Shown: piece by piece, positions 1 through 64,000 of the stretch
Numbering within the stretch: position 1 is the first letter of the stretch
Layout of the letters: every line of letters begins with the position of its first letter
Assembly: GCA_000697665.1 (NCBI GenBank)
Contig: KL197719.1
Span: 401,036 to 465,035 of the forward strand
Length of the DNA stretch: 64,000 nucleotides
Origin: Jaapia argillacea MUCL 33604
Lineage: Eukaryota > Basidiomycota > Agaricomycetes > Jaapiales > Jaapiaceae
Direction: 5' to 3'
Notes under the pieces: model-generated
What the model saw: the letters and a program-made list of their open reading frames with translations, nothing else
What the model was told of the DNA's origin: nothing
Database searches by the model: none
Position numbers and translations under genes: made by a program

Positions 1-859
1 GATTGTTCGAAAGAGCTGAACGCGTGGATTAAGAGCGAGAAGTACTCTTTGCTCGATGTCAACCTTCTGCCGAAGCCTCACCAAGCAGCCGAGAGGGTAT
101 ATCTCATGACACTTTCAGAATTGACCTGCAAGAGCTTAGTCTATTGATCATAGCAACGGAGGAGCGTCGATGAGTTGGGGAGAGATCTGATGACCTACCT
201 ATGGGATAACTACATTTCGTAAGCGACGTCCCTTCGTTACTTCAGGACGTGGTCTAATTCTCAATGTTACAGGTTATCCAACGCCAAGCGAGTAGTTCTG
301 ATAGGTCAAGGACCCGGATGTTCAGCCATGATGGAGCTGATGCAACAACGATGTAAGCCTTGGGTTCTGATTGTGTTGGTTCATGGGTCTGAACTCCGCT
401 GGCTTAGCCACGCGGATAATGAAAGTGGTGCCCCTTGTTGTCCAAGTTGTCGGCCATGGAAAGATTCCGGCTACCCTTCGAGAACCAGAGGACTTGCGTA
501 AATGGTACTACAAGGTGAGATGAGATGTCAATTCGGGCTATCCGGGACCACGCTGATAACGAACTTGCAGCATTCATTGGTATTCATACCCAAGACACAT
601 CCTATGCTCGCGGAGGGCAAAACCCTCTTGAAACGACATGGAGCCATTCATACCCTGAGTTCGTCTGCGTTATTACATATCGATCGTTCATATCACTGAG
701 ATTGTCCCCTTTTTAGCGGAAACGAAATCAGTCAAGTTGATGATGGAGGCTGTGCCCGTCATCCAATCAGTCGTGAAACAGCGACTGGACTCACTGCCAC
801 TCCGTAATTCCACCGCAAACCATATCAATAATACCATCAACCCCACCGTGATCACTTGA
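1..859 (+). CDS. hda1: HDA1-type histone deacetylase, C-terminal part (Arb2 domain), 5' truncated by window
   Basis: The window opens inside a multi-exon gene. Translated exons give an Arb2-type alpha/beta-hydrolase-like domain. Visible stretches are DELGRDLMTYLWDNYIS, then KRVVLIGQGPGCSAMMEL (a nucleophile-elbow-like loop), then PLVVQVVGHGKIPATL and HSLVFIPKTHPMLAEG. This order is characteristic of the C-terminal half of class II fungal Hda1 deacetylases, where Arb2 follows the catalytic domain; the catalytic domain itself must lie upstream of base 1. Reading the frame needs introns at about 95-157, 220-272, 353-409, 515-570 and 659-716, all with GT-AG ends. The last exon ends SVVKQRLDSLPLRN and then a short polar tail before TGA at 857-859. 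Hda1 removes acetyl groups from H3/H2B tails in a repressive complex. The domain is a firm call; the exact deacetylase subtype is inferred from the Arb2 tail. Confidence 0.72.
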
Positions 860-1166
860 TCTTACTTATCCCCATCTTCGTTATCACGCTTTCTAAACTG
901 CTGTCGCATTATATCTCGTGTAGATGTACTATCTATGTCTCCGTACATTGGTCCATTCACACCATCGGCCGCGCCTTTGGTTCTGTGCTTTCGTCTCTGA
1001 CCCGAGTAAATCTTCGCCCACCGAAGCTATGACTGTTTTCAAGAGGGACACATGACGAGATAAACGGGATGATCGACCCGGACCCTAACCTACGTCACCT
1101 GCACCAAGCACGTGATCTTTGATCTTTGTCACGCCGTCCACGTGAGTCACCCTGGTCAGCGCTACG

Positions 1167-2641
1167 ATGTCGTCCTCGACGTCCGCGGTGAAGCGGCCTG
1201 CGAAGCCACCGGTTGTGGTGCCAGGAACAGGCAACAACATCCTCGTAAACCCCTGCCAGCGTCTCAACCCAATCCTCGACTGCATCAAGAATGTTGGCAA
1301 GGAATTTGGTGAGATTGTACCAGATTTCCAGGTCGGGAGGACTACAGGCGTCTTGTTCTTGAGGCAAGTCCACTTCCTGATATTTTGGACTTATTTGTTG
1401 AAATAGGCCCTCGGAAAGCTTGAAGTATCATAGGCTCCATCCGGAATATATACATCAAAGGATCGAGAAACTGGGACACATGTACAATCTCAGGATTCTC
1501 TTGCTCATGTGTGATGTCGTATGTCCTCCAATATCCTTTCTTTGCACATTGCTGAAACCGGCACAGAGTGAGCACCAGGAACCGATTCGCGAACTCACAA
1601 AGGTCCTTGTTTCTCCACACCTTCTTCCGCCTTCTGACACGCTACCTATGGCTAGACTTGCCTCATCAACAACATAACTATCATCGTCGCATGGACGTAC
1701 GTCCCTCTCCGCCTTTCATAATATTTCCTGTCAACGCTCACCTCGAGGCACCTCCAGTGCGGATGAAGCAGGTGCCTACTTGGCCACCTTCAAACAATTC
1801 GAACATAAACCCCCAGACCTAATCAAAGAACGAACCGAAAAAGACTACCTTTCGCTCCTTCGTGCTTCCCTAACAACTATCAGTAAAGTCAACAAGACGG
1901 ATGTCGAGACCTTGAGAACTGCAGTTGGGGTATGTCTTGTTCACGTCAATCCATCGTGACTCTCACATATCATTCACTCTCCATCTTTCTCATATCATCC
2001 TGGCCCTGTCACTGGCCAACGATGACGCACTACTGCACCAACAGAGCTTCGCAGATATATCCCGCCACTCGACAGAATCCCTCCAAAACCTTCCCGGGTT
2101 CGGGCAAGTTAAGGTCAAACGAATGAAAGACGCTTTCGAGAAACCATTTAGGAACAACTCTACCAGTATATTAGCGTTTACAGCATCACAGACCTCGGGG
2201 TCATCACAAACCCCTTCGGGTTCAAAATCGTCTCAAACTGCGACGGTTGGAGAGGAGAATCCGAATAGGGCCCATCCCGAGAAAGAGCAAGAGCAAAACG
2301 GTGACAAGACAAGGCAAAGACCTCCCCGTGAACCGAGTCCTGAATGGGACATCGAGTTGGACCTCAACCCCTCTCCTACTCCTACACCCCCTCCAGATCC
2401 CGGAAGGTCCAACAATTCAGAGCATGAACGAGAAGCAGCCCTTCTCGTCCCTCCACCTTCTCAGAGGAAGAGGTCACCGAGTCCGATTTGGGATATTGAA
2501 TTGGACCTGGATGAGCCCGAGCCAGAGGACATTGTCGAAGGGAGAGGTAAGAGGAGGGCGAGAGACGATAATGGACAGGTGGATGCTAACGGGGAGGGAG
2601 GCGGGGAGTTTGGCAAGGCCAGGGGTATTTTGGGAGATTGA
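1167..2641 (+). CDS. rad10: DNA excision repair protein Rad10/ERCC1 (structure-specific endonuclease subunit)
   Basis: Non-catalytic subunit of the XPF-ERCC1 (Rad1-Rad10) endonuclease, which cuts 5' to lesions in nucleotide excision repair and acts in crosslink repair. The ATG at 1167 begins MSSSTSAVKRPAKPP. It is followed by the conserved block GNNILVNPCQRLNPILDCIK, then EFGEIVPDFQVGRTTGVLFL, the LKYHRLHPEYIHQRI block, LINNITIIVAWT, and SADEAGAYLATFKQFEHKPP. A helix-hairpin-helix pair follows (SFADISRHSTESLQNLPGFG, then QVKVKRMKDAFEKPF). Frame continuity requires five introns: 1364-1418 (GC-AG), 1519-1566, about 1603-1655, about 1697-1757 and about 1930-2043. The long C-terminal tail after the HhH is disordered and contains two copies of a WDIELDL motif. 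It is convergent with the next gene, with 369 bp between stops. Two CACGTG boxes lie just upstream, at 1109-1114 and 1139-1144. Confidence 0.88.
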
Positions 2642-3010
2642 TGTTCCACTTGGACTCTTCGGTTTGGTTTAATGTGGCACCAGACGGCGGAATCCTCGAC
2701 AGCATCGTTGCATCACGCACTCCTCCAAACCAGTCATGTAAAGTACCGGGCAGCAATAAGACGCAAAGCGTAAGAAGAATAAGGTACTTAACAGAACTAC
2801 CACCACCACACGCAGTCGAAGCCGCTATATAGCAATAATGTCTCGAAAAATAAGCTGTAAATCGTAAACTGGAGATTAACAAAAACAACGTTCAGGGGGA
2901 GCGTCATTAGAGTGAATCGGTAACATGGAAGAAAATAGGACATGCGAAACAATGCACGAAAGAAAGTAAAAGACGATCAGCGGAAAAGGCTGTACAACCG
3001 CCTCGCACCC

Positions 3011-6000
3011 TCAGGCCTTCTCGTCGCCGTGCCAATGATCCTTCAGAGTCTTTGGTCGAGGCACTCCAACGGCCCTGCCAAGGGCACCCGACGCAGAGGT
3101 GTTCTGGATGGCAATGAGACGTTGATAATGGATGCGCATTGCTAGACGTTGTAATGCTGCCTTTGTACGAGATCGATCGAGATGAGCCGCCCTAGTGTCC
3201 ACTGATTGACCGAATGGGTTAGAAAGATGAGAAGGGGCAGGGGAAAGCGACATACCAATCTTTCCGTGAATGGAACTAATCAAGTCCTTCAACATCTCCA
3301 ACGCACTCATCCTCTCTTTCTCCTTCTTGCTCGGACTCATCGGTCTAGACGCACTACCAGAAGGTGTGTTTGCGTCCAACGTAGGGAACCTCTTCTTCTC
3401 CTCAATCACGTAGCCCTCAACGTCATTAAGGGCGACATTGAGGATGTCAACGTATTGTCCGAGATCATGATAGTCAATCGTTTCAGCGCTGAGATCGAAG
3501 ATTGGGGTGAGTGTAGAAGTGGAGGTCGTCGCAGTCGTGGAGAGGAGCGCAATGAGCCGGGTTACGGATGGGTAGGGTGTGTATGACTCCTGAATGGGAA
3601 AACGTTAGTTACAAGAACGAGAGTAAGCGGATGGGGAGGGGACTTACGGGCGAGGTAGGTGAGGACTTCGTCAAGACTCCGTGTGCGATACAACGCGCTA
3701 TCCGGCGGCTGGAGTGACTACCGCCTGGGAAGAAGGAGATTATGAAAGCTTTGTTCGTAGGAGTGAAGTCTGCGGCAAACTTGAGGATGCCAGAGATGAC
3801 GGCGTGCTCCTATATTGATTATTCAGTCAAATGGAAGGGGTTGGTAGTGGCAACAAACTTACGAGAGAGGCACTGGAGGCCCCGGCGATACATTGCGCAA
3901 CGGCGTCAATGGCTGCAGTGATTTGTCTTCTCAGCTCGAGCGAAGATAATGGGTCCAAACCGAGCAGCAGAAGAGAGATAATAATATCCGGAATATCCTT
4001 GCATGGTATACAACCACCGCTAGTGGGAGATGTGAGACCAGGTCTTGTGTAGTAAGAGGGCAATCTTACCGAGCAAAGTTTGTCACAATCTCCGCCAAAC
4101 GATACAGAATGTCTTCTCTACGAAGGGCATCGACCTTGACAGGACGAACTGGACGAAGTCGCTCCTCGAATCCCGCAGCGGCTAACAGACTTGGCTTTGC
4201 TCCCAAACGTAAAGCCGTGAAAAGAATCATGGATACAACCCAATCGCACTCCATGTCTTCGATGGAATTTGTCCTCGAGAGTCGAGACAAAGCGTTCCAC
4301 GCTGATGTGGTAAGAGGAGTTTCTAAAGGGATGAGAGCTATAGAGGATTAAGTCAGTTTCATTTGCATATCTGCCAGCAAAAGGCCCACCAAGCTCACAT
4401 AACCAAGAGATGACCGCTCTCAGATTCGCAGAATCTAGGGCGGACAGGATACCGGAATCTAATAACAATGAAGCCTGCGAGAAATCTGTGATGGTGAAGA
4501 GAATTGAGGGGGTAGGAACATGAGAGAAGGAAGGACACATACCTAGTTTGTTAACGGCGACCTGCAGCATCGCGAATATAGGATGTACAACACCATTTCC
4601 GACGGGCTGTAAAGGAGGTATTTGTGCGGTGCCACTTCCACCCTCGACAAATTGCCAGAGCGGGATTCCAACGATCGGCGCCTTCTCCTTCTGCTTCCCT
4701 TTGCCCTTTTGTACTCTATCCTTCTCTAAGATTTTCCCGATAGCTTTACCTCCCTTTGATCCAAGCAACCTCTCTCGATCCTTCTCGTCCAACATTTCAC
4801 GATCATTATCCTCGTCACTGTCATAAGCAGTCTTGGCAGGACTAGAATGCACTGACAGCATTCCATTGCGCAAGAACTTGCCCTCTGCTTGATGGATAGC
4901 GACTCGGGCAGCTTCTTCATTTCCCCAATCCATCTCGTCGTCACCGTCTTCATCCATCTCGGCCTTCATGCGAAGCTTGGCGTCCAGTCGGCCAGGAGAA
5001 GACCTCAAAGCCTCCTCAGCATTCCTGAGGGCGTTGATTCCCCGACCCTTCTTGTCATCCAATAGCTTTTCTTTCAACAGTTTGCCGAGAGGATCATCAT
5101 CCTTCTTCTTCAGCGGTTTAGCTTTCGGTTTAGGTTTCTCTTTACCGGAAGCGACTAGTTGGGGATACCGGGATGGAACTTGAGTTGAAGTTCCCGCTTT
5201 CACGTGAACGATCCGTCGTGATGATCTTCGGGCTGGGGAGTGTGAACGGCTAGAGCCGGAGGAGTTGGTGCGAGTGAGCGGGGGGAGAGGAGAATCGAAC
5301 GAAGTGTTGAGTTTGGGTCTCTGGGGTGTGCTATGAGGCAAAGCCGGTGAGCTCGCTGTTTACTAAGATTTTGCTGAGAAGAACGAACCTTGCCACCATC
5401 CTTCCCTTCCCTTTGTCTGACTTTGCGAGCAGCAGGAAATCGACGTCGTCATCACTACTGTCTGACAGCTCGTCTTTGAAAGTCGTGACTCTTTTCTCCT
5501 CCGAACTCGAAGCATGTAATAATGCTTTCGCCTTGATGTCTGCAATAATTTGTGCAGCTTTAGATTCAGCTGTCAAGACCACGGGAGTGCGAGGTAATGG
5601 AGGTAGATCGTCGGTTGGTGGAGGAGTCAGAGGGCGGAAATAGCTCATGGCGGCGGAACTCTCGGCCGATGATGCATGGAGAGCAGCACTGACTTCCGCT
5701 TCCGAGTGAGGGGAGATGGGGGGAGACGAAGAAGGGAGGTTGGAACCGGGAGGTGGAACGTCGTCGTCAGCCATATCCACATCCATAGAATCCAACCCCA
5801 CGTCTACCTCTGTATCAGCCCATATAGGGTCGCCGATTTCTGCACCACCGGGCTGTATGGACTGTTTCCTCCATCTATCCACGCTCTCCTTCACCTCGGA
5901 TGGACTCCGTGGCGTGAGCTTTGGGAGGCACAACTCCTGCTCGTCAGACTGGCTACTCGGAATCACGTCCTCATCGGCGTCGAATTGAGGAGGGGAAGTG

Positions 6001-6704
6001 AAGCGGGCCTTTTTCTTCGGGGAGGTATTGTGTGTCTGGTTGTTTCGGGTGCCCCTGCTAAGGTTTTCGAGAGGAGCTAATGGTCGATGCGATCCTTTGG
6101 AGAAGGCACCAGACGAGGTGACAGGGGTGGGTAAAGCAGACGAGGCTTTCGACTTGTACACGATTGATGGTGCCCGTGCAAGTCGAACAACAGGCTCCGA
6201 ATCGTCCATATCAGAGTCGCTATCGGGGGTCTTTCGTTTGGCAGGCGATTTTGACCGTTCTTTATTGACGGAGGGAACCACTTGTGAAGATGCACCCATT
6301 TTGACTGGGCGGGTGGCGAGTGGTGAGTTCCCCGGGGTGTTTTTGCGTGGAGACACAATCTCTACCGCGTCCAAGACGGTACGAAGTCGCGGTTTACGAG
6401 AGGGCGGAGGAATGGAAACGACAGAGTCACTGGAGATGGAGATGTGGGTCTTGTCTGAGGATATTGATATAACCTCTTGGTCCGGTCTCGGGGGCGCAAG
6501 CTTTTTGTTGGGCTTTGAGACACCCTGACTGGCTTTGGGAGCGCTTTGACCAGGCTTGAGACCAGTCAGCGAAAGCTTTGGCGCCGCTGGGGGTTGTGGT
6601 GGAGATGATGGTGGTTGGGAGGAAGAAGGCGCGGCACTGCTCCGCTGGAAAAAGTCTGTGAGCTTGCCATTTTGTCTGGCTGATTTCTTGAGGGGCTTGC
6701 TCAT
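3011..6704 (-). CDS. Large nuclear protein with N-terminal PIP-like box; possible SLF2/CANIN-type (Smc5/6-associated) protein
   Basis: The start chosen is MSKPLKKSARQNGKLTDFFQ at 6704; an upstream in-frame ATG at 6764 is less likely. Residues 10-20 contain a PCNA-interacting-type signature, LTDFF preceded by NGK, so position 1 of the canonical motif is Asn rather than Gln. About 450 disordered Ser/Pro-rich residues follow. The next exon is joined over a short intron at about 5350-5388 and reads SSPALPHSTPQRPKLN. It leads to DDDPLGKLLKEKLLDDKKGRGINAL, an acidic stretch, and a helical C-terminal half (PIFAMLQVAVNKLG, LRAVISWLCELG, ECDWVVSMILFTALRLG). Further small introns lead to the end LQRLAMRIHYQRLIAIQNTS...WHGDEKA. 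The helical half with its LLKEK lead-in resembles my recollection of fungal CANIN/FAM178 proteins that recruit Smc5/6, but this is a weak match. It shares a 422-bp divergent promoter region with the amidohydrolase at 7127. Confidence 0.5.
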
Positions 6705-7126
6705 CCTTGTGAGCGGCAAAGTCGAGTCTAATGTCAGACCCTTGACGCGAAAGGCAATCAGCACCCAAAACTAAAAGCCACTTTCGCGTGACCATCGCGC
6801 ATAGGACCCCAGCCACTCCACCTCCTCGCCGTTGCAAACGTCGCCGGCAACAGTATCCCCGACACCTGCATATATGCGCATCGTCCCCAGCTTCATGATC
6901 TGCCTTGTTTTTGTATACTCCATGAGGTCCATCGTTGGAATGTCAGTATGAAGATAAGGGTACACATGAGGTCTTGGTCCTCGGTTCCCATGTCAGTTCG
7001 CCATGCTTCTCGGGTGCCGTCAACACCAGCCTTGACCTTCGAGGAGTATTTCAGCTCTCTCCTCGTTGTTTGGTCCCTCTTCACTATTGTTCACCTTTCT
7101 TCGCCACTACTGGCATCTCTGTAGCC

Positions 7127-10100
7127 ATGGACAAGGTTCATTGGTCCCCGAGTTATGAAACCCGCTCAACGACCCGTCGTCGGGTTATCAGTGCACTCGG
7201 TCTCGTATTTCTCCTGGGACTATACTTACAGTACCAGAGTACGACCGGACTGCTCTTCACATCCCGCATCCCCGCCCACGCCTCCACCACCGTTGCTCGC
7301 TGTCTCGCTCTGGACCAGAAACCAGGCCCCCCAACTAACTTCTACAAACGCTCCGAATCCGACAGGTATGCCCCAGGTACACCTCCTGTCCTCATCAAGA
7401 ACGCCAGGATATGGACCGGCGGTGAAAATGGTACTGAGGTCTTGAGAGGTGAAATCCTTCTCGAAAAGGGATTGATTAAGGAAGTTGGGCGCGTCAGCAG
7501 TCGTTCGCTTGCCAGGTTGAAGGAGGAGCTGGTCGTGTATGATGCTCGAGACCGTTGGGTTACCCCAGGCATCGTCGACCTTCATTCACATCTCGGCGAT
7601 GCCTCGTCACCCGAGCTGGAAGGCGCTGTCGATGACAACTCCCTCAAGGGAACCGTCCAACCCTGGCTGCGAGCATTGGATGGCCTCAACACCCACGACG
7701 ACTCGTATGCCCTGTCCATCGCTGGTGGTGTGACAACATCTTTGGTTTTGCCTGGTTCCGCCAATGCTATTGGTAGGCTCGCACAGCGAATCTTTTGTGC
7801 TTCAGCCTAACCCGACCTGCAGGTGGACAAGGTTTCACTATCAAGCTCAGGAGGACCAAGGAACGCTCACCGACATCCATGCTTCTAGAGCCTCCTTACC
7901 AGATTGACGGATCTCCTCAAACCGGTCCTCCGAGATGGCGACAGATGAAGTAAGCAAGTCCGATTTGCCCTCCCTGGAAATTCTTGACTTTGTCTTTACC
8001 TCTCTAGACATGCTTGCGGTAGCTTATTTGCTTTACGGTACCTGTCGCTCACTAATGTTGAACTTACAGGAGAGAACCCGAGTGCTGTATACTCCGTCAC
8101 GCGTATGGATACCGTCTGGGCTTTCCGAGAAGCGTAAGCCCACCTTCCATTCCATGTCTGCGGTTAACGCTCAATTATTGCAGGTATAACAAAGCTAAGC
8201 AAGTCAAGCAAACCCAAGATGCATACTGCTCAAAGGCCCTCGCTGGTGCCTGGGAAGGCCTTGGAGATTTTCCGGAGGACCTCCAATGGGAGGCCTTGGT
8301 TGATGTTCTAAGAGGGAAAGTGAAGGTATGCCTCACTGAGATCCCATGCTTCCCCAGACCGCTCACGATGAATCTGATAGGTGCAAACTCACTGCTACGA
8401 AGCCGTCGATCTCGATGACATCGTCAGGGTAAGCTTTTAAATCATATTTCTCACCAATATCCACCATCTGATTTTTTTCCTCAGCTCTCAAATGAGTTCC
8501 AATTCCCGATCGCCGCGTTCCATCATGCCAGCGAGGCATACCTCGTCCCTGACCTTATCAAGAAAGCCTACGGTACGTTCACCTTGCGATACATTCCCGT
8601 CGCCCTGACTGGGTCTGCGCCATAGATCACCCACCCGCTGTTGCGATCTTTGCCACCAATGCCAGGTAGATTGCATCTTCCATTGTATTATGGACAGATC
8701 ATTGACGAGCTGGACTTGCCTCGAGATACAAGCGGGAAGCGTACAGATCGTCAGAATTCGCCGCCAGGATTCTCGCCGAGAATGGGTTGAAGGTCGTTAT
8801 GAAGGTGCGATCATCCTCTACTCTAGTCTTCTCTGAATCTCATGCTCATTTTGGGCTCATTAGAGTGATCACCCCGTCCTCAATTCGCGGTATCTCCTCT
8901 ACGAGGCTCAACAGGCCTTCTATTATGGTTTGCCCGAGAATTTGGCTTTGGCTTCCGTTACCAGCACGCCTGCGGGAGTGATGGGTATGGATCATCGAAT
9001 TGGATATCTGAAAGGAGGTGCGTTGCTTCGTTCCACTTATATGTCGATTTAACACGTTGCTCAACCTCTTCAAAAGGTTGGGACGCTGGTGAGTTCTCTC
9101 AAGGCCGAGCACCATGTCATAGCACTGAAATATCTGTCAACGAAAGATGTCGTCATGTGGGACTCGTGAGCAACTCTCGCTTTATCCTTGTTACATTCAC
9201 TCGACGGCGTCTAGGCACCCTCTTGCCCTTGGAGCCACACCTGCCCAAGTATTCATCGACGGTATCGCCCAGCTTGAGCAACCTTACACCTTCTCCAAAC
9301 CCGATAACTTCCAAAAGGTACCAAAGGTCCCGAACTTCGACAAGCAGGCGGCAGACGCTGTCAAGTTCGACGGACTGCCACCGCTGGAGCCGAAGAAGGC
9401 AGATTCGGACTATGTTCTTTTCACAAATGTTCGAAGCGTCTTCACGTCTGACGCAGAAGGCGTGCGCGAAAGTTTCTCTGCAAACGAAGTTAGTGAAAAT
9501 GGGGTCGTTCTCGTCGACAAAGGGCGCGTAGTGTGCTCTGGTTCTAGAACAACTTGCGCGGAATTTGCTCTAGTCGATGAAGTAAATGTTCAGATGGTTG
9601 ACTTGAAGAATGGTACGGTGATACCGGTAAGCGTGGTCTCCCTGCTGTTGCGTTGGACCTTTGCTGCAACCTTTTCAATAGGGTCTCGTCTCCTTCGGTT
9701 CGCCCTTGGGCCTGGAACATATTGACCAAGAAGATTCCACCAATGACGGATGGGTTTTCGACCCTCTCGCTGGAGCAATGCCAAAGATCTTGGGTAGCGA
9801 CGGTGGTATCACCCGTGCCGTGGACGGTTTACAATTTGCCAGTAGAGACGCGCTGTAAGTCCTCAGTCGAAGCTTTCAATTCAAATCCCGCTGACCTGCC
9901 AGCTAGGCTCGCTTATCGTGCTGGCGTGACCAAAGCCATAACCGCACCCAGTCATGGAGGGTTCTTTTCGGGGTTAAGTGTCTCCTTCTCCTTGGGCGCA
10001 ATGCATAAATTGGAAACTGGAGCCATTGTTCAAGACGCCGCTGCCGTGCATGTTTCGGTCAGACATTTCGGAGGTGTACCCAGCGTCAGCACGCAAATTG

Positions 10101-10916
10101 CAGCACTGAGACACTTGCTACTCGATCCACCCCAGGGCGACGTTGGTCGTTGGTTCAAGAAGGCCGCTGAGGTAGGTCTGCCCATATTTGCTCTCCGTGG
10201 TCTATTGAAATCTTGTTCCAGGGCACGGTCCCACTCGTTGTCGAGGCTCACAACGCCGATATCATCGCAACTCTGATCATGCTCAAGGACGAAATCGAGG
10301 AAGCTCGAGGAACTACTATGAAACTCACAATCACCGGTGCAGAGGAGGCACACTTGTTGGCCGCAGAGATCGCGAAGGCGAAGGTTGGGGTGGTCCTCAA
10401 CCCCTCTAGACCGTTCCCCGCGGTCTGGGAATCACGAAGAATGTATGCCATACCCCTCGATCTGTACCCATGATGCTAACTCTTTAACAGCCTACCAGGT
10501 CCTCCATTATCGGAGCAGAGCGCTATATCATTGCTCCTCTCGCATAATGTCACTGTCGGCATTGGGATACAGGTGCGCTGCCTTGCGATTGACTCTGCTT
10601 TGTGATTAACGGTTGAATTATAGGAGAAATGGAGCGCTCGTAACCTCTTCTTCGATATCGCCTGGGTAAGCATTGACAATCTACCACTTGTCACTTCTGA
10701 TAGTTGCTTTCACAGGCGGCACTGGAAGCTGGAGGTCGGATCTCCGAAGTTCAAGCTCTATCTCTGTCGTCAAATTTGGAAAAACTCCTTGGCGGAGAAG
10801 TGGAGGTCACCGGGCCTACAGAATTAGTGGCAATTGAGGGTGGCAGCGTGTTTGACATGACCAGCAAAGTCGTCGCCGTCATCTCACCCCGTCTCCAACT
10901 TGTACACTTGTTTTGA
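7127..10916 (+). CDS. Membrane-anchored amidohydrolase-family protein, copy A
   Basis: Metal-dependent amidohydrolase fold (composite domain plus TIM barrel). The ATG at 7127 gives MDKVHWSPSYETRSTTRRR followed by a single hydrophobic segment (VISALGLVFLLGLYL), suggesting a type II membrane anchor or signal. The beta-sandwich then begins with VLIKNARIWTGGENG. Metal-site motifs appear in order: DLHSHLG (HxH) with GGVTTSLVLPGSANAIGGQG, then QTHCYEAVDLDDI, then FPIAAFHHASEAYLVPD, then GLKVVMKSDHPVLNSRYLL. Thus both HxH residues, the two later His and the Asp ligand are all present. The barrel ends with ALASVTSTPAGVMG, HRIGYLKGGWDAD and HPLALGATPAQVFIDGIAQL. A second composite-like region repeats GLSVSFSLGAMHKLE and ends AAVISPRLQLVHLF-type sequence before TGA at 10914-10916. 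There are about a dozen short introns. The substrate is unknown. It lies tail-to-tail with paralogue B, with 130 bp between stops. Confidence 0.82.
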
Positions 10917-11046
10917 CACCGATGTTGTATGTTGTGCAAGGTGATTCCGGGAGCGCTTCGGGTTTGATATACTCGTCGTATTTATTTGTGGCCTCGGTAC
11001 GTTGGATCAATGCAATTGAATCAGCCATCCTATTCCAGCACACATT

Positions 11047-14000
11047 TTACAACACGTCGACAATCTCTCTGCTTGGGGATAGCACTGCAACAACTTTGCC
11101 CTCGAGAGACAGGAGCTCCCCACCACGAGTGGCGATGATATCTGCTTCGCCAGGGTCCCCTGTTAACCCGAATAGACGCTCTACGTTGCTCGTTGCCATA
11201 GCTAACACACATTCTTTGGTAATCTTTCCTGCGGAGTCTTCGAGCGCCTGACTGGGGTTCAGAGGGGAACACGGTATGAATGTTCGATAAAACGTACCCA
11301 TGCTGCGTCGAATCGAAGGTTTCTCACTGCCCAGCCACTCAAGGCACTCGATCCCTCAACGCCTTGAGGGCCGATACCAATAGTAACATTATTCGCGAAT
11401 AGATACGAGATCAAGCTGTCATGAGTCAAAGGAGGACCGGCATGGCTTTTGAACGCATGTTAGAACTTTCCACTCTCAAGCAAAACGGAATGCCCACATT
11501 CTCCTGCGTTCCCATGTATACGGATGAGAGCGCGGGGGAGTCAATAGTACACCGACGTTCGCCGAGCTGATTTCCTTTGCCAAGATATGAGCCTCAGTGG
11601 CACCAAGGAGCGACATGCGTATGGTGGCGTTAGTAACGCCCTCCACCTCCTTCTTTAACAGAAGGAGAGTCGCAATGATATCAGCATCGTGAACCTCCAC
11701 GACAAGGGGGATGGCACCCTGGTATTCGAAGAGGTTTGTTAGTCGTGACAGACTGGAGTGCATCCGGGAACTTACCGTCGCTGCCTTTCGAAACCAAGAA
11801 GCCGTGTCACCGCTCCTGTCACCTCCCAGGAGCAATCTGCGAAGGGCTGCCACTTGCGTGCTAACGCTCGGGAAAGCCCTTCCGTGGCCGAGCGACACAT
11901 GGAGAGCCGCAATCTCCTGGATGACAGCACCCCGGCCTAATTTATTGCGAGAGCCTAATGAAAATCCCGCGCTGAGGCCTTGAATGAAGCCGTTTGCGGC
12001 GGGTGCCACGATAGCGCGTGTTACACCTGCACGGTAAGCGAGTCTTGGAGGAAGATGTCAGCAAGGGATCCGCAGGGTAAAAGAATCTGACGGACAATGC
12101 GTCGCGACTGTCAAAAGCAATTCCGTCGATGGCCTTCACAACCTCGTTGCCAGCGAGAAGGGGAGGGACGATCTCGGTCATCGCATCGATTGCAGAGCCA
12201 TCCGTGGTGGATGCCTCCATAGCAATTTCCTGCATCCCCAGCTGAGAACCAAAGGAAACGAGAGCCGGAGACAGGCTCCCCCCTTCGAGATCCACAACGA
12301 CGGCATCCGGTCGAGCGAGCTGCGGAGCACACGACATAGCTGACCCCGCGCAGATAATTCGGCCTCTTTCTGCAGCTACAACACCGGGTTCGGTTTGCCC
12401 ATCCATCAAGTTTCTGGTTCCATTGAAGTCCCTTGTCCAAGCATCTGTGACATTGACGAAGACGACCAAGTCTTTCCTTGGATTCCGAGGATGGAGAGGA
12501 GGAAGACCGTCATATGCGACAGCATCAGCAGCCTCTCTGTCAAAGTTTGGTGTAGAGGGCGGTCCTAAGTTGGTAACATGATGAGGGGCTATGGATGAGT
12601 CCAACTGAGGGATTCCGTCAATAAAAACCTGTCGTGGCGTTGCTCCCAACGCGAGTGGGTGTCGATCCCATATCACCAGGTCTAAAACTCAGATCAATTG
12701 GCATTTAAATCCGTAGACTGGTCGTCATACCAGCATCAAAGCCTGGAACATGGGTCAAAGCTGAACGAAGGGGACCATCTGATCGCCACTCACCTGTGGC
12801 AAGATACCCAATTCTGTGGCCCAAACCTAACACCTCCGCAGGAGTCGTGATGACGGATGACAGTGCAACGTTGTCAGGTAAGCCATAAAAATGGGCTTGC
12901 TGCGCTTCATGCAACAGGTACCGAGAATGTATGGCTGGATGGTCGCTCTGTGCGAAATCGACTTGAGAAATACTCAGCTCCGCTGCTGGAATTGACGCAC
13001 CTTCATCACTACTTTGATACCATTCTCCGCAAGAACTCGAGGTGCAAATTCAGAGTGTCGGTAAGCTTCTCGCTTATATCTATTGTTGGAAGGTTAGGAT
13101 GTACATGGATGATCATCAAATGAGGATTACATCGAAAAGCTCGCAAACATAGCGATAGCGGGAGGATCACCTGTCGTATAATTCAATCAGGGAGTGAAAG
13201 TGCGGACATCGAATATATCACCTTGAGCTTTCTTAAGGACATCGGGGACCAAGTATGCCTCGTGCGCGTGATGGAATGCGGCAATGGGAAACTCGAATTC
13301 ATTCGCTACCTACAAAAAGAAGGCGGTTGTTGGTCAAAGCGGATCTTGTGTAACTGTTGGCTGCCATACCCTCACAAACGCGTCGATATCAACTGCTTCG
13401 TAGCAATGAGTTTGAACCTGTTTGAGAATCGTTAGCAGAGGAAACTGCCAGTATGTACGGAAAGAATACCTTTACTCTGCCTCTGAGAACGTCAACAAGC
13501 GCTTCCCATTGCAGATCCTCCGGAAACGTCTCAAGATCAAGGAGTTCACCAGAAAAGGCTTTGCGACAGTATTCATCCTGAGATTTCTTGATATCATGGG
13601 CATGCTGATACCTATATGCGAAAAAAAATTATACGCTATACGCAGGCACGAATGATCCAAGCCATACGCTTGTCGAAAGGCCCACATCGTATCCATACGA
13701 GTTGCTGAATATGTGCGGGCTGACCAAAAACACCTTAACTGGGAAGATATAGGCTGAAAAGGAGCGGAACATACACGGATTTTCGCCTACAAAGCGATTT
13801 TCAGCACGAAACTCGTAATGGAAGCTGATGACAGGACTGACCGCATGCATGTCTCGAGGGTATGACATGATGAGCTCTCAGAAACCAACAGCCTCTCAAA
13901 ACAACTCACTTCATATGCCTCCATCGTGGAGGTAGGTTGAGATCAACTTCTGACCCGTTAAGCCCGTAAGGTGGCTCGAGCAGGAGACCCGATGGGGAAC

Positions 14001-14801
14001 GATCTGAAGACGGACGAAGTTTGATCACAAAAGCTTGACCACCTGTTTGCCGTTATTAAGTTAATTGAGTTTTGAAGAAGGGGTTATGCTTGTGTACCAA
14101 TTGCATTTGCCGAGCCAGGAAGGATCAGGGAGGTGGTAACCCCACCGGCTACGGCCAAACGATAGCTCTCGTCTCGCGTGTTTAATCCATCGATAGACCG
14201 GAGCCAAGCAAGGACCGGTCCTTTGATAGAGTTCCCGTCCGAAGCACCGCTGAGAGCTGGGCTGGGTCCCACGCCGATATGGGAGTGCAAATCTACGACT
14301 CTGAAGGAGTGGAATGAGGTGTAGCAAATGAGTCAATCAGGCGCACACACACCCTGGAGAAACCCAGCCTCCATGAGCATCGACAGTGACGACGTCCTGG
14401 TAAATCTGCAGCAATCCAGGCTCCACCTTCCCAACCGCAATGATGATGCCTTTGTCAAGCAATATGTCGCCGTGGATGACCTCAGAACCGTTTTGGCCAC
14501 CAGTCCATATTGTCCCATTACGAATGAGGGTCGTTGTCGTGTGACGGGGATCGTACCTGTCTGACTCTGTGCGGCTATGAAAGTTGTTTGGGGGTCCTGG
14601 CTTGAGATCAAGTGCGCGGCACTTGGAAAGGACCTCCTCGTTGTGAAGCAACAATCTCGAAACGGCTGGACGTTGGAGACGGTGGGATATTGTCCAAGTG
14701 CATAGTGCCGACAAGCCCAGTACGCAGAAGAAGGACAGGAGAGTGTACTTTCGCCGAAGGTGGGATGAATGGTTCCTTGAACCGCAGACGCTTTCCGTCA
14801 T
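11047..14801 (-). CDS. Membrane-anchored amidohydrolase-family protein, copy B (inverted paralogue)
   Basis: Paralogue of the preceding gene on the opposite strand. The start MTESVCGSRN at 14801 is chosen because the hydrophobic segment (YTLLSFFCVLGLSALCTW) then sits at the same place as in copy A; an in-frame ATG at 14951 also exists. The order is LIRNGTIWTGGQNG, DLHSHIG, GGVTTSLILPGSANAIG, then (through small exons) ATRMDTMWAFRQAYGL. QTHCYEAVD, FPIAAFHHAHEAYLVPD and IKVVMKSDHP follow, then HRIGYLATGEW and HPLALGATPRQVFIDGIPQL, with a C-terminal part ending EGKVVAVLSPSREIVDVL. The metal ligands of copy A are all retained. One exon join near 13760-13790 was checked: splicing a GTATGT donor to a CAG acceptor yields GENPSRTYSATRMD, matching copy A's GENPSAVYSVTRMD. 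Both copies therefore look intact; divergence is substantial but introns appear shared. Confidence 0.8.
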
Positions 14802-15549
14802 GACCCCAATATCGACCACTTTGCAACTGTCCAGTAGGTCGGTCACAGAGGTGAGTGCAAATCTCCTAAGCTTTCGCAATAGCACCTGGTATCCATCACA
14901 CAAGAATAGTCTTATCAGAACAGTAGTTCTGAGAACTCTCGTAAACTTCACTCACCAGCACATGGTCGCAGTAGCCTCTGTGTGTGACACCTGGTGCTTG
15001 TAGAACCAAAGTACTGATGTCTCGAAGACAACTTCGAGTACAGCGTCCTCCACTGGCAAGCTAGATGTTCAGTAGCTCGAGAGTAAACACATTGCTGCCT
15101 TTGATGGTGTCTACGGCATTTGGTTTGAAGGACTCCGACACTGGCAGGACTTCATACCCCTGGCTCGTCTCGAATCCTTTCTTGTATAAGGAGATCTTCA
15201 AGAATACGAACGGCATTAGCACGAATAGGTCACTGATGGTATTCTAAAGATCGATGTCCAAAGAGGTTGGTATTGAATACAAAAAGGTTATACAAAATAT
15301 TTGTGCTCTATGGTGAAGTGAATGTTGCAGTATTAAGGCGAGCTAGACTACATCTACATATGCAAGGAAAGTGTATGTGTATGTAAGGAAGTAGTCCGTG
15401 GTGCAGTGCGCAGAACGATGCAAATGTGATGCGACAGGCGAATGCAAATTTGTTCAGAAAAATGTGATAGCGAATGCAATAATGATGTGGTGATGAGGGG
15501 AGTATTACGCGTTGGAGTAAGGACGTTGGGGGACACGTATGACATGGTG
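14802..15549. other. Intergenic: upstream of amidohydrolase B, downstream of the TRP-like channel
   Basis: About 750 bp with no ORF that reads like protein. It should hold the promoter of the amidohydrolase at 14801 (-) and the 3' UTR of the channel gene ending at 15550 (-). No repeat or RNA gene was recognised. Confidence 0.5.
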
Positions 15550-17951
15550 TCATCTGTGAGATACAGGCATGTGTCCTGAAGGTGATGGGGGTGTGGAATG
15601 CAAGGGCGTTGATGTCACAGTTGGTGATGAAGAGTAGTGCGAGGATTCTCGATTCTCATCATGCTGTGACAGCGACCACCGGCGAGGAAGGGTCGCTCCG
15701 AGGGATGTGGACGCAGAGACCTCTGAGTACTCAGTAGGTTGAGCACTGTGGGGTGAAGCCGACGACGTAGTGTGAGTTGGTGTTATCTCGGGGTATGGGT
15801 GATTGAGGTGAGGATCCAAGGGAATGTTCCGCTCTGGTGTGGGGTTGTTCGGTCGCAACCAACCTATCTGCGACTCCGCCTTTTCACCCTTCTCCAACAT
15901 CGATGCGTCAGATGATGGGTGTGGCGAAGACGGTTGCTGGGATTTCCGGTTAAAGATGCGATGAAGTCCGAGATGGATGATGACGTTGATGACAACGACG
16001 ATGACCGCTATTGAAAAGACGACGGCCATGATGATCCCAATCACCACGCGAGGAATGGCAGCTAAATTCAAACACTCCAAGAAAGCCACCATCAACCCAG
16101 TGCAAACGAATCTTGTGATGGCCAAATACACCGCGAACACGTCGCCTCGTCGATTCTTGAACGGTTTAAGCACCACCAAGGCCACGAGTACCATGAACTC
16201 GATGATAGTGAAGGCGATAACTTGCACCTCTCCATTGGCATGTGCAAACGCGACGAAGAGGGCTTTGAGGAAGGTCGCCGTGATGAGTGGGATGAAGAAA
16301 TAGTACCGCTCGGCGCGAAATTGGGCGTACAACGGCGCATGTGCGTCGAAGTGGGTGTAGAGAGGGTAGGGAGAGGATCGAAGAGCGCTGCGCATCGTGA
16401 GGAACATGTGGTAGCCGACATATCCCACAATGCAGATCAAGAACACGACGGAAAAGAGGACGGACAACCATGAATCCTTGAGGGTCCACTGGTAGAAGGC
16501 GAAGATCATTACAGGAGATAAGGCGACCAGAGCCTGTGAAACGTTATGTTAGCAGGTGGTAGGCAAACCAAGAACCGAGGTGGTGCATACCAATCTCAAA
16601 CCCCAAGCCCTCGAAAACGATATCAAACTCGTCATACGTATCAAAGACGATCCATCACGAGGGTGCTTGGAGCGCGACCTGAACAATAATACTGCGTACC
16701 CGAGTGCGAGGAGGACCAGGGCGATGGCGATCATGATGAGAGTGACGAAGAACACGGTCATGAAAGCGTTGGCAGTCGCGATGCCGATAGAGTTGACATA
16801 AATCGGCACTCCAGCCTGCAGAACATTCGAAGACGAGCCAGTGACTGTCTGAACATCCTGGGCAGCAAGTACGGTGCCGTTGGTGAGACTTCGTCCCACA
16901 ATCCCACCACTCCCGAGAGTCATGGTGGGCAGAGAACTGACTTTAGTCAACAAAGACTGGGGCACGACGAAAGATGTGGTGGGATCCTCATTGTATGGGC
17001 TGAGCTTTCGATTGACCAAGCCGATTGCCCCGCCGTCGCTAGCTCCAGCCATGCTACCACCTGTCAAGTGACGCATGTTATTGATGGAGTTTTGCATAGA
17101 CGAGGTAGGTGATTGTGGGAAAAGGCCCATTGCCCATGCAAAATTGAGGGCGAAAGCGCGATATACGGAGGAGTAATTGAGATCTAGGAAGGCGGTGACG
17201 GCTATTGTTTGAAAGAGATACATTAGATCCAGAAAACGGAATGGCGCTAGGGATTCGGGGATGAACGAATGCCAGATTCCGGAAAGAAGGGCCAGAATGG
17301 CGATGGCGCCTGTAACCCATTCCACCGCGGGTTGGTGGGCAGACCAGCCATTTGACAAGGTTGACTGTATGCAAGCCTTGACTTGACCTGTGCCGACTTC
17401 AACAAGAGTCAGCTGGGCAAATGCCTCCAAGTCGGGGATCTGGTAAGCTACGCCTGGGATTCTTGAGGCGATGTTGACAGATGCAGGAAGGGGGATGGAG
17501 TCCACGCCGGTAAAGTTGTACATCGGCAGTGGACAGAGTGCCCCATGGAATAAGGAGCAGAGGTCGATCGTGAAATTGACGGGATGCATGCCATAAACAT
17601 TAAGGAGAACATTCGCGGTAACGTTCACGTTCGGTTCCTGCGAGGACCGTTAATACTTGAACAAGGGAAGGATGAGAAAATTCACGTACCACGCTCGCAG
17701 CAGAAACGTTAAAGAATAAAGAGGAGTTGGCGGCGAAATAGGTGAGGTCGAATTGTTGTATGAGGAGGGATTCAGGAGGTGCGCAATAGGTTACAGATGA
17801 AGTAACTGAAAAAGGCAAGAGATTAGTGCTGAAGGGACAGATGCACGTGAAAGGAGAACACACATAAAACGTTCTCTCGCGACTGCGCCAAAGGCAGGGC
17901 GGCGAGGATAGCGAAGGCAAGGGGTCGCAACCGGGCGACAGATAAGAACAT
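15550..17951 (-). CDS. TRP-like ion channel, fungal Flc/Pkd2-type
   Basis: Predicted polytopic channel of the fungal TRP family (PF06011-like), whose members act in calcium or FAD/heme-linked transport at plasma and internal membranes. The start MFLSVARLRPLAFAILAALPLAQS at 17951 is a clear signal peptide. Two small introns lead to the lumenal ML-like domain (VTSSVTYCAPPESLLIQQFDLTYF, then VNVTANVLLNVYGMHPVNFTIDLC, then CSLFHGALCPLP). The transmembrane core begins VEWVTGAIAILALLSGIWHSF and continues through FRFLDLMYLFQTIAVTAFLDL, AFALNFAWAMGLFPQS, the helix around ANAFMTVFFVTLIMIAIALVL, MFLTMRSALRSSPYPL, YYFFIPLITATFLKALFVAF and IVVVINVIIHLGLHRIF. The cytosolic tail is Ser/Pro-rich and disordered, ending SGHMPVSHR. 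Extracellular NFT and NVT sites suit a glycosylated lumenal domain. Confidence 0.82.
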
Positions 17952-19109
17952 GAAGAGCGAGCTGGCGGGTCGAAAGCGGCGAAGTAAACACGGGTTGGAA
18001 TGGAGTGGCAAGCTGCATTATAAAGGCGGGAAACGTGAGCCACGAGGATGCATTGTTGGACAAGGCGCATTGTTCTCGTTCACAGTGCTTACCTGATGTT
18101 ATTGTTCTGCTGAAAGGCGGTGCTGTCGACGACAACGCGGGGATGCAAGGAAAAGAACGAAAGCCTTGTTGCGAACGCGTGTTCATGCGACAGACTTTGT
18201 TTGAGAGAAAAAGAACGGAGATGCTACGCCGACTTGGCTGATATATGCTGACCAGAATTTTCATGTCATTTCAGAGCCATGTAAACTTGGAGCCACAATG
18301 CCGACCGTCCGTAGTCGATCGTGGGAACGTCATGCCGAGCCATTGTCTCGGGCGTCGCTCATTTCCTCAACACTATTTCTGTGTCAACATCCTTTCTTGC
18401 CTCCGCATATATCTCACAAGTTCCTATCTTGTTCCTATTATTGTGTCATTGCAGTGTAAATCACGTCCCTGACTCCACCTGAAATCCACTCTACTTGACG
18501 CCTTGACACTAGCTGCATCACACCACTGACTGCAGACATGCGTGAACCTGCGTGCATGAGCCTGGCGTGCATGGGATCATATCGGAATGGGCAGATGACG
18601 GTTGTCTCATCGTATAGATGACCCATTAACCCGAAAATGGGGAGACATCGAGGCGAGAATGCGGAGCGACAGACCTCGTGTATCTGATCGTTGAGCAACT
18701 TGGTATGTTCTTTGGGACGCATACAACGATCGCCGTCGAATCCTTTCAACGAGTTGATCTTGTGCCCGTCGGTCTCCTTCTGCCTCTGCACTTACCCGAT
18801 GATACATATCCGATCAGGTCAGTGGCGGTGCATCAGTGGCAGTGCTTTCCCGTCCTCCCTTGCCATGGCGTCACATCATTCTCTGTGTCTGCGCTCTCAC
18901 TTTTCTGTGACTTCCATGGTTGATGAGGGAATTTTCCCCGAGGCCGATACAGATGCACGGCACTCGCCACAATCTACAATCGAGTGAAGGTTTCACACAT
19001 AAACATCGCTTTGTCCGACAAAGTAACGATCTAGATACAACCCAGTCTGAATGGTACACGAATTAGAAGCAAGGGGCCAATATTGAGCCACGGACACGAT
19101 CGAATGGAA
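17952..19109. other. Intergenic: channel promoter and OPT transporter 3' region
   Basis: About 1.16 kb with only short, unconvincing open frames. It contains the upstream region of the channel gene (start 17951, minus) and the 3' UTR of the transporter ending near 19110 (minus). No conserved protein, tRNA or repeat was recognised. Confidence 0.5.
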
Positions 19110-22100
19110 TCACTGTATCATCAGGCAACCTGCAAAGCGGCGTAATGGTCAACCGTCAAGCTTAGCGCTTTTCGGATGAGGGGAGTCACTTACGATCGTA
19201 GTTGCCTCCTTGATTCGCACCCCACCATTGTGGGAAGAGATGCGAGGTACCCGCGGCACCAAAGACTGAGAACGAGAGGATGAAAACCTGTGAGGATTGG
19301 CGTGTATCGTTAGATATCAGATACAACATGGATCAACGGATCTTTTAATTACCATGACCTGGGTTCCACCATCGAGAGCTGGAAAGATGTTATTAGCAAG
19401 GTATCAGCCATCGATTGTTCAAGACACTCACCAGCCCCGAGAATGTAGTTGTATTTGGCGAACCAACGGGGATAACGAGTTCGCAAGTACTAAACAGAAC
19501 CCGTCAATTTCCAGCAGGAAAGCACTACCTAAAGGTACATACCCATTGAGAGAGCCAGGCGATGCAGAAGTACGAGAGGATGGAAGAATTGATACCAACA
19601 CAAAGCCAGCCAATGAAGTAGCTGTTGACCGATTCATCGTGGTTAGTTGAGTTCACCGAGCTATAACAGGAAAAAAGAGACGAACCAGATGACAGGCGTG
19701 TAGAGGTAATCCATCCTCAACTTGGGGAAGTAGCGGTGGACGAGCCAGAAGGGAACGGGCACAACGAGACCAACAACGTAAGCCCAAGCGACCCAATCGT
19801 ACCGTTTCCCAATGGCAAACAGTTCGTGGCTGAGACCACCCCAAGCAATGGCTTGAGAGTTGTACTGTTGGGGCTGCTGACCAGACCAGATGTTCGTACC
19901 CTCGACGGACTATTCGGTGGGGAAAACGGCGGTGATAAGAGCCAGTAAAATCGAGTGGCTGAGAAATGTTCTCACCAGAAGAATTGGACGCTGGTTGTTG
20001 ATGATGGAATTCATGAGGACTAGAGTCGAAGAACGTCAGAATGTAGTCATCGCAAGTAAGAAATACATACTGAAGTTAAGAACTGATCCAAACAAAGTTC
20101 CAATGATTTGGGCAGTGAACGCGGCGCGAGGGGGTAGCTTGGTGTCTAGAGGTCCAGTTAGCGTGCTGGCACTGTCCATGGGTCATTAATCGGGGCCTAC
20201 ACTGAGCAATCTTGAGATCCCTCAACAACAACTGTGCCTGAGTGACAGAGTCTGCGTTCGGATATTTGAGTGATCGGTTCTGGGCAAATTGCGAGGCTGA
20301 AACTCACTGTAGCTGTACAAAACGAAGTACATGTTGGCCATCGGCTTCCTTGGGTGGAGGAACCCTCCAATCATTTGAACGAAAGGCTGGATAATAAATC
20401 CGAAACCAGTGATGGCATATAAAGCACCGAAGAACAAAATCGAGAGTGTCGCCAAGAGCAGGGCAATGACGAAACCCCACCAGGGGAGAGTCGAGTTGGT
20501 CTTATAAATGACGACGAGGGCGATGATGAATGAGATGACCAGAGTAACGAAGTACCAGCTGTTGGGTGCGTCGGGGTACTAGAAAAGTTCGTCAGCCTTT
20601 GGAGAGCTTTGAGGAGGTATTCAACAAACAAACCTTCAACATCTCCTTGTAGTGAGGATCCATATTAGCCTCCTCTTCAGGAGTGAACTTCCTCTCCCCA
20701 GAAGCCTTCCAGAACCTCCAGTCAAATTCGGCCCAAATCCGGCGAATCGACGTGATGTTCATCCAAGACCATGCTCCACGCAAGTCCTCACGGTTCCAGA
20801 GCAACAAGTGGGTGAAGGTCGCAGCAAGCCCAAGGTTAGTAGCGAGCAGTTGGACGACCCTGTATCGCTCTAAGCAATTCATGCATCGGAGATGAGCTGA
20901 TGGAGGCATACCAAGTGGAGGCATAGTAAGGGAGACCTTGCTCGGCGAGGAGGGTCGGGTCCACTTCGTACTGGTCGTTCAAAATGAGAAGCTGGTCATA
21001 GACGGTGCCGTTCTCGTAGAAGAGAGTTTGCGACAACTAGTTGGGCAACAATGCCGGTCAGCTGTCACCCCGCGAGACGATAAAGGCGGTCGACTCACGA
21101 AGGGGAAGTTCTGCGCTTGCCAGATGTTCCTGTACCACACAATGACAAAGACAACCCTGATAACAAACGGTAGTTAGAACGGGCGAAAGTCGTTGTAGTT
21201 CAACACGTACATGCAAAGAAGGTATCCCAACAAGTTGGAGAACTATTTGAAAGTTGGAATCTCAGTAACGTGGGCGAAATTTGGGGGGGTTTCCGTTACC
21301 TGAGCCTTGAGGGGGATGGCGAATGGGTTGACACCCCCAGAAATCTATGCGAATTCAATATTAGGACCAGGCGAGAGTGTCGATCAACTCCGAGCTCACG
21401 TATTGCCAATCAAAGCAAACACTCAGAAGGCCAAGTCCCTGATTATAATCTCAGTACATTGACTCGGTGTGTACCGCTGGAAAGAAAAGCCAACCTCATT
21501 TCCATTGGAGCCACCGAAAATGCGAGTGAAATTGCCTGAGGTGGGGTTTGCCAAGCAGAACACGCTGAAACCTAACAAACAATGATTTAGGTGTTATCAA
21601 TTGTATAACAACCGGCAGAAAAGGGAGCCGCACCGGTGAGGAGGGGGAAAATCCATTCAGGGACCATCTCCCAGAAGAATATGCTATCAAAAGTTGACGG
21701 AATTGAGCAAGATCGTCACACGAACAAGTATAAGTATAATTTGCGTACGCCCAGAATACCCAGTAGAAAAGCTTGAGTTTCTTGTGGTTGGCTTCGCCCT
21801 TCTGGTAGAAGGCGTCAAACATGGAAACTAAAGGGAGTGTGCCGGGGTACAACATCCTCGAGGGATAAAGCAGGATGGCTACCAACAAACAAAACTGTCA
21901 GCAATCAATCGCGCAGATGCAAAAAAGCAAGTACTCCTCATCATTCCACCAAGACCATATCCGAGCAATTGACTCGAAAATAGCAAGAAAATGGAAGCAG
22001 CTGGGTTCGGCGTAATGTTATAGTACAACCTATTTTATGTGTCAATTGGAGTCAAGAGTGTTGGGACGGCCAACTTGCCTCTGAACCGCAAGCACCTAGA

Positions 22101-22773
22101 CGATGATCGTTTATGAGCAAGCTCCTGTGGGTTGACTGGAAAATCAAGCATACCTCAGTTCCCAAGGCCGAGTTAGCAGCGGCGCTTGCCATGATGACCA
22201 CGAAGACATTCTCCTTCTTGTTGAAGGGACCCTAGGATCAATTCAAGGTGAGTGACATATCTCAGGGGTGTCAAAAGAGAAACCACAAACCGGATTGAGA
22301 TACCGGAAAAAGCCCCGCCTAGGAATCACGGTGGCCAGGAAGACACCGATCACGTAGGATATGATAGCCAAGAACATGGTGGATACGAGGACAGTTTGCT
22401 GTAAGAAAGGTCAGAGGGAGATTCTCTGGGCGATGCATACGATCTCACAGGTTTGAAGTAGTAGATTTCAGCTGAAGTGCCTGTGTGAGATAATGTGAAC
22501 CCAGAGGAATCGATTCGGCCTACCAAGGACACCACCAAAGGCTGAAAGACCAATTCCGACGAAGAATGCTCGGAATGTCCAAGGACTGAGAGAGGGATCA
22601 TCCTCAACACTGATGACATGGGTAGCGATTGCGCGCTCATCGTTGAGAACAACGGTTTCGCTGCTAGTGTCGCTGAAGGCTTCAACATCCCCGCCGATGC
22701 GTTTATCTTTCTCGTCGAGGGAGGAGATGTCCTTCTCGGAGCCCCTGGAGGGGTCGGATGTGAGGGTAGCCAT
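19110..22773 (-). CDS. Oligopeptide transporter, OPT family (ISP4-like)
   Basis: Proton-coupled small-peptide importer of the plasma membrane. The start MATLTSDPSRGSEKD at 22773 opens a charged cytosolic N-terminus, followed by DDPSLSPWTFRAFFVGIGLSAFGGVLG, the typical first OPT helix. Small exons then give AEIYYFKPQTVLVSTMFLAIISYVIGV, the family NPGPFNKKENV signature, SAAANSALGTEVLAVQRLYYN, and FSSQLLGYGLGGM. Further membrane segments follow, including YPDAPNSWYFVTLVISFIIALVVIYKTN and FFGALYAITGFGFIIQPFVQMIGG. The C-terminus carries FILSFSVFGAAGTSHLFPQWWGANQGGNYD, the OPT hallmark WWG..N-D block. A final intron (GTAAGT to GCAG) would add RCLMIQ, restoring the usual Asp-x-Cys ending with stop at 19110; without it the protein stops a codon or two later at about 19186. 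Introns are many and short. Substrate specificity cannot be read from sequence. Confidence 0.85.
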
Positions 22774-24030
22774 CGCTGAGGGGGTGGAAGAACCAACGAC
22801 CGAGAAAGAATCACAACGGAGGAGTATATAAGTCTCGGGGAAATCTCATGGATTCGTCATATGCAGAGATAAGGACCCAAATTGAGGAGGTCGAAGTAGG
22901 GAGCCATACGATCCATCTTGCGGCGAGGTGTCGGACCAAGATTTATTTTGGGTGTGCCACGAGAGTGGCAAAAGGGGACGAAACTTTCCGTGAGACTCAA
23001 GGAGGAACCTGGTGTTCCGCATTGGTGGGATATTCATCCCAAGTCGTTCGGTTGACAAGCGAGGGGATTGCTTTGGTACACTCCTATACTCTTCGATGGA
23101 CTGGTCACTTCGCACGCGAAATGGGAGAGGGTTTCCCTCGACCCCACGAGCGAAGAGCACAAGCCACCAGCACAAGATAAGTAGTGCCTCCGAAACGGGA
23201 GCCGCGTGAAGATTGCGAGAAGGGTGTGCAGGTGGGGTCGATAGCATGGGAGGAACACGATAATATTTTTAGGACATCGAGGTGGGTAAGATTGGGTCGG
23301 TGGTAATTTGAGCGTGGGTGCGAAGCAGGGGTTGCAGGCACACGAGCGATAGAAGACATCCTGTACTCGAAATGCTTCAAATTCAGGAGAGGGCGGCCCC
23401 TTCAATGAGAGAAGAGCGTCGAGAAGCTGCTTCCCCACTACCCCTTAGAAAATTAAGATCGTCCTGAGGGACAATGCAGGATAGGAAGGCCTTGGGGAGC
23501 GATCCTCCAGATAATCGTACCTCGTCCTTTGAGGACTTATCTCGAGGCTCCTGAGTGGACAAGATAGGGCCTATGCCAATGATAGCAGTGCAGTTGTACC
23601 AAAACCTTCTCACCTCGCCTCACCTCGCCAATGGGATGCGGCTGAGAGTGATGAGTACTGATACGAAGGGACCATGGTGGTGGGAGATGGCATCAGTTTT
23701 GGTTCCACAATGGAGTCTTCACGGATATAGCTTATGTTGAATAGGCAATGACTCGACGACCGCAGCATGGTTGGATAGCATAAACAGCTCCCACTTTTGA
23801 GCAGCGAAGATCAGACACATGAAAGGTGAGCTTCAAGTTTAGGTACCGGTTGGCAATTTCATGAATGATTCAAGGACTGGCGCAGAGTTCACGCAGAGTC
23901 AAGTGCGGACCAAGGTAAGTTAGGGACCGGGGTAGGCGGGCCCGCCGGGTGAAGCCGCTGAATTGCAACTCCGCCCTTGTGGTTTGGCGTTGTCCAATAT
24001 TTCCCGAAGACATCCAACAAATCGACGAGA
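22774..24030. other. Divergent intergenic region between OPT transporter and ATP synthase subunit
   Basis: About 1.25 kb between divergently transcribed genes, so it should hold both promoters. Open frames here are short and compositionally unlike neighbouring exons. A perfect 12-bp GC palindrome (GGCGGGCCCGCC) lies at 23935-23946, about 85 bp before the OSCP start codon; its role is unknown. Confidence 0.5.
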
Positions 24031-24772
24031 ATGCTCTCCTCCGCTCGCTCAGCCGTCGCCTCTGCAGGTTTTGGGCGTCGTGCAGCCTCCACGATTGCAC
24101 TCAAATATTCAAATGCAGTCTACAAGGCCGCCCTCTCAAAATCACCTCAGGTCTTGAACAAAGTTCAGACCGACTTGAACGCCATTGCTTCAGTCCTCAA
24201 GAGCACACCCGAGCTCGACGGCTTCGTTCACAACCCCAGCCTCACCACCAAGGACCGTGAAACCGGTCTCTCCGTTCTCTATCAGCAGGCAGAGGGGTCG
24301 AAGAAGGAGCCGCTTTCTGACATCACCAAGAATTTGTTCTCCGTGTTGTCAGACAATGCGAGGCTTGGAGAGACACTGGGTGTTATCGAGGGGTTCAATG
24401 AGCTGGTTGCGCTGTACAAGGGAGAGCTGTCAGTGATCGTCACGTCGGCCTCGCCGTTGCCCAAGGATACGCTGTCGCGTCTCGAGACCACATTGAAGCA
24501 ATCCCAGACAGCACAGCAGGCCAAGACTCTTAAAATCACGAACAAGGTACCTACCACTTTCAGTGAAATTGTGACTATCTTTCATGGAATCTTTGCACAG
24601 GTCAACCCCAGCATCTTGGGAGGCATTGTCGTCGATTTTGGGGAGAAGAGCATTGATTTGAGTGTGTCGTCGCGGGTCAACAAATTGAACAGCCTTCTAC
24701 AACGTACGTCGTTCGATTTTCAGTTCAGATTGACGGTACTGAGTTTTTTTGACTCCATTAGAGTCGGTATGA
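24031..24772 (+). CDS. ATP5: ATP synthase OSCP subunit (subunit 5), mitochondrial
   Basis: Peripheral-stalk subunit of the F1Fo ATP synthase that caps F1. The start MLSSARSAVASAGFGRRAAS at 24031 is an Arg/Ser/Ala-rich presequence typical of matrix import; an upstream in-frame start at 23977 is less likely. The OSCP/delta body follows: TIALKYSNAVYKAALSKSPQ, VQTDLNAIASVLKSTPELDG, FVHNPSLTTKDR, LSDITKNLFSVLSDNARLGE, and GELSVIVTSASPLPKDTL. After a GTACCT-ACAG intron (about 24547-24600) comes the family signature VNPSILGGIVVDFGEKSIDLSV. A last intron (GTACGT to TTAG, about 24703-24761) joins the terminal codons to give LLQQSV and TGA at 24770-24772. Length (about 210 residues) fits the family. 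Confidence 0.93.
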
Positions 24773-25094
24773 TCGGGCGGCGAATTTGTTGGAGTAGTAG
24801 ATACGGGTGCACCATCCTCTGTACACGTATACTTGATGCCACTCGACCACATAGATTGAATTGTAAGGGGCCTCGTCGACAATGCTTGGAACCTTGGGAG
24901 TGGTTCAATATTTTGGGCTTTCCGGAGCATCTCGAGGCATTGGTCGCTTACGTCAGCGAGTTGTGTTGCGGTGAATGGCTTGAAACCTCCTTTAGACACT
25001 ACAAGCACACTGCTTCTGCTTGGCTTACTGCACTGGCTATACTGTTGAATATCACCCCACCTTATACCCTGACGCGCAGGTATATTTCGCGATT

Positions 25095-28000
25095 ATGGTT
25101 GCAAGGGATGCGTCCCCTGGACCAGGTTGGGCGACTTTGAGAGGTTTGCCTTTGTCCATACACTCATTCACTTTTGGAATCGACCCAGCTCAAGAGAACA
25201 TTAGAACCCACCGCATCCACTGCTCCTTCGGAGACAGAGGAGGATTATCAAGCAATTCAGCACACCACTTCTACAAAGAAGAGGAAACCTCCTCAAGGCC
25301 CATCACCCCAGCGGAAACCCAAGTTTCCAAGGTTAGCCAATGCCAACGAGAGCATAGATCCCACCCCGAAAAAAGGAACTGCAAGGAAAAGTGCGGCGAC
25401 TGCGCGAGCTGCATCACGTTCGGGGAGCGGTTCGGCTCGCTTGAGAGACAATGGTGATCTATCTCGCTCTCCTCCACCTCGACGGTCCCAGCCTTCCTCA
25501 GGAGCAGGTCCTCCACAGATCGCTCAGTCTATCACAGAGGCATATTCATCCCGTCCATCTGGTTCGACGTCAGCCCTTCCCAGCCGTCCCCGGTCTTCCA
25601 ATTCCTCTAGCACCGACGATAACACTCGCACAAGAACTTTCGTCAAGGACTCGGGCCCTTCCTCCTCTGCCCGCCCAACAACTCCCCCTCTATCGCGCAG
25701 AGGTTTTGGCGCTACCAATCCATTGAACCGCAGGAATACATCAATGGGAATTCCGTTTCGCCGACAACGCACGCCTGAAAGCTCTCGAGATTCTACCTCA
25801 TCTCCCGATTTACCTGATACGTTATCCCAATCATTGACCCAGGGACAATCACGGAACCCACCGAAACGGCATGGGAAGGAGGCTCAGAGTACTAGGGTTA
25901 TCGCAATGTCAGGAAGTAGGGCTCACGAGAAGAGGAGAGCGACAATCTCTCGTATGTACATCCTTAAGTTTGTGCGGCTCCCCTAGTGTAACCCCACCCG
26001 CTTCCTTGAATAGATCGTGAAACGCCTGTGAGTCCAGCAAAGTCAGACCAGACGATGACTCCAATCCACAATCGTGAGATATGACCTGGATTGCCTTTGT
26101 TCGACAGAATGTTTACCATTCTTGCTTTTCCTCTTTGAATTACCAGGTAACCGCGCACGTAACAATGTCAGCAAGGACCGCCGTAAGACAATGCAAACCA
26201 TTTCGATTTCGAGCGATGAGCGGGCTTCACCCGACCCCCTACCCAACACTCAGCGACGTCTGTCCAGAGGCCCCGTGCTCCAAGGGACTGGAAAAGTCGA
26301 TGACCCCCTCACAATCATCGATGATGACGATGACGACGACATCCCAGCGAGTACACAGAATCCCTCTTCGTCGAGTCGCACGCGTTCACATATTGTCCGG
26401 AAAGTAATCGATCTTGATGACTCCGATGAGGAGGGTACCCCACCGTCTGTTTCGCTCTTTCCGAACCGAGTACAGTCACAACCAGTTCGAGAGCAAAGTC
26501 ACGTCGACGACGACGACGATCCTTTCGCAAGCAACCCTCCGCTTGATGTGCCTCAGGTCTATAGCCCTGATAATACTCATGAAGATTGGATGCAGGACAC
26601 AGAGCAAGATGCCTCGTTCAATCCGGATTCGACAGCGGACCCGGGAGCCATGGATATCGCGGTTTCCCCTCATGTTACTACTGAACACATCGCCCCTGAT
26701 GCTATAGAACTCGCATCTCCGAACATATTGAATGCTGATCAGCTGTTTGCCGTCCAGGCCACCGAATCCTCCCAGGAACACGGGAACCACCCGTCCGAGT
26801 CGCTAGTCATGCCCATCGACGTCCATAGCGTTGCAAGTCCCGTAAATGTCCCTATGGAGCTAGAACCCACCGTCCCTGACATACAGAGGTCAGAGCAGTT
26901 ATCAACCGTCGATTCCCCCCAGCAACCTTCTATCGATGAAGCGAGCGCACCACGAAAACCAGGTCGCGCTCGGCGACTCAAAAACTGGGAGCTGTCATAT
27001 GGAGGAGCAGGCGGCTTCTTTGGTCGCTCGTTTATAACAGGAGCTCACAACTCTGCGGCGTACCGTCGAACGAATGATGAAAGACCTGGAGGTCGTGACC
27101 TGCCTTCCAGTCCAGCGGATATGGAGCAATCAGCAGTCAGTGTCACCAATCTTTCAGACCAGCTGCCATTCCACGCCGCTTCCGATGGAGGCGGAACCCC
27201 CAGCGACGGAGCACAGCCCCACCTAACTTCAGCCGTTCCCAACGCAGATACAAGAGATAACTCTGGTAAGGCAACCGTTATATATCCTTGGCAAATCCTG
27301 AGTATTGATCCAGTCCCATGTTCACTATCGTCATGTTGTGGAGATGTAGAAGGTACCTTGACCCACCTTTCACCAGCGCGATCAATCCAACATGTGGGAG
27401 TGGATGGTGTTGAAATTCAGCCATGCGAACCCCATTCAGACATATCGCCATCACCAAGTAATGGGGTGCCTGTTGAACATGACTTTCTCTCCGATGACCC
27501 CCAAGTGGTGGAGCATGAGGTGAGATCTGATACAGCCAACGCATCGGTCTGTTTCATTTCGCCTTGTCGCACAGCGTACTCATAGCAGAGACTAGGTGCC
27601 CACTGGTGACCCCGTAGAGCTTGACCAATCTGTGCCCGAGAACAAGAGGACTTCCACTTTGCTTGAAGTGCTTCGTGACGCGGAGACTCGAGTGGAGCCG
27701 AACTCAACTTCCTCTCTAACAACAACGGTCTCTAATACCGTGATCATTGACCTAACCTTGGACTCTGATGAGGAAGAAGAGGAAGCCCTGAGATCCGCAA
27801 TGCGCCTGGAGGCCTTACTTCCTCAGGTTTCGCCGTCCCAGAAGCGGGGTAAGCTTCATGTTCCCTCTCACCGGATCTTCATTGACGATCACATACAGAG
27901 GCCTTTGACTCATCTCTGGAATCACTGTCACGCCAACCATTAGGCTCCGCTTCGGCTCACACACCTGATGGTACCCCCGAACTATGTGCTACTGGTAAAT

Positions 28001-30331
28001 CGAAGGAACCTTCTATCGTCAAAAACCACCGAAGTTCCTCTATGCAAGAGTTACTCAATATTCGGAAGAAGCTGACGAATCCCAGCGCCCTTGCAACACA
28101 ACCGAACGATCTTCCCTCCGAGCCATTGCGACATTCGATACCCTCAGCACCAGTAGCTCAGCTGCCAATCGACAACGCAGTCCCTTTAAGCACTGCGACC
28201 TCTGCTCTTCCTGCGATGGCTTCTGCGACAGATTTGAAAGCCGGTTTGCCGGAATGCCCGCCCGTCGTTCCGCAAGTCTACCGTGAAGAAGTTTGCACTA
28301 ACGTCACCTCTCGCCATTTCAACTCTCAATCATCCACGCCAGCTATTCCCGTCGGACCCACGGCACAGTTCGAACCTCTGGAAGTCCGTCGTCCCATTTC
28401 TTTCCATTCTGTGTCTACTCACTACCCAGAACAGCGTGATGAACCCATGCAAATCGAAGACCCCGGTCGGTCCCATCGCGAGATGGTCGCTGCAGCACCT
28501 GTTACTCTAGAGACATTCCCCCAAGATGGCGAGGACGAGGACGTTGACGATTCTTACGAAATCCAACCGCTAGGCCGTAGGAGGCATGTTGCACGTCAAC
28601 GTGAATCCTCAGATTCGAACGACGAACTCTGGGAATTGATGTACCCAGAATCTACGGACGCTGAAGTAAGAGTTTCTAAGACTTCCTCGGCGTTGTTCCT
28701 TATACCCTTCTAGATGTCCGATGAGCAAGTGCAGGGTTTGTTGAATACACAGCGAGATTCTGCGCCTTCCCAATCCTATTCGGCGTCCGTAGATCGGGTA
28801 ACGAGGCGAAATCCAAGGCGGTCCACTCGATCCGGCACATCCTCAAGCGATCCGATGGATCTCTTTGACGACTCATTCTCTGACCCCATGCCGTCAGCCA
28901 TCGCGAGACCCAGTGGTAGAAGAGGAGTCTCGGATGAACTCGTCTCGGGCTTGCGGGATATCCATCTGGGTGGACAAATGACATGGATCGATTACCGGGA
29001 CCTTATGCGAGAATATGCCCCGGACGTCAAGCTGGCCAAAGATCTTCCTCACCAAATCCAAGACCGTATGAATGCACTTCCTCCTCTATTTCGGAGGTCT
29101 GACATGGCCAGAGCTCTCCTCGAGGCCGCCATCAGCGCAAACACGGCTGAAGACGAACCAACTGCCCCACCCATCAGCATCATCAACAATATCGACGACG
29201 ATGTTGTCCCGCCTTGGGAATTCCATTACTCCAACAAGTTGTGGCACGGCGATGGCGTCCCGCTTCCCAACCCTCTGAATTTGGTCAGTTGTGACTGTGA
29301 AGGCCCGTGCAATCCGAAGTCCAAGACATGTGCATGCGTCCGACGTCAAGCAAAGTACATCGACAAAGAGACAAGGATCGACGGATTCATGTACGACGCT
29401 TACGGGCGTTTGAAAGAGTCTGGGCAGCCCATTTTCGAGTGTAACGAATTTTGCGGGTGTTCAGACGATTGCACCAACAGAGTCAGTTCATCTAGTATTC
29501 ATGCATCCACCATCTCATTCCATTTCTAAGGTTGTACAACACGGGCGAAAGTGTGAGATCCATATCGTTAAGACCAAGGATAAGGGCTGGGGTGAGCCTT
29601 CCGTCCTGTGTCTCCCACTACGTCTGACCTAGATTCAAGGGGTATTTGCTGGTAATAAGAAAATCCCCGCTGGCACGTTCCTGGGTATTTATTCCGGTGA
29701 GATTCTTACAGAGAGAGAAGGGGAGGAGAGGGGCATGTAAGTCACATATTGGATCCTCACAATGACATGACATAAGATTGACTTCTTACCTTTCCAGAAA
29801 ATACAACAAGTTTGGACGAACATACCTCTTTGACATTGACTTCGGTCATCTCCAGAGTGAGGACAAGGATTGGTCAAATACTTATGTTATGGATGCTTAT
29901 CACGCCGGGAATGTGAGTGACTTAGTAGTCTGCTTCCGTTCAAGACTGACTCGTCGTATCATCAGTTCACGCGATTTTTGGTAATTTGAAGCCACATACT
30001 TGATTGCAAGTTCTTACAAACGAATTTAGAACCATAGCTGTGACCCAAACTGCTGGATCAACGCATGTTACATTAATGAAGACAACATTCAGAAGCCTCT
30101 CCTCACTATCTTCACATTTCGTGATGTGGAGCCAAAGGAGGAACTGTGTTTCTCGTACTATGGAGAACAAGATGATGAAAATGTAAGAGATCTTCTGCCT
30201 CGACATCAGACTGAGGTTGACTGTGAAACCAGGGCGATCCCGGCTCTCCCGATGCACCTGGAAGTGATGCCGTTTATCGTCCTTGTATGTGTGGGACCGC
30301 CCGTTGCACAGGGCGGATGTGGAAAACTTGA
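25095..30331 (+). CDS. SET-domain histone H3K9 methyltransferase (Suv39/Clr4 class) with long disordered N-terminus
   Basis: Writes H3K9 methylation for heterochromatin. The C-terminal catalytic unit is complete. The pre-SET has all nine zinc-cluster cysteines (CDCEGPC, CAC, then CNEFCGCSDDC at about 29287-29480). The SET domain begins KGWGVFAGNKKIPAGTFLGIYSGEIL and holds DAYHAGNFTRFLNHSCDPNC, with a 15-nt exon plus the NHSCDPNC exon at about 30029. LCFSYYGEQ follows, and the post-SET CMCGTARC ends at TGA 30329-30331. Upstream exons (from about 25200, with introns near 25946-26013, 26070-26149, 27265-27355, 27520-27595 and 28665-28713) are open, low-complexity and Ser/Pro/Asp-rich. They contain IIDDDDDDD, KVIDLDDSDEE and VIIDLTLDSDEEE, which are SUMO-interacting-type motifs. 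No chromodomain was seen. The start is uncertain: ATG 25095 (MVARDASPGP) spliced to 25205 fits the phase. A two-gene split at ATG 28714 is possible but less likely because a good intron joins the parts. Confidence 0.78.
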
Positions 30332-30565
30332 GGTTTTTTACTGTTCTATATGTATTCTCACTATTTGTTCAGTCTGTATTTGTCAAATATTGTTTGTATT
30401 GCAGCGGCGAGACGTTGAGGTTTGGCCTTCATTGAAATTCATATGAACATCAACCGTCCAGTTATCGTGACTGTGGTGTGACCGATCGCGTTCCAAGCAA
30501 GTCTCGAAAGTCATGATCCCGTCTGACACCATATCACCATTGGACCAACTTGCAACTGCATAGCC

Positions 30566-32897
30566 ATGCCCGTCAAGCTCAAGGACCAGAAAGTCACTGG
30601 TACGTGGAAGCCACCCGTCACCGACGACCAGGCATTCATTTCCTCCTCACAGTAACCTGGTATGTCTATAATCGACCCGAATTTGTCCCCTGGCAGTGAT
30701 CTCCTTTAAGTCCAGTTTGCTCATGTCAAATCGCCGAGGCGGACATTAACCGCCACCTGGATACGTCTTGCTTGGACACGACTGCTGATGCAACCACCTC
30801 AAACTTGTCGTTGTCGACCCCGAAAGGAGCCTCCAATGCAGCCAATCGCTCCAAAGCTTTGGCCCCAATTTTCAGCCAGGTCGCCAAGTCCGTTACACAC
30901 GATATGAGCAGTGCTATGCCCATACAGCCACGCTCAGCAGAAGGTGCCAACAAACGTGCTCTTCAATCGCGGCAACCCTTGGGGAGCCCTCCACCAAAGC
31001 GACAGAAACTGCTCGGACCGTCCGCTGCGACCTCCTTAGCCCCTCTTGCAGAACGACTGCGACCGGGTTCTCTGGAGGACTTTGTTGGTCAAAAGCATCT
31101 GATTGGCTCTGATTCCTTGTTAATGAACCTTGTCAGTGACGGTTTAGTCGGGAGCATGATCCTGTGGGGCCCACCTGGGTACGTGTGCAACTTTGGCTTA
31201 CTAAATAAGACACGACTGAAGGACTTGCGCTGATAGATGCGGCAAGACCACGTTGGCTCGACTTTTGGCCTCTCATACAAATGCTATCTTCAAGGAACTT
31301 AGCGCCACAGACGTTGGCATCAAAGAAATTCGTGCTGTCTTTGAAGACGCAAGGCGTTCACTTGCGTCATCTGGGAAGTAAGTATCTCAGATGTTCGGTA
31401 CAAACCAATTCCAATAAATTACAGGAAAACCATCCTATTCTTAGATGAAGTGCATAGATTTAACAAAGCGCAACAAGTAAGCCTTAGGTTTCGTCACTTT
31501 ACCGAAAATAACACTTCCGCGTAGGATATCTTCCTACCATATGTTGAACAAGGTCATATCCAGGTTTGAGAAGTCACGACTGTGTCGCCTGTTTCACTAA
31601 CGCCGTAGTAGCTCATTGGTGCAACCACGGAAAACCCATCGTTCAAGGTGACAGGTGCCCTCTTGAGTCGCTGTCGGTTAGTAGCTCTTCATTGCTATCC
31701 TCCTTTTGTCCCACTGACAAGGCCTGTATCGCTTAGGGTATTTGTTCTCGAGCGGCTCACTGACGAGGACATTTCGGAGATTATCACTCGGGCCATCGAG
31801 CGCCTTTCATCGGCACCTTCACAGCACGAGCCCACACAGACTGGAGGCTCCGCTCCCCAAGCCTCACCTTCACTGGTAGCTTCTGATGAACACCCATCCT
31901 CCTCGCAATCTTCCACTTCGACGGCTGTAGGCGGCTCGTCAACCTTCTCCCAAGTAACTCCTCGAGTGCTCTCTTCAATTGTTTCTCTTTCCTCGGGAGA
32001 TGCCAGAACGGCGCTCTCCCTTGTCGAACTCGTCACTGCTTCGTCGAAGGATGTCAGTGAGGCCAAGCTGCTATCATTATTGCGCCGATCGGTGTCTACC
32101 TCGTACGATAGGACGGGCGATGATCGGTATGATATGATATCTGCGTTGCACAAGAGTGTGCGCGGCAGCGACGGCAATGCAGCGATGTATTGGTTAGCTA
32201 GGATGTTGACCGCTGGAGAGGATCCGATGTATATCGTGAGGAGGATGGTGGTTTGTGCCAGCGAAGACATTGGACTTGCTGACAACCATGCACTGCCTCT
32301 GGTACGCCCTTTTTTGCTGACTTGGATTCTGGTTCCGTGGAGGTGATCGTTGGATGCATCAGGCAATGGCAACTTTACAGGCATGCCAGACGATTGGTAT
32401 GCCCGAGTGCAGAATCAACTTAGCGCATCTGGTATCGTATCTTTCCGAGGCTCCGAAATCCACGAGGGCGTACGAGGCGTACAATCGTGCAGAAGCAGCT
32501 GCGAAATTGGATCCTACAATACCGGTGCCGATGCAGGTATGTGCAAGTCTCTTCTTTGTGGAGAGTTTGCCTCACACGACGCTAGGCCCGCAATGCACCA
32601 ACGAAGTTAATGAAACAGCTGGGCTATTCTCAAGGATATCGCTACAATCCCGAATATGCGTATGTAGACATGAGCGTCCACGAACCCCCGCTGATCTATT
32701 GGCACTTTGGTAGGCATCCTGTTCATAACGAGTATATGCCGATTCAGTTCAAGGGGGAGGTGTTTCTGCAGAAGGAAGGGGACCTGAGTGGGAAGGTCTG
32801 GGATGAGGATGCACTGAGACAATGGGAGCTTGAGGTGAACAGAGGACGGGATTGGGAGGGAAGAGCCGGGGGAGGAGGGACTGAGGGTGATATCTAG
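30566..32897 (+). CDS. MGS1: Mgs1/WRNIP1-type AAA+ ATPase with N-terminal UBZ finger
   Basis: Replication-stress clamp-loader-like ATPase that binds ubiquitinated PCNA. Exon 1 (30566-30599) encodes MPVKLKDQKVT. A 7-nt microexon (30653-30659) and the exon from 30711 then complete a UBZ4 finger: VTCPVCSCQIAEADINRHLDTSC. The AAA+ core follows: PLAERLRPGSLEDFVGQKHL, Walker A GPPGCGKTTLA (split by an intron between GPPG and CGKT), FKELSATDVGIKEIRAVFEDAR, Walker B ILFLDEVHRFNKAQQD, FLPYVEQGHIQLIGATTENPSF and ALLSRCRVFVL. A Ser-rich insert sits within the lid. The C-terminal MgsA region has ALHKSVRGSDGNAAMYWLARML, ASEDIGLADNHAL, QACQTIGMPECRINLAHLVSYL and HPVHNEYMPIQFKGEVFL. The stop TAG is at 32895-32897. 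Only 170 bp separate it from the next gene on the same strand. Confidence 0.9.
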
Positions 32898-33067
32898 TCA
32901 CTACCACGCTGTATGCCGAACCGTCCAGAACTCCTACAGTCTGCACTTGATGACGAAACATATAAATAAATGTGACATGTGAACGGCAGGAGTTTAGGGC
33001 AGGCAAAAGGAGCGGCAAGCGGTGGGTATGAGGAGGCAAAGCTGATTGTGCCAACAAGCAATTGACG

Positions 33068-34084
33068 ATGCCTGTTCTCCCCCCGCCGCTTGTGGGCGTC
33101 GACGACAAGCCATTTCGCGTCTTGTTGACAGGATTTGGAGTAAAGTCTCTTCCTCTTAACTTTTCCCCATTCTGGCCCCCCTAATCTCCTCCAGCGTAGC
33201 CTTTCTCTCGCTATGCTGAAAATCCCTCCTGGCTGGCCGTCAAACCCCTCCACAATGTCGTCCTTGACGTCGATCCTCCTCCCGTACCCGTATCTCACCA
33301 TGATCAATCCGTCATGGCCGTCAACGAACCCGGCCGTCGGCAGATCCATATCACTACTCTGATGGTACCCGTCACTTATGAAGCCGTACTGTCTCTGGTG
33401 CCGGGCTTCCATACGCGTCCGCCCACCTTGCCAGAACCCCATGATCCTGCATTTCCGATCCCCGCTCCTCCAGAGGGCGGTTATGACTTTATATTACATG
33501 TGGGCGTGGCTGGGCGCGGCCCACTTCGAATGGAGAAATTAGGACATAAGCTCGGATATGGCATGAAAGATGCGCAAGGGAAATTGGCACCCATTGTGGA
33601 ACTCACCGCGAGTGGAGGCACCGCTGAGATTACGGAGGCTGAAAGGATTGAGAGAGAAAGACTACCTGTCGCGAGTGTGGACGTCAGCGGGGATGGAGGG
33701 GACCAGCCAGTCCGAGGGTTTGGAAAGGGATATGAGATTTTCGACGAGGAGATTTATACCGATATTGATGTCGAGCGGCTTGTCGCCGTCATGAAAGAAT
33801 CAGGGTACCAGGTTTGTATTTTCCATGACCCTTTTGTCCAAAATCTTGAACATTTCCGACAGATTTACACTTCAATGGATGCCGGTCACTATCTCTGCGA
33901 TTTCATTTACTACTGCTCACTAGCCGAGTCGCGAAGGACCTCATGTCGCCAAGATAAACACGAGAAGGGCAGAGGCAGTCAAGTGTTGTTCCTTCACTGT
34001 CCTCCGGTCCATCAGCCGCTCAGCACGCAGGAGGTTACAGAGGCCTTGAAGAGCATTATAGTGTGGGTAGCTAGGGGGGCGTAA
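33068..34084 (+). CDS. Pyroglutamyl peptidase I-like cysteine peptidase (C15 family)
   Basis: Removes N-terminal pyroglutamate from peptides; cytosolic. The start MPVLPPPLVGVDDKPFRVLLTGFG is at 33068. The first intron (GTAAAG donor right after GGA, acceptor GTAG at about 33192) joins to give the family signature GFGPFSRYAENPSWLAV. Later blocks are ITTLMVPVTYEAV, YDFILHVGVAGRGPLRMEKLGHKLGYG, the catalytic-Cys block MDAGHYLCDFIYYCSL and the catalytic-His block VLFLHCPP, with the last helix TQEVTEALKSIIVWVARGA. Cys and His of the C15 triad are visible. The region GYGMKDAQGKLAPIVELTASGG through DVERLVAVMKESGYQ is longer than in bacterial Pcp, as in other fungal members. One more intron (about 33812-33862) precedes IYTSMDAGHYLC. 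The stop TAA is at 34082-34084. Confidence 0.85.
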
Positions 34085-34421
34085 TGTCACTCATTTCAGG
34101 CTCCGTTTGTCCGGGCCCATTGAGACCTTACTTTTCTTGTTGTAGGATAACTCGGACGTTGTGTGTATTGAACGATCTTGTAGCCAATAAAACCATTCTC
34201 GAATACCGAAGGGAGAATTATCCACGGCGTGAGTATGTGCCTCGGGAGTGTTCGCACGAGGAGGCAAGGATACGGAATTGGATGGATTCGTATTCCATAA
34301 AGTAGTCAGACGGGGAGAATCCAGGGGTCAGGACTGGTGGCCTCTATCCACTGCCAGTAAGCCCATCTATCGCCCATGGAGATTCTGCAATCGACAATTC
34401 GTGATTCGTGCGACATGCAAG

Positions 34422-34428
34422 TCACGTG
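34422..34428. promoter_or_regulatory. TCACGTG motif upstream of APS kinase (Cbf1/Met4-type site)
   Basis: TCACGTG lies 74 bp before the APS kinase start codon. In other fungi, sulfate-assimilation genes carry CACGTG sites bound by the Cbf1-Met4 activator, so the position and target gene agree. The palindrome also occurs at 1109-1114 and 1139-1144 before rad10, so by itself it is weak evidence. Confidence 0.45.
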
Positions 34429-34501
34429 TGTTTTTCTATCTTGTACTTAACGGCCATCATGATCACGTCCTCCTCATCCTCATCATCCCCCGTCCTTTGC
34501 A

Positions 34502-35259
34502 ATGGCCACCAACATCGTCTTTCACCAAGGTTCTGTCGACCTCGCAGAACGTGCAGAACTTTTGCAACAAAAGGGCATCACTCTTTGGTTCACTGGTCTC
34601 AGTGCGAGCGGCAAGGTCATTATCGCCCCTGTCTGTTTGTCTCACATCGCTCAAACCCATCTTCCAGTCAACAATTGCTTGCGCTCTTGAACAGCATCTG
34701 CTCCATCTCCACAAGTTCACCTATCGGTTAGATGGTGACAATATCCGATTTGGTCTCAACAAAGACCTCGGCTTTGATGAAAAATCGAGAAACGAAAACA
34801 TTCGACGGATAGGCGAAGTAAGGTCTTGATCTCCTGCCCTTTCAGCCAGTCGCTAAATTATTTCCCTTAAGGTCTCCAAATTGTTTGCGGATTCATGTTG
34901 CATCGCCCTCACCGCTTTCATCTCCCCTTATCGCGCAGATCGCGCTGTGGCTCGCGAACTCCATGAAAAGGCAGGTTTGCCCTTCGTGGAAGTCTTCATC
35001 GACGCCCCCCTTCACGTTGTCGAACAACGTGACCCGAAAGGCCTCTACAAGAAAGCCCGCACTGGTGAAATCAAAGGTACGCTTATACACACTCTTGTCA
35101 TTTGGGTAGATAACTGATCCTCAGATAGATTTCACTGGTATCTCTGCGCCATATGAAGCTCCCCTTAGTCCCGAGATTCACATCAAAACAGACGAGGCCG
35201 ATGTCAAGGAGAGCGTTCGCATCATTACCGACTACCTTTCTTCCCGCGGCTTCATCTGA
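34502..35259 (+). CDS. MET14: Adenylyl-sulfate kinase (APS kinase)
   Basis: Phosphorylates adenosine 5'-phosphosulfate to PAPS in sulfate assimilation. The start [20 protein letters not shown] is at 34502. The P-loop [20 protein letters not shown] is interrupted by an intron between the K and S-T codons (GTCATT to TTCCAG, about 34616-34668). The adenylyl-binding block [20 protein letters not shown] follows, then [76 protein letters not shown], and [13 protein letters not shown]. The ending is [14 protein letters not shown] with TGA at 35257-35259. Length (about 200 residues) and all signature blocks match the single-domain fungal enzyme. It is convergent with the kinase gene, with 102 bp between stops. 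Confidence 0.95.
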
Positions 35260-35361
35260 CTTTGACTAATACAAGTGTCCTATTTAATGTGTGTATCGTA
35301 GAGAAGATGTTGTACCAAGTAGATGTCCTTGAGCCTTCCGCAACAGGTCAGGTTTCCAGAT

Positions 35362-38332
35362 TCACGAGTGACCGCCAGCGACCACAGCCTTTGCTCCTGC
35401 ATCCCAATCGTCGGACCCTGCATCATCCACTTCGTCCTCAAGGCCCAAATCACCATGCTCTTCTTCGATGATGTCCTCGCTAGCTTTATCGAGCATGTGG
35501 CCTAACCCGGTTTCCACCACTGACAACCACTGCGCCAACTCATCCACAGTCCTTGCCAACTCTGCATGAGTGGCTTCGTGAGAAACCATCAATGCTTCCA
35601 TGTCCAGAGGCCGAATTGGCGGTCCATAAGTCGCTGAATCAAACCAGTTTCCAGTCATTAGCGGAGGCAAATCTGATGACTGAGTCTGGGAAAGGGACGA
35701 CAAAGATGATTTTGAATTCAGTGCCGACAATCCGGGATCAGAAGGGGGACTTATGGATCGGGACCTGCCTCTGGCTGTACCAGACACAGAAGGTGATGAG
35801 TCGTGCACCATCTCTCCCATTGAGACGGAGTTACTGAGTTGACTAGAGCCAGGCGTGACGGGCCTATTATTCGGGGTCATCGAGAGGGGTGATGGAGGGA
35901 GCAAGTCGGACATCCCGAGCTGATGCTCCGAAGTCAGCGAAGGGATCTGTAGCCAACAGTAAGGTGTGTGTCGAGGCGAGGCGGTGAATCAATGTACCTT
36001 GAGAACGTCTCGCAAACCAGGCAACTGGACAGGGGGGCTCTCGCTCTGACCGCTTGTCGTGCTACCACTCCGTTCCCGATCAGTTCGCGCAAACGGTCGC
36101 ATTGGGGGTGCCATGGGTGATCCGTGGACATTTTCCATCACCGCTACTGATGCCTGTCGATTTAGGCTCGGTTTCCGTGATAATGACTTCATCGCCGGTG
36201 CACCGAAATTGTCGACTAGAGGTGCTGCAGACCGTGCGCGGGCCAAGAATGGTGCGAAGGGCGACAATCCGGACGGCTGGCCATGTAGAGACGAAATACT
36301 CGAGGTCGAAGTGTCGAGAGAAAGAGCCGAGTGGTGTGCGCTGAGGGGACTCTTGGATGGGCTAGAAACACTGGCATGTGTTGGTGAGGTCCTCTTGTGT
36401 GCACCCGAGGAAGGTGGATGGTGGCTTCCAAAGGGAGCGGGGGGGAATTGGAATTCTGCCGATGGTCCAAGGTTGCGATCGATTCCACCACCACGCGACG
36501 ATATGCCTGCAGCACTGCTTTGCGACCGCTTTCGATTACCAGAAGCGCGAGTGGCTGGGGTGGTCACCGAGGTCGATGGTTCAGGTGGAGACGTCGATGT
36601 CGAGAGAGGAGGGGTGGTCGGACCAACGCTGAGATCGAAGTTTGGGTCTGGAGGCAGTGGCGGCGGAATCTCAATGTCAGGGAGTCCACGAGACGATCGT
36701 ACTTCTCGGTAGTTTAGAGGTGCCCTAACGGCGCTGGTAGCGGCCTCCTTTGATCCGGACGAAGAGGACATTGTGGCTGCGCCTAGAAGGAGGCCACGGT
36801 CCGCGGGAGGAGGCTTATCTATCAGACGGACTTCCGAGTGACCCTCTACCGTGGTTGATTCGCCATCCGGCTTCTTGGCCAGAGGGGACGAAGCTCGGGG
36901 AGGGAACTCAAAATTGAACTGATTCGGGACCGACAAATCGTCGATACTGCCGTCAAGGGTAAATGCTCGCCTCAGGGCTGCACGGTCACGAGCGGGAGAC
37001 GGCGAGACTGATGGAGGGACAGAAGGAGGTGGAGTGGCTGCGGATTGGGTATCTGGACTGACTCGCAAAGCGCCAGGTTGTGGATTGGACTCATCTTCGA
37101 AAAGCAATCGCAGAGAAGATGGTAGTTTGGAAGGAGCAGAAGGCCTTACGGTTGGAATTGCGCCGAAAGACTCATCTCCCGGAGAGTCTGGTGTATATCG
37201 ATCTGGTGCGAGAAGGTGAGACGTGTCGGTAGACTTTCGACCCCGCACGGTATCAAATTCCCATGTGCTTCCTTCGTCCCGTATTACACCGCGAAGCCTG
37301 ATAGGGTACATCTGAGCGCTGAAGACGAGGAGGAGGACTCGAAGTGAGCACGTACTCGTTTTCTTCGTCCTCCTCCCAATCCAAAGGTTCCGCAAGACTG
37401 GCTCTTGTGCCACCACTTTGAATCCACGCGTCGTACTGCAACACGAGGTCCTTGAGGATAGAGATGGACACCTTTCCAGCTGACTTGATCCATTTTGTCT
37501 TAGTCAACTCGTCTGCCGGTAATCGCTGCTCTTATGGTTAGTCAGAGATTCGTAGGATCACATACAGACACACATCACTGGGCAGTTCCCTCAAGCAATT
37601 GACGACGAAGTCCCGCATATCCTTGCTCCCGTCAGCTTCTGCTAGTCTCGGGGGTTTCGCTTTGGGGATCAACTGCAGCAACTGAGCGGCCTGGAGGTTT
37701 GCGTGGGGGGGACTCCCCTTGATCATTTCATATATAACGATTCCTAAACTCCAGATATCCGCTTTGGTATCGTAGGCCGGAACGGTTTGGAAAACCTCTG
37801 GGGCCATCCAATAGGGCGTACCAACGAAGGTATTTCGTTTGCTGGTCGCAGTGGGTAGGAGGGCCGATACGCCAAAGTCACAGATCATGACTTTGCCGAC
37901 GTCTGTGATGAGGATATTGGCTGCCTTGATGTCTCGATGGATGACTCCAGACTTGTGGAGGTAGCTCAAGCCGGCAAGAACTTCGCGTACGATGACTACG
38001 ACGTATCTTTCTTCCAACGTGCCATCTCTGGATGCCTTCATAAGGTTCAAGACACTACCGCCCTGCGCATATTCCATGACGATCCACACGCGGGGACCGT
38101 CTAGGTAACAGCCATAGTACTTGGTCACATTGGGCGCGTCCCGGAGCTGGGTTAAAAGGGCGACCTCGCGTTGGATATCACCAACATCATCGCTATCAGT
38201 GTCGAGATTGATGATTTTGAGCGCAACTATATTCCCGGTGGCAAGATGAACTCCCTTGTGGACGGAGCCATAGGCACCTTTGCCAACGGTTTTGAGTCTC
38301 TTGTAAAGTTGATGGACGGATTGTTGTGTCAT
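35362..38332 (-). CDS. Ste20/GCK-family serine/threonine kinase (Kic1/Nak1-like)
   Basis: Start MTQQSVHQLYKRLKTVGKG at 38332. The kinase domain is at the very N-terminus: glycine loop GKGAYGSV, VAII-type Lys in VALKIINLD, HRD loop VIHRDIKAANIL, DFG in ICDFGVSALL, and the GTPYWMAPEVFQTVPAYDTKADIWSLGI block typical of GCK-III/MST kinases. After an intron at about 37530-37580 come RLPADELTKTKWIKSAGKVSISILKDLVLQYDAWI, then several hundred disordered Ser/Pro residues. A conserved-looking C-terminal helix (HAELARTVDELAQWLSVVETGLGHML) ends the protein before an acidic tail and the stop at 35362. Fungal Kic1/Nak1 kinases work in the MOR/RAM pathway controlling polarity and septation; the assignment to that branch is inferred from domain order. 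Confidence 0.88.
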
Positions 38333-38606
38333 AGCGGAGAGCAAGGATATTGTTGGAAAGCTGAGAAGAACTGGGACAAGGATAACATGAGACGAGGTCA
38401 GATAGAGTTGACAGGGATCATGAAGTCATGAGAGTTCGTTGCAGTTGTTCAGGTTGAGTTCAAGCTATTATCAAAGTCGAACAAGTGGAATGGCCAATGC
38501 GGCTCGCGTGCGTCTGCCATGTCTCGCTTTTGGGAAATGACTTGTTCCACCGATAAGCTGCATATCCTTGTCCTTTTTACTATCCACCCTTGACACACAC
38601 CTGCAA

Positions 38607-40555
38607 ATGGATTTCGAAGTCTCCCACTCCCAACCAAATGTTCGCGAGTTCCTTGCAGTCATTCTCTCCGGTTTTGGGAACGAGTAGGGCATCACTGCAA
38701 TTGATCCCCCTTCATGGATATCCCTCAATTCTATCACAGATTGGTCCCACTGAGTAGTGATCATGGCGACGAACCTTGTCCAAAGGCCCTTCTCCCCATC
38801 GCCAACAAACCAATGTTGGACTATCCCCTCGCTTGGTTAGAGCAATCCGGGGTAAAAGGTGAGACATACACACATCTACATAGCCTCATCTCAGAGTTGA
38901 TGTATAATATCTAGACGTTCTTCTCATTTGTCCAACATCCCACCGATCAGCCATTTCTCATTACATTCACTCCGATACCTCCTCTGCCATCGCCACCCTA
39001 CGCATCAACCTCCAAACATTTGATGAGTCCCAGGACTTGAATAGTGGGACAAGTGCCGTCCTGAAGCACTTTTCCCACTTGATCCAACAGGATTTCATTC
39101 TTCTCCCATGTGATTTCATCCCCCCACCTTCCCTCCCGCTGAATCGAATACTCAATAAATTTCGCACCGAGTCCGTGTCCGACGGCTGTCTGGCTACTAC
39201 TTGCTGGTTCGAAGCTCAACGCCCTGATAAGGCGGGGCCTGAAGAATGGGGCCCCTCAAGTCCTGCGGTCCCCATAGTTTGGGATGAACAAACCGGGACA
39301 TTGCTGCACATTGACACTCCCGACGACGCCGATCGCAACGTAGAGGAGCTTGATTTGAGGATGAGCTTGTTGAATTGGTGCACTCGACCCTTTGCCTCCA
39401 TGTTCCTCCATCCTAATGATCTGCCGAGCTCAGGTATCCCCGCACCAAGCTATCCACCAAGTTCCAGGATTCGCATGTATATGTTTGTAGACGTTCAGTC
39501 CTCGATGCTCTTGGTCAAAAGCACCATCTGGAATCTTTCCGAGAAGAATTTATTCCCTGGCTGTGCAAACTGCAATATCAATCAACGAAGCGAGAGAAGT
39601 ACGGCGGTGGTGAGTTATTATGTGGTTCAACTCGCCTGCGTATCTGGCTCTGAGGCATTCCTCCCAGTTGTCGCAAATTCTTCAAACACCGCATCACAGT
39701 CAATGGCGTTGCATCATTCTACATCACAGGTCGTCGATGATATCACCCACCCGGTCGCAAGTTCGTCACCACTGAATGATAAGGACATATCTCTATCCAT
39801 TCCACCATCGCCGACAGGACATGAAACTGATCTCCTCGTCCAAGCAAGTTTGCGAGTCGGAGTCGTCCTTCACAAAGCGACTGCTGGATACGCTGCGAGA
39901 GCCAACACCCTGCATACATTCCTGGAGCTGAATAGACATGTGCGTCCGTTACCGATTATATCTCTAATCTGCGACTGAATCGGATCCTTCGGGTCAGTTC
40001 TTGTCGAAGACAACATACACCCCTCCCACAGATCCTAAGGACAGAGCACTTCTTGACCCTAAGATCCAGATTTCGTCTGATTCGATTGTGGGCGATTCTA
40101 CCCGGATCGAGGAGAGAACAACTATCAAGCGTTCTGTTATTGGTAACCACTGCATCATCGGCAAGATGGTCAAAATTACGGGTTGCGTCCTACAAGATCA
40201 TTGTGTTCTCGCCGACGGGTATGTTTGTTCTCATTCTGTCTTGTTGATCATGTTCTTGAACTCGTTCCTCCTAGCGCAAAATTGGACGGGTGTATTTTGG
40301 GTAAAAACACCAAGATCGGCGCAAAGGCTGAACTGTCGCGGTGTGTTACCCAAGCTGGATATGAAGTTGATGCCGGTGGTATGTTTTCATCAACTACTGT
40401 GTGATTGAAGGCTGATTGGCAACCATAAAGAATCGTTGAAGAACGAGAAACTAGATGTGTCTGATTGGACTGCACATTCGGATGATGGTGCAGACGGTGA
40501 GAGCGACGAGGAAGAACAAGAGGAGGAAAGCGATGAGAGTGGGGATACTGATTGA
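38607..40555 (+). CDS. GCD1: Translation initiation factor eIF2B subunit gamma
   Basis: Subunit of the eIF2 guanine-nucleotide exchange factor. The start MDFEVSHSQPNVREFLAVIL at 38607 leads through a short intron (about 38684-38740) to LVPLSSDHGDEPCPKALLPI and ANKPMLDYPLAWLEQSGV, the nucleotidyltransferase-like N-domain. The sequence continues with SGTSAVLKHFSHLIQQDFILLPCDFI and the region around CLATTCWFEA. The C-terminal left-handed beta-helix has hexapeptide-type repeats: KIQISSDSIVGDSTRIEERTTIKRSVIGNHCIIGKMVKITGC VLQDHCVLADG, then KLDGCILGKNTKIGAKAELSRCVTQAG. The protein ends in an acidic tail (DESGDTD, TGA at 40553-40555). The glycine-rich loop of true sugar-nucleotidyltransferases is replaced by SGFGNE, as expected for a non-catalytic family member. 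It is convergent with the eIF3c gene. Confidence 0.85.
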
Positions 40556-40702
40556 CCAACTCTGTGCATATAAGAGGTTGGACGGGAGTAGCGACCGACC
40601 GACCACTCGGAGCTTTTCACGATCGGTTCAGAATCGGGGGCAGATAGTTGAAAACTTTGCAGAAGCGAAAAAAAGGAATACATATGCTACGACATGCTCG
40701 TC

Positions 40703-43680
40703 TCATCGTCCCCCCCGCTGAGATTGTTGACCCGACATCTGGTTCCCCAGGCCTTGTGCAAATCGAGCTCCCCGACCACGAGCGCCACCTACGGAAAACA
40801 ATTAGTTAGGCTCATATCGTAGAATGAATTTGGGTGACGAACCGCGCCCAACGCCTCTTCTCTCTCCGCGGCCTCGACGTTCTTGTGTTTGCTCCCCGCG
40901 TTTCTCGCCCTTGTTCCCATCGGTTCGATCACCCCATCCACCACCTCCGCCGAGCTTAATGTCGAGGGCCTTCTCGTTTTGCTCCACCATGGTGTTGACC
41001 TTGTCTGCAAGGCTGAGAGCCAGTTGTTGTGCGCGGGAGAGCTCGATACGATGGAAGACGACAACACCAGCGGCCTGGTCAAGAGACGCGGCAAGTTCCT
41101 CATTCCAAATCATCTTCGAAACTACTGAGGTGACGGTTCGTAAGGGCAAGGCAAAGGTGCGAGACAACAACGAAAGAGATAGCGTGCTGTAATGAGGCGC
41201 GAAGGTGAAAAGATAAGTTCGCAAACCCTCCTCTTGAATACGTCTGGGTGGCGAATCATTAACGGCAAGGATGTCAAACCGGGGGAACACCTACTTTGCC
41301 AGCATCTCCTTAACGGAAGCCACCTCGGGCATCAGACTCCAAATCTTGATACTTTGAATAAGATCGCGGCATTTCTCCCAGTCGCCGTCCTGCAATGCCT
41401 TGCTGGCCTGCATGATATGATCTCTAGTGCTTTCCGGGGGTCCGGTGAATGTTTGTCGGTCAGCGAAATCCAACAGCCGTCGGAATGGCTTCGAGATGGC
41501 TTTCCGCTTCAACTCTTCCGAATCAATGCTCGCAAGGAGGGGTATCTCCACAAGCATGCTTGAAACCAAGAACGCGGCCTCGAGCAACTCCGTATTGATG
41601 TGCATATGGAACGGAAGTTGCCTTTGGCGCTCTGCCTTTTCCTGCTCTGGGGACAATACTTGCTGGTACCTTTGCTGATGGACTCCTTGCGCCAGCAACT
41701 CCTTCACTCGCTGCGTGGTAAAGATGTCTTGAAGGGTCGCTTGGGCCTCTTTGATGAGACCACATCGAAATGCGCATAGACCTAGTTGCACCACTGTGCG
41801 ATTATAAAGGATCTGGGTGGCGACATCAGCGGAGTGGATTGATTCTTGAAGATGAGACATGAGTAACATGTCACGAGCGGTGTAAAAGTCGTTATGTAGG
41901 GCGTGATGGAAAATATGACAGAGCATAGCCCGAGTGCGTAAAAGTGAGTTAATGCCTTTGTATAGGTGGATACATAGCGCCTGAACCAGTCCGCCAGTGC
42001 TGCCTTGCGCGGCAAGATTGACTCGTGGGCTGATATCAGATGCGGACAAGGATGACTCCAGAGCTTGGACAACGGCATCCGGCTACAGATCGATACATGA
42101 AATGCAACGGAGCGAGTCCAGTCAAGGGACGAACCTTGGAGTAGATATGCTCTAAACGACGCATAATGACCCTGGCCAAAGGATCGGGCTGTTCAGATAG
42201 CTCGTAATAGGCTTGGGCGCGACAGATGGTGCAGTAGAGGCCCTTTTCATCCTTCAGACGGTCAATGTAGTCTGTCCCATGCGGATCGATGTTTTGCAGG
42301 CTCTTCGTGAACTCGTCGTCGAGACGATCCACAAAGCTAATGATGCTCCCACGGATTCGCACAACTCCACCCGGTGAATCAGCGGGCGTCCGTTCCTCGA
42401 GCTCATCGTAGTCGTCGGTGACCTCCTGTACGGTATATGAGGGGTCCGATGCGATGATTGAGACGAGTTGGTCGATTTCTCGCTGAGCAGACAGCCACGC
42501 CGACGCAGGCATATGCGTTGCTGCCGAGGCGTTGTAGTCAAACCGAGAAGACACGAGGGCGAGCAAAACACGGATGCGTTGGTACGATGTAACTGCGACG
42601 CCAAGAAGCTTTTCCAGGATGCGGATTTGCTCCGACCTGTCGGTATTCTGGGTACAGATCAATGATTATTTGAACTGGGTACGACTTCGTCCGCATCACG
42701 ACGCACCTTCTTCCCACGAGCCTCCTGAACGAGCTGAAGGCCCTTGAAGATTCCCTCTGAAGTAAATTGCATGGTTTTCCCTCCTTTACCAACCGTTGTA
42801 AAGTCGTCGTCAACTTCTTCTTCTTCTTCTTCTTCATCGCCATCGTCTACTGCTTTCTTTGTTCGTCGTGGGTCTTTGATGGGGACGGGTTCAGGTTGGA
42901 CTGATACAGCATAGGCACGCTCAAACTCTTCAGGGTCCTGATGGGTGACGAAAGTAAGTGAAAGGAACACTCCGATGGGAAGGTGGCGTACCGTTTGGAA
43001 CTGCTTGATTTCCTTCTCGTATTCTTTAACGGTCTTTTTCACCTTTTGCTTCATGGCGGTCAGCGCCTTTGCATTGCTGGCGTTCATTTTCTTCTTGGCC
43101 TCTTTCTCCTTGGCGAGTGCGGCGTTGAGTGAGCCCTCCAAACCAGCGAGAGTACGGATGTAGAATGGGGGAACAGGTTCTGCAACATTTTGCTGCCGCT
43201 GAACCATGCGAGCGAGTTTGTCAAACTCTGGTATCAAGATCAGCATATAATCTGAGGGGAGGCCATTGTAAGCGCACCAGTCGAGATGGCTACCCAATCG
43301 TTGATCTTTAACGCGTTGTCCATGACTTTTCCAGTTGCCTCCATCTCTTCTAATCGTTTATCCTTGGCACTCTTAACGACCCGCTTCCCTTCTTCCTCAT
43401 CAGATGCGTCTGAATCAGACCCTCCATGCACGAATCTGGACTTTTTCTTCTCCTGCCCTTCATCTTCTGAAATTTCACTCTCGTCCTCATCTTCAGACTC
43501 TGAATCAGAACTGGAGGAATCTGATCCAGCTGTTCGGAGGAAACGAGACATGGCAGGCTTTGCTGCTGGGGTAATTGGTTTGGAGGGAGCGGCATCTTCG
43601 TCGCCACTAGACATGAGCTCCTCCTCGGACGATTCGGAATCAGAATCGGAATCGCCAGCTTTCTTGAAGAATCGAGACAT
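40703..43680 (-). CDS. NIP1: Translation initiation factor eIF3 subunit c
   Basis: Core scaffold subunit of eIF3. The start MSRFFKKAGDSDSDSESSEE at 43680 is the hallmark N-terminus; the acidic region repeats the motif (AMSRFLRTAGSDSSSSDS, KSRFVHGGSDSDASDEE). Exons then give FDKLARMVQRQQNVAEPVPPFYIRTLAGLEGSLNAAL, a Lys-rich coiled stretch, DDFTTVGKGGKTMQFTSEGIFKGLQLV, and the helical body with NTDRSEQIRILEKLLGVAVTSYQRIRVLLALV. The PCI region holds LLMSHLQESIHSADVATQILYNRTVVQLGLCAFRCGLI and LEAAFLVSSMLVEIPLLAS. The winged-helix end is LRTYLFTFAPHYSTLSLSLL and MIWNEELAASLDQAAGVVVFHRIELSRAQQLALSLADKV, followed by an RG-rich tail spliced to a last exon (GARGRGARFAQGLG) with stop at 40703. Confidence 0.93.
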
Positions 43681-43956
43681 TGTTGACAGAGAGAGGGAGG
43701 TCAGCGAGATTTTAAAGTCGATGTCCAAGTCACAGCGGATCCGGGGCTTTGCTCAGCGCAGACAATTCGTGAGGGAGGAAAAATAAAGTTCTCGGCAATC
43801 TCCGGTGACGCAGGACGCTCCAGAATGTACATGGAACACACTCGGCATCCTCGAGTTGCTACAAGAAAAACATTGAAAATAATGCTAGGATAAACATAGT
43901 GTACAGTGAAAGGTATAGGATATTGTCCGATTTTTTCTTTCCATCTCCCATACCCA

Positions 43957-44937
43957 TCAATGTTTACTTTCACGATATTGTGCTGCAAGGAACCTGCGAC
44001 GAGTCAGACTTCGAATCACCAGTGCCATAAATGTAAAGCTCACCCTTCGCCACCCCATAAAGTGAGCAGACCAATGGAGACCGCCGAAACAGTCCGTCTG
44101 TCCCAGTGGGGTTTATCCCAATTCGTGTACGCAAGGTAGCCCACGGTGCCGAGGATGCTAGTGTTAACTAGGGTGGAACATGAATACAATCATCATTGAT
44201 TGTAGGGGCGAATGGTATCACGCACCGAAACCCACCAAACCACCCAACACGCCGGGTCTGAGAATGTGTTCACGTGCTTGACGATAAACAAGAGCGCCTT
44301 CCTCTCTGGCCCTCTTTTCCTCTTGTTGACCCCTTGGGGTCTCCCGGTATGCCTCTGCAGCGTACCCCTCAAACCCGAGGAGAACAAGAGTAGCAGCCAC
44401 AGTGGAGCTGATGGTCTTGGTATCGCGTCGAAGGTGGGGATTAGAATAGTACATATACCCAGCGCCGGCAATAAGGCCAACGTTGACTGGAAAAATGTAG
44501 GTAATGAGACGATGGCAAGGACTTGAACGGTGAAACACTGACCGACTCCGACAAGACCTCCAGCGACGCCGGGCCTCAGAAGCTGCTCTTTGGCTACATG
44601 CCAGAGTTGGAAGCCTTCCTGCTCTGCGTGGTGCAAGCGCTTCTTGGCCTTGTCCTTCTTGGAGTGGTGGGGAACAGAAGGAGATGAATGGTCGGGTTCG
44701 ATTATAATCGTCTCGGAGGTGACTGTGGCGGGGTGCTGCTTAAAGTCTGGGGAAACGAGGTTGACTTTCTTGGTGTCATCAGCGACGTTGCTTGCGGTGG
44801 GAGGTTGGGTGTTTAGCAGAGCTGGGTCTGCTTGTGGCTGCACGAAATCAGCGATGATGAACGGGACAAGAACGAAGAGAAAATACCTGGAGTGATGGCG
44901 GGGGGGCATCATGGGCAGCAACAGCAGCGTAGGACAT
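43957..44937 (-). CDS. OM14-like mitochondrial membrane protein with duplicated C-terminal module
   Basis: Start MSYAAVAAHDAPPPSLQ at 44937. After a small intron come a polar Lys-rich segment (KDKAKKRLHHAEQEGFQLWH) and two homologous modules. Module 1 reads KEQLLRPGVAGGLVGV, then VNVGLIAGAGYMYYSNPHLRRDTKTISSTVAATLVLLGFEGYAAEAYRETPRG. Module 2 reads REHILRPGVLGGLVGF, then VNTSILGTVGYLAYTNWDKPHWDRRTVSAVSIGLLTLWGGEGFLAAQYRESKH, with stop at 43957. Each module has two hydrophobic stretches. A phase-1 intron falls at exactly the same place (LVG[V/F] | VN) in both modules, showing internal duplication. I recall the domain as the fungal OM14 C-terminal type, an outer-membrane protein that in yeast helps cytosolic ribosomes dock; function here is inference. 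Confidence 0.68.
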
Positions 44938-45162
44938 TGTTAATGGCTTTGTCAACGGGGAGAACGGCGACGAGATGTGTCTGATCAACACAGAGACCGG
45001 CGACGGACGACCTCAGCTGCATCTTGCTCGCCATTTTGTACAGTTCAAGAAATGACGTCGTCGAACGACGTCATTGAAGAAGGTGTTTAGTTTATGCGAT
45101 GCAAGACAATAGTTACTCAACGTTAACCTGTTAAGTAAATACCTAGTTACAAGTTAAATAAC

Positions 45163-46463
45163 TCACGTAACTCTAAACGGTGGCTGGAGGTCAGAGTGCT
45201 CGAGAAGAAATGAATGAGCACCGGTGTAGTACGCCTTGCCCTCCACTTTCACTGTGTATCCCCGAATCACTCCCTCCGCCGTCTCGATATCCTCCACGCT
45301 GACTGCTGTTCCCCGGAATCCCTGCTCCGTGGTAAACGAATAAAAGTCCCTTCCCTCGCCCATCCGTATTTCCCCCTTCTCAACACCCAGTGCTACTCGC
45401 GCACACACCCCAGACCCGCAAGGCGATCTATCTATCTGCTGGTTGGCAAAGAAACATATCCCTATTTCCCCCCTCCCTTCCTCCCTCTCCACAACGATCA
45501 CTCCATATAGATACTCCAGCTCACCGTGCGTCGGATGCTTCACTATATCTTTCCTGTCCCACAGCGCCCTCTTCACCTCTGCCGTCGCCTTATCCATCTC
45601 TTTCATGTCATATCCCCTTCCCTGTTTCTCAATTCCCATCTCCTCCAAACTCACGATGGCATAGTATGCCCCTCCGTACGCCACATCCACTTGCACTGTT
45701 TCTCGCCTTTTTTCGATCAACCCCTTCCATCGCTTGTCAACCCCTATTGAAACCTCCAATTTCTTTGCCTTGACAAAGCTCGGTACACCGAGGAATTCTA
45801 CCGCTTTGCTGCTGTCGGACTCTACTTTCCCCCTCTTGCAAGTCACCGGTACAGTCACTTGAACAACCCCGCAAGGTGCGTGAAGTCGGACCTTAACCGT
45901 GTCGTTTTCCTCGTCGTGAACCAGCCGCTTGCGGAGCGGGAATATCCCTTCGTCTTCCGTGTCCACTAGGAATCGCCCTAGCGCTATCGTCGCATGTCCA
46001 CACATCGTCGAGTACCCCTCTATCACCCAACACATCAATACATGTCTCCACTCATTTATATAACTCACCATTGTGACAGAACAGCACTCCGATATCGGCG
46101 TTGCCGCTCTTCGTCATCTCCGTCTCCTTCACCAAAATTGCCCCATACATATCCCCGTGGCCCCTTGGCTCGAACATCAGCCTGAAATGCCCAATAAGCC
46201 ACCACAGTCATCTCGCTCTCGGATTAAAACACACATTTTTCGAATATCATCATGCTTTTCCGCAGCACATCGCCTCATATCCAGGAGCGTCTCCCCCTCC
46301 AGGCTAGGATATCCTTGTACAATTATCCTCGTTGGCTGGCGATAAACCATCAGAGCCCGTCATCGCAGCTTGATCATTCATCTACTCCTACCTCTCCGCT
46401 TGTGTGCATATCCACAGTCTTAATCGCCCTCTCATCATTCCAGATTTCACTGTGAACATCCAT
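45163..46463 (-). CDS. Proline racemase/hydroxyproline epimerase family enzyme
   Basis: Start MDVHSEIWNDERAIKTVDMHTSGE at 46463. Introns then lead through PTRIIVQGYPSLEGETLLDMRR, LMFEPRGHGDMYGAILVKE and [25 protein letters not shown]. The first active-site cysteine is in MCGHATI and the second is in DRSPCGSGV. Having Cys at both sites matches racemase/epimerase members; trans-3-hydroxyproline dehydratases usually have Thr at the second site. The body is the long exon ending in GTAVSVEDIETAEGVIRGYTVKVEGKAYYTGAHSFLLEHSDLQPPFRVT with stop at 45163. Length (about 390 residues) fits the family. It has no recognised functional link to its neighbours. The specific substrate (proline or 4-hydroxyproline) cannot be read from sequence. 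Confidence 0.86.
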
Positions 46464-46735
46464 GGCGAGGGAACAAGATCCAAAGACAATTATATATTAC
46501 TCTCCCGACCGATATCTACGGATAAGAAGCAGGGGTTTATGCAGATCAAAGCCACACAACGAAGAATCCATACGATAGGCTGATAAATGACTAGTAAAGC
46601 AACACAACAATGAAACATTGACCAAGATATCCGGGTGTGGGTGCAGGGGTTCTGCGAGGGTATCAAAGATGCGAGATAAATACAGCTCATGAAGAAAGGT
46701 GTCATCAGTGTCGTAAAGCGAGGAAGGTCACATTA

Positions 46736-49700
46736 TTAGAAAACGTCCAATGAATGTGGACAATCCTTCGAAAGGTGGCCATGCGTTTCGCAATCCTCAC
46801 AGTACATCTCCGAGGGGTCTGTCACATTGATCTTCAGTGGCTGCAACTTCTTTGGCACTTCCTCCTTCAGTAGATCGCAACTGAAGATGTCGTGGCCAGG
46901 CCGTTCACAAATTTCGCAGACGTCGCCTTGAATCGACGGTGGTGGACCTTGATCTGATACAACGCGAAGCCGCGCTTCGCCTGGATCAATACTACTCTTC
47001 GATGACTTCTTCTGGCCACGGGAGAGCTTGTCCTTTAGGCGGTCAACCTCTCGCTCGAGTTCATCCTACCCATGCCAGAGTTAAATCAAGGGAAGAAGAA
47101 AGAAGAATGCAACCTACCTCACGATAGATCTAGATTCATTGTCAGCATGATGCAGAATGTCAAACAAAAGCGAACATACCTTCGATTCTACCAATGTCTC
47201 CAGCTCGCTAACTTCTTTGTTAAGCTACGAACAGCTTGGGTTAACTGGCTAGCGCGGTGCACGTACGTGGACTCACATCGTGTATCACACGAGCACTCTT
47301 CATTTCAGCATCAGCATGACGCTTCCGAAGTTGCTCAAGTTCCACCTTGAGGCCAGATTATGAGATCTCGCAAGCGGCGCCAGAGAGACAACAGACCTCC
47401 TGTTTGGCTCTCAACTCATTCAATGCCCTTTGAAGTGATGATGCATCCGATGACGAGAGGACGCTGTCACCCAGATTTAGCTCGCGCTCCTCACGCAACA
47501 AACTTTGTTCAAAATTGTCCTCCAATGACCGGATCTCCTAGATAATAATCAATGGGTATGCTCAGACTCCAGTGCGGGATGGGACTAACCTCGCGGAGTT
47601 TTTCGGTCTCAGATAACAAGAGTTTGTTCTCGGCGGTGAGTACTTTGTTCTGTTGAACAATGGCCAAATTGTCCTTTTGAAGCTCCTGAACAATATGTCT
47701 AGGTAGATGTGAGCCCAGCTCTCTGGCGACGAAGAGGAAGCTCGATCTCGCTTACTTCAAGCCAGTAATCTCTTGTCGGGATGCGGATGAATCATGCTTG
47801 GAAGACGAGGACGACGAAGGATCTCCTCTCCCATTACTGAGTGGGAGGTCCCGATTCAACTTCTTGCGCAATGTTTCAAGTTCCACCATGCGTTGCTCAG
47901 CAAGCTGTCGGAATTCCTGAGTGTTGGCTCGCTCGATCAGTAGTTGGGCCTGGAAAGTTTCATCCGTGGCAAGCTACGTAACGTCAGCATATCAATGGGG
48001 AGGCTTGCTTGAGGGACGGGCAGCGTACCTGTCGGTTATCTGGCAGGAAATCCGCGGGGAGACGCTCCTTGCGAGCATCGTCAAGTTCCTGCTTCAGTCG
48101 TGTGATCTCTTCGTGCAGGCGTGCGCGTTCATTCAAACCACGTTGAGCATGGTCGAGGCTCTTATCGGGTGAGTCGTCGTCGAGGCCTTCGTAATTCTTA
48201 CGGAGAACAGCGTTAAGTAACCAGAAACGGATGTAGACGCGGGACTCACTGCAAGGTCGCCTCTCAGCCCTTCAATTTCGGCTTGAGCATTCTCAAGAGC
48301 CACGGTACTTTCTCTCAACGCCTCTTCCAACTCCTGAACTCGACCCTTTAAAGTGTCCTCAGCTCTCACAGCTTTGTCGAGTTCGGTTCGTCCATCCTCT
48401 AACTCCTTCTTGATGCTTTCCTCCTTCTCCTTGTACCGTCTCAACTTCTCCCTGATGATATTTTCTTCCCTCTCCGATTTTGCATGATTCTCTTGCATGA
48501 CGTCTTCCAAATTCGAGACCTTCCTCTGCAAGTATTGAACTTGATCACGAAGTGCTTCATTGTCAATCAAGGTCGCGGACGAAGATGCCGTCGCGCTCGC
48601 GTCGTCCGAGCGAGAACTGGGATGAGAACGGAGCTGATTTTCGAGAACGGCAACCAGATCTTCCATTTCATAGCGCCTAGCGTCGGCAGAGCTCAGCCTT
48701 TCTTCATACAATGCGATGGTTTCCTAGTTAACGGTGAGGTCAAAGTAGGATGGAGATAGTGGTTAGGCACACCTGTCCAGCACGACGAAGTTCATCTACC
48801 TGAGCCCCAAGTTCCCTCCTTTCCTCTTCCAGTTCAAGTGTCACCTTCTGCACGCGGGTTTCGAGTAGAACGATCTCAGTGTTCTTGGCGTTGATGAGAG
48901 CGTCATTTTCGCATTCCGCCCCTTTCTGAGCTTCAATGGCTTCCTTCAGCTCCTTGATCAGGGTTTCGCCGTCGTCTACTTTTGATTGTAACCCCTTGAT
49001 ACGGCTATCGCTGTCGTTTTTTACTTTGTCAACGGTTATGGCAGACTGCTCCAACGCACGCTCCAAGGCCTCCACTTTGGACTCCCGCTCGTGAGCAGAA
49101 CGTTCAGTGACCTTGAGCTGGGATTCCAGATCGGATACTCGCTGACGAATTTCTTCTCTCTCCCCCTGCAGATCACTAACGGTCTTCAACAGTCTTTCCT
49201 CCGTGGCCTTGGAGGACTCTGCGGCCACCACAAGTCGGTTCTTCTCGTACTCCACTGCATCCAAACGTGCTTGCAAGAGATCCAATGAGGAGTGTTGTCC
49301 GGCCGCAGAAAGGGAACGACCAGAAGCGGAAGAGTCAGGACGCGGGGATGAGTTTGTCAGTGATAGTGAGGGTGTAGTTTTTCCTGATATGAGATGGGAT
49401 ATCTTTTCCTGTAAAGCTCGTCCACTCGATTCCAAACTTGAAAGAGACGACATCGAGCGGGACCTTCCAACGTCATCTGCCTGCTCGTCCTGGTGCCTAC
49501 TGCTGTACGGCTGTTCGTTCAGAGACACAGTACGGGAGAGGGATATGCGGGAGGGGGAGGAGGGAGGTGGCATTGCGATAGCACTTGGTATCCTAGCTCT
49601 GGGCGTGCTGAGTGAAGTCCGACTTTTAGATGGCGTAGTCGACGGTAAACCCACACCAACACTGGGGATTCGGCCATTTGGTTTGGGTGTCGTGAATGGA

Positions 49701-50995
49701 GACCCACTGGTTCTCGTAGGCGATGATAGGTTACGAGCAGAATAGGTAGGAGATGATAGGCCACTACTTCTGGTGGGGCTCATTGCTCCGGTAACCTTGC
49801 GAGTGGGACTTGAAGATTCGCGAGAGTTGAGCTGTCGAGCTGTCACGCCAATATATCGAGACGCGCGAGATCCTGGAGTGATCTTGCTTTCCGCAATAAC
49901 ACTTCGGGAGCTTCCCAAGTTATCTGAGGCAGGGGCAGGTGTCTTCGAATGAGTAGCAGAGTTAGATTTCGCTATCCCTGGTGTTCGCCTTCCTGCTGAC
50001 GCGGAGGGGGTTATCCTCCCAGAAGCTCGATTGACGCTCGTCGATGTAATAGCGGGGGTGCCATTGGTAGAAAGTGATGGGGTGACACGACCAGATAAGT
50101 ATGAGGGCGTAGCTCGTCCACTGCGAATCGAGGCCACCGAAGATGGGCGAGATATTGCTCCTATACCTATGGTGGGTCGTGAAAGTTTCGCCACCGCAAT
50201 GAATACTCCGCAATGGGGAGGACACGTAAAGTATTGCACCCTGCGTTTGGAATCCGAATCAGCTCACAGGACACTTCAAATTTCCATGGGAGGGCTCTAC
50301 GTCAACGAATCAAGTGAACAAGATGCCATCAGGCACAATTGCGAACGTATCCGGATCATAGGGAGTGGAATTCGTAGAAACTCAGCGGGAAAAGTTGTCG
50401 CTCACCCATTGACAGCACCATCATTTTTGCCCTTGCCAGCGAATCCACCACTCAACTCGACACCTGCCCAAGTCCCTGGCTTTCCAGCGATATCTCCGAT
50501 GTATCTCAATGTGCCTTCGTATCCTAGTGATTCGATGCGCACACTGTCTCCAATCTCGAAGCCTCGTCCTCCAGCTCTACTTACACTTCGACCAAATACA
50601 TCCGACTGGCGGCTAGGCGGACGCGCTGAAGGCGTTTTGGGTCGAATACCTGGGGCCCTCGAGGTGATCGAGCTGAGCGCGGACGATGTCGAAGCTGCAG
50701 AAGATGGTCTACCCGTGGCTGACTTTCGACCAGACTGAGAAGTAAACGCAGCAGATTGGGGTGATAGGGATACAGCTGACACGTCGCTGGGACGGGTATG
50801 GCGGTGTAGTGCAGGATCATGGGCTTTCATCGCGTCGGCGAAAGCTCGAGAGGCAAAGTCGACGTCCTCATTGTGTTGGGGAGGATGCTGAGTAGAACTG
50901 GAGAATGAGCGTAGCCGTCCTGGTGTAGGGATGCCCGTAGCTTTGCCAGGGGTTGGTATACCCGACTGGCGAGGTTTGCCTGGAGTCCCACTCAT
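46736..50995 (-). CDS. CAP-Gly microtubule plus-end protein (CLIP-170/Tip1-like)
   Basis: Start MSGTPGKPRQSGIPTPGKAT at 50995, a basic Ser/Pro-rich head with SGIPTPG/TGIPTPG repeats. The CAP-Gly domain is FEIGDSVRIESLGYEGTLRYIG, AGKPGTWAGVELSGG and FAGKGKNDGAVNG, continued across an intron by VQYFTCPPHCGVFI, with the GKNDG tubulin-tail-binding loop intact. A disordered Ser/Thr-rich region follows (many TPS, SPTR repeats). A long coiled coil starts near LLQARLDAVEYEKNRLVVAA and covers most of 46950-49250, through many small introns. The C-terminus has two zinc knuckles, CEICERPGHDIFSC and CEDCETHGHLSKDC, just before the stop at 46736. That layout matches CLIP-170/Bik1/Tip1 proteins, which track growing microtubule ends and link dynein or polarity factors. 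Confidence 0.92.
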
Positions 50996-51184
50996 GGCAC
51001 TTCACTTGGCTGCTCAGTCACTGAGTCCTCCGCCACTCGTGGGAATGTCTACCAACCTCCGCCACTCCACCGTGTCAGTGATATGATGGATCCTTCTGTA
51101 CATCATTGGGCTTTATATCCATCTCACATTCAGGCCATGACTTGTGAATTTTGCTTCTGTATTTGTGTAGTTGCCTTTTTGAAT

Positions 51185-51452
51185 TCATCATTATCAGTCC
51201 ATTCATCTTCGGCCTCCTAAGAGAGTGTGCTGATAGTGTGAAGTGGGTTACTCTTCATTCAACAGCACTTGTCGAGACTCAGCCTCCTAGCAAGGGCTGA
51301 GTAGTGAGGCTCTATCAAGTTCTCTCTCCTTCCAATGTGGGACATGCACACAGGTGTGCTGTTAAGCACATGAAGAGTGCTTGTGAGTCCTGAGTTGAAC
51401 CCTCAAGTTGTTCATACACTGCTCTGAGTCAGTCTTTAGACTGGGAGACTTA
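51185..51452. repeat. Dispersed repeat block marking the start of the repeat-rich region
   Basis: Two parts recur elsewhere. Bases about 51205-51290 resemble 57449-57530 in the same orientation: both contain GGCCTCCT, GAAGTGGG and CGAGACTCA at similar spacing. Bases about 51369-51452 match 61463-61550 in inverted orientation, sharing GAAGAGTGCTTGTGAGTCCT and CAGTCTTTAGACTGGGAGAC. These may be fragments of one transposon family; no complete boundary was found. Confidence 0.55.
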
Positions 51453-51526
51453 GGGCCTGTTCTGATCCCTGGCCTAGTGGTACACCTAGGTTCCTGCCTG
51501 GCTTTGGACCTGAAGCTGGAAAGTGC

Positions 51527-51675
51527 TACAGTCGTTTGCATATGAGACTGGAATCACATTCTCACAAACCCATATTTGTTTGAACCAAACATTGCTTTTT
51601 ATGGTGGTGTTTGTCAGCTCTTATGGACCATAGCCTGCAAAAACATGATTCCAGTTTCATATGCAAACGACTGTA
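51527..51675. repeat. Short hairpin (MITE-like) element with 30-bp inverted repeats
   Basis: Bases 51527-51556 and 51646-51675 are reverse complements over 30 bp with one mismatch; the core reads ACAGTCGTTTGCATATGA. The 89-bp loop has no ORF. No target-site duplication was certain. Confidence 0.65.
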
Positions 51676-51829
51676 AGCCAGGTGGCAACGAGTAGTCACT
51701 GAGTAGTCACACATGTCACATGTAGTCATAATCATGCAATTGGATGGATGAGGATCATGTATTGTGTTCCACTGCACACAATGGGCTCAAATAAATCCCA
51801 TAAAAACAAGAAAATTCTAGCTACTTGTA

Positions 51830-53125
51830 ATGCTGAGTCTCAGCAAAAAAAATGAAGCTCTCTTGCGGTTCTGGCTGTATTGGCCACTGTTGCTGTTATT
51901 TCTCACTTCAATACCTTCTGCCGACGAGTTTCGACTCACACATCAATTCTCTCTAGGCAACTCTGGCTTGATGAACTCCTCTCTGGCCATCCAGAATGAT
52001 TCCAAAGGCAGATGGGAATGACACAATTTGTCTTCAGCAAACTTTCCTATGAATTACAGCACAACTGTGGACTTTGGCATAGTCGATACATTGGGGCAGA
52101 GGGGGTGCTTGCAATTTTCCTATCCTTTGCAAGGACAGGAAGCTTTTCTTGAGATCTTCAGGAGAGATTCCAATAGGGGGGTGAAACTATCTCAAAGTGA
52201 GTCAGTCCATCTATTTTGTCTGCTTTATTAATGTATTGACACTATCTGGAAAGGGCCATTCATTGCATCACCAATATATTGGTCTCTGAAGCCCTTCTAC
52301 CCCAAATATCTCTCCCTCCCTGACAACTCTATTTCTCCTGAAATCAGCTCAAACCCAAAATTCTTTCCCTTTTTCAAGGATGCCCTTGGTATAATTGATG
52401 GGTTGTACATGGACATTTTCATTACAGATGAGGATCTCATGCAGTATTGAAATCAGAAGGGTGGGATTACACAGAACATTCTAGCAGTTTGTAGCTTTTT
52501 TATACTATTTCTCTATGTTCTTGCAGGATGGGAGGGAAGTGCAGCAGATAGTCTGATTTTTTGCTATGCTCAGTCTCAAGACTTCATTGTTCCACCAGTG
52601 AAATACTACCTTGCAGATGCAGGTTTTCCTCTGTGTGATGCACTGATGGTGCTCTACCAAGGGGTCTGCTATCATCTCAAAGAATGGTCTTGGTCAATGT
52701 AAACGTGAGTATGGTCCTTTAATTATGTCTTCTTAGGAGTACTCATAAAAACATCTAGGCCACAAAACCGAGAAGAACTTTACAATCTTTGTCATGCATC
52801 TGCTCGAAATGTCATTGAGCATATCTTTGGAGTTGTCAAGAGGTGGTTTGGTTTGATGGTTGCCACACTGGAGTACAGCCCCGCAACTCAGGCAAAATTT
52901 ATTGCTGCAATTTGCACACTCCACAACTTCATTTGCATTCATGATCCTCAGCATACAGTTGATAGTGATAAAGAAGATCGACCACCATTAACTGAAAGGA
53001 GTGAGGTGATTGAAGAGGATTTGGCTTGGATGGATGTTGATATTGATGTGACAGTAGACAAGAAGGAGAGGGCAACAATTCAGAGGGATGGGATTGCACA
53101 GGCAATGTGGGAAAGCTATCAGTGA
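51830..53125 (+). pseudogene. Decayed PIF/Harbinger-type (DDE_Tnp_4) transposase
   Basis: Fragments of a Harbinger-family DDE transposase can be followed across frames. They are PFYPKYISLPDNSISPEI, KFFPFFKDALGIIDGLYMDIF (first acidic-residue region), NQKGGITQNILAVCSF, LYVLAGWEGSAADSLI, KYYLADAGFPLCDALMVLY (second Asp region) and GVCYHLKEW. After a probable intron come RPQNREELYNLCHASARNVIEHIFGVVKRWFGLM and FIAAICTLHNFICIHDP, with an acidic tail to the stop at 53125. An in-frame TGA sits between LMQY and NQKGG, where related proteins have Arg. That is consistent with a CGA to TGA change. The usual Thr-His after the IDG motif is altered. The section 51830-52235 is poorly conserved. No longer expected to be active. 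Confidence 0.8.
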
Positions 53126-53240
53126 GAACTGCAGGAATGGGGATTGGCATAGTATTAGGTGATAATTAAATTGATTGCTGGATTAGCAAAAGGAGTGAAA
53201 GGAGCAGCTGGAAAATGAATGTGATTGAGAAAGAGACAAA

Positions 53241-53620
53241 CTATTGAAGAGGGAGTTTTAGGGCTTCATGAATCAAATTGGTATGTGCATCTACATCTGG
53301 CTCATCAATGAACATATCAGCAATACCTGTGTCCCTGACAAAGAGGAGCTTTGCCCTTGCAGCATCCATTCCAACAATTCTACCATCCGAATGTAAAAGC
53401 TGAGCAGCCTTGTTGCATCAGATTGGCAATGGTGCAAGAAGCTGAGGGGGGTTCATCATGGCAGCTGTCATCTGATTCACAGTGACTGCAATTTCAGACA
53501 TAGCATTTGCGCTGGTGAGGTTATGACCACCAGGAGTACAGGGCTTCTTCCCAGTAGAGACAGATGGGTCAGAGGCAGTTGGATCAGAATTGCTTGGCTT
53601 TCAGATGATCCCCGATTTTT
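53241..53620 (-). pseudogene. Possible remnant of Harbinger partner (Myb/SANT-like) gene
   Basis: On the minus strand, facing the transposase tail, a broken frame reads DPTASDPSVSTGKKPCTPGG, NAMSEIAVTVNQMTAAM and then a stop. It continues AQLLHSDGRIVGMDAARAKLLFVRDTGIADMFIDEPDVD and ends HEALKLPLQ at 53241. Fungal PIF/Harbinger elements carry a second gene encoding a Myb/SANT-type DNA-binding helper whose C-terminal third has this kind of acidic helical stretch. The match is by character and position, not by strong motif. The 53126-53240 gap holds nothing recognisable. Confidence 0.35.
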
Positions 53621-53704
53621 GAGTGGTGTCTACCAAAATAATCAGCCATAGCACTGTAATCCATTACAAAGGAAGTCCTTACCTGGAGGGGTCCTGGTAA
53701 AGAA

Positions 53705-56388
53705 TTGTACAAAAGTATTGGTTTTCTCTGTAGACCTTAGTCTATACAGATGATGTAAGATATCTAAATGGAAAGGTGATCATCAGAGGGTGAAACAAAT
53801 TGGAAAAAATCAGACAAATGCCAAATAAAATTTCATTAGGGTAGGGGGGCACTTTGGGGTTGTTTGGCTGATGATGTAATGTGCCCAAATAGAAAAGTGA
53901 TTATCAAAGGGCCAAATAATTTGGAAAAATTTGGAAAAATGCCAAATAAAATTTCATTAGGGTAGGAGGGCACTTTGGGGTTGTTTAGCTGATGATGTAA
54001 TGTGCCCTAATAGGAAAGTGGTCATTAGAGGGTCAAATAAATCTGGAAAATTCAGAATAAATCAGAATAAAATTATACTCAGGTGAATAGGTGGTTTCAT
54101 TGTGTTTGCTCAATGATGAAAGATCCCTAAATAGGAAATTCAGTCAATATAGGCCAAATAAACCCAGAAAAATCAGAATAAATAGGAATAAAATCATTCT
54201 AATATAGAGTGATGATTGCTATGGTGGTTGCTTATGGAAGCACCCATTTTTTGTAACTTATGACTTTGTATATGCAAATAGCTCAGACATCTCAGGGGAT
54301 GCTAATAAAATAGTCTTACTTATTTTGGTTGTTATGGTGACATTGTCACTTACTATATATGATAGATATGTATTTCTCAAGATGGTCTGTGATTCTAGAA
54401 TTTGCTTGTTGCCCTGATAGAGTATAGACATGAAAATTACCAAATTTGGAAGTTTATGTAATGTAGGTGTCAATGGATAGCCTGAAGGCAGGGGAACCCA
54501 AAAATACCATGGCCTTATCTGTAGCATTACTACTTGATCTGCTATAAGCCAAACAAAATACAAAAGTGTCCCATTTTGAAATCATTTTGCATTTTGCTGG
54601 AGGTATGGTGTGTCAAATGAGGTAAAGGTACCCATGCTAGGATCTTTCAGATGGGGGCTACAATCCCAGATACTTACATCAGCATTCTCATGACTTTCAT
54701 TTTTCACTGAAACACTTCCTAAAAGGCAGAAATCACCAGTTTGGTTGATGGTCGGATGTCTCAGTGAAGTGGGATAACTCATTTTAGAACCTGGAAGGTG
54801 GGGGCTACAATCTCAGATACTTACATCAACCATTTTGACAACTTCACTTTTCCTGGAACCAACAAGCTGACTCACTGATTTATATTTTGCCAGGCACTTG
54901 AAGAAGGTGAGTCAGTCATGACAGTGTCCTCAGACATCTTTCACATGAGTCCATGACTTGAGATAGTTGGTTTGAGGTGGGTGTCCACCCATAGCAACCA
55001 TCACTTTATATCAGAATGATTCTATTCCTGTTCATTCTGATTTTTCTGGGTTATTTGGCCTATATTGACTGAATTTCCTGTTTAGGGATCTTACATCATT
55101 GAGCAAACACAATGAAACCACCTATTCACCTGAAAATAATTTTATTCTGATTTATTCTGAATTTTCCAGATTTATTTGACCCTCTAATGACCACTTTCCT
55201 ATTAGGGCGCATGACATCATCAGCCAAACAACCCCAGAGTGCCCCCCTACCCTAATGAAATTTTATTTGGCATTTGTCTGATTTTTTCCAATTTGTTTTG
55301 CCCTCTGATAATCACCTTCCTATTTAGGTATCTTACATCATCTGTCCAATAGCCTAAAGAGCACCCTACCCTAATAGAATTTATTTGGATTTTTTCCGAT
55401 TTTATTTGACCCTCTATTTGTTAAGAATCACACTGCACTACGCCTATTTTCATTTTTCTTGTTATCTCAACACTCCTCGTGGATATCTGATCCTTCCATA
55501 TATGGGATTGTCAAGCACTACAATCATATTCCTCCAGTTCACAAGGGACGGGTTCATATCCCTTCAACATCCCTTCGACGCATCCTCATTCCTGCACATC
55601 CAACCTCTAGTGCATTATCCTTCATCTTCGTCACTCTGACTCCTCATTGCCTCATCACTCCACCTTCCAATACGACCCAGGCCATGTACTATGGACCCCT
55701 ATGTCTCTGACTCACAGATCAGACCATTGACTGTGGACTACAGACTACAGACCCCTAACTACGGACTCCTATCCTTCTGACTCACTTCGACTCATGCTTA
55801 CTACTGTCTTACTACTGTCTTACTCATTGCTGCTACGGACTACAGACTGTGCTTCATCCTAGTATATATACTTCCTTGTATTTGCTAGTATTCCCCATCT
55901 TGTTCACTTTGTCAATATAGATCGTTATCTTTATTTGCATTGTCCAAACTTGATCTCTGTCTAATCATCTGTCTGGAAACCTCTGATAGTCTCTCATGCT
56001 CTTGTCATTCTACTTCTGGGGCTGTAGCCTAGGTATCATCAGAGAAGTATCCAAGTCTTACATCATATACTTTGTTGAAGTAACAATCTTAACACCATTG
56101 ACTGGTTGCCTATTTAGGTCTATGACATCATCTGCCAAACCCCAAAGTGCCCCCCTACCTTAACAGAATTTTATTTCGATTTATTTCGATTTATTCCTAT
56201 TTATTTGAGCCCCCACCCTATCCTAGCAACATCTTGTAATACAAAACATATACAATCTGTTTACAATCCATTCATACAGCACACTACATGCACAGCAATT
56301 ACAAAGTTTGCATTCCATTCACAACTTTGTAAAATTCTCCTATATTTATAGACTAAGGTCTACAGAGAAAACCGGTACTGTTGTACAA
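53705..56388. mobile_element. Foldback element with inverted arms made of 121-bp tandem units
   Basis: The left end 53705-53746 and right end 56347-56388 are inverted copies of 42 bp (sharing TCTCTGTAGACCTTAGTCTATA). Inside, the left arm carries ATGATGT-type landmarks at 53750, 53871, 53992 and 54113, a spacing of 121 bp each time. The right arm carries the complementary ACATCAT at 55093, 55214 and 55335, again 121 bp apart. A further landmark at 56125 lies beyond a nested LTR. Each unit contains blocks such as CAAATAAAATTTCATTAGGG and GGGGCACTTTGGGGTTGTTT. The central 54230-54990 loop has no coding potential but contains two copies of GGGGGCTACAATC.CAGATACTTACATCA. The structure fits a non-autonomous foldback transposon; no transposase is inside. 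Confidence 0.8.
55419..56094 (+). mobile_element. Solo LTR (676 bp) nested in the right arm of the foldback element
   Basis: It begins TGTTAAG and ends CTTAACA, a perfect 7-bp terminal inverted pair, and is flanked by CTATT (55414-55418) and CCATT (56095-56099), a 5-bp target-site duplication with one change. A TATA-like TAGTATATATAC lies near 55860. Removing the LTR and one flank restores the interrupted foldback arm (GACCCTCTATTGACTGG). No internal retroelement sequence or partner LTR is present, so it looks like a product of LTR-LTR recombination. Confidence 0.8.
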
Positions 56389-56884
56389 AAGATAGTAGAG
56401 ACCTGTGGACATCGAGAGGTGATATGAATTGCAATGTCACAATCTTGTTGATGCCAAATCCTTGCCATCTCCTCAGTCCAAAACCTCATTAGTCCATCAA
56501 ACTCGGCCATCATAATACATGAGTGATCCATCAGAACGTTCATACAAGAGACATGCTTGGTGCTATCATTGCTATCCAGCACCAAGTTCCAACTACAATC
56601 CTCATTGTATTGCATCCTGAGGAGAGAGTTGACGAGGCCTTGTTGCCATGACTTGAAGATTGAAATGGAGGGTCCCTTCATCAGTCCATGCAGTCCAGAT
56701 TACTGATTAACTGAGTGAGCAAAAGGAGTTGGTCCACAGGGATTTGAGAGGCAAGCAGGTGATTGTCGGTGGAGGAGAGAGCGATCGATGACATTGTCAG
56801 TGATGTGAATGGTGAGGGTATGGTGTGAGTAGGTATTGGTGATGCTATGGGTGCTTCTGGGACTTCATTCAGATAAGTGAGCAT
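56346..56884 (-). pseudogene. Repeat-associated ORF, family copy a (unknown function)
   Basis: Two open pieces, 56884-56681 and 56681-56346, read into each other across a stop at about 56681. Recognisable parts are SISIFKSWQQGLVNSLLRMQ, CSWNLVLDSNDSTKHVSCMN and FDGLMRFWTEEMARIW. A counterpart occurs near 61900-62080 (minus), where SINLFMSWRSSMIDTLGKIL and TWTRGLTTDDSMSD align with the same spacing. The family is unknown to me; a structural (gag-like) transposon protein is possible. Its 3' end lies in the 42-bp inverted repeat bounding the foldback element. Confidence 0.3.
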
Positions 56885-57503
56885 TGAATCTGGCTCTTCT
56901 GCGACAGTGGGTAACAGGACTACATGTTGGAATTTGCAAGGATAGGGTGCAGGTGGTTGGTGTACTGCTTGGGGTGGGTCTGGGTGAAAACAGAAGTGTA
57001 CCTTACCTCAATGCACTATCCAGATTGGAATAGGACCTCAGACTTGACTTACTTTGAGAACTGTATCCAAACCAACCCAGTGCTCCCATCTGAGCCCATT
57101 CAACCATCCAATCATATCCAGACGACTCTCCATTGATGTCAACATCAATGCAAAGCAATCTTCACCCAGTGGAGGGTGTATAGTTTGATTGAGGGAAGGC
57201 TGAGTGAAGAGTGGCATGGCCAGCCAAGTGCTAAAGCCTGGCTTGTGATGAAAGGTATGGTTGAGAGGAGAAGGGAGCAAGAACAAAAACTGAGGTGGTG
57301 GACTCTGCGACAGGTGTTTACTAGGGATTACTCTCCAGGATCACTCTGTACTGAGTGTGGGAATACCTGAGGTGGAGTTTGAATCTCTGAATGTATTCAT
57401 GTAGTTACTCCTTCCAAATACAATCATCATTACTGCCTATTCACAATTGGCCTCCTCTGAGAGAGCACCAACTGCATGAAGTGGGCTTCCTTATATTTAC
57501 TAG

Positions 57504-58070
57504 CTAGCCTCGAGACTCAACCCTAAGTAATTCCTGCCAAACCACTCCCATCCTGTCAGTCAAACTGATGACCCCTGACCACAAGTCCATTGCCATGGAT
57601 CCAGCACCCACATTATAGCTCCACTCATCACCATCCAGGATATATGCACAATGATAAGCCTCTTGTTGATGGGTGACTTCCAAACAAATCTCATTCAGAG
57701 TGGACATCAGGTCACTGGCCTGAGCTACATGCCTGCCAAACTGCCACTCTGTCATCTCAGCCAATGGCTAGAGGCGATTGTAGACCTATTCTGTATGTTC
57801 TGAAGGATTGAAGATGTCCGTTGGGAGGTAGCAATCAGCTTCGCCTTCAAGAGGATGAGGGAAGAGGTCAGATGGATGGAGGTTGTGGAAGTTGGGGGCA
57901 GGCATAGGAGGTGGTGATGGGGAGGATGGAGGAGTGAGCACAAAGACTGGGTGGGGTGCAACATAACTAGGGCTGATAATCTTGTCAAATTCTATTGCCT
58001 CACTATCCTCATCCTCATCCCCTTCTTTGTCCTCTGTTCCTTCAGATCCCTCCCCCTCAGGCACATCCAA
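57504..58070 (-). pseudogene. Repeat-associated acidic/proline-rich ORF, family copy b (unknown function)
   Basis: Minus-strand pieces 58070-57786 (acidic then Pro/Ser-rich: EGTEDKEGDEDEDSEAIEF, TPPSSPSPPPMPAPNF) and 57764-57504 (TEWQFGRHVAQASDLMSTLN, YHCAYILDGDEWSYNVG, MDLWSGVISLTDRMGVVW). They are separated by stops. The second piece shares spacing of W, LD and D residues with copy a. It sits immediately downstream of the truncated reverse transcriptase, suggesting a chimera or nested insertion. The 56885-57503 interval holds a copy of the 51.2-kb dispersed repeat (57449-57530) and otherwise nothing recognised. Confidence 0.3.
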
Positions 58071-58094
58071 TGCCTCTTCCTCAATCTCGTATAC

Positions 58095-59381
58095 TCACCT
58101 CCCATAGATCCTGACTATGAAGTCACCCTGAATCTCAGTCAACACATTTGGAGGTCCTCTGGGAGGGGTAGCCTGTAGCAGGATCTTGTCAATCTTCCCC
58201 TGATTTGGCAATCTCCCTTGTGGCGTACACTTCTGTCCCACAATCAATACTTCTGGCTGACACATCTGGATCTTCCCTGGTGAGAATGATCCTCCAGCTT
58301 CTCCCATCCTGTGCATTATCCTGTGGATGTCTAGAGCATGTTCCCAGATGAACCGGTGTATACCAGGGTTCTCTTTTAGGTGTTCAGGATTCCGAGTCTC
58401 ATCCAAATATTGAGTGACAGGCCCCTTGATGGGCAGGTCATCAATGAAAACATTACATATATGGGGGATCTCATCCTTCAACAGAAAAACCATACATGCC
58501 TGAAACTCACCCACTGCATTAGTGTAGCCCATTGGCATTGATGTCAGCCTCATTAGGCCCAAAGGCATCATAAATGCAGTGAGATCTCTACTAGATTTGT
58601 CTACTATCCTCGCATCATACCCTGAGAACAGATCCAATACCGTATAACACTACCATCCTGCAAATGGCTCAATGAAATCATCTAAGATAGGTGGTAGGTT
58701 GGTGTCCCTGATAGACACCACATTCAAGGGCTGAAGGTCATGTACCAATCTTAGCTTCCCATTCTTTTTCAGAATGCAGAACCACCTAGATCCATAAGAT
58801 GACTGACAGGGCTCATATACCCCTGCTTTGATCTTATCTCTCAAGATCTTCACTGGTGGGATTGGAATGTTAGGATGCACCCAAGGAACATGAGGAACAG
58901 TCGGCATGATGTAGGGTGAGAAGTAATCATTCCTAACAGTCCCTCTCTGACTGTCCTTGAATGCCAAAGTCCTCTCATTTAGGATCAAAATGTGCTTGAA
59001 CAACTTTTCCTCCTCTGGAAGAAGGAACCCATCAGTATTCACCTTTATCACTTCCATTGCTTCCTCTGAAATCCTCTCAGTCGGCTTGAATTCTGGGGGG
59101 TGAGATGACAACTTAGGAAGATTCTGCAAGGGATCTCCCAGAATCTGCCTTTTCACCTTCACATACTCTGGAAACACTCCTGGAATTGGCCTAACTTTCC
59201 TATCCACTGTCTTGTACATAGTCCCCACCCAAGGAGGTATGTACTCTTTCCAAGTCTCAACTGCAAACCCTGGATGATCATCCTTCATCTTATTCAGGAC
59301 CTTGTACACCATCTCATCATCCAGAAGATTCAGATCGTTTAGAGTATCCACCGACACCCATTTATGCAACTTCGGTTGCAC
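58095..59381 (-). pseudogene. Ty3/Gypsy-type reverse transcriptase fragment
   Basis: The frame from 59381 (MQPKLHKWVSVDTLN) contains LRDKIKAGVYEPCQSSYGSRWFCILKKNGKLRLVHDLQPLN, the RT entry region. It hits a stop at 58650-58652, right after FIEPFAGW. It resumes in frame with CYTVLDLFSGYDARIVDKSSRDL, then GLMRLTSMPMGYTNAVGEFQ and the catalytic box FIDDLPIKG, then PGIHRFIWEHALDIHRIMHRMG. Reading ends at 58095 just where RNase H would start (NVLTEIQGDFI). Protease and integrase were not found. A short minus-strand ORF at 59505-59753 may be a further upstream remnant of the same element. The element is dead: one stop plus loss of the 3' half. Confidence 0.8.
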
Positions 59382-59753
59382 CCAACTTCTGAGAAATCAA
59401 AGTCCCACTTTGCCTGATTCATCAGAAATCTTCCAGGCTACCCACAGATCACTTCCTACTTTGCTTTCAATTCCCCATCCTTGACTCTCTATCATCCAAA
59501 ATGCTCACACCTTCCTTCTCCATTCTGTAGAACAGGAGACAAACTGATGGGGAACCTCCATATTCCACCTGCTCTTCAGGTGTGACATCAGAATTGGATC
59601 CCTTAGCTTTCGTATTCTGCAGAGCTGATAACCAAATCGCCTACTAGCTCCCAATCCCTTGTCCTTGAACGTCTGGCTGATCACTACGCTCCCCATTACT
59701 GCTCCACTATCACAATCTTCAAATATCCATATTTTGTCTTCCACTGCAAACAA

Positions 59754-61462
59754 ATGACTACGATACTCCCACCTTCACTGACCATTATAAATCTCTGCTG
59801 CAGTTCAAGGATCAAACCACACAATGAATTCTCTCCCAAAACACTCTCTGACATCCTGTGGTTCGATATGTCTACACTCTAGCTGTTGATGATTGGCATG
59901 ACCATCTTTCTGATTGCTGATGATGACATTCGCTGCCCCACACTTTGCAACTGACTCCTCTTTCTCAGCTCTCTTCAGTCACTTCAATACCCTCAGATCA
60001 GAACTCACCAGCTCAAACGGACTTGGTGCATTCCAAAAATCTGAAGTCCATCTGATCCCTCCTCAGTCTACTGTTACGACATTCACTTTTGGTTCCCACT
60101 TCTGTGTTAATGGCGAATCATTTGTATTAGGGCTACTTATAGGAATACAAACTGTAACTAAAGAGTCCCATTTACTGAATGTGTCCACATAAATAGGTGA
60201 AGAATTTCTGTAAAGACAAGTCACCAGTAAGAGAAGAAATGGAAAAAGTACAGAAATCCATATGCCAGAGGCCCAAGAGAACAGACAGAAGGGTATAGAG
60301 ATGGTATAACAGGGGCTGAAGCATTTACATGCCACCCTGACGAGAGCATCCACGATAAGCAATGCACAAGAGTCAGAGAAAAGGAGACAAGGAGAAACAA
60401 ATGTCCAGACAATTAGATCGAAATAGGAATGGAGTGGGGGTGGTAAAACCAGTGTCAGGTGACCTAATGGTCCCTTGCCTGAATGTATGTTTTTTTGCCA
60501 TCTTGTCAAGATTTGTTGCTGCACTCACTGTCAGACCTCTTCCCCCTCCCTTTCCTGATGCTCCTGATGCTTGACCAATGGACAACAGTCGTATACACTT
60601 CTCTTCCTCTTATCGCTGTACCATGTCCCCCTTTTGTGCATCATATATACACGAATACTGGCCATCCTCAAACCCCTTTAGTCGCCTACCCGAGCCTAAT
60701 GTAACCTGTAGCTATAGCCCACAACAAAACCCAGTTGTATACTCATTGCATATACCATCCTGCACCTGTCCCCCCCAAAATGCAAGGACTCTCTAACTAC
60801 CTTAGACCAAGATGCAGAATAATAGGACAAGAAACAACAAAGTGACAAGCAGCAAGTACAGATTAAACCAAGGAACCAATACAACAACCTCACAGAATCC
60901 CTCCAGGCCTATGACCTCATCCCACATGGCAAGAGACACTTCCAGACTAATGATGTCACCCCACATGGCCAAAGCTAACCTAGGCATATCATATCAAACA
61001 ATCAGACCCAGATCATTCCAAAAATCCAGAGGACTGCCACTGCGGCTACCTCCTGGCTATGCCAAGGCTGCATTTATACTGCAGAAACCTATGCACAACA
61101 CAGCCATCAAGAGCCAGACTTGATCTTCCCATCTGGCAACGGTTTTTATTGGACAAAGATGTTTATTCCATTTTTGATCTATTTTCTCATATTTATTGCA
61201 CAGTCTATCATGTAGGGTATTTAAGCCTGTAGTAGAGTACAGATTTACCACCTAATTCACCAGCAGCTTCCACCTACAAATCTTCCCCACTACCAGCAGC
61301 AGAAAACCATCCAAAACCACCTATATTTGTACCAGAAATCACCCAGTAGCACACAGTACATTCGAGATTATCAATACAAGCTTCATTTTGATTGCCAGAA
61401 GCATCTCGGAATCAATATTACCTCACAGTACAGTATCTGAGAATTACTTTTGCTCCCAAATT
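59754..61462. repeat. Repeat-derived, apparently non-coding stretch
   Basis: No frame reads like a conserved protein. An imperfect direct repeat of about 40 bp lies at 60911-60985 (sharing CACATGGC preceded by ATGA). A TATA-like GGGTATTTAAGCC at about 61215 followed by a C-rich leader could belong to an LTR, but no LTR boundaries were found. Confidence 0.35.
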
Positions 61463-61550
61463 CTAAGTCTCCCAGTCTAAAGACTGACCTGGAGCAGCGA
61501 ATGAACAGCTTGAGAGTTCAACTTAGGACTCACAAGCACTCTTCGTGCGC
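61463..61550. repeat. Inverted copy of the dispersed repeat at 51369-51452
   Basis: Shares AGTCTCCCAGTCTAAAGACTG and AGGACTCACAAGCACTCTTC, the reverse complement of the left copy, over about 85 bp with scattered differences. The two copies bracket about 10 kb of nested repeats. Confidence 0.65.
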
Positions 61551-61670
61551 TCAACACCAGATAATGATGAGAAATAAGGGGCCAAAAGACAATCCGAGCT
61601 GAAAACAAATGTAAAGACAAAACAATCAATATATGCGAAAGTGAAGAAGGGGGAAGAGAAGACAACAAAA

Positions 61671-61822
61671 GAAAGAATTCAAAGGTCTTACTGGCTGTCC
61701 CCTCTCTCGCCAATAGTGAGCATTGGTGCACTGAATGGCAATCTCAGAAAGAATTCAAAGGTCTTACTGGCTGTCCCTTCTCTCGCCAACAGTGAGCATT
61801 GGTGCACTGAATGGCAATCTCA
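61671..61822. repeat. 76-bp direct tandem duplication (two copies)
   Basis: Units 61671-61746 and 61747-61822 begin GAAAGAATTCAAAGGTCTTA and are identical except for two transitions (C/T each). The near-identity points to a recent duplication. Confidence 0.88.
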
Positions 61823-62105
61823 CTTTGCCTCTCCATCCTCAGCTGATTCATCTCCTTCTGCCACAACATCGAAATGCCTTGCAACTCGTACAACCTGACA
61901 GTGAGTTGTTTTACGAAGTTGTCCAGGTATCGGACATGGAGTCATCAGTGGTCAGCCCTCGAGTCCAGGTGTAGTTTTTGTTGTGGAGGATCTTACCGAG
62001 GGTGTCGATCATGCTGCTCCTCCAGGACATGAAGAGGTTAATTGAAGGGCCACAGAAGGGGATTTGAGAGATGGGGATTGAAGACAGGAGATCATTGAGC
62101 TCGAT

Positions 62106-62666
62106 TCATTTCAAGCGCAGAATCGGATGAGTGCAGAGGGTGATGTTGGTCATGGCATACAAATTGTCGTCTGCCAGGAAGCTGGCTTTCGCTGAGACAT
62201 GCTTGTCAGAGTTGTCTGAGTTGGCAGCTGGTGGTGAAGGATTCGAAGGTGGTGGAGAAGGTGGAGTAGGTGGCTGAGAGGGAGGCTGATCACCCAAATG
62301 AGTTGGATAAGAGGGTGGGTTACAAACATCGATCAACATCTTCATCTTGAGTTTCCTGGGGATGATGGCTCGTAGGGAATTGGGCGGGTCTGAGGAATAC
62401 ACCTCCGTGACTGCCGAGTTACTCCCCCACTCCTCAATTGGACCCCCAGACTCACACCCGTACACATCCAAGCTCATGCCCTTCGCTACGATCTGTAGGT
62501 CATAACTGGGACTGCCTGGTGGAACTCTCACCAGCAAATTCTCGTCCTCATCCTCATCGCAGTCCTCATCTGTCTCCTCATTGCTCGTCCCATCATACTC
62601 CATCTCATCTGGACCCAAGCTACCAAGACATGGAAGATGTACATAAACAGGCGAGCTAGCTGCCAC
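62106..62666 (-). CDS. Repeat-associated acidic/proline-rich ORF, family copy c (unknown function)
   Basis: Open frame with an acidic block (EETDEDCDEDEDENLL), then GSPSYDLQIVAKGMSLDVYG, then a proline-rich linker (PPTPPSPPPSNPSPP) and DKHVSAKASFLADDNLYAMTN. Just 3' on the minus strand, a further piece reads SINLFMSWRSSMIDTLGKIL, homologous to copy a, so the real gene may be longer with introns. CpG is more frequent here than in the 53-60 kb repeats, suggesting a younger copy. Function unknown; it may belong to a retroelement. Confidence 0.35.
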   Translation of the reverse strand: MAASSPVYVHLPCLGSLGPDEMEYDGTSNEETDEDCDEDEDENLLVRVPPGSPSYDLQIVAKGMSLDVYGCESGGPIEEWGSNSAVTEVYSSDPPNSLRAIIPRKLKMKMLIDVCNPPSYPTHLGDQPPSQPPTPPSPPPSNPSPPAANSDNSDKHVSAKASFLADDNLYAMTNITLCTHPILRLK

Positions 62667-62723
62667 AGATTCATCAGATCAACCAGGTGAGGCTGGCGGA
62701 GATGGTGGAGCAATGAGAGGCTG

Positions 62724-63323
62724 TCAGTGAGGCAGAAGTCGCAGGTCGATGCAGTCGTCACTAGTAGTACTCGTAGAGTTGTCAGATTTGCCTGGCTCAG
62801 ATGACAGAACATATTCCCCTTCAGGAGGAACACAAACCATCATTACCATGGGGTCTCTTAAGTTGAAAGGAGGGACATCTGGGGCAGAGAGTGGTGGAAG
62901 CTCAAGGAAAGACATATCCTGGGGGTATTTTAAAGGGTTGAGAACAAGCGTGTTGTAGTAGTAAGTGATGTCATCGTCAGGCTCCCACTCTCCGTCCTCT
63001 GAGCTCAAGGTTGAGCAAGGGCAGAGTTCAGGCATAGAGTCCCTGGACTCCTTGCCTTTGTCAATGGGAGGCAGCGAGACTTGGAACATAAGTGAACAAG
63101 GCACTATTGCAGCAAATAAGCTTTGATCAGCATTAGGCAGGATGTCTTCCTGTTGGCTAACCCACTGACAATTGATTACAGTGGGGGATAGGTAAACCAA
63201 ACCAACACCAACAAATCGTTCTGGATCATCATTGATCAGGAATAATAGAGTTAGTGGATATTCAAGAGAAGCACTGAGAATGAGAAGCCTCCGGTAGCAG
63301 TGTGCCTCAAAACTAATGATCAA
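62724..63323 (-). CDS. Unknown ORF upstream of repeat-associated copy c
   Basis: About 200 codons on the minus strand. The centre has SLPPIDKGKESRDSMPELCPC and a region EDGEWEPDDDITYYYNT followed by PPLSAPDVPPFNLRDPMVMM, again acidic then proline-rich. It may be a 5' exon of the same gene as copy c, because the 57-bp gap could be an intron, but no firm splice pair was established. No domain is recognised. Confidence 0.3.
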   Translation of the reverse strand: MIISFEAHCYRRLLILSASLEYPLTLLFLINDDPERFVGVGLVYLSPTVINCQWVSQQEDILPNADQSLFAAIVPCSLMFQVSLPPIDKGKESRDSMPELCPCSTLSSEDGEWEPDDDITYYYNTLVLNPLKYPQDMSFLELPPLSAPDVPPFNLRDPMVMMVCVPPEGEYVLSSEPGKSDNSTSTTSDDCIDLRLLPH

Positions 63324-63325
63324 TT

Positions 63326-63421
63326 TCTGATAATCTTATCTTCGTCACTCTCGGCCTCAAATACTGATCAGTGTCTGATAATCTTATCTTCGTCACTCTC
63401 GGCCTCAAATACTGATCAGTG
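63326..63421. repeat. 48-bp direct tandem duplication (two perfect copies plus degenerate lead-in)
   Basis: Units 63326-63373 and 63374-63421 start TCTGATAATCTTATCTTCGT and are identical. The sequence before the first copy (CTAATGATCAATT) resembles the unit end (ACTGATCAGTG), suggesting a decayed earlier copy. Confidence 0.9.
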
Positions 63422-64000
63422 TCTGCTAGAACTGGACTTGGCTCCGTCTAATGATTTTCTCAAGCTGTAATTCAGAGGGTAAAAGTTGTTCAATTGCACT
63501 TTGGGCTGTCCTTTTATAGATTAGTCCAAGGCTGTGTAATAAATACAAATTCTAAATACTGGAAAAAGCGAATATTTACAATGTCCAATCCTCTCTGTTG
63601 GTCCATATCAGCTCTTAATGGGGGCTATGCCTGTCCATGTGGATTTCCATATGGTCCTGTGGAGCCTTCCCACAGCCTCACACAGCCCTGTGGTTGTACT
63701 ATCCAGACCTTCCTGGACCAACACAGCCTCCCTTTCACCAAATCATGCTTATGCCTGCTCATGACATCATTGCTCAGTCTCCCAATGTTTAGATGTCTGG
63801 ATGTGTGCTTCTGCCTGTGCTGACTTGATGGAAATGATTCTGATACTGACTTGGTGCTGAATTCTCTCCTCTTGGCAGGGTATAAAAAATCAACAAAAAT
63901 TGCCATAAATATCCTAGATCCTCCCCCTTTCCTATGCTGAAGAGCTGGAGCTGGTGGGTTCATCCTAGAGAAGCGTAGGAATTTATGAGCATTGATTTGA
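63422..64000. other. Window end, no gene recognised
   Basis: About 580 bp of AT-rich sequence with short open frames on both strands, none resembling a known protein. Probably still within the repeat region. Confidence 0.4.

Follow-up and report, generated by a model that had tools for sequence, protein, structure and literature searches.

Foldback elements with satellite arms in Jaapia argillacea: a probable decayed non-autonomous DNA transposon with a likely KDZ transposase acting in trans

The foldback design with satellite arms is already known, as far as the available portion of PMC4079207 describes it, because Tetris has the same terminal, tandem and inner arrangement as the element reported here. 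Tetris, from Drosophila virilis, has long inverted arms comprised of a terminal domain, tandem repeats, and an inner domain (PMC4079207). Galileo, also from Drosophila, is a foldback element of the P superfamily with tandem repeats in its inverted ends (PMC4079207). Two further groups of elements are relevant on account of their transposase. In the sections available of PMC12730594, Kyakuja elements have 7-bp target-site duplications (TSDs), CA..TG ends and no terminal inverted repeats, and in those of PMC12810828 the elements KDZ1-3 of Cryptococcus have inverted ends of 139-241 bp and duplications of 4-8 bp. Both are large and coding, with sizes of about 9-11 kb (PMC12730594, PMC12810828).

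The preliminary description of the present element was unaware of a named fungal counterpart, and searches of the openly licensed PMC literature gave none; the counterparts described are animal elements. The same searches returned neither a fungal foldback element with a KDZ link nor a non-autonomous Kyakuja.

The element lies in a 64,000-bp window (i.e., the whole stretch of DNA that was analysed), which corresponds to C11:401036-465035 within the 43.7-Mb, 95-contig genome of Jaapia argillacea MUCL 33604. Positions given without a contig are those of the window. As found, the whole foldback element occupied 53686-56407 on the plus strand (2722 bp), and both of its tips recurred in other copies that had unlike flanks. 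Its size was about 2041 bp once an inserted LTR and one copy of the duplication around it were subtracted. Two facing arrays of ~121-bp units enclosed a 764-bp middle.

The left tip, of the GAGGGGTCCTGG... type, and a truncated terminal domain were located at 53686-53746 (plus strand), with TTGTACAA at 53705-53712. The left arm (53749-54224, plus strand) contained 121-bp units at 53749, 53870, and 53991 and a shorter fourth unit at 54112-54224. The middle (54225-54988, plus strand) contained an 85-nt direct repeat (54630-54861, plus strand) with copies at 54630-54714 and 54777-54861 that were 71% alike and spaced by 147. The right arm, on the minus strand, was composed of an inner part with three units and the beginning of a fourth (54989-55418), the outer remainder of the fourth unit (56100-56199), and a 189-bp terminal domain (56200-56388) with a final TTGTACAA at 56381-56388. 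The right tip (56389-56407, minus strand) was of the CACTAGTCCC... type and read CACAGGTCTC in the window copy.

The preliminary description had reported landmarks spaced by 121 bp, arrays that are reverse complements of each other, a middle of about 760 bp, and a short direct repeat within it. Each of these was confirmed, and the right-arm families were spaced by 121 bp and once by 109 bp. The terminal inverted repeat that it reported was also recovered (42 nt at 93% by BLAST; 47 nt at 89%), but the true ends were farther out: conserved tips ran 19 bp past each end of 53705-56388, reaching 53686 and 56407. Eight ORFs of at least 60 aa overlapped the element, and the longest ORF wholly inside it was 110 aa. 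No Pfam match (E 0.05) was found for the three wholly internal ORFs of at least 90 aa.

Several other features occurred in the window. Just left of the element, 52709-53122 matched part of a transposase of PIF/Harbinger type (DDE_Tnp_4, E 3.4e-7), and a reverse-transcriptase-like ORF (RVT_1, E 1.4e-4, below Pfam's cut-off) was located on the minus strand at 58098-58649. The final 12 kb of the window was AT-richer than the remainder. Further tandem repeats were found at 61670-61822 (76 bp x 2.0, 97%) and 63304-63425 (48 bp x 2.5, 93%).

The right arm was interrupted at 55419-56094 (plus strand) by a 676-bp insert, TGTTAAGA...TCTTAACA, foreign to the foldback element. The insert was flanked by CTATT on the left (55414-55418, 5 bp, no strand) and CCATT on the right (56095-56099), a match at 4/5 positions. 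At least 36 other places matched it over nearly all 676 bp at 85-93% identity. Among the matches listed, all same-strand, near-full-length copies less than 10 kb apart were scored as pairs, and 3/3 pairs enclosed an integrase-core (rve) match on the same strand: C3:1575027 and 1582011, C33:236505 and 242791, and C4:838750 and 847144. With E values of 5e-6 to 2e-5, all three integrase-core matches fell below the cut-off set by Pfam. A pair on C18, 0.5 kb apart and with one member partial, enclosed no integrase match. On the evidence of the paired copies around integrase, the insert was read as an LTR that would be solo in this place. With the LTR removed, the right arm continued to the fourth unit and the 189-bp terminal domain.

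Without gaps, the arms were 90% identical over 314 nt, BLAST aligned 419 nt of them at 89%, and 435/506 positions matched when the arms were aligned full-length with the LTR excluded. The local alignment of the arms scored 601, and none of 200 mononucleotide shuffles scored above 35. Units of the left arm were 65-84% alike, and the best pairs of units across the arms were L4/R1 (93%), L3/R2 (97%), and L1/R3 (94%). The L2 unit was without its own partner in the right arm and was 86% alike to R3. Because identities across the arms (93-97%) exceeded those within the left arm (65-84%), the units predate the last equalisation of the arms, and a single pairing register is favoured, with L2 as one extra unit in the left arm. 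The multiple registers proposed earlier for the folded element are doubtful given these unit identities, which argue against free sliding. The change in arm length that was proposed with them gained support from the unit-by-unit comparison, as a change by whole units.

The likeness to Tetris extended to three-domain arms, a non-autonomous nature, rearranged forms, and change in unit copy number, as set out in the available part of PMC4079207. The two differed in the length of the repeats, which is ~220 bp in Tetris and 121 bp in the Jaapia element (PMC4079207). Tetris is further described with 8-10 bp target duplications, a suggested affiliation with Mutator, and a fly host, unlike the fungal element (PMC4079207). 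Tetris repeats gave rise to large satellite arrays (PMC4079207), whereas such arrays were not seen in the Jaapia genome. Galileo shares internal tandem repeats with the Jaapia element, and in the text available these are said to carry additional transposase binding sites (PMC4079207). Galileo is associated with a P-type transposase, whereas the Jaapia element has a KDZ link and a motif in its terminal domain; the aligned Jaapia 121-bp units were without TTGTACAA.

Other copies with consistent ends, for which the preliminary description suggested a search of the genome, were found. Across the 43.7 Mb, the 764-bp middle had at least 50 matches at no fewer than 32 places, and the arms had matches at 24 places or more. 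Arm or loop matches together occupied at least 43 places, a count in which matches within 5 kb were merged; these counts are lower bounds. The middle occurred in both orientations at one place in seven cases (C32, C11:20293, C26, C36, C25, C24, and C9), and long inverted pairs were found for all of these except C9. Because inverted pairs occur in seven other copies, the stretch that was described as a loop is instead the inner part of an arm, with its inverted partner lost on one side in the window copy.

C11:20293-23537 (3245 bp) was the full copy with the clearest structure, with arms of ~1.3 and 1.4 kb around a centre of ~526 bp. Its arms matched at 1163/1272 aligned positions over 1433 columns. 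An arm of this family contains a tip and a terminal domain, which bear TTGTACAA-type motifs, ~121-bp tandem units, and an inner domain of ~760 bp, and the second arm is the mirror image of the first beyond a short centre. Judged against this plan, the window copy appears decayed, with one inner domain and the centre lost and the left terminal domain truncated.

Four of the examined tip loci (L070, L071, L074, and L078) ran into N stretches, possibly assembly gaps, so the true number of copies and the lengths of the arms may exceed the values given here. Arm or loop matches at or near contig ends were observed at C14:887111-887406, C22:646118-646250, C65, C25, C49, and C11:20293, positions that fit, as expected, either inverted repeats that are hard to assemble or subtelomeres. 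At C45:227738-232755, the interior of a family member extended for several kb beyond its tip, units, and inner domain, and part of this additional sequence recurred at C54:45446-45995 (86%). The C45 interior was considered as a transposase source and rejected: of five ORFs compared with Pfam, four had no match, including a cysteine-rich ORF, and there was no KDZ match on C45. The fifth ORF matched a Dcr1-like dsRNA-binding domain at E 0.024, under the cut-off, which was taken as chance.

Elsewhere in the genome, two constant tips were found outward of the terminal domain, GAGGGGTCCTGGTAAACT.. and CACTAGTCCCTGTTAACTA.., and a search that allowed at most two mismatches gave 16 left and 6 right tip matches, compared with 3 and 1 for reversed control patterns. 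In total, 25 tips were examined: 15/16 of the left type, 6/6 of the right type, and four more obtained by alignment. Omitted from this set were C35:29147 and C6:1491609 and the weaker C47:128225, C24:508680, and C45:229604. Within the element, long inverted arms were present, and the two tips themselves were only partly alike. The same asymmetric tips stood on 25 unlike flanks, no two of the 200-base outer flanks being similar at E 1e-3. One right tip of the window's subfamily (C21:164782, L078) was located inside an ORF, which we presume to be gag-like.

The octamer TTGTACAA occupied tip bases 20-27 in 18/25 tips. Six tips read TAGTACAA or TACTACAA in its place, and in the C9 tip the motif was displaced by a 2-base deletion. 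The possibility that TTGTACAA itself is an 8-bp target duplication left by an element of hAT-like type was rejected, because the octamer recurs at an equal distance inside those 18 tips and homology extends 19 bp outward of it. Motif hexamers (GTACAA or TTGTAC, so that a full octamer scores twice) had a density of 4.0 per 250 bp within the tips, as against 0.04 in the 24 available outer flanks and 0.13 in the remainder of the window.

The five two-tipped copies (window, C11:20293, C36, C54, and C65) were compared for TSDs, another check suggested at the outset, and duplications were found in 2/5. C11:20293-23537 had a 7/7 duplication, CCTGAGC, and its joined flanks formed a single open frame of 176 codons spanning the site. 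C36:250770-253665 had GGACCCT/GGACCCC (6/7). When joined with one 7-bp copy, its flanks were 83-94% identical, in unbroken alignments, to 17 paralogues of gypsy-like pol, and more distant paralogues beyond the 17 were also uninterrupted. Each of the 17 was 0-2 bases shorter than the query stretch and the positions of the small gaps were unseen, so the comparison fixes the 7 bp only to +/- 1-2 bases; the 7-base overlap of the flanks in the query results from joining and is not independent evidence. The C36 copy contains an N stretch, yet both of its flanks meet in one target. Both C36 and C11:20293 have the appearance of clean insertions that duplicated 7 bp of their targets.

The 7-bp duplication was absent from the window copy (1/7), C65 (1/7), and C54 (4/7). 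For the window copy, the best match among duplication lengths of 2-10 was 3/6, and a search of the genome for a paralogous empty site returned only the joined flanks themselves. The missing duplication, the truncated left terminal domain, and the lost inner domain suggest that the window copy was rearranged or recombined. The left flank of the two-tipped copy C54:45996-48790 resembled the C45 interior, and its right flank had an integrase-core match under Pfam's cut-off that was copia-like by eye. The C54 copy contains an N stretch, which makes a scaffolding error possible, and because its flanks also come from different sequences the two halves may have been wrongly joined.

An immobile alternative, in which a satellite array was duplicated locally in inverted orientation, could explain why the window copy has no TSD and why its joined flanks matched only themselves. 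It is contradicted by the 7-bp duplications in two relatives, by identical tip types on mutually unlike flanks, and by the many copies, and is extremely improbable. The local rearrangement that the preliminary description would have deduced from a lack of copies and consistent ends is likewise not what the genome search gave. Its proposal of a mobile foldback element with satellite arms held for the family, through the copies, their consistent ends, and the duplications in two relatives; the window copy itself is without a duplication.

The KDZ transposase (PF18758) had 71 matches in the genome, which formed 41 loci after hand merging. The locus at C22:591.4-594.0 kb encoded KDZ and CxC2 domains (E 1.9e-19, 4.1e-36, and 2.9e-15). 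Its last frame ended at C22:593981 and was followed by a 1178-bp tail that contained 10 TTGTACAA motifs and also 224-bp tandem repeats. The tip after this tail was identical over 27 bp to the tips at C1:338343, C6:1507116, C36:250770, and C49:27995, and matched the left tip of the window copy at 23/27 positions. The 3.6 kb upstream did not reveal a left end for the C22 KDZ element, and a search for the tail elsewhere in the genome (e.g., beside other KDZ genes) matched only its own place. Further ORFs were present upstream of the KDZ gene in C22:586000-593983, one of which we take to resemble the N-terminal domain of fungal RNase H.

Within 10 kb of arms or tips, KDZ loci were found on the inner side in 5/41 cases and on the outer side in 2/41, with one on both; within 15 kb the numbers were five inner and three outer (of 41). 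This inner-side excess is weak and is no proof alone. A KDZ gene on C1 (450666-451441) was located on the inner side of loop and arm sequence, at a distance of 5.6 kb, and a tip-like GAGGCGTCC was readable by eye beyond the C1 arm. No KDZ matches occurred inside the five two-tipped copies, and no copy was seen with a KDZ gene between two tips of the foldback family.

The same mobile family might instead be moved by a different cut-and-paste transposase (e.g., a hAT enzyme with 7-bp duplications), given that the KDZ link consists of one locus with a common tip, plus motif density. This is unlikely, in that the C22 KDZ gene lies just before a tip identical over 27 bp to four foldback-type tips, with the same motif, and KDZ genes are plentiful in the genome. 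From the C22 tip and motif, the KDZ loci, and the reported features of Kyakuja and of the Cryptococcus KDZ elements, mobilisation by KDZ in trans appears to be the most likely mechanism.

Within the portions available of PMC12730594 and PMC12810828, there were likenesses and differences between the Jaapia element and these KDZ systems. The 7-bp duplication (C11:20293 and C36) is shared with Kyakuja (PMC12730594), whose CA..TG ends may also recur in a second subfamily described below, and the C22 KDZ gene, with its cysteine-cluster domain, sits beside the same tip. The Jaapia element has long inverted arms, whereas Kyakuja is described without inverted repeats (PMC12730594), and the Jaapia copies are short foldbacks in which no gene was recognised, in contrast to the coding Kyakuja and KDZ1-3 elements (PMC12730594, PMC12810828). 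Because no KDZ match lies inside the two-tipped copies and the tip is common to the C22 KDZ gene, the element was not filed as a Kyakuja member and would be at most a non-autonomous relative.

The second subfamily contained copies at C11:20293, C32:161497, C24:510895, C18:759230, and C25:10512, which had the common inner domain and other tips (CAGCCGCTG.. and CACCAGATG..), with TTGCAA-type motifs in place of TTGTACAA. One more tip of this subfamily was found at C49:9635. The ends of the window subfamily were CAC... on one side and GAG... on the other, and those of the second subfamily were CAG.../CAC.... The unit period in C11:20293 was ~110-121 bp. Since the inner domain is common and the tips and motifs differ, one arm design is joined to two terminal designs.

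Taken from sequence comparison, the window copy is probably a decayed non-autonomous foldback DNA transposon whose transposase came in trans from a KDZ (Kyakuja-type) element. Such a transposase, supplied by an element like that on C22 with the same tip and motif, would bind the repeated TTGTACAA (TTGCAA in the second subfamily) near the tips and would cut and paste the foldback element. Tandem units would be gained and lost over time, so that the arms come to differ by one unit. In the window copy, one inner domain and some of the left terminal domain would next have disappeared, and an LTR retrotransposon would have entered the copy and left the solo LTR. This copy probably also recombined with another copy, because its flanks are without a duplication.

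A host role, as a small-RNA source or a chromosome-end satellite, might be held or have been gained by the arms and be the reason that they persist. The arms are long and complementary, and several copies are near contig ends; the interruption and partial deletion of the window copy are what would be expected of unselected repeats, and such a role is very improbable.

The preferred reading remains a KDZ transposase acting in trans. A wider proposal, held with slightly less than even confidence, is that the KDZ superfamily also moves satellite-armed foldbacks, whose modular arms would be joined to TTGTACAA or TTGCAA ends and perhaps served by differing transposases. If the element is KDZ-linked, another superfamily, and a fungus, would be added to the independent origins of the foldback design. 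Testable binding motifs for KDZ transposases would result, together with a tractable case of satellite units being gained and lost in the arms.
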